From Macrophomina tecta (taxonomy: Eukaryota > Ascomycota > Dothideomycetes > Botryosphaeriales > Botryosphaeriaceae), in the NCBI GenBank assembly GCA_024180945.1, contig JAKSGN010000037.1, forward strand, positions 873,501 through 937,500: a stretch of DNA of 64,000 bases. Direction: 5' to 3'. Positions 1-64,000 of this stretch are shown here, piece after piece (positions within the stretch are counted from its first letter, which is position 1; every line of letters begins with the position of its first letter). The notes below the pieces were generated by a model. The model saw only the letters and a list, made by a program, of their open reading frames with translations. It searched no databases and was not told the DNA's origin. Made by a program: the position numbers and the translations under genes.

Positions 1-3000
1 GACAATACCGGCATGTACCAGCCGGTTACCCGGTGACATGCTCTTCTGCCTGGCCTGTGTGAGAAACTTTTGAAGGTCAATTCCGTGCAAAACTTCGGCG
101 TCTTCTTTGACAACGACCTGCAAGAAACCCCATCTTTCGCTTTGGACAACCCTGGTACGCAGCACAGGCGTCATGGCAACCAGATTCTTCCAGGCTGCTT
201 CTGCCTTCTCATCGTTCGGCACAGGAACAACGTATTCGGCAACATATGCGCCTTTCTCCACGTTCGACAGCGCCATGAGACCTTCCTGTAGGGGAGCGCA
301 GGGATACACGTCTTCAACGACAGCCTTTTCAAGTCCGCAAGTTACTGCTACTTCCTCCAATACTGCGTTGGTATCGCCTTCCAGGATGGAGAATGGCTGA
401 AGCATTGCGGAAGGAGTCGCATGCACCTCAGCATCCCTGGCGATCCGGGCCATGTCCGAGAGCGTCGGATTGTCGAAGATCTCTTTGACGGTGATGAGTA
501 TCCCACCCCTGCGGGCTGCGGCCACGAGCTTCATGGCATCCAGAGAATCTCCGCCGAGACGCAGAAAACTGTTGTGAGTTTCCACTTCGTCCAAGCCAAG
601 GACCATCTTCCACAACTCACCCAAGCGTCTCTCCATAGCGTTGCTTGAAGTGCTTTCCTTATGCGTCTTCATAACATTTTTCGGAAGCATACTTGCATTT
701 GGAGCCGTCTTATGTGCCGGCTGACGGTAGCTGACGCCTTGAGAAGCTGGGTCAGATAAGGAGCGGACTGGAAGGAACACGGTAGGGACCATAAACGACG
801 GCAAAGTCCGGCTGAGACGGTCTTGCGCTCCGGAAACCAGGGCGTCCAGGAGCTTCTTCGCGACCTCATCGTCCACGTACCCATGTCCCAACGCCACGAT
901 AGCGGCCAGTAATGCCTGGCTGGGGTTTTCAGGGGTTTCAATGACCTTGATCGCAACCTCTCTATCCCACAATGATTGGCTCACAAGTTTTTCAACGGCG
1001 GCGGCTGGGAACCGGCGTCCGTCTAACTCTAATAGCCTGCTCTGCTCGCCGATCGATCCCAGCTCTCCGGTTTTGCTTTCTCGGTTCGGCATTGCCTCTG
1101 CTACTGTCACAACGCCAATTGTATCGGCTGCGAGCAACTCGAGCACGCGCTCAAGCTCCCGCATCATTTGCCGCATCTGCAGTGGCTTGATCAACCTAGC
1201 ATCGTGCGTCGCAGTGAATAACGCAGAAGAGTCCGAGAACTCGCACTCCAGAAGGAGAGGATACGTGTGAAAATCCGCGGTGCCGCTCCCGACTAAGCGT
1301 GCTTTACTCAAGTCGAATGACAGATCTTGTTCCTGTTTCCTAGGGTGCATGGTCAACAGCGAGCGGAAGTCGCATGCTTCCTTGGCATCTTCGCTGACGC
1401 GCCTGATGCTCTGGAGGCCTCTGTGTGAGTGTGGGATGGCATTAGCACTTGCTATTTGGACGCGCTCCAGGATGCTGGCAAGAGTGTCTTGCGGCCTGAA
1501 GTGGACGCGTAGGGGGGCCGTGGTGACAGTAGGGCCGGGAATGCGGTCGATGTCGGGGACAGGGATGAGGCGACCTGACTGCACCAAGCCATATACTACG
1601 TCGTCAGAGCATGAAAATCTTGAGAGTACCAGGGCCCAGGCGGTCTGAATGAGTGCTGCAGTGGTCACACCGGCAGGCTTCTTTGTCAGAGATACACCAT
1701 GCGTGATCACGTTGTCTGCGCGTGGTTTGTAGTCCAAGGAATCGGCGAGTGGGAAGGGTACGGGTCGGGCACCCATCAGGCTGTCTCTCCAAAACCTGTC
1801 CGACTCTGCAGCTTCCAAATTGTGGAGGTAATCGATGTACCGGCTGAACGGTGGAGGTCTATCGAGGGTACTCCCAGCCAATATCTTGCTGATCGCCGCT
1901 GAGATAATACCGACCGTAGCACCGTCGTAAATGGCATGATGGGCAGTCCAAACGAATTGTACTCTTTCGCTGTCCATGATGAGGCCGTACCGGGAAAGAA
2001 TGTCTCCAAAACTCATTGGCTCGTTCCGGTCTCTCGTAACATATTCCTCCAGATTGGAGCCTGTGCCCCACTTAACTGAATCCTCTGAGTCCTTGATTAC
2101 CACCTGAAACATGCCCGTTGGCCCAAGGTGAACAACCCGGGTACGGAGGATAGGATGAGTTGCTACGACCGACTGCCACGCAGCTTTGAGTTGGTTCAAA
2201 CTCGCCCTCTGCAATTCGACAACCAGCCGCGCAACGTAAGATCCTGCCTGGGTATTGGAAGCCGCCATAAGGCCCTCCTGCAGAGGGGTGCAGGGGTACA
2301 TATCCTCAATATCGCCAACTCGCACCCCAATATCAGCGGCAGCCATATGGAGAACCTCATCAAGCGGAATGCTTCGAGGCATCAAAGAGAATGCCGCATC
2401 TTCTGTGGACCTAGTTGATGGCGCCTCCACACCAGTCATGCAAAGCGCCATCTCCCAAAGCGTGGGCTTGCCGAGGACGTCAACCACCTTCAGTGAAAAG
2501 CCTTCCCGCCTCACGATTCCGGAGAGTTGCATGGCTGTGATAGAATCCCCCCCGAGCCGGAGGAAGTCAGCATCCGCTCCGAGGGCCTCGGGATCGTCCA
2601 GCTCCAGGCATTCTGCCCATAGGTGCTTTAGCAGCATCTCCACTTCTGCTGATGCTCTCATCGGCAAATGTCCGCTTGGTGTTGCCTTTGCATTCGCTAC
2701 CACCGTATTCTCGAACTCCACAGGCTGAATGCAAATCTCTTCAACCGTCAGAGATGTAGTAGCTTCAAGCAGGCGTTGCACCGTCAGTTGAAACTGGCCC
2801 ATAAGATGCGTCACCTGAGACTGGCTCAGCACGCCAGAGGCATACGTGACATTGACATTGACCACCGCATCATCCACCTGCTCACAGACTACAGTCACCG
2901 GATAGCTGAATGACGACCCAGTATCAATCGCCTGCGAAGTGACCCCGTAGGCAGCTCCTACCGGCTGCGCTGGCTGCACAACGAACAAGCTTCCGAACGA

Positions 3001-6000
3001 ACAAGCGCGGGCCGCATCCGGGCCGAGCGCCTGGATGTTCTGTAGTCCTAGAGCCTCATGCGGGATCATCTCTGACGCCTGCTTCTGCATGCGCAGGAGT
3101 AGCTCGTGGATTCGGTCCCCTTTCTGGAAGGACACACGCACAGGGACCGCGGTGATGGTCGGCCCCATCACCTCTTCGATGCCATCCATCGGGGCGTTAC
3201 GGCCGCTAACGATGCTGCCGAAGACGACATCGGTGGCGCCGCCGCTGCAGGCAGCCATCACGAGTGCCCATGCCGCTTGTAAGGTTGTCGCGAGCGTGAC
3301 CTCGGCTCTAGCTCGCCGCGGGAGGCGTAAGTTGAAGTCCGCAATGCCGTCGATGGGCGCCGGTCTGGCCTGCGACGGTGGGAACGCCGGGGTTGGAGCA
3401 TCTTTCAAGTAAGTTCTCCAGAAGTCGGCGGCGGCACCTGAGTTGCGGATCTCGTTCAAGTGTTCCATGTACCTCCGGAAAGCCACGGGTTTCTTGGAGT
3501 CTGTCTTGCCGGTGTAGATATCGTGGACCCTCTGAAGGAGGAGATGTAGCGAATAGCCGTCATAGAGCGAGTGATGAGCCAGCCAGACGAATTTTCGGGA
3601 GCCCGTTTGCTTATCGTCAATGATTGCGACCTTGTTGAATAGGAAGGCAGACAAGTTTCTGGGCTGCTTCAAGTACTCTTGCAGGTTACTGCTCTGTTCC
3701 CAGTCAACCTTCATCTGCTTCAGCATGGCCTGCATGGGCTTTGGTGGTTTCGTGTAAACAGTCTGGAAGAGTCGTGTGCGGAGAATTGGCTGCTCTTGGA
3801 CACACGTCTCCCAAGCGGCGCGGAAACGCTGAACGTCGAACTTTGAATCCCTGGGGAGCTCAACAACATGCTGAGCCGTATACGCAAGCGGATTTTTGGC
3901 GGATTCGATCATGAACGCTTCTTGAAGTGGGGTCGCCGGGTATATATCTTCAATTTCCGCCACAGAGTTCACATGGAGTGCCATGGCAGCCTCTGTCCGC
4001 ATTGAATTAGCAAGATCACCGACAAGTTCGAAGGGCTTGAACTGTGTCCTCCCAGCAGTCTTTTCATCTATGGGCGTCATCGTTTTTGCCATGTCGCTCA
4101 GTACGGGGTGGCGCAGGACTGATGAAACTGATAGGTGCATGCCCTCTGCTCTTGCAGCAGCAACCAGTTTCATGGCGAGGAAGGAATCTCCGCCAAGATA
4201 GAAGAAATTGTCGCCCAGCTGAATCTGCGAGATTTGGACGTTCAAAACGAGCGCAAGCATGGACTGGAGCTTCCGTTCATTCTCCGTCTCCGCAGGGCGG
4301 CCCTCACCCCGGGCTGCTCGCTGCTCACTCCCCAGTCTTCCCGCAATCGTCCGCAGCGCTTTCCGGTCCAGCTTCCCAGAAGGCATGCGTGGAAAAGGTT
4401 CCTTTACCGGCAGAATATTCGAAGGCACCATGAACCTGGGCAGCTTCTGCGGGAGCTCCGCCTCAAGCAATGCCACCACACTCGCAACGTTCTCATCCGG
4501 CGCGCCCATCATCTCCACGAGCAGCACGAGCTTCGAATCGACAACCTCAGCCGCAAACGACGCAGTCTTACCGAGCACCAGAGCAGCCTTATGTTCAACC
4601 TCGGCCAACTCCACGCGCTGCCCTCTGATCTTGACCTGCGTGTCCTTCCGGCCCACGAATTGCAGGCTGCCATCCTTCTTGAACCTCACCAAATCGCCCG
4701 TACGATAGAAGCGCCGCAGGCGTGACGGCTCCAGCCAATCGCGACGCGTCACAAACGCCTTCGCCGTCTGCGCCTCGTTATTGAGATATCCGCGCGCGAC
4801 GCTGGGGCCGTCGAGCCACAGCTCACCAGCCGCGCCAACCGGCAGGAGCCGCTCCGTCTCCGGGTCCACGACCCAAGGCCTGCAGCAGAAGCTGTTTCCA
4901 ATCGACAAGCGGTCCGAGTCGGGCGTGACGTCGACCTGGAAGGTGGCGTAGACGGCGGTCTCGGTGGGGCCGTACGCCTCGATCAGGCGGACGGCGGGCG
5001 CCCAGGTGGCGAAGACGTCCTGCGGGATGACCTCGCCGCCGGTGACGACGGTGCGGATACTGGGCACGTCCTCCGGCGCCATGATGCTGAGCATCGTCGG
5101 CGTCATGAACATAACGGTGGCGCCGAGGCGGCCGATGGCGCCGCTAATGTCGTTCATGCGCTGCTCTTCGGACATCTGGCACACGCAGCCGCCGGACGTG
5201 AGCGTGCTCCAGATCTCGAAAATGCTGGCGTCGAAGGTGTAGGCGGAGAACTGGAGGACGCGGGAGGTGGAGTCCAGCTGGAGGATGGGCGAGTATCTGG
5301 TGGAGCTAGCCAGGAATTGCGAGTGCTGCATCATGATTCCTTTAGGCGTGCCGGTGGAGCCTGAAGTGAAGAGGACGTATGCGAGATTTTCTGGGGTGAC
5401 GAGCTGTGGGATATCGCGTTCTGGGAGACGGCTGACGAAGGTAGGCGAGACGACAATCTGTTGGACGTGCTCCTGAAGCCGGAGAGCCGTCTTAGGTGAA
5501 GCAATCACAATGCTAGCTGAAGCGTCGTCGAGGAGCTGCAATAGGCGAGCGAGCGGAGCTTCTGGGTCAAACGGGACGAACGCGCCGCCAGCCTTGAGTA
5601 CAGACAGCATGGCAACGGTCGCCCAAGCAGACTTTTCCATACAGACAGGAACAAGCTCCTCCGGGCGGACACCGAGGTTGTAGAGGTGGGCAGCCAACCT
5701 CGATGAAAGTTTGTCCAACTCGGCGTAGGTTAGTCTGCCATCCCATGCGTCAATAGCAAGACGGCCTGGGTGCTCTCTGGTAACACGCTCGATGAGATGA
5801 TGGATGCAGCTGTCGACCGGAGAAGTTGCTTCCAGTCGCGAATTCCAGTGGCTCAATGTACCACTGTCTCTTTCGCTGACCACTTCAAGGTCCTGAATAG
5901 TGGAGTTTGGTGTCTCAATCACACTCCGCAGGACCCTAGAAACGGTTTCCGCAATGTTTTCCGCTTGGAAGGGCGAGACCTTCGACGTCAGGTACTCGAT

Positions 6001-9000
6001 AACAAGCTCGAGAGAGTTTTCAGTGACGTATCCAAGGAAGGTCACAGCAAACTCAGTGGGATCCATTTCGTGCGTCAGTCGAATGACGATCTCATTGTCG
6101 GTCGGAGTGGAAGATTTGTGCTGCAGCGACATAGCAGTGTCGAAAAGACCTTCCCGAGCTGCGTCCACCATGTCTGTAGCATGCATTACCTCTGCCAAAG
6201 GACATTCTCTGTGTGAGATCTGCTCAATACTATCATCTTGCATTGACTTCAGAACGTCCCACACGGTCGAGGATGAAGGCAGTCGGGAAACGCAGGGCTG
6301 AATATTCGTAAAAACGCCGAGCGTCTGCCCGTACTCCTCGTCCCGACCACTGCTCAAATATCCGAATACCGGACTCTCAGAACCGGTGTATGATCGCAGA
6401 ACAAGACCCCAAACGGCTTTGAGCAGATCTGATATAGTGATTCCAAGGCTCTGACAAAAGGACTTGACTTTGTGCAGGTTGAATTCGGGCATGCTCGTAA
6501 ACTCAAGACTGCCGTCTGAAATATCACTCCACTGAGGAACATGACAAGGCATTATTCCGGCAAGATGGCGCTTCCAATATTCAACAGACCCTTCATGAGA
6601 CGTCGTTGAGATGTGCTTGATATAGTTGCTGTAAAGAGGACGTGGAGCGCTCCTCAAGACATCGAGATTCTCGTACGCTCTCTGAAGATCAAGCATGAGC
6701 GCTTTGGTTGAGCTGCCATCGATGAGAACATGGCTGACATTCAACTGCAAGACCGCATGGCCGGGCGACTGCAGCTTCACAAACAATTGATGCTCAGGCT
6801 GACTCGGAGTCCACGAAAGGTCGAGAGGCGGGCCATCCAGCTGACCCTCAACATAGGTTATCCCAGCTCGAGAATGACGCAACACAACCTGGTCAAATGT
6901 GCCATCCGCCCGGATACTTTCAACGAAAACAGTCCTCAGTACAGCATGACGGTCCACCAGCGCCTGCCATGCTTGCTCGAGCTTTTGTAGGTCAATTGCT
7001 CCGTGCCTCTGCTGTACGTCGAGAAAAAGTTGTGAGATGTAGCTACCCCGTTGACCGGCACGGCTGAGCAGCATTCCGTTCTGCATCGGGGAACATGGGT
7101 ACATATCCTCAACATCCTCGATCCGGAGTCCGATCCTTGGCAGTATGTTGTCCGCGAGCCGTGCCGCTTCCGCGGAAGATGCACGTAGAAGTGGAAACTC
7201 AGGTCTAATGTGGTGGAGCTGGGACGACATGGTGCCAAGTACCTGCCGACATTCCTGCATCCACAGGCGAATGCGGTCCAGATGTCTCATGCGCCGATTG
7301 TAGGTGAATGAGAGCTTGATGTGTCCGCGCTCAACGTTACCCAGAATTTCGACGAGCCCGAAACGGGGGAGTGTTTCGCCAAACCCGTCAAGGTTCATGA
7401 GAGTTCGTTCAGGGATCTCTGAAAAGAGGCTTCCAGGGCGCTCCAGCTGTTGATACATGCCTGCGTAGTTGAAAGTCACTTCCATCGGGGTCTCTGCGCT
7501 GGCCGACGAGCCCTTATTACGCTGGTAGTACCTCGATGCGAAGTATGCCAGGCCTTTGTCTGGGAATTTTGCTCGGAGCGCTCTTATTTCACGTAGAGCA
7601 TCAACGGAGCTACTGCAACTGTGTTGTGAGAGGACCAAGGGGAGGATGGTCGTGAACCAACCCACTGTTGAAGAAAGATCAATCGCATCATCCCATGGTT
7701 CTCGCCCATGGCCTTCAACAAAAACCGCTGGTATTGGCCTTTCGGGAAACACGTTGTGAAAGGCGAGCATACATGCTGACAGGAGAACGTCCACTGCTTC
7801 GGCTTCCAGTGGGCCACTCGAGGCGGCTCCCAGTATCGCCGAGGAAAGCTCCTTGTCCAGCACCACAACTTCTGTGTCCGAATCCCCATAAACATTGGGT
7901 AGATCTGACATCCCCCAAAATGACATTTTTGATTCTGGTAATTGGAAGGGCAACTCTTGCGGTGGGAGTCTCCGTACGTAACTCTGCTGGGCTTTGCACC
8001 ATTTCTGGAACGAGTAACTCGGGGGTGCAGATATTGTTCCAGTCTGCAAATGCTCCTCAATTTGTCCCAAAATAGCGCGGAAAGAGACAAAGTCGGTGAC
8101 AAGGTGGTGTGCGCAAACGAACAGAAGCTGGTCCCGTCCTTCTCGGATATTGAAAAGGTCGGCGTGAATGAGCGGTCCGAGCCTAATGTCCAGACTCCGC
8201 TGTGACTGACCAATGATTTGCATAACCTCTTCAGACTGCTCTGAAACAGCATGAGAGGATATACCGTACGACTCTACAGTGTCCTCCGAGATGTACTGAA
8301 ACCACTTCCCTTGCTTCAACTCGAAAAACCGAGCTCGCAGCATGGGATTCCTGGAGACAACCGCCTCCAATGATTTTTCCAGCGAGATGTGCGAGATGTT
8401 TCGGTTCAGTCGCAAAAGGAAACTGATGTTATCGCGATTATCGCCTTCTGGTTTAAGATGAAAGAAAAGGCGCTGGATCGGTGACAAACTGAACGGTGCC
8501 TCCAAGTCTTCTTCTTCTTCCTCGGCATCTGCTTGTACTGCCCTTGCCGGGGTTGAGAGCCCATCAGCAGCCAATCCAGACGCTATTGCTTCGATGGTCT
8601 TCTGCTGGAGGATTCGTTGCATAGCGATTCGTAAGCCGCGTGCCGCAGCCTGCGAGACCACTTGCATCGCAGAGATAGAATCTCCGCCAAGGCTCTGGAA
8701 CACACTAGTGCGGTCGATGTTCTCTGCAGGTACGTTCAGAACCTTGCTCCAAATCTGGCGGATTTCTTCTTCAACCTGGCCAAGACCCGTGCTTGGGGAA
8801 GTGTGAGCCTGCCTTGGGACTTTCCCTGCGGATAGCCGAGTCTCGCCCAGTGCACGGAGGCTCTTCCGATCAATCTTCCCATTAATAGAGATTGGGACAT
8901 GCTCAATGGCCTGGTACGATGCTGGTATCATGAAGCTTGGAAGAATGTCCCGGACTTTCGTCTCCGCGGCTGCCATTTCCTTTTCTAGCAGTTGCTGGGC

Positions 9001-10770
9001 GGCAGCCTCGTCCCCATTCCAATCACGGCCGATTGCCACAAAGGCCACTAAAGTTCCACGCGTACCGGTCTTGGTCTTTCTTTTCACAAGCTCCACAACA
9101 ATATCTCGGGAAGCGTTCATTGCAAGCTTGAACTGATGCTCAATCTCGCCGACCTCAATCCTCTGGCCATTCACCTTGACCTGCTCATCTTTGCGACCGG
9201 CAAAGGTAAAACTTCCGTCTTCTTCCTGGATGACGAGATCTCCGGTCCGGTAAAAGCGAAGGGCCCGGGCATCCGACTCTGCCGGGAAGAGTCGAGTATG
9301 CCAGATGGGTCTGCGTATGAAGACTGCGGCCGTCTTCTCCGGCTCATTGAGATAACCTCGTCCCACGTGCGGTCCCTCCACAAGCAGCTCACCAATCTCT
9401 CCCGGCGGAGTTCTCTTGTTCGCGTCTTCGGGGTCCACTACCCAGCAACGTCCTGCCACTGCTGTGCCGATGCTCTTCCCCTGGGACCCTCTTGGTATCG
9501 GGGCGGTACATGTCGAGACAACCGAAGCTTCCTACAATCTCCGTTAGCCAGTGCTCTGTGACATGAAAGTGAAGGTTCAGGCGTGATCAGCAGATTTTAA
9601 GCGGACAAGGAAACTCGGCAGCGAAACCAGAGGAGCAAGATGCACGCAACGTCCAAATAGGCTCTCGGGATCAGCCCACCCCGAGCAACCCGTCCGTCCA
9701 CGCGCAAGGCACAGTCCCGCTCGCTCGTGCCCGCCAAGCACCCGACCTCCTACTTCATCGCCAATCCACGCCCACCCGATACGCATACGTACCACTTGCC
9801 CATACGCGTTCATCAGCGTCACCCTATCCGCCCACCTCTCCAGCAGCGCCTCCGGCATCGCCTCGCCCCCCTGCACCAACGTCCGCAGCCCTGCCAGCCC
9901 ATCATCCGCGACCGACGACAGCGCACTGATAAACGACGCCGTCAGTAGCGCGTAGTTCGCGCGCATGCTCTTCACCGCGGAAGCGAACGCGCCCGGATCC
10001 AGCCGCTCGCTCTCTCCGACCACGCACACGGCGCCGCCGACAACCAGCGTCGTCAGCATCTCGGTGATGGCGGCGTCGAAGTTGTATGACGCGAACTGCA
10101 CGGCGCGCGTGCGCGCGTCCATGCCCATCGCCGCGGCGTGGCCCGTCGCGCCGGCGCAGAAGGAGCCGTGCTCGATGACGGCGCCCTTGGGCTGCCCGGT
10201 GCTGCCGCTGGTGTAGACGATGTAGGCGGCGTTGGAGGGGGTTGCAGTTTGTGTTGGGCCGTGAGCGCTTGGCGGGAGGGCGGCGAGGGCGGGGGCGTCG
10301 AGGGGGAGGGCAGTGCGGAGCAGTTGGGAGATGCGGTGGTGGGAGGCGCGCGAGGTGATGGCGATCGTGGCGCTGCATTTGCTGATTATGCTTTCCAGGC
10401 GGTCGGTGGGGTGTGCCGGGTCGAGGAGGACGAAGGCGCCGCCGGCTTTGAGGACGGCAACGGCGGCGATTGCTGTTTTTTCGGGGAGAAAGTTTCAGTT
10501 GGGGCGGCTGCATGTTGGTTGTTGTGCTGCTTTACCTGTCCATATTGACTTCTCGAAGCACAGCGGAACGATCACCTCTGGGCCGACTCCAAGAGCAACC
10601 AGCTTGGTTGCGATGCGGCGTGAAGCATCGCCGAGAGCTCGGTAGGAGATGGATTGGCCGTCCGATGAGCAGATTGCTTCTGCATCGGGACGGATCTGGC
10701 AGTGTTCATCAATCAACTCGGTGATCAGATAGTCGTGGATCGGCGGCTGCCGTCTGGTAGATGCCTTCAT
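1..10770 (-). CDS. Non-ribosomal peptide synthetase, A-T-E-C-A-T-C-T-C-(A remnant)-T-C, 3' end missing
   Basis: Multimodular cytosolic synthetase that activates, epimerises and condenses amino acids. The start is ATG at 10770; exons are 10536-10770, about 9790-10472 and about 9564-1, and the frame is still open at base 1. Core motifs seen: A1 TSGSTG near 10190-10224; T1 LGGDS near 8680; epimerase HHLVTD near 8100 with an NYAG motif; condensation SHVLIDG near 6720; A2 TSGSTG near 5360 and AYGPTE near 4965; T2 LGGDS near 4190; condensation HHSLYDG near 3565; T3 LGGDS near 2550; condensation HHAIYDG near 1930; adenylation C-terminal remnant about 700-1080; T4 LGGDS near 557; start of a further condensation domain at 1-310. 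Two adenylation domains serve four carriers. The T-C-T-C tail recalls fungal siderophore-type synthetases, but similar tails occur elsewhere, so the product is not predicted. One residue is probably delivered in D form, because E follows module 1. It is divergent from the ABC exporter gene. Confidence 0.93.
9565..9791 (-). other. Putative long NRPS intron inside adenylation motif A5 (about 225 nt)
   Basis: The frame reads well up to NAYGQ and again from HWLTEIVGS; the sequence between is GC-rich and is not adenylation-like. Candidate donors are GTGGTA, GTACGT and GTATGC near 9780-9791; candidate acceptors are CACAG and CAGAG near 9565-9568. None gives a canonical GPTE at motif A5. The exact ends are uncertain. 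Confidence 0.45.
10473..10535 (-). other. NRPS intron 1 (63 nt)
   Basis: A GTAAAG donor and an AACAG acceptor join the upstream sequence ending KSIWT to IAAVAVLKAGG. This restores the first adenylation core (A1/A2 motif region) in frame. Without splicing the frame is lost. Confidence 0.85.
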
Positions 10771-12132
10771 TGCGGCTGCCTAGGATCACAAAAAGACAGA
10801 AAATTCAGTTATTGATAAAGATATTATGGAGTACTGAGGGCACGAACGAGCTGCTGCCGCCAGGGAAGTACGAGGAGCCTAGCTTTTTGTATTGACTACA
10901 TAGCACTGTCCATTGGCCGCAATGCCAGCCCCCAAAGTCTCAAGAAATTTTGAGTCTGGAATGCAAAAGCAGGAACCAATTTTGGACGCGAGGACGGAGC
11001 CGCAGATTGGATCGGGCAAGCCTGATTTGCACAAAGCCAGGATTCAACCCTGATACGTGCATTCGTTGTTCAGCAATGGGACATCAAGAAGGCCGAGGAG
11101 TTCCAGAACCGAATTCCGGGCCATGATCGCGTAGCTATGTGGGCCATCACTGCAGATGAGTCCACCAAAAAAAATAAAAATAAAAAAAAACCGGTGATGA
11201 GCGCCAGACGGACTCGGATCATCAGTCAGTCTGCTGTTCTCACAAGATTGTACCTGGTCATGCAGAAAATAAAAGCACCAATGATCTGATGTCTGCACAG
11301 GTGATCTTCATTCGCCGACAAATAAGGCAACCTTGGCATCCTTGCTGTAGTTCTTGAGTGCCAACAACAGCCCGTCCGAGCGTTGCTGCCATGAACAGAT
11401 TATGCTTGGGTGAAAGTCTGGCCTACCGTGTTATCCGGACGCCAGGGCATACTCGCCGACGAATCTGGTGAGGAATTTGCTGATCTGCACGTCAGCGGCT
11501 TCATTGTGGCATCGTCCATGGTCAGGTTCACTGGATGGACTTTCAGTGTGCCTACACAGAACGGATTTCGGCTGTGGATATAGCCGTTGAACCATGTCTT
11601 AACAATCTGCACAATTTGAGACGGCGCACTGTCTTGCATCGGGGGTTGATCAGGAGCTACCCAAACGGGATTGCCGCTGCCTCAAGCATCCCAGAATAGA
11701 AAACAGACCATGGCCACGTTCCTATTCTGGAGCAATGAGGCTTTGGCGGATACGAGAGTGCAACTCCGCTTCAAGGCCATTACTAGGCCATGGACGCCTG
11801 TGAGTCGCATTGGGAGGCAAGTTCCATCGTGCCTCAACGCCAGGCCCGAAACCCCGAGACCCCACAGCTGGGGTGGCCGACGCTCAGCTCGCCTTGCGTT
11901 TGCCGCGCCCCGTAGCGCACATCCCGTACGGTTAAGCATTGCAGCAGAATGAAGCAGTCTAGAGCAAGCCAAGCTCGGATGCATCAGCTTCCGCTGCCGA
12001 GCCCCTGTGGGTTGCGGTGAAAAATTCGTGCTGGGGTGCTGCGTTTGCCGCCTACAAGACTTAACTCGTTGCCGTGATTCGCAGACAGGATCACTTTGGC
12101 GCAAGAAGCCTTCTTTGTTGCCCTCTCTCGCC
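10771..12132. promoter_or_regulatory. Shared intergenic region between divergent NRPS and ABC exporter genes
   Basis: 1.36 kb lie between the NRPS start on the minus strand and the ABC start on the plus strand. No protein-like frame or RNA gene was recognised. It holds an A-rich tract (11163-11190). The head-to-head layout suggests joint control, but I could not assign a factor-binding motif. Confidence 0.5.
11163..11190 (+). repeat. A-rich low-complexity tract
   Basis: Runs of A broken by single T residues in the NRPS/ABC intergenic region. It may be a nucleosome-depleting promoter tract; no other role is visible. Confidence 0.6.
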
Positions 12133-15100
12133 ATGCCCAGCAGCACGGAAAAATTCGAAACCGGACCAGCGGAAGGCTCAGCTGTCCTCGGCGAGCCACA
12201 ACGGGGTGGACCGGAATGCCGGGAGGAAGGTGCAGTAGACCAGAACGGCAATAATGGTGCTCTGGTGCTGGTATGGAAACGCCTTCTTCCATCATCTTCA
12301 CGCATGAGGCTAATACATTCTTCAATTGTAGCTCTATGGTGCAGCTAGTCGTGTGGACGTGCTTGTGGTCTCCGCATCGCTTGTTTCGGCCGTGATAGGC
12401 GGTGCTCTGATGCCTTTGATGGTACGTTGGACAGCGCATCGGGAGAGCGGAGTGTTAACCAAGATTTTGCTGTAGACCATCGTGTTCGGCAAGATGACCG
12501 GGGAGTTCCAAGGCATCACATCGTCCCATGAAAACGGAAGCGAGGCCAACAGTCAGCTGGACCAGTTCACCCTGTACTTCGTGTATCTCGCAATTGCAGA
12601 GTTCGTCACGGTCTACATCACCACGGTCGGGCTGGCAGTTGCCGGAGAACGCATAACATGCCGAGTGCGGTAAGTGGCATGACTAGCATATCCTCCTGTG
12701 GGCCACGCCTGACATGAGGAATTTTGCCAGCGAACACTACCTGTCCGCCGTTCTGGAGCAGGGCGTCGCCGTGCTCTCAGACAAGTCCAACGCGGTGGGC
12801 GAGGTGTCGACACACATCAGCAACGACGCCGAACTGATCAAGAACGCAGTGTCGGAGAAGCTTGGTCGTGCGGTTGGAGCTGTGTCAACGGTGGTGACAG
12901 CATTTGTCGTCGGCTTCGTGTTCTCCTGGAAACTGACTCTCGTGCTGAGCTCGACGCTGGTGGCCTTCGTCCTGGTCATCGGCGCCGCCTCGCAAGGCAT
13001 GGTCAAGTACGCAGGCATCAGCGCAGAAGCCGAGTCGGCGGCCGCGACGGTGGCAGCAGAAAGCCTCGGAGACATTCGGGGCAGTGTTGCCAACTGTGCG
13101 CAGGAAAAGCTGGGGCGCAAATACGAGGGGCGTCTGCTCGAGGCGCGCCGTCCAAGGGTGCTGGAAAAAGTTTTCGCGGCGGTGATGATGGCCGTGGTCA
13201 CCGGAGTCATGCTCCTTGCCTATGCGCTCGCGTTCTGGCAGGGCTCCCGGTTTCTGGTGGCAGGGGATTTGGCGCTGGCGGATGTGCTCATTGTCCTTCT
13301 CGGTACGTGTCTGGTCCACCATGAGTAAGTCGTTCCGCGGGTTAACACCACGCAGCGGTGCTATTGGGCACCGTGTCGCTGGGATTTGCGGGTCCACCTG
13401 TGCGGGCCGTCGGTGATGGCCTTGCTGCCGCTGCCAGGATCTGCCGGGCCATGGACCCACCGGCGCGCACCTCCCCTTGTGCTCGAGGAGGTGGCGTGGC
13501 ATTGGGCGACGTGCTGGGCCACGTCCAGTTCCAAAACGTCAGCTTCCGCTACCCCGGCCGGCCTGACATGCCTGTTCTTGACCAATTTGACCTCGATGTG
13601 GCGCCAGGCCGCACGACTGCGGTCGTGGGGCCGTCCGGATCGGGAAAGAGCACTCTCGTCAGCCTCCTGGAAAGATTTTATGAGCCCAGCGCCGGCCGCG
13701 TGTGTCTGGACGGCCAGCCGTTGCAATCGCTCGATCTCCAGTGGTTGAGGCGGCAGATCGCCCTGGTCGGCCAGGAGGCCATGCTCTTCGACGCCACCGT
13801 CTTCGAGAACATCAGCCATGGCCTGGTCGGCTCCAGGTACGAGAACGAGCCAGAGGAGGTGAGGCGGGAGATGGTCAGGCGGGCAGCGGAGATCGCGCAT
13901 GCGCACCCCTTCGTTTCTCTGCTCCCCGACCAATACGACACGCGCGTGGGCGAGCGGGGCGCGATGCTGTCAGGTACGTGGTCCAGTCTCGGGTACCTCG
14001 CCAATGCTGACGAATGGTTTTCAGGCGGACAGAAACAGCGCATCTCCATTGCCCGGGCCATTGTTTCCGACCCGAAAATCCTCTTGTTGGACGAGGCCAC
14101 TTCTGCACTCGACCCTGTTGCGGAGCAGTCCGTGCAGGCGGCGTTGCGGACCGCCATGCGTGGACGTACGAATCTCGTCATTGCGCACAGACTATCGACC
14201 ATCAGAGAGGCTGACTGCATTGCTGTGATGGGGAAAGGGCGTGTTGTCGAGCAGGGCACCTACGAGTCATTGGTCGAGAAGCGAGGGCATTTCTTCCGTC
14301 TCCTCGAGGCCCAGAGTCTGGCTGTGGAGGACGTTGGCAATGTCCAGGAGGGAAATGCTCTGCATCACGTGCCGACTGGGACAGGCAGCCTCGACGAGAA
14401 GGCAGCCACGAGCTGCCCTGGTAATGCCAAGACCGTGGCCGAAGTCGAGCCACCCTCCGGCGCGCTGATCTCCGCTCTCCGCACCAAAGACCGGCCTACG
14501 CTGCTGGCTGGCTTGCTGCTCTCTATCCTTCTCGGCTGTACCAGCACAGCTCAGTCGGTTATTCTGTCCGCAGTACGTCTGTCCTGTCTACTCACGACGC
14601 CCATATCCCCACTGACAGGATCATAACAGTGTATTGCCGCTTTCAGTAACAACGTCTACGATCATGCTCAGCTCCGACATGATGTCAACTTCTGGGCCGG
14701 AATGATGCTGATGCTCGCCTTTGTCGGCATCGCGATTCAGAGCGGACAAGGCATAGCAATGGCGTTTTGCTCGGAGAGACTGGTGAGGCGAGCCCGCACT
14801 GCGGTCTTCCAGCACCTCCTACGTCAGGACATGTCATTCTTCGACACAGCAGCTCATTCAGCCGGGTCTCTCAGCGTCCTGCTATCCTCCCGAACGGCCG
14901 ACCTGGAAGGGCTGAGTGGAAGCATGATGGGCATGCTGCTGGTCGGCGCGTCCACCCTCATCTCCGGCTTCGTCGTCGCCGTCGCCATCGGCTGGAAGCT
15001 CGGTCTCGTGTGCTCGGCCACAATGCCCCTTCTCCTCGCTGCAGGGCACCTCCGCATGTCGTTCCTGCAGGCAAATGAGCGCAGATCCGCAGAGTCTTAT

Positions 15101-16261
15101 GCGGCTGCTACAACATACGCCAGCGAGGCTGCCAGCTGCATACGTGTTGTTGCGTCATTCACACTGGAGAAGACGGTGCTTCGTCGGTTCCGCAACACCT
15201 TGATCTCCCAGGCTCGGGCCAACGCGGTCTCCACCGCAAAATCCTCTGTGTTTTTCGCGACCTCACAAGCTATGGTTTACTGCTCCTTCGCTCTCTGCTT
15301 CTGGTACGGCGGGAGGCTCATGGCGCGAGGCGAATACACGATGTTGCAGTTCTTCATCTGCTACTCGACGGTCATCTTCGGTGCCCAGTCCGCCGGCAGC
15401 ACCCTCTCAGTTGCCGCGGACAGAGCCAAAGCAACCAGTGCCGCACAGGCCCTGGAGTCTGTCATGAAGAGCAGGCCGCTGATCGATGTGGGCTCGGGTG
15501 AGCCACTTGACTCAGTGAGAGGCTCCATCGAACTACGTAATGTCCACTTCAGCTACCTGGCGCGGCAGGACCAACCTGCACTTACGGATGTCTCCCTATC
15601 CATCCAGCCTGGTCAGTTCGCCGCGCTTGTCGGTCCCAGTGGTAGCGGCAAGAGCACCGCTTTGGCCCTGCTCGAGCGCTTCTACGATCCCATGAGCGGT
15701 GCCGTGCTGCTCGATGGCCGTAACATCCGAGACCTGGACGTGTCTTCGCTGCGCAGCCGCATGGCACTGGTAAGCCAGGACACCGCGCTCTTCTCGGGCA
15801 CGGTACGCGACAACATCCTCCTGGGCGTTGCCGATGGCACTGTAAGCGACGAGGGCCTTCGGCAAGCCTGCAAAGCCGCCGCGCTGGAAGAGGTCGTGGC
15901 GTCGTTGCCAGAAGGCTTGGACACGTCCGTTGGCAGCAAGGGCGCCGCGCTGTCGGGAGGTCAGCGGCAGCGCATTGCCATCGCACGCGCTCTTGTTCGC
16001 GACCCGCGTATATTGCTACTCGATGAAGCGACGTCGGCGCTGGACTCGGCCTCGGAGCGGGTGGTCCAGGAGGCTTTGGCCCGAGCGGCGAACGGACGCA
16101 CCACGGTGGCTGTTGCGCATCGTCTGAGCACCATTCGCAATGCGGATGTCATTTTTGTGCTCGACCGCGGGGCCGTGGCGGAGGTTGGCAAGCATAATGA
16201 GCTACTTGCTAAGCAGGGTCTCTATGCCAGCATGGTTACGGCTCAGAGTCTTGGGATGTAA
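12133..16261 (+). CDS. ABCB/MDR-type full ABC exporter
   Basis: Plasma-membrane multidrug-type efflux pump, TMD-NBD-TMD-NBD, 1263 residues after splicing (family about 1250-1350). Exons: 12133-12270, 12332-12421, 12476-12669, 12731-13302, 13356-13973, 14025-14572, 14630-16261; introns are 51-61 nt and all phases agree. NBD1 has Walker A GPSGSGKS (near 13635), LSGGQKQRISIARA (rebuilt across the intron at 13974-14024) and LLLDEATSALD. NBD2 has GPSGSGKS (near 15640), LSGGQRQRIAIARA and LLLDEATSALD. Both H-loops (AHRLSTI) are present, so both sites look able to hydrolyse ATP. The ATG at 12133 is the start that splices in phase to the first membrane helix; the first 46 residues are hydrophilic. 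Its position divergent to the NRPS suggests export of, or self-protection from, the local product. That role is inference. Confidence 0.92.
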
Positions 16262-16721
16262 AGTTTCTTTCAAGACGATAAGCGAAACTGTTGGAATAGG
16301 TATCACGTGTGTGTACAATAAACCTTATCTTAGTCACGGGTAAGAGGGCACCCCCCTGAGCGGCCCTCTCGGTCCTCATGCCACTCATTCTCAATTGATA
16401 GTATCACCGCCAAATTCCAACAGAAACGTACCATCAGTGGCAACTATCCCAATCTCCGGGGTGAATAAGAAAGTTTAGCTACAGCATTTTAGTGTATTAA
16501 TCTTGAAAAGTAGTTTTGGGCATGCTCTTTTCATTTAGTGAACAGATGAAGAAACAGAAAACCTATTTAAAGCAAGTGTAAGACACATAAATCGTTCATG
16601 ACACATCACCAATCCTGCTAGACTCAGCCCTTCGTATGCGTTCCCCGACTACTCACAGTGCTACACCATGTTGAATGGAAGTGAGCCGACCCAGAGCTCG
16701 CAGGAATCAGAAATTCTCATT
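16262..16721. other. Intergenic, A+T-rich 3' flank
   Basis: This is the tail-to-tail region between the ABC exporter stop and the precursor gene stop. It is A+T-rich with AATAAA-like words near 16317 and 16444. No coding or RNA gene is seen. Confidence 0.5.
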
Positions 16722-17199
16722 TTAAGTGCGACGCTCCTTGTAGCCTGAAAGAGGCTTCGTGAGATCCACCGCCTCATCCGTATCAACTTGCTCGGGGCTG
16801 TTAGCCATAGCATTGTAGGCTCGACGCTCTGTAACAAGGTCAAAATAGAACTCACATATGGTGCGTCACGATGGGGTGTTTAGCACCTTTATAGCCCGAG
16901 AGAGGCTTTGTAAGATCCACCGCCTCATCCGTGTCAACTTGCTCGGGGCTGTTAGCCATGGCATTGTATGCGCGGCGCTCTGTGACACTATTAAAATAAA
17001 ATTCAAATAAGGTGCCATCATGACGGCGATGTTTCGTACCCTTATATCCCGAGAGAGGCTTTGTAAGATCCACTGCCTCATCCGCGTCAACCTGCTCGGG
17101 GCTGGCGGCCATAGCGTTGTAGGCCCTCTTCTCCATGAGAACGGGAGAGGCAGAAGCGAGCATTCCAAGCGACAGGAGTAGGCCGTAAGAAATCTTCAT
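16722..17199 (-). CDS. Secreted three-repeat Kex2-type RiPP precursor peptide
   Basis: Candidate precursor of a ribosomally made cyclic peptide. Exons: 17040-17199, 16887-16979 and 16722-16828; 119 residues after splicing. Residues 1-18 form a signal peptide (ends ASAS). Three 31-residue repeats follow (26-56, 57-87, 88-118), each beginning AYNAMA and ending GYKERR. Dibasic sites are K24-R25, R55-R56, R86-R87 and R117-R118, followed by one Thr and the stop. Repeats 2 and 3 encode identical peptides but differ at 11 third-codon positions; repeat 1 differs by two residues (Ala for Asn, Ala for Thr). Exon 2 is exactly 93 nt, one repeat, with phase-1 introns on both sides, so copies can be added without frameshift. 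In known dikaritin pathways (ustiloxin, phomopsin, asperipin) such repeats are cut by Kex2 and cyclised through Tyr by UstYa-type (DUF3328) proteins; such a gene lies nearby. The core cannot be fixed from sequence; AYNAMA and SGYKE both carry a Tyr. A cell-wall or pheromone-like Kex2-processed repeat protein is the alternative. Confidence 0.85.
16829..16886 (-). other. Precursor intron 2 (58 nt) with weak donor
   Basis: It occupies the same place as intron 1 relative to the repeat, with a TTACAG acceptor but a non-consensus GTGCTA donor. If retained, the protein stops after repeat 2 (frame ends at 16852). Spliced, it continues in frame through repeat 3. Confidence 0.65.
16980..17039 (-). other. 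Precursor intron 1 (60 nt)
   Basis: GTACGA donor and GTCACAG acceptor. Splicing joins GYK to ERR, giving the same junction that is encoded without an intron at the end of repeat 3 (GYKERRT). The unspliced frame stays open, so a longer form with an odd linker is possible. Confidence 0.75.
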
Positions 17200-18883
17200 G
17201 GTGAAAGTTGAAAAGGGTAGAAAAATTGGCCTGTGTGGGTATCTCAGAATATCACTTATCCTACCCAGCCCAAAAACGCATCCGGCGGTCGTGCTTAAAT
17301 ATCAGATCTCTGAGGACAAAGAGCCAGCTCAGCCGGTCAACACAATGGTGCCCAAGCGCTTGCTGGTGCATCTTTGTGGTTCCGGCCGAGGAATTGACAT
17401 ACGCGTACACTTGCATGTCTTGTTCGCGGTGTAATCCGACCGGTAGCTTTGTTAGCGTTATACAAGTGGAGTAACATTACTTCAACTGGAGTCTTTTGTT
17501 TATTTCTGGCACGGAAATGCAACGTTGTACAGTCACCAGAGCGTTCGAGCCTGTGTCGCTCGTGTATCTGACTTCAGCATAGAGCCCATTTAGTGGACTA
17601 GTCGCTTACTTGTTAGCGACCAGGAATGGTGGTATAGTACCCTGATGCTTCAAGAGTGTCCAGCATCCGAATACGAAATTCCCCCAGGTTACTTAAAACT
17701 CTGTGCTTTGCAACTGCTGTGAGCTAAGATGCTGTCAGCTTTCGCACAGGAAAGCTTCCATTCCCGGCAAAGCTGGGTGACAGTGAGTCGGACATACCGA
17801 AAGGTCCGCTCACGGGGGACTCTACTCCGACAGAAAAACGACCAACACATCGGTTCAGATCCTCGGCCATGATTCTGCACATTCTGGTAGTTCTAATCCT
17901 CCGAGGCACGCTGGCCTTCACGGTTTGAAGGAGCTCGAGACAGCTGAAATTAACGTTTCTACATTTCAGTTACGCTCTACAACTCGAGAATCTGTTACTG
18001 CGCGGTTGCAGAAATTTTGCGTAAATATCGGTGCTGTCTAACGTATCCATTCACTTTCCGCACGTTACGTAGCGGCTGTGGAGCTCGACAGTACCTGCGC
18101 GCTCTGTTGCATCAACTATGACTGTCACAATCTGGTTTTCAACGGGCGCTCCCTCAACATTAACACGCAGGAATTTCTAAATATTTCTTCTTGCTCACTC
18201 TGACTTGAAGCTAAGTGTATGAACAGGAATAGAGCGACCAATGGCGCCTGCGACCAGTGAGATGATGTCGCGGTGAGGCTGAAGACTTTGCCGCCTGTGC
18301 TGCTCCGGGTGGTTTTCAACGTGCAAGCGGGGTGGGCTTTGATTTCTCGGTAAGCAAACTCCTAATAAGATGGTCGGAAGTGTGCATCCAGTTCCCAAAA
18401 GGTGAAAACTTGATTTGCGAAGTGTTGTCTCTGTCATGAGGAAAAAAAAAAGAAAAGCTGAAAAGCAGATAGTCGCTGGATTGCGCGCTAAGTCAGCCTT
18501 ATCGTCGGCAAGGCATAGGTCGACTGAAGCACTACAAAAGATGAGAAGGGAGACCATTGCTTGTTATTACAAGGCGTATTTCTTGAGGTGTACGGAGCGG
18601 GGTCGGGTCCTAGAAAGCTAAAACTTGCAGTAGCGCCACATAGTCGACCAGCGAACCGATACGATATTTTTGCTTTTGAACTATATATGGAGAACCCTTT
18701 CAGCCTTGTGGAGCCCAAAAAGCTGAGGACTGCCGGGGAGGTTGTGGACATTCACTTCGGTAACCTCTGCAGCCACGGATTTATCACCATTCAGTCTGCA
18801 GGTTGGAGTGCGTAGCTACTCTGTCCACTTGCTGCTAGAGAAAACTACTTCCGTGCCACTCAAAATTGTATCAAGTCTTCACA
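17200..18883. promoter_or_regulatory. Intergenic region between divergent precursor and UstYa-family genes
   Basis: 1.68 kb without a supportable reading frame. It separates two genes transcribed away from each other and so carries both promoters. A TATATA word at 18682-18688 is about 200 nt upstream of the UstYa-family start. No further precursor copy was found here. Confidence 0.45.
17295..17301 (-). promoter_or_regulatory. Possible TATA element of the precursor gene
   Basis: TATTTAA read on the minus strand, about 95 nt upstream of the precursor ATG. This is the only TATA-like word close to the start; the assignment rests on word and distance alone. Confidence 0.3.
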
Positions 18884-19904
18884 ATGATCCCCAAGTCCGA
18901 TTCCTCTTATTCACCGCTTCCAAGAACATCTATCTCCGACGATGGCGTCCAACTACCTATACGCTCTCAGAAAAGATACGAGTGGAACACAATTTGGAAG
19001 CTTTCCGTGCTTTTGCTTCTAACGGTTGCGAACATCTCATTGTTTGCTGGCTTTCACTCCTTGAAGACAATTGGCAGCGAAAGGATTGCCGCTCCTGAAG
19101 ACTTCGGTAACCTGAGCACCTTAAGCATTGGGGACGGGTACTTGTGCTAACGCAACCAAAATAGCATTGATTGAAGAGCTCCCAACAGTGTACAGGCGGT
19201 TCAACTGGTGGACAGAGTACTCTGACAAGAACACAACAGCTGTGGACGAAATGTGGGAGAAAATTTACCCCGCTCATGGCTTTATTGCAATGGATCGGGG
19301 CTGGGCTTTGGATAACCACTGGCCGGAATCGATGCATCTGCCCTCAGATGGCAGTAAGAACGTCTACCTTCTGGAAGCTTACCACATGCTCCACTGCCTG
19401 GTAGATCATCTCCGTTCAATTTATTCCTACAAGCACTAATACAATTCTACAGTATGTGATCCGCAAAACCTTCTGGGAAGCGGTGAACAGAGAAGAATAC
19501 ACCTTTAACCCGCCTCATTCTGGGCACTGCTTCGATGCCTTGCGCCAAGTAAGTAGTCTTTCGTCCGGAGAGGAGTTTCATCTTACACAGCCCAGTTTAT
19601 CGTGTGCAAAGCCGACAATACGCCGTTGTTTACATTTGGCCGTAACACCGCCGGCGACAAACAGTATCGCCAATGCAGAGACTGGAACGCCCTCCGCGAC
19701 TACGCTACCAAACACACTGCGTGTTACCGCGACTTCCCGAAAGACCTAACAAAGGAAGAAAGGGAACGATTCCCTCTTGGCGACCACTTCGGATATTGCG
19801 ATGATGGGGACGATGGCGTGGTTGTTGATGCTTCGAGAAAGATGACGGAGCTTACGCTTGAAGAGTTCGAGGCTGCCAACCATCATCCACATGTAGCCAT
19901 ATAG
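18884..19904 (+). CDS. UstYa/DUF3328-family RiPP oxidative cyclisation protein
   Basis: Membrane-anchored member of the UstYa family (DUF3328), implicated in Tyr-side-chain macrocyclisation of dikaritin RiPPs and in cyclochlorotine hydroxylation/chlorination. Exons: 18884-19106, 19165-19400, 19453-19548, 19596-19904; introns are 58, 52 and 47 nt with clear branch words; 287 residues, normal for the family. It has a cytosolic N-terminus, one membrane helix at about 37-58 (WKLSVLLLLTVAN), then the two diagnostic motifs: H148-x-x-H151-C152 (YHMLHCL) and H178-C179 (GHCFDALRQ), followed by IVCKADNTPLF and a CRDW motif. The C-terminus is an Asp/Glu-rich tail of about 50 residues beyond the CRDW region, longer than usual. 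The start lies in a CACAATGA context. It is divergent from the precursor gene and is the obvious modifying enzyme for it; that pairing is inference from position. Confidence 0.9.
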
Positions 19905-21233
19905 ATTTTATTCTCGTATTCAGATGCACAAATACCTGAGAAGAGCTTGAAGCACACCTCCGTATACTATTACCCAGAAATGTTGTTCACTGCCCGACTC
20001 CTTAGTAAAGCGATATCTATGTATACCCTTAATATGAAAACGGGACAACTGTGAAGCACAAAGCTCAGAGAGGTTCTACTGTGATTTCATATTATTGCGA
20101 TATGATAGGGCCTTCTAAGAACTAGATGTGACTTGATGATCTATACACTCCAAAATTTGTAGTGAGAGGCCGGATACGAGCGTTCTCTCTAAGGCCCTCG
20201 GGTTTACTCTGCAGGCGCGCTACGAACATGGCCACAGAGGCTGCCTTGGCTCAGATGGATATTACGCAGACCAGAGTATTTTCATGGCGACCGTGCTCGA
20301 GGAACTGGGTGGGAGTGAAACAAGTGACAGCCATTGCCGACCAGGCGCCCTTCCCTGCCCAGGCCGTGGTGCTGATCACCTGAATGCTTTGGTCGTCATG
20401 CGTTTCCAAATTTATGGGTTTGGCGCGGAATAGCCTAAACATGCACAGAGTTCGGTACCGGTTTGGAGTTTGTTCACGAGGGTAAAGGCGTGCTCAAGCT
20501 TGGTTAAGTATTCTGAACAAGTCCGAAACCGGGTTTAAATTTCGCGCGATTTCCCTCCAACGCACAGTTGTCCAAGTCATGAAAAATCTTAGTGTGGATT
20601 TAGTGTGGATTTAGTGTGCGCATGTATCCAGCATATCCCGGCCACGCTCTACCTCAAAGAGTGGGTGATATTCCATAGCGCGGAAGCGTCAAGACCGGTC
20701 AGATGGCAAAGGTGCTCTAGCTCGTTTCTGGATGAACTTACATGTTCAAGCTGTCAGTGGAGTGACTTGGGGTTCGTCAGAAGGTTAATTGCTTGATAAA
20801 CTGGGCGAAGGCTTTCTGGAAGAGCTTAATCTTTTGACATCCTGGCATAGAAGTCTTATCGCTTATCGAGCGAGCTGTTGAATACGGAAGACTCGGAAAG
20901 TATGCATATTCAGAAGCAAAACCAGGGTCTCCGGGTCGGGTTGTCCAAAGTGCTATCCGGGTAAGTGAGTCGAGCTGGATTGGTAGGGCTGGCAACGAAG
21001 AAGCTCGCGGCAGTTGCTGAAAGAGGTTAGCTCCGCCGTGGATGGCAGCCGTTGAAAAGTTTGAAAGAAGGAAAAGCAAGATCTCTCGCGACATATGCTT
21101 TTTGAAGCCAGCCTCCCGCTGTGAAAACCGGGACGAAGGGCCATGAAGAGAAGCTCTATGCAGCCATCTAAAAAGCCAAGGACACCGAGTTTTGGTAGGA
21201 TTTGTACAAAACAGGACTCTTCCAAAGTAGCTC
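19905..21233. other. Intergenic, no gene recognised
   Basis: 1.3 kb with only short frames lacking protein character. Three tandem copies of an 11-nt word (tagtgtggatt-like) lie at about 20590-20618. Nothing else is supportable. Confidence 0.4.
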
Positions 21234-21737
21234 ATGGGCACTGTCTCGTGTTTAATCTTTTGGGCGATCCACAGAATCGTCGAAGATTACATAGAAATGG
21301 ATATCTCGGTTGCTCGAGGAAATGAATCCGACGTTCCACGGCTTACTGGCACCTTGCGAGCTGCGTGCTGCTCAGCCACGAGCGTGGGCGCCATTCTGCA
21401 CAACGCCACTCCCTTAGAGGCGGCCCGTCAACAGATCATCGCCAGACACATCCATACAAAGCGAGATGGCTCTGCCGCTATCTACCGGAAGGTTATGGAA
21501 CAGGGACAATGCTGGTCTGTGCTAAGTGGCAAGGACATGCCGCACCGAGCCGGACACCCGAGGATGTGGCGGGGAGTCATCCTTCGTGATGACGACATAA
21601 TGTCGGATTACGGTGCGGAAGGTCTCCATGGAATGTTCCAAATCTTGTGGGATGCTTGCGCGAACATCATGGGATTCACACCCCACGACTATTTCGCAGC
21701 GTTGGTGACCCATTCGGCCCATGAGCGTGGCCTTTGA
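21234..21737 (+). CDS. Unrecognised 167-residue ORF, possibly a gene fragment
   Basis: A single open frame from ATG at 21234 with mixed, protein-like composition: a hydrophobic N-terminal stretch (CLIFWAIHRIV), a Cys pair in RAACCSATS, and a helical C-terminus (GMFQILWDACANIMGF). I do not recognise a family. No intron joins it convincingly to flanking sequence. It may be a small accessory gene of this locus, an exon of a longer decayed gene, or a chance frame. Confidence 0.35.
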   Translation: MGTVSCLIFWAIHRIVEDYIEMDISVARGNESDVPRLTGTLRAACCSATSVGAILHNATPLEAARQQIIARHIHTKRDGSAAIYRKVMEQGQCWSVLSGKDMPHRAGHPRMWRGVILRDDDIMSDYGAEGLHGMFQILWDACANIMGFTPHDYFAALVTHSAHERGL

Positions 21738-22171
21738 TATGATCCTTCGGGAGTCGATGGCGTGGTTAAACGTCACGTGAGTCCACCGTTAAGATACGCC
21801 GTGGCTGGTGCTGAAAATATTTTACTGTACGGCCACCGCAGACAACATCGAGCGAGGCTTGTGGAGTCGGACAGATATTGAAGAAGCAATCTTGTCGACA
21901 GTAGAATAGTCCAAATTTCTAGTGAAGGCCGTATGCGGAGTACGTATCACTTGTATGTTTATTGGTGCAGTTATGCAATATTGAAGTGTTATGGCTGAAG
22001 TAATTGTCTGCGACTCCTGTCAGGTGATCGCGGCGTGCGATGGTTCTGGTTTGCTCAACCATTTTCTATGCAGGTGTCACTGCTTCGCAGGCTTGCAAAC
22101 GGCACGATCACTACCATGGCCATATGCAAGAAGTTCAAATCGAAACAAAGATAATCAGACTATCAACATGT
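21738..22171. other. Intergenic, nothing recognised
   Basis: 434 nt between the unrecognised ORF and the esterase stop codon. It is A+T-rich near the esterase 3' end, with no gene or repeat seen. Confidence 0.4.
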
Positions 22172-24178
22172 TCAAGAGGAAAGCAGCGGGTTCAAGACAC
22201 TGCAATGACGCTGCTCAGGCAGTGTCGTGACCGAAGACTCCGGATACTGGATAGAAGCCACCTGTGGGCTGTCAATGCTAAACTCCGGCCACTTCCAAGA
22301 AGAAAAGAGCTCGATGGTGCTGTTGTAGTCTCGTGCCTCCAAGTACGCCTTGTCTACGTTCGGGTTGCCCGTGCGTGCGAAGGACCCCCACATGTCCTGG
22401 ATGGCGTTGGTGAAGTAGACGTCTTCCGCCACACGAATTGGTTGATCGAAAAGATAGTAAGTGCCAAAGACTTCGTAAAGGTCTCCAGAGTGGCAGCGGT
22501 AGTATGGAGTATCAGGCTGGCCCACTGGGAAGGTGCACAGATCGTACCAGTTGTAGTAGGACAGTGCATACGCCCGCTCCAGGCTGTATACATACATTGA
22601 CTCGAAAGCGCCCACTGCCGCTCCGACAGATGCGAACTGGCTGCCGTAGCAAGTCAAGGTGATGTCGCTGACGATATCGATGCTAGCATTGTATGCGTCG
22701 GGATAGACGGTGCTTCCGTTGTTGATCGTCTCGTTTCCAACAAGCCACAGACCTGATTGCAGGGTGGCGTCAACTTGGGCTTGTGCAACATTTCCGGTAT
22801 GCAAAAGGGTGTTCAGCGCCTCTGTGAAGCCGGAGACATTGGGCGCAAGGTTAGTCTCCAAGAGCGATTGTCCCTCTTCTGGCATGAATCCCAGCATTAG
22901 TTTGACCGAATTGATGGATGACCGGCCCTTGGCAACTTGGGCGATGGGCATATCAAGCGTGTATTCGTTGTCAATGACCGTACGCCAGCGCCCACCTTGG
23001 GTGGTGATGTTGAGGAGTGTCTCAGCCGATAATTGCTGCAAGCACTCCAGCCGCTCAACTCCAGTGCTGTTGCAGTAGGGTTCGATATAAGGAGTCACCA
23101 GGGAAGCAGCCTCGGATGCAGGCTGAGCCCAGCCGCGTCCGCCAGACATGATGATTGCCCCTTGGAAAAGACCCTCCGCCTTTGGGGACGCGATCAGGTC
23201 TATGACAGAGCCGCCGCCCGCTGACTGGCCGAAGATGGTGACGTTGTTTGGGTTCCCGCCGAAAGCGGATATGTACTTCTGGACCCATTTCAACGCTTCG
23301 ATTTTGTCGGAAGTCGCGTAGTTGCCGGGCACAAAGTCGTCGTCCAGGCTCAAGTATCCGAAGATATTCAGGCGGTAGTTGATGGCGACCACGACGACAT
23401 CGGATCGGCTCGCCAGGCTGGCTCCGTCAAAGGTAGAGTCGACCCCGGTTCCGGTGACCTGGCCACCGCCATGCATCCAGAAGAGTACAGGCTTGAGCGG
23501 GGCCGAGGAATTGGCTGCAGTGTCTGGGATCTCTGGCGTGAAGACGTTCAGGTAAAGGCAGTCCTCGCTGTTACCCCAGGGGTTGAGGCCGTACTCGTTG
23601 CCGTCGTACCAGCCGCTCTGGATGCACGCTGCGCTGTACTTGGTGGCTTCCACATGCGAGCCAGTCCAGGGCTCAGCGGCTTTAAACCTCAGGCGACCAA
23701 CAGGTGGCTGGGCGAAAGGGATGCCCAAGAATCGGAAGGCCATGTGGTCTCGCATGCCTACGAAGGTGGTGCCGTTGGCCGACGTGTTGACGCGAGGAAG
23801 GACCGAATAATCAGTGTCCACTTTGCTAACATGGGGAGCGCTGTTTGTGCAGAGGAAGCGGCGTTGCTGGGCTGCATCAGAGGTGTTCTGATTGCAAGAA
23901 GTCCAAAAAACCTCGTCATTGCGAACATTTCCGAGATATGCTTGGTAGTCCAATTGTGCCTGGAAATGCGAGACCTTGTTGCAGTCGAGCAACGTTTCTC
24001 CGTAAGAAGCACAAGCTAACAATGCGTCGTCGTACGTGGACGGACGTTGGATAAGGAGCGCGCTCGGTTTCTCTGCATGGCTCGTCCAGTTGCCGTCATT
24101 CTGGAAAAGCACAGCGACGCCGCTCGACGTGGCGAGCGCGTACGGGACGAGTGCGGCCAGGAGTGCCGAAGACAACAT
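22172..24178 (-). CDS. Secreted type-B carboxylesterase with lectin-like N-terminal domain
   Basis: Intronless, 668 residues; alpha/beta-hydrolase of the type-B carboxylesterase/lipase family that cleaves carboxylic esters outside the cell. A signal peptide covers residues 1-16 (ends ALA). Residues about 20-115 precede the catalytic domain and look like a C-type-lectin-type fold, with spaced Cys and the words DALLACASYG, VFWTSC and RFLCT. The esterase domain starts near 125 (GIPFAQPPVGRLRF, SEDCLYLNVF, HGGG oxyanion loop). The nucleophile is S319 in GQSAGG; acid is probably E435 and base H563 (CHSGDLYEVFG). Numerous N-x-S/T sites fit secretion. It lies between the RiPP-like genes and a permease; esterases occur in metabolite clusters but this one could equally be nutritional. 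Confidence 0.93.
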   Translation of the reverse strand: MLSSALLAALVPYALATSSGVAVLFQNDGNWTSHAEKPSALLIQRPSTYDDALLACASYGETLLDCNKVSHFQAQLDYQAYLGNVRNDEVFWTSCNQNTSDAAQQRRFLCTNSAPHVSKVDTDYSVLPRVNTSANGTTFVGMRDHMAFRFLGIPFAQPPVGRLRFKAAEPWTGSHVEATKYSAACIQSGWYDGNEYGLNPWGNSEDCLYLNVFTPEIPDTAANSSAPLKPVLFWMHGGGQVTGTGVDSTFDGASLASRSDVVVVAINYRLNIFGYLSLDDDFVPGNYATSDKIEALKWVQKYISAFGGNPNNVTIFGQSAGGGSVIDLIASPKAEGLFQGAIIMSGGRGWAQPASEAASLVTPYIEPYCNSTGVERLECLQQLSAETLLNITTQGGRWRTVIDNEYTLDMPIAQVAKGRSSINSVKLMLGFMPEEGQSLLETNLAPNVSGFTEALNTLLHTGNVAQAQVDATLQSGLWLVGNETINNGSTVYPDAYNASIDIVSDITLTCYGSQFASVGAAVGAFESMYVYSLERAYALSYYNWYDLCTFPVGQPDTPYYRCHSGDLYEVFGTYYLFDQPIRVAEDVYFTNAIQDMWGSFARTGNPNVDKAYLEARDYNSTIELFSSWKWPEFSIDSPQVASIQYPESSVTTLPEQRHCSVLNPLLSS

Positions 24179-24744
24179 CGTGGCGGGCGGCCTATTCGGC
24201 GCACACCTCCTGGGCGGGCCCGGCTATTTAACATGTTCGTAAGGAGTTCGGCGGTCTGTTACCTATACAGGAGCGGCAGAGCCGACGTGTGCCCGAATTG
24301 CCGTGGAGAAGTGCAGATCCGACGCCAGATTGAGGCATCCGAAGCGCCCCGCTCCCCGCAGGTCGGTAATTGCAACGGCTCAAAATCAAGATCAAACCAG
24401 GGGCGGCTCGTCATACCAGCTCTGTCCAGAGGATTGCGGCCTGCTGCGGCGAACCAACGTATTAATCCCAACACAAACGTCCCCATTGACCGATGGAATC
24501 CACGTGTGGATGGATAATCCACATCCTCACATACTTGTGCTTCTTCTTGTCAATATTCTTCCACCATCCTCATACGCCGTACCTTTCTCCTGCCCTATCT
24601 TCCTTCAACGCCTCTGAGCTGCCATGGTGAGCATGTCGTGGCCCATCGCTGTAAGCCTCCCCCGCTCTGCTTCCTCAAAGCACATATCGGCTTTTGAAAG
24701 CGTAGTTAGCACCGACATCATCATCTTAAGCACTAGATGGCCAC
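24179..24744. other. Intergenic, esterase promoter and permease 3' flank
   Basis: 566 nt. A TTAAATA word (minus strand) about 45 nt upstream of the esterase ATG is a possible TATA element. No gene was found. Confidence 0.4.
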
Positions 24745-26421
24745 TTACAACGCCAAGTTCTCCCTGTCAGTCAAATCCAGCTGGCGGGCATCCACAACCT
24801 CCTCCTTCCTATCGCCCTCACCATCCACACGCTCCACCACACCCACCTCATGAATAAGCCCTCTCCTATCCAACTCATCTCGCCTCATGTTCTCCGCCTT
24901 CAAGTACCACCTCAGGTAGAGGACCAGGAACAGCGGGAAAACGCACGCAACCCAGAGAATGACGTGCCACGTCACCAGATACCTCGGCTTGTATTGCGGC
25001 TGGAACAGCTGCGGGCTCAGGATATTCCCCAGCCCATATCCTACGTGATACATGGCAATCACCGTCGTCTTCTTGGTGTGGCCGGCAGAGCAGTTGGCCG
25101 CCCAGATCATGACGACGCTGTACGGGATGCCGCCGGTAGCTCTGATCCAGATGGCGGCGAGGAGGCCCCACCGGTTCGACCACGGAAGCGCCAGTAGGAG
25201 GATGCATGAGATGATCGGCGGGATGTATGCGGCTGCTGAGAGCCAGGCGCGGCAGTTACGCACCTTCGCCAAGATCAACGCGGCTGCTGCGAGGGAGACG
25301 AAGGCTGTTACTCCGTTGATGCATCCCAAAAGCGTGGTCTGCAGCGTGGTGAAGCCGAACGATTTTATGATGAGTGAGTACTGGTTGGTCATGCCGTTGG
25401 CCATCTCTTGGCTCCAGGCGTGCAGGAAGAAGAGCCAGGATTTTGGGTCGGTGATGGCTTCCATGAACTGGCCCTTCTTGAAATGTTTTTGCTCGATACC
25501 GGAGTGGTTATCCTTGATGCGAAGGATAGATTGTGCCCGCTCTTTTGGTGTCAGGAAGCGGGCCGAGACGGGGCTGTCGGGGAAGAAGATCCATACAAGC
25601 CCGCCATAGATGATGGTCAGACCGCCTGTGATTACCATGAACCATTTCCAGGGACTGAAGTCTCCAGTCTCGATCCATAAGACGCCGTAAGAGAGCAGAC
25701 CAGATGTTATGGGGCTGGAGTTGCCGATTGCCCACATGCAAGGCATGAGGACAGCCTGTTCATCATATGTGAAGAACATGGAGAGGATGAGGAGGAAGGC
25801 AGGAACGATGCTGGCCTCTGCCACGCCGAGGAAGAATCGCACGACGAAGAGACTTGCGAAATTCGAGCATGGTATATGTAGGAGAAGGATTGCGCCCCTA
25901 CAAGCCAGATCTGGTCAGTCTCTGGTCAGCTTCGTGATGAGAGGAGATCAAGTACCACACAACAAGGTTGATGGATAGATATTTCGCCACGGGAAACCTT
26001 TGGAGGGCCCAATTCTGGGGCCACTCCGCTAAGAGGTAACCTAGATAGAATATCGAGGATAACCAGTTGTATTGGTTGGAGCTCAAGTGAGCATCTTCCA
26101 TGATCCCGAGGATGGCGGAACTTCCCAACTGCGAATCCATTAACATGTCTCCAAGAGAGACAAATAATGACCACCATCTACACATACCGTTTGTTTATCT
26201 ACATACATCAGATGGTATCCAATGCATAGGAACGACAGTATCCATGTGGCGCATTTGTTTCTGATGCGCCGCGCTTCCTCCGGCGTGGGTTCGTCGACTT
26301 TGATTTTGGAAAAAAGCTTGTAACTCTCATCCGCGTAGCGTTCAGAAAGTTTCGCTGTCTCTGCTGCGATAGCACTGGGGCTGCCCACAGATTCTGTGCT
26401 GGAGTCTGGAACCTTCGACAT
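24745..26421 (-). CDS. MFS permease, Dal5/allantoate (anion:cation symporter) family
   Basis: Plasma-membrane major-facilitator transporter, 519 residues. Exons: 26188-26421, 25956-26128, 24745-25897; introns of 59 and 58 nt; the ATG is at 26421. A cytosolic N-terminus of about 50 residues is followed by twelve predicted helices. Family words seen: DKQT at the first helix, NWLSSIFYLGYLLAEWPQNW in helix 2, RFFLGVAEASIVP in helix 4, WFMVITGGLTIIYGGLVWIFFPDSP before the central loop, and GYGLGNILSPQLF in helix 10. The Dal5/ACS family carries small organic acids, ureides, vitamins or dipeptides together with protons. The substrate cannot be read from sequence. It is the last coherent gene before the transposon relic, so it may mark the cluster edge. 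Confidence 0.92.
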
Positions 26422-27220
26422 CGTGGCAGCTGTAGGAGGTGGTCAGCTGGGCGTCCTTGCTCTGCAGCTGACCAGGCAAGACGGGCTATATCAAGCATTC
26501 CCACTCTTGGTCGCTTTGATCTGGTCCTGAAACCTATGGGTGAACTGCGGGGCTTCGTATATGCAAATAGCGGAGTGCAAATGGTGCAATACAACGCCAC
26601 GGCTCGGAACCCGATATTATACGCCGCGCATAAGCCAAGATAAGGATGTCGACAGGGCTTAGGCTTGGTACGTGATAAGCGGTAGCTAATACTCGGGGCG
26701 GTTCTTAAACGTACATAAGCATTGCACGGCAAAAGCCGCATGATGCCGTAAATTTTTGACTCTGCACGTGGAGATTATCGCGTGCTTCGTCGCGGGGATA
26801 GCACCATCAACACCCTCGCCATATCCCCGACAATCGGCAACACCGCGCTTGAAAAATCCTTCGAAGATGCTTTCTGCTGAAGAAAGCAATGAACATTGCG
26901 CAAGGCCGTACCAACGCTTGGCAGGAAACATTTTTGCGACAAGATACAGTCTTAGAGGCAGAGGTCCCCATTCGACATTTCAACATCGCCCACTCCTCAT
27001 GTTCTGCCAAACAAACGTGGGGACTGGACGGATTCATTCGGACGCAAGGGCACACTCTAACAGGGAAACACTTATGCCTGGACGACTGCTTCAACTCCGG
27101 GCATAACCTAATTCAACGCAACATATTACCTCATCAGCCTCTGCGTGGCCGGTCCTGCGCATTTCAGAAACTTACCAAATAGTTTTGCGCCCTTGATCTG
27201 AATGCGATCTGCTCGGTACA
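26422..27220. other. Intergenic, permease promoter region
   Basis: 800 nt upstream of the permease. Only short frames without recognisable protein character; no gene claimed. Confidence 0.4.
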
Positions 27221-28480
27221 ACGCAAAAAGCGTCTATTATTTACTAGAACTATAGTAGATCTCGACCCTGTCGACTTCTAGTCGTTTAACTAGTTAAATA
27301 AAGCTACCTTTGTCAGGCACCGGAGTGGTGAATCGGTCGGTCTGCTCCTCTACCGCCTCTATCTTACCTTGTCCTAGTTATAAGCAAGCCAACCACTGCC
27401 GATGGCTAATAGGTCTCGTCATCGTGGATCTCTTTTGGATCACTGCAGGCTGTTGGTGCAATGGGAGTGGCGCCCGGCTACTAGTTGGCCGGCCGGGTTC
27501 TGACAACCTTCTAGACGGTGCTAACTTATTCACTAAATACGTACGGCGGCTAGCCGGCCAAACTTTTAGCGAGAAGTACTATAAGCCATCTTTTAACGCC
27601 GGCCGGAGTACTATATTAGTCCGGGGAGTTATTAGCTTTAGAAGGAAAGGTCCACTAATTATCCTTAGTAAGGGAAGAAGAATAAACTTATGGGTCTATA
27701 TATAGTTAGCTCTTAACTAATACGTACTTCTATTCTACGAAAAATTAATCCTAGAGCACGGGAATACTATTTAAATAGATAGTAGTGCTCGTTACTATCC
27801 TAGTAAAGAGACTACTAGGTATAGATTGTTGTAACTTATATAGCGCTTAGATTGCCCGCTATTGGCAGTTTCCGCTTTGGAAGCAGAAGCGTGCACGATC
27901 AATCGAGGGGAAACGAGATGATATTAATAATGATTGTTGTTGAAAGAAGGTCTCCCAACGCTAGCTATCTACCTATGGTACTATGCCTTCCTTCCCTGGG
28001 CGGCCTGAGGCCTCTGTTAACCCCAGCGAAGGACTTCCTCTCCCTAACTACCCTCCACATCCTGACAGCTGTAGAGCCCGGACTTAACCCAAATTAAGAA
28101 CTTTTAGGTAATTATCAAGCGCCATTTAACTAAGAGGCGATATGTACCTAAGACTCGATAGTAGCTTAAGGCTGATGTTACGAACACGCCTATGTATAGA
28201 AAGTTGTTGGGGCTAATCAGCACCAGGTTGGTTATTGCTGTACCTTTTTGGACTGACCGGGTACTCGCGGTCGGCGGCAGGTTGGCCGAATAGCTTTGCA
28301 GCGACAATTTAAGCCCAGCACGGTTGACGGGCTGTAACAGCTGCCCTAAAGCAGGAGTGGGAGAAACTAACTATGTGAGATTATAAGGCCTATACTCTAA
28401 ACTAGTGGGAACGGCTCCTGGCCGTAATCTTAGCAAAGGGTGGACCAGCTAGATACTAGCCGTGGAGAAATTAATTCGAA
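27221..28480. mobile_element. Decayed transposable-element island, probably RIP-altered
   Basis: Composition changes abruptly to A+T-rich sequence full of TA steps and in-frame stops (for example around 27240-27300 and 27700-27850). This is the look of repeat-induced point mutation in ascomycetes. The only protein signal is the transposase fragment at 27541-27705. Terminal repeats were not found, so the element borders are approximate. Confidence 0.5.
27541..27705 (+). pseudogene. Tc1/mariner-like transposase fragment (DDE_3 region), broken
   Basis: A short frame reads AGRSTILVRGVISFRRKGPL, which lines up with the GGGSIMVWGCISYDGKGPL word of Tc1/mariner-type DDE transposases. The catalytic aspartates and the rest of the enzyme are missing or scrambled. 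It supports an old inactive DNA transposon here; the match is by eye and short. Confidence 0.4.
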
Positions 28481-28829
28481 TCTCCTACTGTTTACCTTGA
28501 ATCTGTGAGGCTTTCAAGCCATTTGATGCATATTTGGGCAAGGAAACGGAACTTGAAGATGACAGGAGGTCGAAAGAGGACTGCGCATTAACCAGCTGCC
28601 TGAGGACTTTCTGCAGGGGACTGTACAAAGGTCGCCGGCGCAACCAGCTGATCTGTTGGACGTCAATCATGGGCGATCGTTCCGTCCAATTAATGCTTGG
28701 TCCGTTTCACTGCAAAATAAAAAATGGCATGAGTTTGCTCTTCTCATTCGAGGCGGACCTAAAACTTCTTAATCCTCTGTTCCTTCCGACACACGTTCCG
28801 GTAGGGCTCCCGGGAAACCGTTGGCTTAC

Positions 28830-29857
28830 TCATCGCCGTCTCGTCTCTCCAAAGCCGGTACTCTGGTGTCTGGTAGTGCTCGGCCCGGGTGATGAAGAGC
28901 CTCCGTACGATCCCGACGGTCCTGCTTCGGTATTGCCCCACATACTGCTTCCGCGAGTGCTAGGATCTGCGAACATTCCACGATTACCACGACTGCCCGC
29001 CATATAACCCGCGGCGGCTCCACCCAATGCGCCGGACCAAAAGCCGGGTCGCCATCCTTGGCTATCTCTGCTGTTACTTGGATACGACTTACGTCCATAG
29101 TTGTAGGATGGGCGCGCAGAATAGGGTGGCGGGGGGTCATCGCCACCAGGGCCGCCCCAACCTCCGCCACCACCACCACCACCTCCTCCTCCTCCATTAG
29201 TACGTGGGCCGGTCCATGTGCTGGGGTCCCTAGCATTACCGCCGCCTACGATACAGGCAGCGAAAAACATCCAGAGTGCAACAGCGATGAACAGCATCCA
29301 GAAGAGAATGGATATTCCCTTGCTGAGCTTCTCGTCCTCCCCCAGTCCATAGTTGTTGTTCCAGCTCGACTTACGGTCTCCATACTTCTCCACGCCCTTG
29401 GGGGTCAACATCAACCTGTATTCAACACCACAACTGCCCTTCAGGACAAACGGGTCTTCGGGAGAATCGTAGCCTTCGCAGATGACGTCGGTGGAGCCGA
29501 GCTTAAACTCTTCGGGAAGGGATGCTTGGCAGGTCCATTGTACGTTCTCGTCGTCGTAGTCGGAACCGGCGTTCTTGCAGCGCATGATGTCGACTTCATA
29601 AAGGCCTTTCGCGTCGCCACCAATACACTCAAGCTGGGAATAACTGGTCAGCTCCTGTAGCGTGGTGGCCGAGTAACAAGGAGACGTACCTGAGGAATCG
29701 GCGAGACACGCCGAGCAGTGGTCATCTGATCCTTCCGGAAGGTCAAAGTCTTGATCCTGGAGAGGAGGGCGCTGTCCTTGGGATTCCTCGCAGCTTCGGC
29801 GCAGTTGGAGGTGGCCAAAGCCAGCAACGCTGGTGTGAGGAGACTGAATGCGCGCAT
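28830..29857 (-). CDS. SARAF-like store-operated calcium entry regulator
   Basis: ER membrane protein of the SARAF (DUF1183) family, which in animals damps store-operated calcium entry. 323 residues; exons 29690-29857 and 28830-29633 with a 56-nt intron that joins PIPQ to LECIGG. A signal peptide (about 1-22, ends AEA) is followed by a Cys-containing luminal domain (RCKNAG, WTCQASLP, VICEGYDSPEDP, LKGSCGVEY), one membrane helix (ISILFWMLFIAVALWMFF), then a cytosolic low-complexity tail with a run of about 12 Gly and many Ser/Gly/Pro. The layout matches the family. It is divergent from PBN1 with only 278 nt between starts. Core gene, outside the metabolite region. Confidence 0.9.
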
Positions 29858-30135
29858 GCTGGCGTGAGTTCTCTTCCCCAGAGGTAGAGGAGAGAAAGGG
29901 AGCCGGAAGCTACATTAATAGATAGGTGGGCGAGTGTGGCGTCAGGAGGACACGGTGGCTGGAGCTCGAAGAATGCTGGACAAAAGTCGAGGGAGCTGGC
30001 GAAGGCAACCAGAGATCGGCAGCGGCAAGCTCTTGGCGCTAGTACCTAAAGGGAATAACGCATCGGCAGCTGGCCCCGGTCCTTATTGCGACCACCTGGT
30101 CATCGGACCTCTCCAACTTCAACAACACCCTCACC

Positions 30136-31956
30136 ATGAAGGAGAGAATAACCTATTTGCTCCATGTCAGCGAGCAGGGCTTCGACCCGTCTCTGCTCAC
30201 CGTCTCCAAAGATAGCCTTGCTCTGCCGCCCATCAAAGCTGCCAAGGAACATCGCATCACCTTCAGCTTCCTAGAGCTTCCGCATGAGGTAGCTATCCAT
30301 ATCTGTCTTTCTATTTTTCTATTCACGTCACCCAGCTTATGTTCGGTAGCTCGTTACAGTCCTAAAACAGTCCCACGAGCTCCATATTCGTTGGGCCTCT
30401 TCCGAACCTTACATTTCCACTCCACCCTACGTCTCGCGCATCTCTCCGGGCCTCCATGTTTTATTTACCCCGCGTAAGGGCCAGAAGGTGTACGATATCC
30501 ATGTTTGACGTTTTTGTACTACCATATGCTTATGCAATTCCAGAGATGGTCTCTGCGCAGTCCTTAAGAAAGTTTTCAGCGATGACTTGAAATGCAATAC
30601 TCCTTCGGTAACCAGCCTCCTGCATGATATCCTTCCTGTGTTCAGCACTTACCGGACATTATTAGGACACCTTCATTGGTACTCCAATCCTGGCAGAACG
30701 CTTTTCCATGTCTGCGTCATCGCAGTACCATAATCTGCTTCCCTCCCTCCAGGATCTGGTCACCTACATCTCCGAGAAGTTTTGCTCCACAGGTGACTGC
30801 CGCGAAAAAGCTTCATCACTGCTCTCGGCGAGCTACGTAGATTTCGACTATGACAGTATATCCCATGCACTCATCATTAATGCCTTCTGGGCGCAAGGAC
30901 CAACTGAAGGTGGACTGTGGAACGAGGAGGTCAGCCGTGGAAAGGCCGATACTATGGAAGTTGGCATCTTGAACAACGAAGTCCCGATCGAGCCAGAGGA
31001 GCTTTCCCTTTCTGGATTCCTCACGGTTGTCGGTGAGGACACGAAAGCCAGTACGTCTTTTTCTCAGCACCGTCTGCGCCCACCACTGACATGTCCCAGA
31101 GCCAACTCTCTTCTCCTTCCCGTCTCGCCATCACCCCCTCCCCTCTACCGTTCACCCCGTCCACCCGACTTTCTACGCCAACTTCAGCCAGCCTACCGGC
31201 CTCCACCCAACCCTTCGTCTCACCTTCCCCACTCCCCAAAAGACCCTCACGCCACCCGGCCCTTCCTGCGCCCTGCACGCCTACCTCACCCTCCCCTCCA
31301 CCTTTTTCCTCGACAAATACCAGTTCTCCGATCCGCTCTTTCTCGCCTCCCACAACCTGCGCAACATGCGCGCCCTAGCCGGCGCCGCCGACCTCGAAGC
31401 GCCTGACTGGGTCGTGCCACAATGGGGCAGCGTCGCGCTGTTCGAGCTCGCGCATCCCGTCGCGCATCCCGACGCCGATGATGCCGGCTCTGCCACATCC
31501 ACTAAATACGACGCCGAATCCAGTGACGATGCAGATTTCGAGGTCACGATCCCTCTGCACCTCCGCTACCTGTCGCCGACGCACAATGGTGCGGGTCTGA
31601 TTAATGCCTCTTTGCCCTGGCCGGCTGTCTTCTGGGCTTGTCCGGCCGAGGAGGGCACGAAGATGAGCACGAATCCGTTCGATCGCACCAACATTGGGTA
31701 CGATGGGCTCTTCGGAAACAGGGCCATGTTTTATCACGTGCCGCCAGCCAAGGGTTGGGAAGGGGGACAGGGCGCGTTAGTAGAGACGCTGAAGGTGCCT
31801 GTGTTGGATTTGGATAGGGCGTGGTATGTGGAGTATGGGACAGTGGCGGCAGTCCTGCTTGCAACGGCATGGCTACTTGTGAAGCTGGGCGGTGTTGTGG
31901 CGAGGAGTGGATTTGGCAGCGGCAAGAAGGCAGAGTCAGAGAAGAAGAAGCAGTAG
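30136..31956 (+). CDS. PBN1: PBN1/PIG-X subunit of GPI mannosyltransferase I
   Basis: ER membrane protein that pairs with Gpi14/PIG-M to add the first mannose to GPI precursors. 525 residues; exons 30136-30288, 30371-30489, 30544-30607, 30666-31050, 31100-31956; introns 82, 54, 58 and 49 nt, all in phase. The N-terminus begins MKERITYLLH. The luminal domain carries LLPSLQDLVTYI and SHALIINAFW words. The conserved PIG-X region runs through HLRYLSPTHNG and WPAVFWACP to FDRTNIGYDGLF. One C-terminal membrane helix (TVAAVLLATAWLLVKLGGVV) is followed by a Lys-rich end (KKAESEKKKQ) fitting ER retention. The second intron's donor (GTACGA at 30490) was chosen for phase and for continuity to DGLCAVLKKVF. 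Confidence 0.88.
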
Positions 31957-32521
31957 AAGAGTTGATTGGTAAGCTCAAGGTATAGCATCCGACATGACGT
32001 GTCAATTCGCTTGCTTGACATAAATCTTTCTGGCAACGTTCCAGATATCAGCCTCCAGTCGAGCTTGTGGGATGTAGTCAGTAGTGTAGCGTCTAGGACC
32101 ACGCTCCTACAAAGCCAAGCACGTATTAGGTCGCAGGAACGCCGATTCGAGATTGGGTGGATTCCAAAAAGCAGACAGTCCTGAGGAGTCTCTTCTTCTG
32201 GCGCGGGCATTGAGAGACTGTACGGGTATCTCTCTCAAAACCTCAAGGATACCTACCGGCAAGATACCCACCTGAAACTCGGATATATTTGGGCGAAGGC
32301 TTTTGTTCCGTCGATGATCACGAAAGTTTTGCCATTTTATTGTCTTTTTTTCCCCCTTAATCTCTTTAGCCTCTTCTACTCCCTTGCGCGGAACTGGTAG
32401 ACGTAAAGGAGTACCCGACAAGGTAATATTATCATACCGCGGACATGACGTCCCTTCTGAGACCAAAAACAAGAGTGCCCTATCTCTATCACCTACTAAC
32501 CAAGGTCTCTCGATCGATCGC
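31957..32521. other. Intergenic, tail-to-tail region
   Basis: 565 nt between the PBN1 stop and the PhyH stop on the other strand. No gene seen; it holds both 3' ends. Confidence 0.4.
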
Positions 32522-33466
32522 TCATTCATCTTTCGAGAAAAACCCAACATCGCCCGCATCACTCCCCATCCGCACCAGCCTCTCCCTCATCCCCTCCGCC
32601 CTCTTCCTCGTCGCCTCCTCCAACCCCGCGAAATCGCACTCACCCACCCATCCCCCAATGCCATGCTGCAGCACATTCCTCGCCCTGTCCCTACTCCCCG
32701 ACACCAGCCCCACGCTCCCGTGCAGCGTCATCCGTTCCACGCCGGCATCATACACCCCCCGATGCAGGATATTATTGTTATAGAACACACAATCCCCCGG
32801 TCGCATCACCACAACCTCCATCCCTTCCAACGCCTTCTCGTACGGCCGCGCCGCCCTCTCCTCGTCCGTCCGGGCCCGCGCCTGACTCCCCGGCACCACC
32901 ACCAAACTGCGATCCTCATACAACGCCAGGTTCCACTGCGCATGCATCGCCGGCCTATCCAGCCTCTCCCGCTCCTCGTCGGGCGAGGCCTCCGCGCTGA
33001 TATCATCCCGATGCCACCTCAACTCGAAGTCGCGGTCCGGCCTGACCAGCAAATTGTACAGCTCCATCACCAGGTCTTGGTCCGCGCAATCCAGCAGCGC
33101 CTTGCACACGCCCATGACCGCGTCGCCGAAGTACGAGGCCGCGAAGAGCGGCGCGTCCGGGTTCGAGGGGTGCAGCAGGTGCTGGACGCCCCAGATGCCG
33201 GCGGAGGGGTCGGACGGCCATGGCGGGAATTGCTTGGGCAGCGTGCGGATGTAGGGCCAGTTGCCGGCGCGGGCGCGCGCGGTGAGGCGCTGGCAGGCGG
33301 CGCGGAGGGGCTCGAGGGCGCTGGCGGGAAGGAGGGATGGAATGTGAACGAAGCCGTCGCGGGCGAGGGAGGCGCGCAGGGAGGCGGTGGAGGGGAGGGC
33401 GGCGGCAGTTGTTGTTGTTGTTGTTGTTGTTGTGCCATTGGTGGCTGTTTCTGTAGAGGTGGCCAT
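32522..33466 (-). CDS. PhyH-family Fe(II)/2-oxoglutarate dioxygenase
   Basis: Non-haem iron dioxygenase of the phytanoyl-CoA hydroxylase (PhyH) family, no intron, about 314 residues from ATG 33466. The frame is open upstream to an ATG at 33730 (402 residues), but that extension is Pro/His/Thr-rich and unlike the family, so the internal start is preferred. After a poly-Thr run the fold begins ASLARDGFVHIPSLLP. Metal ligands are H and D of RWHRDD and the distal His of ILHRGV, with GSVG/VVVPGSQ words around the jelly roll. The substrate is unknown. GC content and third-position bias are high compared with neighbours. Confidence 0.85.
   Translation of the reverse strand: MATSTETATNGTTTTTTTTTAAALPSTASLRASLARDGFVHIPSLLPASALEPLRAACQRLTARARAGNWPYIRTLPKQFPPWPSDPSAGIWGVQHLLHPSNPDAPLFAASYFGDAVMGVCKALLDCADQDLVMELYNLLVRPDRDFELRWHRDDISAEASPDEERERLDRPAMHAQWNLALYEDRSLVVVPGSQARARTDEERAARPYEKALEGMEVVVMRPGDCVFYNNNILHRGVYDAGVERMTLHGSVGLVSGSRDRARNVLQHGIGGWVGECDFAGLEEATRKRAEGMRERLVRMGSDAGDVGFFSKDE
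33406..33432 (+). repeat. Trinucleotide (TTG) microsatellite in the PhyH coding region
   Basis: Read on the minus strand as Thr codons just after the start of the PhyH gene, giving a run of about nine Thr. A second GTTGTA-type repeat follows at about 33467-33492. Length variation would change the N-terminus only. Confidence 0.6.
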
Positions 33467-33730
33467 GGTTGTAGTTGTAGTTGTAGTTGTTGGTTGATGG
33501 AGTTGGCTTTCGTTGAGCTTCAGTCGGGAGGAGTGGTGTGCGGCATCGCTCCTGGGGGACGGAGGGATTTTTGGTGAGGGTGAGATGGCATGGGGTTGTA
33601 GTAGAAGGTTGTTGTTTGGTGGGTCAGGGTCGCAATGTGCGGGGTGCATTGATCGGCAAGGTTGAAGCATGTGCCGGCGGAGATTGGTGGTTCCCGCGAG
33701 TAGGTATTCGCCGTCAACCATTCTTTTCAC

Positions 33731-34681
33731 ATGGAATCTCAGAGGTGATCATGCTGAGGCCTAGTACTACCTACCTGAGCTATAGGGGAACTCGAAATAG
33801 TTCCTCTGACAAGGTGTCAGCCTGCCCCGCTCGACTGTCCCTCGTTTTCTTTTTCTGCCCGCCAGCTGTCGCAGCATGACGATTAAGAAGAAGACCGATA
33901 TTATGCAACCGCTAGGGCTGACAGTAGAGAATCAGAGCAACGATTCGCTTTGAGAAATATTCACCGTGAGTTTAAATCACACGACATATAGCCTACAAAG
34001 ACTGACCGGGTCGAGACGGTCACAGCCGAGGCAAATAAGATGCTCTTCACCGACGTGTACTAGGAGAATATGCCAATTCGCTGGAAGAGGGCTTAGACCT
34101 ACATAAATTTAAAAGTTTCCAGACAGTCTATTTGAATCTATGATGAAGAAGCTGGAGTATGAGGAGGAGTCGGACGGCAGACCTCCGAAAATCACGCGAG
34201 CTGCCTTCGAGTGGAAAATGAAACATCCGCCTATCAGGTAAAGACAGTTACGCTCCGGCTTTCGAATCGGTACTCGTACATATTGAATAAAGATATATCT
34301 GTCCCAGCGCCGACCTACAGCATCAAGTAGCTCCTGCGTACCCGGATACTACAATCCAGTCGTGAATGCTGCTCAACCGGAGGCTGGTCATCAGATGCTA
34401 CCACTGCTTCTTGCAAAGGCACATCACAAAATGCTTACCTCAAGTCAGCACAGTCAGCATCTCTAGTGGAGATAAAGAAGCGATTCCAATTATCGTCGCC
34501 TATTTGTGCTGTTATCTGGCGCAGGCAGCTCCAGCCGCTGCTTTCCTTCTACTTTCTCTTTACTTATACAGACCCACGCCTACCTTCCGAATCAAAGAAT
34601 CTATGGAGTATCTTCTCACCATGCAAACCTTTTCCTGGTGTAATGATCTTCTTCCTCAATTCCAAAACGCCTCCCATATCC

Positions 34682-34713
<32 letters not shown>

Positions 34714-34728
34714 GATCGCATGACGTCA
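33731..34728. other. Intergenic region with long poly-A tract
   Basis: 1 kb between the PhyH promoter side and the AOS1 stop. It includes a run of about 25 A at 34682-34706. The stretch 33960-34340 is A+T-rich and holds no recognisable gene. Confidence 0.45.
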
Positions 34729-36173
34729 TCACGTGGTGAAAATAGGATGCATCGCATAGACCGGCGCCTTCGACTCGTCACCGTCGAAGAGCATCAGATT
34801 TTGGATAGGCTGCTCTCGGCGGCCGATGACATTGATGACGTCCTGCGCCAATTGGCCACCAAGGAACGCCGTGACTGGAGCCAGCTCGCTGCCAAGATTC
34901 TGCAGAAACTTACGCAGGAACTCGCTTGTCAGCGTCTCAATTGGCAGCTGGAGTTCCTTATGCTTATCTGTAGCCAGGGTGGTGAAGAGTTGCAAGTCGG
35001 CCGGGGTATGAGAAGGATTCCGGCCATTGGCCTTCTGGAACTCCCACAAAGCGCGCATGCACGTGAGCAGCGGCGTCACCTGGCGAAGCTTGCGACGGTT
35101 GCCCTGGTACTCCGGAGGCAGAGGGGACGTGTTGGCGAGAAGGAGTGGAGAATAAATCTCGCGTTTGGTGACCAACTCCATGCGCTTGCCATTCTCGATG
35201 CCCTTGTCAGAGAAGGCAATAATGGAGCGCGTGGCAGACTCCTGCTTCAGCGTAGTGGGGATATTGGACTTCTCGCGCTCAATGACGTAGTCGTGCTGGA
35301 TCAGGTCAGCAAAGATGTAGCCGTACATGCCATGGGCGCCGGCGGCGTAGAAGGGCTTCTGCGACAGGCGGGTGGAAGCGTCGACAGTCGACAGGGTGCT
35401 GAAGTCCAGATCGGTAGCAATGACCATGTCGAACGGCTGGTAGAAGTCGGGAACCTTGGAGTTAATGTCTGAGGTGTCGATCATGATGGCAACACGGGGG
35501 TTAAGCTTCTGGATGTTTGGGGCGGCAGCTTTGGCGCGCTGTAAGGTGTCAGATGGCAAGATGCATCGGCGATCGGGCAACTCACGTTTTTCCCCACATC
35601 TTGCTCTGAGATGAAGAACTGGGAGCCGAGATCATCCTCGGTAACAACCTCGTGGTCAACGAGCGTCAGCGACTTGACGCCAGCGAGGACGAGGTTCTTG
35701 GCAACTTCGTTTGCCAGGGCCTTGATGGAGATGAGGAGGACGTTTGCAGAGCGGAGCCTGAGCGAGTCAGCGGCACCGTGTGCTCTGGGCGCGGCGGACA
35801 AACTCACCTCTCCTGGGCCTGGACACCCCAAAGGCGGATCTGCCTGTCGTAGAGGGCGATTTCATCTGGACACGCAGTCAGCGAACGGACCGGGCATTTG
35901 ATATTGCGGCAAAGCCGCGTGCGGACAGTAGGCGAGACATGGAGGCAGATCCAGCCAAAACACACGTGGCGGGCATCAACTGGCGGAAGCAGAAGGATGA
36001 AAGACGGGGAGGTCGAGACAATGGCGGCAAAGAACGTGAGCGAGCGCACCTGCACTGATGGTTTGGGATTGGGCGATGGAGGCCACCACTTCGCCGGCGG
36101 CGTCTTGGGCCGGCAGCGCGCCGTTGCCAATCGGCAGGGTGACGGGCATGCCGGTGGCGACGGGGTCGGTCAT
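34729..36173 (-). CDS. AOS1: SUMO-activating enzyme E1 subunit Aos1
   Basis: With Uba2 it adenylates SUMO and passes it to Ubc9; nuclear. 387 residues; exons 36050-36173, 35808-35865, 35586-35757, 34729-35538; introns 184, 50 and 47 nt, phases consistent. The ThiF/MoeB fold begins DEIALYDRQIRLWGVQAQERLRSANV, split by the second intron. It continues through NEVAKNLVLAGV, the LVDHEVVTEDDLGSQFF region that helps bind nucleotide, and NPRVAI. As expected for the Aos1 half there is no catalytic Cys domain. The C-terminus has LGGQLAQDVINVIGRREQPIQN and LMLFDGDES. The first intron is long for this genome. It is divergent from the gene at 36540 (366 nt between starts). Confidence 0.93.
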
Positions 36174-36539
36174 GATTTTGCGTGGCCCGGTGAAAGGTTG
36201 GGAGGGCTGCTGGGCCGGCGGGCTGGCGGGACTTTATAGAAGGTGGATGGATGGATGTGCCTGAGGGCGTGCTGCAGGCCGGGCGGGCGCTACGCCAGCT
36301 GAGGCTGCCCTGCTGCTGATCCATCGCGTCTCAGCGCGGGGCCCAAGCTGCACGCCCGGTGCCGGCGCCAGATGCGCCGACCGACGACGTATCGCAGCTC
36401 TCACCTCTCCCCTCCCCCAGCTTCTCCACACCCGCCCTGTCCGTCGACCATTCCCCTTTCCGTGCGTGCGCGAATCCCGCCAGAGCCTGCGCCTTGACTC
36501 GCCCATCCGTGACCGTGCCCGGCCTCACAGGGCTGTGAC
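36174..36539. promoter_or_regulatory. Divergent promoter between AOS1 and the next gene
   Basis: 366 nt separate opposite starts. Pyrimidine-rich stretches (CCTCTCCCCTCCCCC near 36404) are typical of fungal housekeeping promoters. No specific factor site assigned. Confidence 0.4.
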
Positions 36540-38426
36540 ATGACGCGCCGCCCCGTCCCGCGTCCTTTGTCCGCCGCAATCATGTCCGCTCCCCAGCACA
36601 ACTTCGACTTCCCCCCTGCCTCCCAGCAGTCGTCCAACGAGCAGGACTCCGCCAACCTGCCCGCCCGCCTCCAGCACATCCGCCAGGCTCTCCAGCGCGA
36701 GCGCGAACAACAGCGCGCCGAGAACGAGGTCGCCGCTTCCGAGCGCCGCAGCCGCCTGTCCGACCCCAACGCCGCTCCCATGCCTCGCCGGAGCCGTCGT
36801 GGTCCCCGCGCCCTGAGCAGAGCCCACGGCCTCCTGGACGATCAGCCTCGCCGCCACCGCTCTCCTCCCCGCCTGCCCCAGCCCGATCCCCCGACGTCGG
36901 CAATCCGCAACAGACCGCATGCCGAGCCCAGCCAGCGCTTCAGTGCCCTGCGCCGTGCACGCCAGCAACGCGAACAGCGCGAACAGAGCACAAATCCCTT
37001 GTCCGAGCTCGGCGAGCTGGAGCGGGCCGGCGAGCGCCTGGCTGAGATAAGCCAGAGCATCTCCCAGCTGATCGGCCCCAATAATCTCTCCAATTCGGAG
37101 CTGCTGCGTCTAGAGTTTGGCGGCATCAGAGACGAGCCCCCCGAGCGCAGGATCTTCAAGCGGAGGAAGCTGGACCGCGATGATGCATCCACAATCCTCA
37201 GCACGAGATATGGCCATTTTGGTGAAGTCGTGCCCGGTCGCCTGAGAATGGAGATTGTCAGCTGTGACGGTGGCGAGTACAGCGACAACTCGGGCGACCT
37301 GCACCGAGTCGAGAATGCCCTCAAGAATGATGCCAGCGTCTACTGCACCAAGAGGTCTCACTGCAACCTGATCCTAAGACATCAGGGCGAGACCGCCTTC
37401 TGCTTGGATAAGATCGTAATCAAGGCGCCCGAACGGGGCTTCACTGCTCCGTATGTTGACTCCGACGAAGAAACTCTGTTGGAGCCTGCTGACAAGACTG
37501 CTGTGAACAGCGTGCAAGAAGGGATGATTTTCTTGGCCATGGACTCTGAATCTCTCGTCACCGGAACAGCTCCCTACCAGATTGACTACGGCGCCACCTC
37601 CTCAACTTCGTCCCGTGCATCGAGCACCTCTTCGTCCTCGTCCCGCCGCCCAGAGCGTATTTCGCTCCTCGAGAGTCTCCATGATCCCGATGTCGTCGCT
37701 GGTATGGCCCGCCGCAGCGATATGCGCGACGGTTTGGATCAACAAGCAAGAGAGGATCGCGAAGCCAGATTTGCGCGTTTGCTGCGGATGAGGCGGCGCC
37801 TGGAGTCGAGACAACACAGGGATAACAACGGAGAAAACTGCGATTATTTGGAGTCTAATGCAAGGCCCTCTGTCATTTCGCCCTCCGCTCCTTCGCCACC
37901 GCCCCCTCTTCAAGGTCTCCACGTCACTCAGGAGGAAGATGATCAGTCGAGCGAGTCCGAGCCCGATCAGCCAAGTGCGTCGATAATGGCCGACCGACTC
38001 CGCAGGGACAGCCGCTGGCGCGCCGAGTCAGACGAGGAGGACTATGATGACGAGATGCGCAATGTGAATCATCTCTTTTGGGCTCGTCGGGCTGATGCGG
38101 GAATCATCCGATCGGCTCGTAGGAGTACTCCCAGTAAGATCGAGCCCGAAGAATCTGCGGTAGCAGATGGCGAGGTTTTAGCTCCACATGCGAGATTCTT
38201 CATGCAGAAGAACAAGAGCAAGATTACCATTCGATTCGATCCGCCGGTGTAAGTCTTTGTTATGCACTCAGGCACTGGAATCGCCGCTAAACGTCCTCAC
38301 AGGTCTGGCAAATTCGTTCTATTGAAGCTTTGGAGCCCTTCCAAACACGGCAACATCGACATACAGAATATTGCTGTTCATGGCTTCTCTGGACCACGTT
38401 CTTTCCCAGCAATTGAATTACGATAG
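36540..38426 (+). CDS. Unrecognised 611-residue protein with a split beta-sandwich-like domain
   Basis: Exons 36540-38248 and 38303-38426 (54-nt intron). A second ATG at 36582 is an equally good start. The N-terminal third is disordered, Arg/Gln/Pro-rich, with a short coiled-coil-like stretch (RLQHIRQALQREREQQR). The ordered part begins near GHFGEVVPGRLRMEIVSCDGG and continues YCTKRSHCNLILRHQGETAFCLDKIVIKAPERGFTAP and QEGMIFLAMD. It is then interrupted by about 200 acidic/Ser-rich residues and appears to close at the very C-terminus with KFVLLKLWSPSKHGNIDIQNIAVHGFSGPR. The last piece resembles the closing strands of galactose-binding-type sandwiches seen in Doc1-like domains. That similarity is an impression; I assign no function. 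Confidence 0.82.
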
Positions 38427-39046
38427 ACTACTCACTTGTTCACGGCCTGTAGGGATGCATGGAGAAGGCGTTGGCGTTGTTAATTCTCAGGGTGGGTAGA
38501 AAGTCGGGGCACTCAGCTTGATACCCGCTGGGTGTCATGGGTACAGTACAATGGTGTACATGGATCATGGTACGCAAAGAGTCATTGGTTTTATTCTTTG
38601 GGACTGATGAAAGAAGGTGGTTGCCATGCGCGTCTCCCATCTCCTTTCCAGCGGAACTTCATGTGTTAATATCCACTCCTGTGGCGTCTGGAGATAGCTT
38701 TTTAACTTCAACATGTGGAGGTCTATACGCATGAAGATCTGAGGAACTAGGAACTGAAGCGGTCATTCAGGCGACACTATTGTAGGCCATGTTGAGCGCT
38801 CACATCCAGAAGACCGCTCCGAGTTCTCCTGCATGGAAATAGGAGTTTACGCGAAGCGCATATGTTAGCAGAATGACGTCTTGTGGAATCCTTAGAGGGA
38901 ACGACCGAGTATTCCGAAACCGTGGTAGGCAACAAGATTGACACGCACGGCAGGCGAGTTCCACCGTGCAAAACTGTGTCTAGGGAGCACATCGATTCTA
39001 TCAAGATCTCGAAGAATTATTTTTTATCCCTCCCCTTTCAAGCATA
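38427..39046. other. Intergenic, tail-to-tail region
   Basis: 620 nt between two converging genes. No coding or RNA signal recognised. Confidence 0.4.
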
Positions 39047-40303
39047 TTACCCTTTCTCCTTCTTCGCCGCCGCCGCTGACAAGACCCCATGCCCTTTCTC
39101 GAGCAAATCCACCGACTGATTCTTCAACCTGACCCTCTCCCTCCTGTCCCTCGTGCCGCCGCCGCCGCCACCACTACCACCACCACCACCACAACGCCCC
39201 CACAGCTCCCCTACCCTCGCCACATCCCTCAGCAACCCCTCCCTAAACACGCCCCATGCCGGCCGCCCCTCCAACAACCACGTCACGGCCCCCAGTCCGG
39301 CCAGTCCCACGGCCGCCCTCACCGCCACCGCGCCCGCGACCCTGAGCCCGCTCCCGCCGTCCGCCAGCACGCGCGCCGCCGCCCACCAGACGGGGGCAAC
39401 CCACGCGAACACGCGCGCGCGGACGGCGTACGTGCGCGACGGCGACACGCTCAGCAGCGGCGCGCTGACAATGATATCCCGGTTCGGGACCTCGCTTTTC
39501 ACGACGCTCACCGTCAGCAGCGGGCGCACGCCGCGCGGGGGCAGCCAGCGGCGGTCCCAGCTGTCGCCGTCGGGCCAGATCTCCATGGGCCCGCCGCCGT
39601 CGGCGGCAGACCAGCTGGCTCGCAGAGTCAGGATGGTGGTTTCGGGGGCGATTGTCCAGGCGAGGAGGGTGCGATCGGCGGGGGCGAACCAGGGGGGAAG
39701 GAAGAGGGAGAGGGAGGAGGGCGCGTCGCCGACGGGCGCGATGATGGGGATGGGCGCGGAGAAGCGCTCAAGGGCGTTGGCGTTCTGGAGGGCGATGCGC
39801 TGCTGGGCGTTGATGATGAGGTATTGACGCGCGGGGTCGATAGTGAAGGAGAGGGCGAAATGGCTGGGTGGGGGTGCGTCGGTTAGCTTTTGGTGGTTTT
39901 GCTTGGGAGGGGTTTCCGCCTGCTTTCTTACCTGCGGTTGAGGGCGTGGGCGAGGGCGATGGAGGGGTGTTGCGAGCCTGCGGCGGAGGGCAAGGGCGGA
40001 AAGAAGCGTGCGGTTCTGGACGGTGGTTAGAGCTGGTTCCGTAGCGGCAAGGGTGCAGGCATGCGGAGAGGATGCGCGTACTCATAGATGCGGGTGAATT
40101 CCTTGTGCTCGTTGATCAGGTTTGAGGGCAAAGTGATACAGTCGTCATCGTGGCCGGGGGAAGGTAGGAACAGCCATATTAACGCAAGCCCTACAACCGT
40201 AAGCATGAAAGGCAGATGGCAAACTTGGCGCACGCAAGAAGATACCTGACCAGAGAGCGAAGAGGAAGGAAAGCAGGCGTATCAACCACGTTCGCTTCGA
40301 CAT
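39047..40303 (-). CDS. Unrecognised membrane protein, 355 residues, Gly-rich tail
   Basis: Exons 40246-40303, 40082-40190, 39932-40015, 39047-39863; introns 55, 66 and 68 nt; start MSKRTWLIRLL. The first helix spans the first intron (LLSFLFALWSGLALIWLFL). A soluble region follows with SIALAHALNRSHFALSFTID, ARQYLIINAQQRIALQNANALERF, DRTLLAWTIAPETTI and VVKSEVPNRDIIVSAPLL. A second hydrophobic part (FAWVAPVWWAAARVL, GLAGLGAVTWLL) precedes a Gly/Ser run and a Lys-rich end. The topology suggests an endomembrane protein with a luminal domain between two membrane segments. Family not recognised. Sequence is very GC-rich at third positions. Confidence 0.75.
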
Positions 40304-42202
40304 CGTCTTACTATGTGCAGAAGAAAGAGGAGGTGAAGGAGAGGACAGGAGCCGCATGACGGGCTCCAGTGGAGAAAGAAGGGTGGCGGAAAGGAGAGAC
40401 TGAAGAAAAGGCGGCGAAGCTATCGGCAAACGCCATGATCTAGGAGGAGAAGAGGGACAAAAGCTTGAACTGACTGGCGGTCATATAGCCCACCATGCAT
40501 ACGAGTCTCCCTCTCTCTCGCTCTCGGCATTGGCGTCGGTGCGGAAGCGGGACACGCGGACGATCATTGAGTCCTCTTCCGCCTCCGAGACAAACTGGCC
40601 ATAGTTAGACCTCGATTCAACCCAGCGCAGTGAGCAAGAAGGGCACCCGGCGCTCGTCGTCGTCGCTGTCCCGCACGTGCCGGGATGCTATATATGGAGA
40701 TGCCCAATTACCGGATGCGAGTCCGTCGCGCCGCGCTCAGATCTGCACCTTTAAAGGCATATCATCTCGCCTCGCAACCAGTGCTGGAAGGGTGCGCGCC
40801 TCCTATTATTTTTCCATCCGTCACTGTCACATCCTCTCTCTCTTTTTTTTTTTTTTTTTTTTTTTGGTTGTCAATACCGCGTGGGGCTATGCTGGTGCGA
40901 CACACGTCCACGGCATTTTACTCCCTCCCTCAAGAAATTGCAGGCGCCCAGGCCGGGGTGGGAATTTTAGCTCCTCCCAGCAGCCAGCGATACCCATCCC
41001 CCGGCTCCGGACGGCATGTTACTAAAACTGATAATTACAGCGGCCAACCATGTCTCGACGGCCCGTCAATCGGTGGAGCCCATGACGAGCAGACAAAACA
41101 TAGAGCCGGGCAACCCATCAACCCTTTTTTCTTGCCCAATCAATGAACTTTGGTCTGCCAAATAGTTCTAGCTATCTTCCTGTGGGGCTCACTCTATCTG
41201 CCGTCCACCCGGAGTAGTTGCCCCGTTGCACGACGAAACGTCACAGAGAGAATGGGAAATACCCAGTTAACCACCGGTCCTTGCCAGCCTTGCGACCGGC
41301 TATCAAGGTCTTCCTTTGATTGCCAGCTTCGATGCTTCGTCGGGGCTATTCCTTCTCGTCAAAAACTTTGTTTCCAGTGAAGCAAGGAGCCTGAAACAAG
41401 CTGCCATTTGACAACCTTTCTCAACGATCCACCACTAACCTTTCTCCCTTCGTTAAACTTTTGTCGAAGCTTGAAGGGTGAGAGGAAAAAAGCGCCCCGC
41501 CGATGCCATTCTTCCCCCTGTCATCTGGTTAGAAGGGGCGAGCGTAAACGGCAAGCTCCTTACAATTTTCAAGACTGCAAAAAGAAACCGAAGTTAATAT
41601 TAACCCATTTCAATTTCATTTGAGACTCCCCGGGCCACATTTGCATATATCTTCTGTAGGGCTGAGCGCATAGAAAGCTCTCGCTTACATCGCAGGTTTG
41701 GCAGGCAGGCAATTGTTCTTCAATTCTTCCACTTCTCCATCTGATTTCAATAGCAAAAGGGCCTATCCGTCTTTGTTGCAAACTCAGCAACTCCTGGTTT
41801 AATCCGTTGAAAGTGAAGCCTCTGAACCCAGACATATGTACCAGTCCCGCCTAACGGGAGCTCAAACGCCAATCGCTATGCATGCCGCCGTGAACAAAAC
41901 TTTATCAAGAACTCTCCACTCCAGCCACGCTTTTAAATATCTCTAAAGCAAGGAACCATTCCAGATAGGTCGAGAGGAAAAGAGAACAGTTCGAAGAATA
42001 CCTATTCTCTGGAGTGCAAAAATCTTCTGTATAACAACCTTTGAGTCTTCTCGTCGCAATAGCGTTCAATGTTCTTGCTGTAAAAACCCATGTGAAGTAG
42101 AAGCCCAGCAGAAAAGAAACGCGGTGGCGCGAGAAGCAGTGGGTGGTGCAGGTGGGCGCCGGCAGCAATTATGACGACCACGGTGTCGGCCCGTCGATCT
42201 AC
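40304..42202. other. Intergenic, 1.9 kb
   Basis: Contains a run of about 23 T at 40843-40865 and otherwise mixed sequence without a supportable gene. It holds the promoter of the membrane protein on the left and the 3' flank of SAC3 on the right. Confidence 0.4.
40843..40865 (+). repeat. Poly-T tract
   Basis: Uninterrupted run of about 23 T preceded by a CT repeat. Low-complexity sequence; no gene attached. Confidence 0.7.
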
Positions 42203-45200
42203 TCAGAGCTCGATGGCGTCCTCAGCGCTGTTGCCCTTATCCTTGTATCTGCGGTTCGGAGTGACGCCGCGGTCATCGCTGTCGTCTTCCTCCTCATCTT
42301 CATCCAGCGAGCTCTCCACTGCTTCTTCTTCTTCTTCTTCTTCTTCTTCCTCCTCCTCCTCCTCCTCCTCCTCTTCCTCCTCGTCAAAATCCTCCTCAAA
42401 CTGTTCCTTCTCATCCTCTAAGATCTCCTCATCCTGACCCTGCTGTTCCTCGTCGCACGAGCCCTCCCCACCCTCTTCACTACCACGTCCTTCCTTGAAG
42501 CCTTCATCATCCTCGTCGACGAGATCCTCTCCCTGCCGTTCCTCTTCTTCTACGTCTTCATCCTCGTCATCATCATCACCATCCATCTCATCCAACAACG
42601 GCGAATCCACATTCTCTTCTTCCTCTTCCTCGTCATCATCATTATTGTCGATCATGTCCGTGGTCTCAAAGTCCGCCTGAGCATACTGATACTGTTCCTC
42701 AAATTGGCTGCCGGACTCATCTTCGTGCTGAGCATATCGAGACTCGAACTGCCCCTCAACAGACTGAGATCGCTCGATATGAGTCACCTCCATGATTTCA
42801 TCATCATCTGCGTTAACCTGAGCAGACAAGTCTTTGTTGTTGGCCGGGCCCTCACTGTTAATCGGTTCATCAACAGCATCGTCTTCATCGTCAGAGGAAA
42901 GAACCATAATCTCATCGCCTTCCGTGCCTATGCCATTGGGCGTAGGCTGGTTAGATGGCTGCGTCGTCGCGAAAGGATTACTGTCGGGAATGACAGAGGT
43001 GGTAGATTGCGAAGGCTGCAGGGCTCCTAATTTGCTTCTACCGTCTGAATCGAAGCCCGTGAAATAATTCTGTCTATTGGTCGGCTGAGAAAAGGGGACT
43101 TGATGAACAGAGCTCGGCTTTGCAGGCTGCGCGTTAGAGCCAGAGAATCCAGCGGCCTTTTCCTTGCCTTTCTCCTTGCCCGCAAGCCAGCGAGCACCAC
43201 CATACTCCGTACGAGGCAGAAACTTGCTCTCACGGCTCCAATACTTTGGCAGGCTCGTAGATGCCACCTGCGTCTGTGGGAAGTGAGATGCACGGAATGA
43301 GTTGTATGACTGAGCAAGATGATCAACAGGCGTTTTTCTGAGTGACTCGGAAGCATTCTTCTCGTATTCCTCGCGTTCGCTGCGCATGAACTCTTCACCC
43401 TCCTTCAAAGCTTTGCGAATGTTGCGGAATTTCTCAAGTAGAGGGTCGACGGTGCCCTTGTCTTGGCCTTCCTTGTTGATGGCACTCGGAGCACTAGTGG
43501 CAACACTGGCAAGACGTTCCTCACCAGAGGGAGTGCGGCTTTGGCTGAGGCGGTATCCATCGCGAGCACTGTAAGCGATCCTCCTCTTCCTCCCAGGAGG
43601 CGATACCGAATGATCTTCTCCGGAAGAGATGATGATAGCTTCATCATCGTCGTCGAACTCCCTATACCGCTTCCTACTTTTCTTATCGCCATGAACATCT
43701 TCGTAGTTGATGCCAAGGGCCTTAAGTCTGAAGTAGTCGGTTTGCGTGGTACTGATACGGCCAGTGTAGGTGCTCTCCTTAGGAATAAGCGGCTGGCCGG
43801 ACAGAAAGGAAGCACGGTACCGCTGAGCCTGGGGCGGCTGGATGGGCACCTTCTTCGATTTGGATACGCGGAAGTCGCTGTTGTACGGTCCAAGATTGTC
43901 CGAATTCATGCTGCTGCGCCGGCTGCCGATACTCCTCAAGGCCCCAGACATCGCATAAGACTCCTTCTGTGAACTTGTTGGTCTGCGTTTCCTATCCCTT
44001 TCGAGGATATCATGCACCCCAATGCTGGAGCTGAAAGAATCGCGGAAGTTGCCCTCGTTACGCGAGCCATTGCCTGCTGGTATCCTCCTCATGCTTGCAC
44101 CCACACTGTTGTGGAAGCCACGGACGTCAGCTTCGATAGCAGCCTCGCCTCTCCGAGAGAGACTGGCGTTAAGCCTGTCTCGACGGTTTTTTCTGCTTTT
44201 ACGTCCGCGCTCTCTGAGCCTCTCAGCCCACCAGATGCTCTTCCACCTTAGACCGTACTTGACTGCAAGATGCCTTACACGGAACTCGTCAGCCATTTTG
44301 AGATTGTTCTCATCCTCGACTTGTTGTATAGCCTCCAAAGCCACCTGCTGTGTCATATGCTCGATAAACTGGGCGAGAAGACCTATTTTAGGTTCCAACA
44401 CCAGATTTTCCGTAATTTTGTCGAGCGCTTGATTGATGAGTCTCTCCCTCCGGGCTGCTTCCCGCCGAACAGTCACAGGATCAGGTTGATGAGCTTCCTG
44501 CGGTGCCTGCGCTGTAGGCACAGCAGGCGCGAAACTGGATGCAGGAGTGAAGCTAGGCGGAACCGAAGCTACGCTTGAAACCGGCGTGAAACTCCGCTGC
44601 TGAGTAGAAGCAGAACCTGTCTTCGGCTGCGGGAGCTCCGGCAACGGGGTAGATGGATAGTTTCCAAGTGAGAAGGGAGCAGGCCCTGGCATTCGGGAGA
44701 GTGACTGGACTGTCGAGGCGGAAGTCGAGGATTTGGAAGGATTAAAGGCACCGATCGATGATTGAGGGGTCTGTTGCGGCGTTCCGAGTGGAGAAGGTGC
44801 TATAGTGGGAAAAGGTGAGATGGGCTTCGCTGCGTGCTCTGAAACCGAGGCCGTTGAGCTCTGTGCCCCAGATAGCTGCGACGGATTGAAACCAATGGCA
44901 TTCTTCTGCCCACCGTCTTGGCTCGAGGTCGAGGACGCAGCAGTGGAGCTAGGGAATGGACTACTTGCCGGTCCAGCAGTCGTCGCGTTTCCTGGAGCAG
45001 GGGCCTTCGTCTCAATAGGCGCAAAGCCGAAGACACTGCTGCTGGAGGGTGGCAGAGTCGTTGAGGCGACCTCTCTCGCAACCTCCTCAGCTGGCGTATT
45101 ATTCACTGAGGAAAAGCCGAAAATGATATTGGGTGCCGCCGATGCTGGCTGCTTCCCCTTTTCGCCTGTGGATGTGGAAGGAGCGGCAGAAGAAAAGAAT

Positions 45201-47594
45201 GGAGCAGGTGTGGGTGCCGATGACGCCATGTTCCCGATCATCGAGGACTTCGGCGGCGAGCCCGGAGGGGTGTCACTGGGCTTTTCGAAGGAGCTGTTGG
45301 GAGTAGTTGAGATCTGACCTTGCGCAGGTTGACTAAAAGCTGAAAATGGGGTCGATTGAGCTCCAAGTTGGAAGGGAGATTGGGCTGCCGGAGGGTTCAT
45401 AGATGGGTTCCCATTCGCATCCAAAGCTGTTTGTGCGAAAGGAGAGTGTATTGTGGACGCGTTCGACGTTGGCTGCAAAGGCGATGAAGTAGCTGTGAAA
45501 GCAGTTGTAGTTGTCGTCGCGGAAGAAGCTATAGATAACGGTGAGAAAGGGCTGGTAGGCGAAGAGCTTAGCGTAAAGAAGGTCAAACCTTGGCTTGCAG
45601 GAGTGCCGAAGCCTCCAAACGAGGTAGGCTGAGAAGCCGAGCTGGTAGGCTTCCCAAAGGCGGACGAAGAAGCCGGTGCACCGAAGCCTGAGTTTGACGG
45701 TTGAGCAAATGGATTCTTGGGGGCTGCGGCTACAGCCGCGGCGAAGGGGTTTGTTGCTGGAGTGAACGAGGGCATTGCTGAAGTCCTCGCTTCAGTATCG
45801 GAGTCTGAGTCTTGATTGACGAAAAGTGACGGTTGGTCGTCGACAGCAGGCTGCTCCTCGATCATACCGCGCTCTTTAGCTTGCTTGACTGTTAGCCCAT
45901 TGACAATGGCCGAGTACGTTCTGCCGTGCCTCTTCGCCTCTACAATCATCTCCGACCTGAACTGCTGCCTCAGATTTGGACCTGCGGATGGTAAAATCCT
46001 TCCTTGTACAGAGGTGAGGTCAAGGTATTCGGTGCCGTCATCCTTCTCTAAAACCGAAAACCCAAATGCTTCGCAAAACTCACGCGTCTCTTCGTAATCG
46101 TCAAAGTTTAGAACCCTGGTGACTTCTTCCAGGTTCCAGTCCTCAACCTTCCGGTCGCCACCAATCCGGTACGCATTCCAGATTTTGCTGAGCATACACC
46201 TTCGGACCATATTGAAGACCAACTCAGCAACGCACGCCATCATGTAGGAGACCTGGCTGGACTTAATTATTTTGAAAAACCTTCCACCATTCGCCTGGGC
46301 AACGGGGTGTACAGTCTTTGGGGTGAGAGGACCCAAGAGTTGTGAGACATCCGCAGCAGCAGCGTAAATTTTCAGCGCCGTCTGCACACGGGGATGCTTA
46401 ATCAATTCCAGCGGCCATGATTGCACTCGATCTTCAATATCCGGGACTATGGCCTCCATCTGGAATAGAATGCTGTAGGCTCGAAACTCGGGCTCGTTGG
46501 GAGAACGATACCGGTCACGGTTCTCGTCATAGAGCGTCATGAGGGTGAGAAGTGTCTTGTCCAACTGTTCCCGATCCTGGTGCCTGTCGTACGAGGTCGG
46601 GATTTCCTCCTTGGGAAGAGCCATCTGGTGCAGGGACAGGATATGGAAACGGGTGATGCGCTCGAAGCAATCAATCTGTATGCGGATATCGGGGGTCTTG
46701 GTACATTGCTGGATAGTGAAGTCATTGCGCACGGCACGAGTGCGATCCCATAGGAACTTGTGGGCTTTTCCAAGATCGTTTTCGGCAAGAATTACGTTGA
46801 ATAAGTAGTCGCACGTCTTCGAGAGAGTAGGTGGTGGGCGGAGATCGGAGGGGAGTTGTTCTTCGAGGCCGGCAGCGGCGCGTCGAAACTTCTTGACCAT
46901 GCGGCTCTCCGAAGGCTCTTTCGTACCGGGCTCCTGCAAGGTCCATCAGACGATGCCTCTCACTTCCGAACGAAATTCAGGCTCACTCACCTGCTCAAGC
47001 TCCCACACATCCTTCTGATACATGCGTTCCACTCTCTCCCACTCCGCGCACATGTCCGGGCAGGTGCCTACAATGGTGATCGCGTCTTCCAAGCGGCGTG
47101 GTTTATCGGGATCCTGGATCAATCCGTTTGCGATCGCGTGCTTCCGTTCGAGGGTGCGGTTCGACTTGAGCTACAGCGCGGGGGAGATAGAGTCATTCTA
47201 GTTCTTTTCGAAACTCCGCGGGAATGAGGGTGAGGGGATGGATGGGGAGAGGTTAACATACTGTATCGAAACGCTGCTGCAACGGGAGGCCGGCGGTCGA
47301 GGCTGGCTGGAAGCCATTGGTCTGCGCAGTCGAGTTGCTGGAGCGCGAAGGCGAGCGCGGAGCTCCTCCGAGTGCTTGCTTCTGGCGGGGGCCTGAGGTA
47401 GCGGCACCTCTGGTGAACGAGCCCCTGGTCGCGGCGCCGCGACCACGACTGCGGAAGCTGCTGCTGTTTCCTCCATCACTGTCACTGGCGTTGCCGGAGG
47501 CGTTGCGAGGGTTGTTGTGCGCGCCGCCACGGGCGAATGTCTTCGAGCGAGTTGGTTTCGCGCGGCCGCGCTCACCTCCACGCGCTGACGACAT
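42203..47594 (-). CDS. SAC3: SAC3/GANP-type mRNA export factor (TREX-2 scaffold)
   Basis: Nuclear-pore-associated scaffold of TREX-2, linking transcription to mRNA export. 1747 residues; exons 47262-47594, 46991-47170, 42203-46933; introns 91 and 57 nt. The Arg/Gly/Ser-rich N-terminus is followed by GTCPDMCAEWERVERMYQKDVWELE, the family hallmark. The SAC3/GANP helical domain continues (LPSDLRPPPTLSKTCDYLF, IRIQIDCFERITRFHILSLHQM, EFRAYSILFQM, VSYMMACVAELVFNMVRRCML, EDWNLEEVTRVLNFDDYEETREF). The middle is a long Ser/Thr/Pro linker rich in FG-like and SPF words (about residues 550-880), then a helical segment (EAARRERLINQALDKITENLVLEPKIG) where Cdc31/Sus1-type partners bind in yeast. The C-terminus is extremely acidic, with a Glu run coded by a GAA/GAG microsatellite. 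Longer than yeast Sac3 (about 1300 residues). Confidence 0.93.
42322..42382 (+). repeat. CTT/CCT trinucleotide microsatellite in SAC3 tail
   Basis: On the coding strand it reads as GAA/GAG Glu codons, an uninterrupted acidic run of about 20 residues near the SAC3 C-terminus. Expected to vary in length between strains. Confidence 0.75.
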
Positions 47595-48999
47595 GGCGGT
47601 CGGCAGGTCGTGTGGTACCTCAGCGGGCGGCTATGTTCATCGGTCGCGACGCGGAATCGACGGAAGTGGTGTCTCAGAACGCGTCGCAGACGTAAATCGA
47701 TCCGGGAACGGTATGGTAGGAGCGGTTGCAAGGTGTGCAGGTCTTTGTCGCGACCGGGTGCTGGTAAAAGGCGACGCGAAGCTCTGAGCTTGGACGCCGG
47801 CTGCTTGGCGGCCGCGACGAACCATCCAGCCACCTTTTAGATATTCCCGATGGGGAAACAATCGCTGCCTCACTTCAGCCCAAACTCATCTAGTCCAAGA
47901 CCTAAGCCACTGGTAATTTCTCTTCCCTTTTCCGATGTATCTCATGCAAGCCGATGCATTCACAGCGCGGTGCATTGCAACCGCAAGAGCGTCAGTTGCG
48001 TCCTCACTCTAGTCGAGAATATACACTGAACATTTGTCATTTGCAATTCCTAATTTTAATAGATCAATCCAGCTCGTCTAATCGAGCTCTCACTTCAAGT
48101 CACCACGCACAATCTAAACAATAAAGACCGAAATTGATATTAAGTAGCATGGCCACTCTCGATCACTGTAGCGCACCACATCTACCAGTATATGAGTAGC
48201 CAGATCAGTCCCAATCGTCACCCTTTCTCCTTGCTGAAAGCTTAATCAGCCCTTGAAACAAAAGTAAAAGCCCGCTCAGAACGCTGACCAAGATGGAAAA
48301 CATGAGCACACCCGCGCCTGCGAACATAAAGGGACGCGCAGAGAGAAGAAGCCATATGATGGATCGTTTTGAACCAAATACTCCCCCGTGTACCACGTAA
48401 TGCCTCACCGCTCAGGTTGAGCACGGTGAGATGAAAAGAACAGGGAGTAGAAAAAATGAGATGGGGAAAAGGACAATTTTTTTTTCTGCCTCGAACTTTA
48501 AGCAATTTGCTTGCGCGTCCCTAACATACTCGTGTGTATGTGCGTTGCGGATCTAATAATCCAGCAATAGGACCTCACCCAACTCCTCGCTCTTCCTAAC
48601 ATACGGTTTGTTCCCAAAGAGTAACGGGGAAAATAAGCAGCGGTAGAAACATAAATGATCAATGTACTGCGCACAGCTTTTCACAGAACAATAAAAAAAA
48701 CTGTTCAGAGATTCCCACCCAGTAAGAGAAACGCTGATGCAGAGCCTTTGGCCAAGTCGTAGTCGTCGTAGCCGTTCCAAAGAATCCAAGATCAGTGCCC
48801 GGAAACGCAAATGCTGGACGTCATTGCTGATCGGTCATGTCGTCATTATAGTGATACAGGACAATTGAAGAGACGCTGTCGTGAACTTCGTCAAGCGGGT
48901 AACCCGTCGCGCGAGAAGAAGGCCAATGAAGATATATAACAAGCTGAAGACAGGAAGCCTGTGGCAGAATTGAAACCGTTGACGACGCTGTCTTTACGT
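47595..48999. other. Intergenic, SAC3 promoter and DUF2841 3' flank
   Basis: 1.4 kb; A+T-rich from about 47900 to 48800. A Tyr/Leu-rich short frame at 48205-48408 is not convincing as a gene. Confidence 0.4.
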
Positions 49000-51263
49000 C
49001 TACCCGTAGTGATTGCTGTTCATATTGTACTGTATGTTCGGGTGGCTCAATGAACCGGTGCGAAACGTGTTATTGTACGGCTCATCGAACGTGCCAGAGT
49101 GACTCCGCATCCCGGGCATCATGGGTATAGGGCCTGATACCGCCATTGTGTGACCCATTGCAGGAGATGCCGCTGACATGGCGCCAACCTGGGGACCCGG
49201 ACTGTACGGATGCTGAGGCGAGAGTTGAGGGTTCGAGCCAAAGGTGTAATTTACGGCGCCAGGGAAAGTTGTGTTCGAGGGAGTGGCGTATGAGGTATGT
49301 GAACTTTGTGCAAGAGACGTGCTGGAGGGAGAGGAGAAAGACGGATTGGACTGAACCGTCCGCCAGTCGTGGTTGTAGTTGGACGGCTGGCTCACGTAGC
49401 TCGGATCCCGGCTCATGGGGTAGGTGGGATTGTCAATGAAGTTTGCCGGTTGTTTCGAATCGAATGTGTACCTCTCATCGTAAACCTGTGGAGGCATCAT
49501 AGTAGCTTGTTGGTACGCCGGCTGCAGATCGCTCGGGTCGGAATAGGGCTTTGCCACAGGTGCCGCATAGCCCCGGAAGTCATTGTTGCCAGGGAAGAAG
49601 CCAGGGACCGGCTGCGGGGCAGGGTCCGGGAGGCCATCGGGCAACCGCTGGGGGTAGTCCCATCCCTGGTTGTCCAACTCGAGGCCCCTAGTCGATTCCA
49701 CGAGTTCCTCTTGATCCTCCTGCTGCGACGACTTCTGCGCTTGCTGGGCCTCTTGAGTCTCGACCGATGAGTGCTGGCGCTGGCGCTTACGAGAAGGACC
49801 AGATCCGGTTTTTTTATTCTGAAGAGCATGCTTGGGATAGCACTTCATGTGAACCACCGTGTCACCATCTAACTCAAACGATTAGCTTTGCAGGAGAATG
49901 CGGGGCAGGCCCAAACAAGCTCACCAATGCCATCGTTGACGTAATCCGACCAATACTGTGCGAGCTCGTAGATGTCGTTGAGGAACAAATCGCGCTTGCC
50001 TTTGCGGTCATCGCCATTGTGGTTGTCCTGGTCAAATTGCAAGACACAGTCCTTGGTGGAGTGGACCAAGAGATTGATGCCGCCCTCCTTCTGGGCTTGG
50101 TGCAACAAAATGTGTGTACCAAGTACAAGGCGCTCTGTACGCTTGCATTAGCCCCAGTGGCACAAAGGTAGGGCAAATGACCGGTCAATGCTTACCGGGT
50201 TTCCTGAGATGGTCGGGCTCTTTGTGCCGGACTTCATCCATAGTCGCACAGTCGGGATGGGGCATCAACTTCCACCAGTCTGCATGGGAGGTAGGCCACC
50301 ACGGAGGAGCGTCCGGGCCATCCTTGGGCTTCGCGCGCTTCTTCTGGGAGCTCTTCTCGGCCTCCTGCTTCTTTTTCTTATCGCTGCCCACGTAGGGATA
50401 GTGGGACTGTTTCTTGGGCTCAATTGCGCGAATCCAAGCTTTCAAGATAACCTTGCAGGCAAGCTGTTGCATCTGGTCCAAGCGACGACCCAGGACCTCG
50501 AGCACCTGAGTGCGGTCCTCAATGGCGAAGCTGACAGTCTGCTGCTCCTCAGGCTCGACATCGGCGCCGACAGACCAGTCCTCGTTCTCATCGTCATCGT
50601 CCTCGGCGAAACTCTGGTTGCGTGACGTGGAGCGCTGGCGCTTGCCGGGACGGGCGGGCTCGGCCCTGGGACTCTTTGCTTTTACCTTTGTCTTTTCGAC
50701 ATTCCGCTGGAGCTGATTGGTGGTGAAGATGCTTGCACGGCGGCTCTCGTCAGAATCAGTTGTCACTTGACTCGCAGCATCGACCCACTCTGACGATGCG
50801 GGCTCCTCGCTGGCTGCGGCACGGTCAGCAGGGGCATCTCTGTGCAGCCGGCTTCGGCGGACGTGCGCGGGACACAAACCGTAGACCTGCGGCCCACCAC
50901 GGCCAAAGGCGGGCGCGGGCGGTAGATGGTCGACGGCCGCGACCAGGTCGCGCCATTGCTGGGTGCGCGAGATCTGCTGTCGGAAGTGGTCGAATTTGTC
51001 CGAGGGCAGCACGAAGCCGTCGCCGCGGTCGTCGAGGCCGATGATGACAAAGGCGTTGGCTTGGATGTTGAAGTCCTTCCGAAGCGCGGTTGCGAGGGCC
51101 CGCGACGGCGATGGGGTCTAGCGAGGACGGGTTAGCGTGGCCGTTTACTGGCTGGGAAAATGCGGGGTACTGGTGAGGGCTGCGGGCTGGTGAGGGGGGG
51201 CTGAGGGCTGATACGCACGGGCGCCGTCCGCGGTTGTTGAGAGCTAACGCTCTGGGTGCTCAT
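49000..51263 (-). CDS. DUF2841 (YDR124W-like) protein, putative nuclear regulator
   Basis: 681 residues; exons 51219-51263, 50196-51117, 49925-50134, 49000-49868; introns 101, 61 and 56 nt. The first exon codes only 15 residues (MSTQSVSSQQPRTAP), so the start is the least certain part. The conserved domain begins near LGRRLDQMQQLACKVILKAWIRAIEPKKQ and continues PPWWPTSHADWWKLMPHP, HKEPDHLRKPERLVLGTHILL and RDLFLNDIYELAQYWSDYV. It is preceded by an acidic and basic low-complexity region with NLS-like PGKRQR and KKKKQEAEKSSQKKRAK. The C-terminal 280 residues are Gln/Pro/Ser/Tyr-rich and disordered. Family members include the protein of the Aspergillus fumigatus subtelomeric hrmA-associated cluster; biochemical function is unknown. 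Confidence 0.85.
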
Positions 51264-53813
51264 CCTGCTCGCTGTTGCTGGAGGTGTGGCATCGAGCGTG
51301 GTTTTGTTCGAGGGCTGCGCGTGCCATTTTGCGCTGCCGGCAGGCGCCAGCCTGCAATCGGCCGGGAACTGGACCATCGTGGCGGAGCGCAGCGAGAGGT
51401 CGAGGGCGGCCTGTCGAGCGGGTCTGTCGATGCAAGCCAGCTCAGCACGAGCGTGCTCTAAGCCCAAACAGTGCGCTTCGTCCGCGACTCGTCGCATGCA
51501 CCAAGGCCGTGGAATCTGGCATCGCAGGTGTTAGTCGCGGGCGCTATCGCTGGTCAAGACGGAAACATGGTTGACGGGCGGGCGGGAGTGCCTGTGGGAG
51601 ACAACAGGAAACGGTCCGGACGCTGCGCCCAACTTAAATAGCAGCCGTGGCGGCGGCGGCCTTATCGGCGACGCTGGCTGATGCGGCTGCAATTAAAGAC
51701 TGACCTACCTCTGAACCTTACCCGTCCCGTGCCTGGCTGCGACGGGAGAACTAGCGGCGGTCGCTGCTTGGCGGCAGATCGTGGTCAATCCGGCGCGGAG
51801 GGAGAGGGGGCGCAGGCTGCGGAGAGAAATGGATGCGGACGCTGCTGGCCTCACCAACGGGCGAGCGTGCTGCGCTGGAGGGTAGCAGAGGCGTGGCCTG
51901 TCCGGCGGCACCGCGCACGGGATCGGAGGGCGCGGCTGCGGCTGTTGCGCTGCACCACAGTCGGCGCGTGGCAGCTGATCTGGCGGAGGGGAGGGAGAGC
52001 GATGGTAAGGCCGCGCGACGGAGGTGAGACGGAGGGCGCGATGGGCGATTATTGGCGGAGTTCTGTGCCGCACGACGCAGACGGGATCGATGGACAGCAC
52101 AGCAGCAAGCCAACGATGAAACAAACGAGACGATAAGCGACTGCCAACGGCAGAGGGCGAACTCTGTTGTTCCTCGCGAAGCCTGACCGGCGCCGGGCTG
52201 GTATAAGAAGGACGCGGCAGCATCCATGCCTCTGCCACTCACCACCGACCCCCGCGCCGCCGCCGCCGCCGCCGCCGCCGCAGGCGCCCCCCGGCCATGT
52301 GCAGACGAGGCGAGGCAGAGAGCAGGTGCGTGCGTCCGCGGTGATACAAAACGAAAGAAAAATCGCCAGACCCTGGTGGGGATGGGAAGAGGTGGCCGCT
52401 GGATCGCTGCCGCGGCGCGGGTCGGCGGCGCACGCGCGCATCGATCTGGCGGCCAGCTCCACGCGCACCGTCTCTAGATTGCCGGCCGTCAGCGGTGTGG
52501 GTGTATACGCAGGATGATGAAACCGAGCCGAACCCTGGCCTTGGCAACGCTCTGGCTGTCGTCGCGGAATGCCCGTTCTGAGGCGCAAGAGCGCGCGAGA
52601 GACGATCAAACCGGCCGATGCTGCGGAGAGGCCGGGGGAGCCAGGCGGAGATCATCGGGACGCGCTTCCGCTGCCGCCGATTGCGTGTGTGCGACACACA
52701 GGCGCAGAAGGGCAAGCTCCACCGACCAGGGAAAGGGAAAAAAAAATAAATAATCTCAGTCGCGCGCTGGCAGATCTGATGAGACCCATCGCATCGAGAT
52801 AGAGACGCAGCAGAAGACGCTCACCAGATCTCTAATGCCCGCGCAATCTCACTCGCCCGGAGCTCCACCAGGGCCCTGACTGCTAGCGCACCACGGCCGT
52901 CAGCGTGCGCACCAGACCGCAGCGACTGCTTCCGCGCTTCCCCAGACGGCACTACAGCAGCAACAACGGCGGCGGCGGCAGCAGCAGCAGCCATCCAGCC
53001 AGCCCGCCCGCCCGCCGTTTGACGCACGCTCCGTCTGTCGCAGCCACCGGCCGGCGCCCCCCAAATTTTGCCCCAGGAATAGCCCGTCGACGGCTCGCGT
53101 ACCTGGCTCCCGCGGCCCGCCCGCCCAGCTACGACCAAATCATCGAGTCTACCGGGGCCTGATCAGCCCTAGGAACCGCCTCCCGGTCTCCGCGCAAAAA
53201 CAACGTGCCTGCTATCGTGCAAGCCACGCTCCGGGGCGAGCGGTGAACCACCCGGGGCCCTGCCTGGCCGCAAAAACGAATGCCAGCCCGGCCCTGAGGG
53301 CGTCAATTCCGCCCGTTGACGGGGCCAAAAGCAATTATCTGCAACACGCAACGGCCAAGCGAGTCGAGCAACGGCCGCTCTCCACCGCCGAAAGGGTACG
53401 CCCTCTGACAAGAACAGCAAACGGAGCTAGCAGCGCGCGGGAGAGTGCTGCGCGCGCCGTCCCGCCGGAGATGACGTTCCTCCAGGACTCTCACAGTCTC
53501 AAGTCACTCGACCGTCCCGCTCTTAGCGCACGTCGATGCAGGCTGAGCGAAGCAGCCCTGGTCTACTCTTTCCCTTCTTAGCCCACTGCAGATTAGTGTC
53601 TATCTAATCACCTACGTACAGCCATTCGTCTTTGCCGGATGCCCCTGTACCTGCCGCCGGCATTGCGCAACTTGCATCCCCGTGCGGCCAGACCCGCCCG
53701 CAGCAAGCAGCCGCTGCAGTACACTTGGCCACCACCAGTGCTCGCTTGACGGAGGCGCCGGCCTGGCTACACACGTCGACCGCTAACCGGGCTGCTGGGC
53801 AGCGCGTAGCATC
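51264..53813. other. GC-rich gene-free region, 2.5 kb
   Basis: Lies upstream of the DUF2841 gene and downstream of the ABC-C gene. GC-rich throughout, with a GCC microsatellite at about 52253-52281. Many overlapping open frames on both strands are explained by base composition. No conserved protein word or RNA gene seen. It may carry a long promoter or 5' leader of the DUF2841 gene. Confidence 0.45.
52253..52281 (+). repeat. GCC trinucleotide microsatellite
   Basis: About nine GCC units inside the GC-rich gene-free region; not in a supportable reading frame. Confidence 0.65.
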
Positions 53814-59009
<5,196 letters not shown>

Positions 59010-59410
59010 TGAAATTATCGCTGCACAGTAGGCGGTTGGAAAGTGTCCACGCTGCACAGGGAGGGACGGAGGAGATAGAGAGGTTTGGCAGCGTGACAGG
59101 TGTTGAGGGGATGTGTAAGCACGACCGAGTGACCGGGGCCGCCTTTTCAGAAGGAAAGAAGAGCCAACGGGACGATCGGGTTTCCAGACGTCACTGAGGT
59201 AAGCGGATAAGCTCCACGGATCGCCCGACGGCATTAGCTTGCCAAGCCCGCCCACTCTAGCGGAGTTAATCCTCGGCGATTGATAATGCCTGCGCGTCAG
59301 GCCGCTACCATTGTCATCGCTTATGAAGTCGGTAGAAGGATATTGATACATTCATTGAGCGTTGAGCTCGCATGTCGCCCGCGCAAATTGTCTACGATCC
59401 GCTTGCTACT
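59010..59410. other. Intergenic, ABC-C promoter region
   Basis: 400 nt between the ABC-C start and the stop of the next gene on the same strand. The frame stays open upstream of the ABC-C ATG without family character, so it is treated as promoter and 5' leader. Confidence 0.4.
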
Positions 59411-61868
59411 TCACTTGCCGTCTGCAAACTCAATGTGCTGGCTGCCTCCAGCATCGGTCATGGCTGCGTCCGTGTCTGCACCCCTGCCAGCTGCAGCCAT
59501 CTCAGCTACCAAGCCCGTTCCCTTCTCCGTCATTTCAGGCTGCCGTTGACCTTGTTCTCCATACCATTCCTTCGCCGACATGTGTCCAAACCCCGAGTCA
59601 CCATCATCATCCTTGTCTCCCGCTGATCCACTGGCTTCGTATGGCGGAGGTTGCTCAACATCCTGAGCAAGTTCTTCGCGGAACAACATGCTGTCTCCGG
59701 AGACGAATTCCTGGACTTGTGTCAACACCGACCTTGTTCTGCATATCAAAGGCCGTCTGATCGACTCACGGCGAGCTGCTGAGGTACATCCTCAAAGGGT
59801 TCGTTCAGCGCCTTCTCACTAGCGTAGACCAGCAGAACCTCGCGGTTCTCCATGGCTGCCGCCGTCAGCAGGTCGACTTCGGCGATGCGCTATGAACATT
59901 GAATTAGCCTATGTAGGTCTTAGGCCAGATTAGCTTTCACTCACCGACTTTGAAATCTGGCCCGTGCTGTCGTAGTGAATCCTCCACCATTCACTCGAAG
60001 TCCGTGCTGTCTCCGCATTCTCCAGCTCCACGGCCTCATCCAGGGCGTCGCCCTCAAGAAAATTTCGCCGGTCTTTGATATAAGTCACGGCAGGGTCTGT
60101 TGATATACCGCAAAGCTCATATTTGACCTTTGGGTTTAGCTTGCCTCCTTCAGAAGGCTCCTTGAGTAAGTTTGAGAGCTCTTCATATGCCCTGCGCGCC
60201 TCGTCTTCCTGCATCTTGAGTACGTCAAGCTTCCTCTTCACTCTGTCATAGATACTTTTTATTTGACGATGTAGCCTAGCGTCGCGTTCAGCATTAGGCT
60301 TTGCCACAGGCTCACCTGTGAGGCTAAGAGGCTCCATGGTCATGGCAGACATGGCTACCTCGAGTAATTCCAGCGAACTGCCTGACGCGCCGTTGTAGTG
60401 GAATCTCGATAATTTTTGGTTTCGCGCATCGATCTCCGCGAGCTGCTTCTCCTTATCCGCACGATCCCTGCGCATCTGCTTGGCCCTAGCCTCGTGTTGC
60501 TTCAAATACCTATCGGCGTACCAGGATACTGGGATCGTCATGTTTAAGCCCGTAGCTGCTGAGTCGGGCTGCTTCACAACCATAACAAGGACATCAGCTA
60601 TGCTGCTGATGGAAGCATGCACGTCTTTCGATCCATCAAGATCATTGGCCCAAACGGTTTCATCGAGGACGTCGTACAGTGACGCAGACGATTCGCTTCC
60701 ACGGTTGCTGAGGGTAGGTGTAAAGCACTTGAAACTTGCCTCAGATACTTCTCCTGCCCGCACTTCCTGGGCCTTCGTCTCAAACAACTTCTCATATCCG
60801 GCGCTTGGTTCAAGCCGTGTAGCTGCAACGTGCCAGGCCTCCAGGAATCTTGTAGCATCCGTGTCCCCGTCACTGCCGTTGGTACCATGAGTCTTATTGA
60901 GAGGCTCAGCACTCCCGTAGGCGCGATCCGTATAATCTAGGAAGGCCATGATGCGTTGTGTCTCGTGTATGACATCCGTTTGAGTCTCGTTATTCTGTTG
61001 ATTGTCAAGGTCGATTGTCTGTGACATTACGATGGGGTTTCCGGACCACCACTGCGGATCTTTGCCATAGTCCGGAAGAATATGGTCCTTCATGAGTAAT
61101 GCATTGTGAGATGCAGGAATGGTATTCAGGATAGTCAGGAGAGAAGGTAGGTAGTCTTGAGAAGCCATGGGTTTGAGAAAAGCCGGCTCGCCTGGCTCTC
61201 TCTTGCGCTGGGCGGGCGGAGGGTCGGGAATTGTGCTGGAGACCGTTGTCATTGCCCACTGGTTCTGCTCGTAGTGTTCGCGAGTAGCAGGGCCAAATTG
61301 GACGCCCGAAGAGCCCACCACGCCAGTCTCCTGGCCTACACTTGCATCTATCGCGGCCGTCAGCGTTCAATTCGCAAAGCACCGGTGTGTGAGGGCGTCC
61401 GGTGCTGGGAGACAGCGATGGCGGAGTCGTGCATACTGTTACTCGGGGTATTGGGTCGGGTGGCAGCAGTGCTCTGGGGGTATTGGGTGAGGGAGTCGTT
61501 CGCATGGTCTATTTGGAAGGCTGCTCGCGCAGTCGTTAGGCACCGCAAAGGGGCGCTTGGAGCCATGCCCTGAGTACTCACAAGGTATCCCGGCGTATTG
61601 ATTGCTGCCTCCGTCGCGGTCCTGGGAGAACAGCGTCTCGTCGTACTTGTCGGCAACGTAACGGTTGGGGTCTTGCTCAAAGTTGCTTATGGCGCGATCC
61701 AGGTCGCCGTTCGCATCCTGCTCACGCGTCAGTTCCTGCGCCCTGGTCATCAGGCGCGTCACTTGCCTTGATATAGCGCGGGGCGAACTTTGGGTCGGGC
61801 CTGCTGCCGGTGACAATCTCGCAGAAGCTGAGGAACTGGTCCACAGCCTCTTGCGACGGCTCCGTCAT
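59411..61868 (-). CDS. UBA/UIM-type ubiquitin-binding protein, inactive-deubiquitinase-like
   Basis: 714 residues; exons 61767-61868, 61582-61717, 61437-61520, 59945-61347, 59770-59889, 59411-59710. Intron 1 (61718-61766, 49 nt) is a GC..AG intron with donor GCAAGT; it joins APRYIK to DANGDLDRAISNF, completing an N-terminal UBA-like helix bundle (SQEAVDQFLSFCEIVTG onward). Next, LKPMASQDYLPSLLTILNTIPASHNALL and MAFLDYTDRAYGSAEPLN resemble the peptidase region of USP25/28-type enzymes, but I see no Cys box, so it is probably non-catalytic. A coiled coil follows (KQHEARAKQMRRDRADKEKQLAEIDARNQK, interrupted in places). The tail has a PPPYE word and is acidic. The boundary of intron 3 (61348-61436) is the least certain. 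Fungal proteins of this layout are annotated as ubiquitin-interaction-motif proteins; the cellular role is unknown. Confidence 0.82.
61718..61766 (-). other. GC-AG intron
   Basis: Donor GCAAGT and acceptor GAGCAG. Neither reading frame through the 49 nt keeps the UBA-like pattern, whereas removal gives an unbroken conserved helix. Confidence 0.7.
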
Positions 61869-62396
61869 GTTAAGGCGGGGAAGTGGGGCGTCGAAGTTAT
61901 AGCAAGTGCATTTGCAGGTGGTAGCGGGTGCGCTTTCTTGCGATAGGCTGTGTCTACGCAAACATGGCGCAGAATCGGGGAGGGTGCAAGGTTTTGGGCG
62001 GGAGCAGTGCACGAAGAGCTGCACCCGCGACCCCGCGCAAGCTTTCACCGTCAGGAAGCTCCGAGCCCTAATGACGCCTGCCAGGCCCGTGCGCCTCTGC
62101 CCTGACAGCTGTTACAGCAATCGACTAGTTCGAAGAAGAGCCTCGATCCAGCAGACACCACTAGAAGTGATCCAATGCGGACCGAGATCTCATACAAGAT
62201 GTTTCCCAGCTGTACCAGTATGCTCAAATCCTATGTACATAATATTTTGGTTCTCCAAACGCCTCATGATGCTAGAGCTGACTTTCCTCAACCACTACTA
62301 TTAATACAGTGCGGTTTACTTCCGCAGCATCCCATTCATAGTACACCATGCTTTTTTTTTTTTTTTTTAAGATCCGTGATTGCTTGGAGCCCTCAG
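61869..62396. other. Intergenic, with poly-T tract
   Basis: 528 nt between the ubiquitin-binding protein start and the PET127 stop. Run of about 17 T at 62352-62368. No gene seen. Confidence 0.4.
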
Positions 62397-64000
62397 TCAC
62401 TCCCTCTTTCCATATAGCCAGTTCATGTACCCGTCGATGCTGTTCATGCCATTAGTCCCAACATCCTCGGATGACCTTGACTGGGTATTTTGCGCAGGCA
62501 CCCAGCCTCCCCATGGCCGATATATGATCTTTTCCTTGTCTTGCTGCTCTGCATCTTTTTGATCCCGCCATTCACGACCTCTCTTGCTGATTTCACGCAG
62601 TTTTCGCTGATAATAGTTCAGCACTTTCTCTGCCTCGCCACTATCCTCCTCTCTCACGACAGGATCCGAAAGCTGAGCGCTGCGTCGTTTCTTGCACTCC
62701 GTGTAGCGCCTGTAGGCATCTGCTGGAGTGAGTTCTTCAAACTGGTAATCTACCGTCCATTCGATATCTTCCCTCACATCTGTCACCCGCTTGACAGGCG
62801 CACCGTTGACCATGCTACGAGTGAAGAGCTTCACACCGAGTAGCGGTCCCTCATACTGTTCTTCTTTAGCTCCTCCTTCCTCAGAGGAATTCTCCGAGAC
62901 ATCGGAACTTTCCAGGATCTCTAGCTCCAGAGCTTCAGGTTGGTTGTGCGTTGCAAGAGAGCTCCATTCTGGTTCCTCTTCCGGGATTTCAAAGAGCTCC
63001 GGCATGACGACGGTATCGACTGTGGCATGATCAGGAACGGCGGGACGGTTTGCCACACGCAGAACGACCTCGTCCTGCATTTCCTGGTCAGATTTCCATT
63101 CTTCCTGGGTCTCCTCGGCATCAATGCCAAGAATCTTTCTCTCCCAAGCCTCGGTCGCAGCTTTGTTGGTATCCTGAATCCGTTGCGCCTCTTCCTCCGA
63201 CATCGGCTCAGCGAAGATGTACATGAACGGCTCAACTCCTTCCCTAGCCTCAAAGTGGAAGCGGATAGACTGCAGAAAGGCCGTTAGACAGCGAATGACA
63301 AGGCGTTGGGTGCGGTGCTTACAGTCTCTGGGAACTTCGCTGTCGCCATGTTGAGTACTTTGTTGAATAGATCGATACTTATGCGGAACTCCTGATCTCC
63401 TAAATGGCGCGTCCCGCTCTCAGGGTTGTGAAGAGCCGCATCCATCTCTTCGATGCTGACGTACTGGAAGCCGAAAATACGCTCAATGTTGTGATACGCC
63501 ACGAATATGCCGTCCATGCGACCCATGCGCGCCTGTAGCGAATATTTGAGCATCGTCGACCTCATCATGTCGTAATACTCTCGCTCAAACGACTCGAACT
63601 TTCCGGTTCCTGTCTTGATCTGGTAGCCGGTATTTTCTTGCCAATCTTGGACGTCCATGCGGATAGAAACAACGGCGCGAGTCTTAAGGTCGAACATGCC
63701 CGTGCCGGGAAGCCGGCTGTCCTGTGCATCAAGCTGGGATCGCATGAGCATGTCACCCTGGGTCGTGTAATTATATGACTCGGGGATTCCACGTTCCTCG
63801 TCTGAAATCTGGTTTGGATGCCCTCTCCTATATCGTTCGTATTCGTCTGTGGGCAGGGTGAGCAATTTCTCCATTGACCGCCCCAACATACTCAGGACGT
63901 TGGCTGTGTCATATTGCTTATCGGCGTCAATGGCATATGTGCCATTCTTCCACCGCAAGAATATTGCTGCAGGCGCACGATTGAGTCGAGTAAAGGTACC
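62397..64000 (-). CDS. PET127: Pet127-family mitochondrial membrane protein, 5' end missing
   Basis: Mitochondrial inner-membrane-associated protein that in yeast promotes RNA processing/degradation by the mitochondrial exonuclease. Exons in view: 63323-64000 (open to the window edge) and 62397-63269, with a 53-nt intron joining FPET to SIRFHFEAREG. Conserved words: LRWKNGTYAIDADKQYDTANVLSMLGRSMEKLLTLP, GTGMFDLKTRAVVSIRMDVQDW, FEREYYDMMRSTMLKYSLQARMGRMDGIFVAYHN, ERIFGFQYVS, GDQEFRISIDLFNKVLN and FMYIFAEPM. The C-terminal 200 residues are acidic and charged (EEEPEW, SSEEGGAKEEQYEGP, AEKVLNYYQRKLREISKRGREWRDQK). The N-terminal targeting sequence lies outside the window. Confidence 0.9.

Follow-up and report, generated by a model that had tools for sequence, protein, structure and literature searches.

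A locus in the window, which is the whole 64,000-nucleotide stretch of Macrophomina tecta DNA analysed here, probably constitutes a two-gene fungal RiPP unit, made of a Kex2-processed repeat precursor (KEP) and a divergent gene for a UstYa-family oxidase. The features that back this reading are the signal-like leader, the KR or RR before each unit, the exon-per-unit layout, the constraint at the level of residues and the adjoining intact UstYa gene. Following the proposed route, the precursor with its signal-like leader would enter the secretory pathway, a Kex2-type protease would cut after KR or RR, and a carboxypeptidase would trim the basic ends. The membrane-anchored UstYa may oxidatively cross-link the unit at invariant Tyr2 (in AYxxMA) or Tyr27 (in PLxGY), and the secreted product would be a small modified peptide, about three copies per precursor. 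From the presence of UstYa we infer a cyclised product (-2 Da). UstYa-dependent peptides form a large class that is mostly unread, and the locus offers a compact test case for which conserved block is product and which is recognition part.

Precursor gene

The precursor is encoded on the minus strand and is composed of the following parts.

16722..17199, minus strand: repeat precursor gene, 119 aa, with the start codon at 17199 and the final base of the stop codon at 16722
17125..17199, minus strand: leader, signal-like MKISYGLLLSLGMLASA followed by SPVLMEKR with the first dibasic site, by sequence reading
17040..17124, minus strand: unit 1, AYNAMAASPEQVDADEAVDLTKPLSGYK, with the opening base of the codon that follows
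17039-16980, minus strand: intron 1, 60 nt, phase 1; its retention would cause neither a frameshift nor a stop
16887..16979, minus strand: middle exon of 93 nt, both ends in phase 1, with an ERR linker and unit 2 (AYNAMANSPEQVDTDEAVDLTKPLSGYK)
16886-16829, minus strand: intron 2, 58 nt, whose removal is needed to reach unit 3 in frame
16722..16828, minus strand: last exon, with an ERR linker, unit 3 and ERR-T-stop, the intron being absent at the unit end

The three 31-residue units are near-identical, and the array closes with RR-T-stop. Their pattern is AYNAMAxSPEQVDxDEAVDLTKPLSGYKERR, or, with both variants written out, AYNAMA(A/N)SPEQVD(A/T)DEAVDLTKPLSGYKE. Tandem Repeats Finder detects the array at 16736-17124 with a period of 151. 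The initial annotation had placed a RiPP-type precursor with three 31-residue repeats and dibasic sites at 16722..17199. These coordinates are exact at both the start and the stop codon, the repeats are present after KR, RR and RR, and assignment to the KEP type is supported by the intact DUF3328/UstYa gene that adjoins the precursor, divergent and 1.7 kb off.

No further copies of the precursor were found in the genome (54.1 Mb, 37 contigs): with E up to 10, just three matches were returned, all at this locus, in a search that scored two candidates and that a diverged copy could escape. The nearest UstYa paralogue (C1:78588-79256) shows 46-54% identity, and no second precursor copy was found in its 9.9 kb. 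Near this paralogue, at 6333-6743 on the plus strand of stretch L019, lies a short ORF with a signal but no repeats (MKSFVSTFLF...); it is possibly a single-copy precursor, or else an unrelated secreted protein.

UstYa gene and its surroundings

The recognised genes closest to the precursor are given below.

18884-19903, plus strand: UstYa/DUF3328 gene, 287 aa, four exons, with introns at 19107-19164, 19401-19452 and 19549-19595
12687..16258, plus strand: ABC transporter, with Pfam matches in frames 13346-14623 and 14627-16258 and frame 12687-13325 by reading only
1-10779, minus strand: NRPS, truncated at the window edge, that contains five condensation stretches

The UstYa gene runs divergently from the precursor, whose start lies 1.7 kb away with no other recognised gene in between. 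Its spliced protein matches PF11807 with 85.4 bits over profile positions 7-220 of 220 and is intact; the whole-genome PF11807 scan caught only the last exon, at 25.1 bits. The protein possesses one membrane-helix-like stretch and two HxxHC motifs, HMLHC and HSGHC. The ABC transporter is a possible partner of the precursor/UstYa pair, and the UstYa might alternatively act for the NRPS on the left. To the right of the UstYa gene are found genes for a carboxylesterase, an MFS transporter, SARAF and PIG-X. Neither tyrosinase nor P450, methyltransferase or peptidase is among the Pfam matches listed for 30 open-frame entries (1-40081), which include three pieces of the UstYa gene and cover short frames and exons in part; the listed matches thus hold no tailoring candidate beyond UstYa. 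A piece of a YCF1/MRP-type ABC transporter, with YCF1 as its best solved relative, was observed at 55914-58694 on the minus strand.

Splicing and the exon-per-unit layout

Introns 1 and 2 are mutual copies, with 43 of 58 aligned bases identical and an alignment score of 23, where 500 shuffles reached at most 3; the duplication therefore took exon and intron together. Removal of intron 1 is not forced, since the intron is open in frame and its retention keeps the frame open. The length and phases of the middle exon are such that its skipping would preserve the frame as well. The end of the third unit, free of an intron, reads GYK-ERR directly, as in the joined form, and the homologous ORF P0002 (see below) reads GYK-EGR-AYNAMA in one uninterrupted open frame. 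Another homologue, P0001, is 20 residues longer at the corresponding place, as would be expected if an intron had been left unspliced. The end of unit 3 and P0002 support the two-intron model. Counting against it are the donor sites, GTACGA and GTGCTA, both of which we take to be weak relative to the usual fungal consensus.

Relatives and conserved blocks

Four homologous ORFs, P0001 to P0004, were found among 5.8 billion proteins searched. P0001 was retrieved with the window protein alone as query (E 2.6e-12), P0002 and P0003 by one profile search and P0004 by a further profile search; such searches give earlier hits high scores by construction. P0003 starts with the signal-like MKSSYAILISFGSAALALP, followed by KP and then the unit. 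Viral and prokaryote contig collections gave 8 and 59 pattern matches, respectively, none confirmed by tblastn, a result of little weight in non-fungal collections.

Ten units were compared, three from the window gene and seven from the homologues; in three of them residues 1-4 are missing, and two extend no further than Tyr27. M5, A6, S8-Q11 (SPEQ), D19, L20, P23, L24, G26 and Y27 are invariant in all ten, M5 being the called start in three ORFs, and A1 and Y2 are identical in the seven units where they are visible. For the candidate cross-linking residues, this means Tyr27 in 10/10 units and Tyr2 in 7/7. Positions 3, 4, 7, 12-18, 21, 22 and 25 vary across the relatives, and both residues that vary inside the window gene (7 and 14) sit at such positions. 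Judged by sequence, the unit has a conserved block on either side, AYxxMAxSPEQ and DLxxPLxGY, and between them a spacer that varies and is mostly acidic. It is possible, if doubtful, that the whole 27-residue AY...GY is the product, with the blocks joined by UstYa at Tyr2 or Tyr27 around the spacer and with splicing setting the number of peptides per precursor. To our knowledge, such a product, if true, would exceed every other UstYa-made peptide in length.

In P0002 and P0004 the ORF terminates right after GY (...QGY), which suggests, if these are true stops, that K-E-x-R belongs to the linker and lies outside the product. The same ends would fit a linear peptide, and on a further reading, which we hold to be quite unlikely, each unit leaves the cell unmodified, as a linear peptide of some 27-29 residues resembling a pheromone or signal, and the UstYa is part of the NRPS cluster next to it. 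Constraint that extends over two blocks across the whole unit, beyond a short core, speaks for such peptides, as does the NRPS at 1-10779; moreover, in the KEP survey DUF3328 genes lie near 22% of the 7878 KEPs counted and so are absent for most (Umemura 2020, PMC7329392). Against this, the UstYa gene directly follows the precursor as the next recognised gene and is divergent from it, and the ABC transporter lies between the NRPS and the pair.

The linker in the relatives is not dibasic: it reads EHR in P0001 and EGR in P0002 and P0004, and KP stands before the P0003 unit. These linkers count against the two-gene reading, as do the constraint over two blocks with no single short core, the weak splice donors, the lack of a tailoring candidate beyond UstYa among the Pfam matches listed, the chance that the UstYa acts for the NRPS, and the 12 of 16 other UstYa stretches that gave no KR-punctuated array in scans able to overlook intron-split ones. 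The linkers would also suit a secreted repeat protein that is active without being cut and whose basic linkers are incidental. Such a protein is very improbable, given KR or RR before all three window units and RR after the last, the KR punctuation of four other arrays near UstYa matches, and the persistence of the KxxR form, with its lysine four before the cut, wherever the linker is visible in the relatives (in P0001, after inferred splicing).

Relation to known systems

The two-gene locus resembles the KEPs of PMC7329392 in its signal-like leader, its KR/RR-punctuated tandem units, a nearby UstYa/DUF3328 gene and Tyr in the unit. According to that survey, Tyr is present in 65.6% of repeats with DUF3328 neighbours versus 38.2% of those without (Umemura 2020, PMC7329392). 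The unit sequence was not met in the literature matches listed, the figure logos and supplements of PMC7329392 lying outside that search, and it may already sit among the 838 types or 2560 stand-alone KEPs of that paper. No title on the exon-per-unit layout or on silent divergence in KEPs was found among the literature matches listed, which are not exhaustive.

GigA, the epichloecyclin precursor, has imperfect 27-residue repeats, and the gigA cluster comprises four genes including those for a DUF3328 protein and a kexin (PMC7317419, PMC9233826). The window locus is similar in its repeats, its DUF3328 gene and its small cluster, a likeness by description. No kexin-type match is among those listed here for the 30 open frames scanned. 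With the dikaritins (ustiloxin, phomopsin and asperipin-2a), also compared by description only, it shares a repeat precursor and a UstYa. Asperipin-2a has just one DUF3328 gene, whereas ustiloxin and phomopsin also need a tyrosinase, and known dikaritin cores are short (PMC7329392, PMC9233826). By contrast, the window unit has two conserved blocks flanking a variable spacer, and no tyrosinase match is listed for the 30 open frames scanned, short exons being covered in part. The ustiloxin/phomopsin subgroup has a YxIx core, which is absent from the window and homologue units; these read YNAM, YDAM or YNSM, and GYK. By analogy, the precursor looks as if it works like the epichloecyclin and dikaritin systems, and would be new within the KEP type and no new kind of system.

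Other KEP arrays near UstYa matches

There are 33 PF11807 matches in the genome, one of which is the window's. The remaining 32 were covered by 16 stretches of 9.9 kb, scanned for repeated words and tandem arrays, and KR-punctuated arrays were found in four of them.

L005, 1-285: array of unit PAYVWASAGKEKR, units ending in GKEKR
L010, 7596 downward, minus strand: array of unit GLGDDLSTDYIFTDDGSHEKVDQKR, units ending in KVDQKR
L013, 37-458: array of unit EPEYVWGGQKDKR, units ending in GQKDKR
L016, 6541-6767: array of unit ESIADRLLKYGDAEKR, units ending in DAEKR

The L005 array meets the edge of its stretch and may be longer. The other 12 of the 16 stretches gave no such array in this frame-wise scan, which can overlook intron-split ones. 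Scans that stay in one frame overlook intron-split precursors in general, and the one used here missed the window gene itself.

Units split at the linker are found in two of the five KEPs of this genome, the window gene and L010 as modelled, and their unit sequences are unrelated. L010 is modelled with seven units, with introns directly before DQKR at two early joints and later joints without; for its first intron, the sole AG in the 40-89 bases examined serves as acceptor. The window gene is thus like L010 in carrying introns just before the Kex2 site at early joints and a UstYa match nearby, and unlike it in unit sequence (by eye) and in that L010, as modelled, has one GC donor. This donor, GCACGT, belongs to modelled intron 2 of L010 (54 nt), an apparent GC-AG intron located directly before the Kex2 linker.

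Divergence between units

Between units 2 and 3, 10 codons are changed, always silently and at the third position; 8 of the changes are transitions, and no residue is altered (S 20.8, N 72.2; dS about 0.77, dN 0). The silent-only divergence reported in the initial annotation is thereby confirmed, with the count corrected from 11 codons to 10. Compared with units 2 and 3, unit 1 shows two residue changes (positions 7 and 14) as well as silent ones. Summed over the three pairs, 32 of 63.0 silent sites and 6 of 216.0 replacement sites are changed (pS/pN 0.508/0.028).

When 10 substitutions were placed at random in the 93-base unit, with the observed transition/transversion make-up kept, one of 200,000 trials left the residues unchanged. 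Since conversion would not spare silent differences either, the peptide is under constraint, and the earlier view that the pattern goes beyond chance or recent duplication and marks purifying selection on the encoded peptide holds. The homologues likewise show no free drift; their units do change residues, so that the peptide is not preserved whole. A non-functional array, or a likeness due to recent duplication or gene conversion, for which the tandem arrangement with its intron copies could be cited, is hardly credible in the face of a dS of about 0.77 with dN 0, the single matching placement in 200,000, and the erasure of silent differences as well that conversion would bring.

The same measure was applied to the four other arrays, which were divided at each [KR]R regardless of residue pattern; five units and a one-residue end piece were compared in L005, seven units in L010, nine in L013 and five in L016. 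All four are silent-dominated, with pS/pN of 0.669/0.024 (L005), 0.839/0.041 (L010), 0.323/0.014 (L013) and 0.615/0.133 (L016), the last less so. Pairs that carry replacements include 1-2 in L005; 1-2, 2-3 and 3-4 in L010; and 4-5 and 5-6 in L013. Silent-dominated unit divergence is the usual signal for these precursors, weaker in L016; the pattern singled out in the initial annotation is real and is nothing special to the window gene. Shared as it is with four arrays of the same genome, it could help to find such precursors. The last L013 unit contains an in-frame stop in the frame shown, and this stop codon was omitted from the pS/pN count.

Excess silent divergence, in the sense of selection for a DNA-level difference between repeats, was also considered and is unsupported by the codon-usage comparison. 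Silent codon differences in the window gene (0.372) are below the expectation from genome codon usage (0.630) and not above that from its own usage (0.451). For the four other KEPs, where only units fitting the residue pattern were taken (5, 5, 8 and 2 units), none exceeds the genome codon-usage expectation, and the nearest to an excess over own usage is L010 (P 0.065). The silent divergence lies within codon-usage expectation and therefore requires no special mechanism. Of 21 silent sites, 10 differ between units 1 and 2; for the introns the figure is 15 of 58 aligned bases, and the two proportions are not significantly different (Fisher P 0.099).
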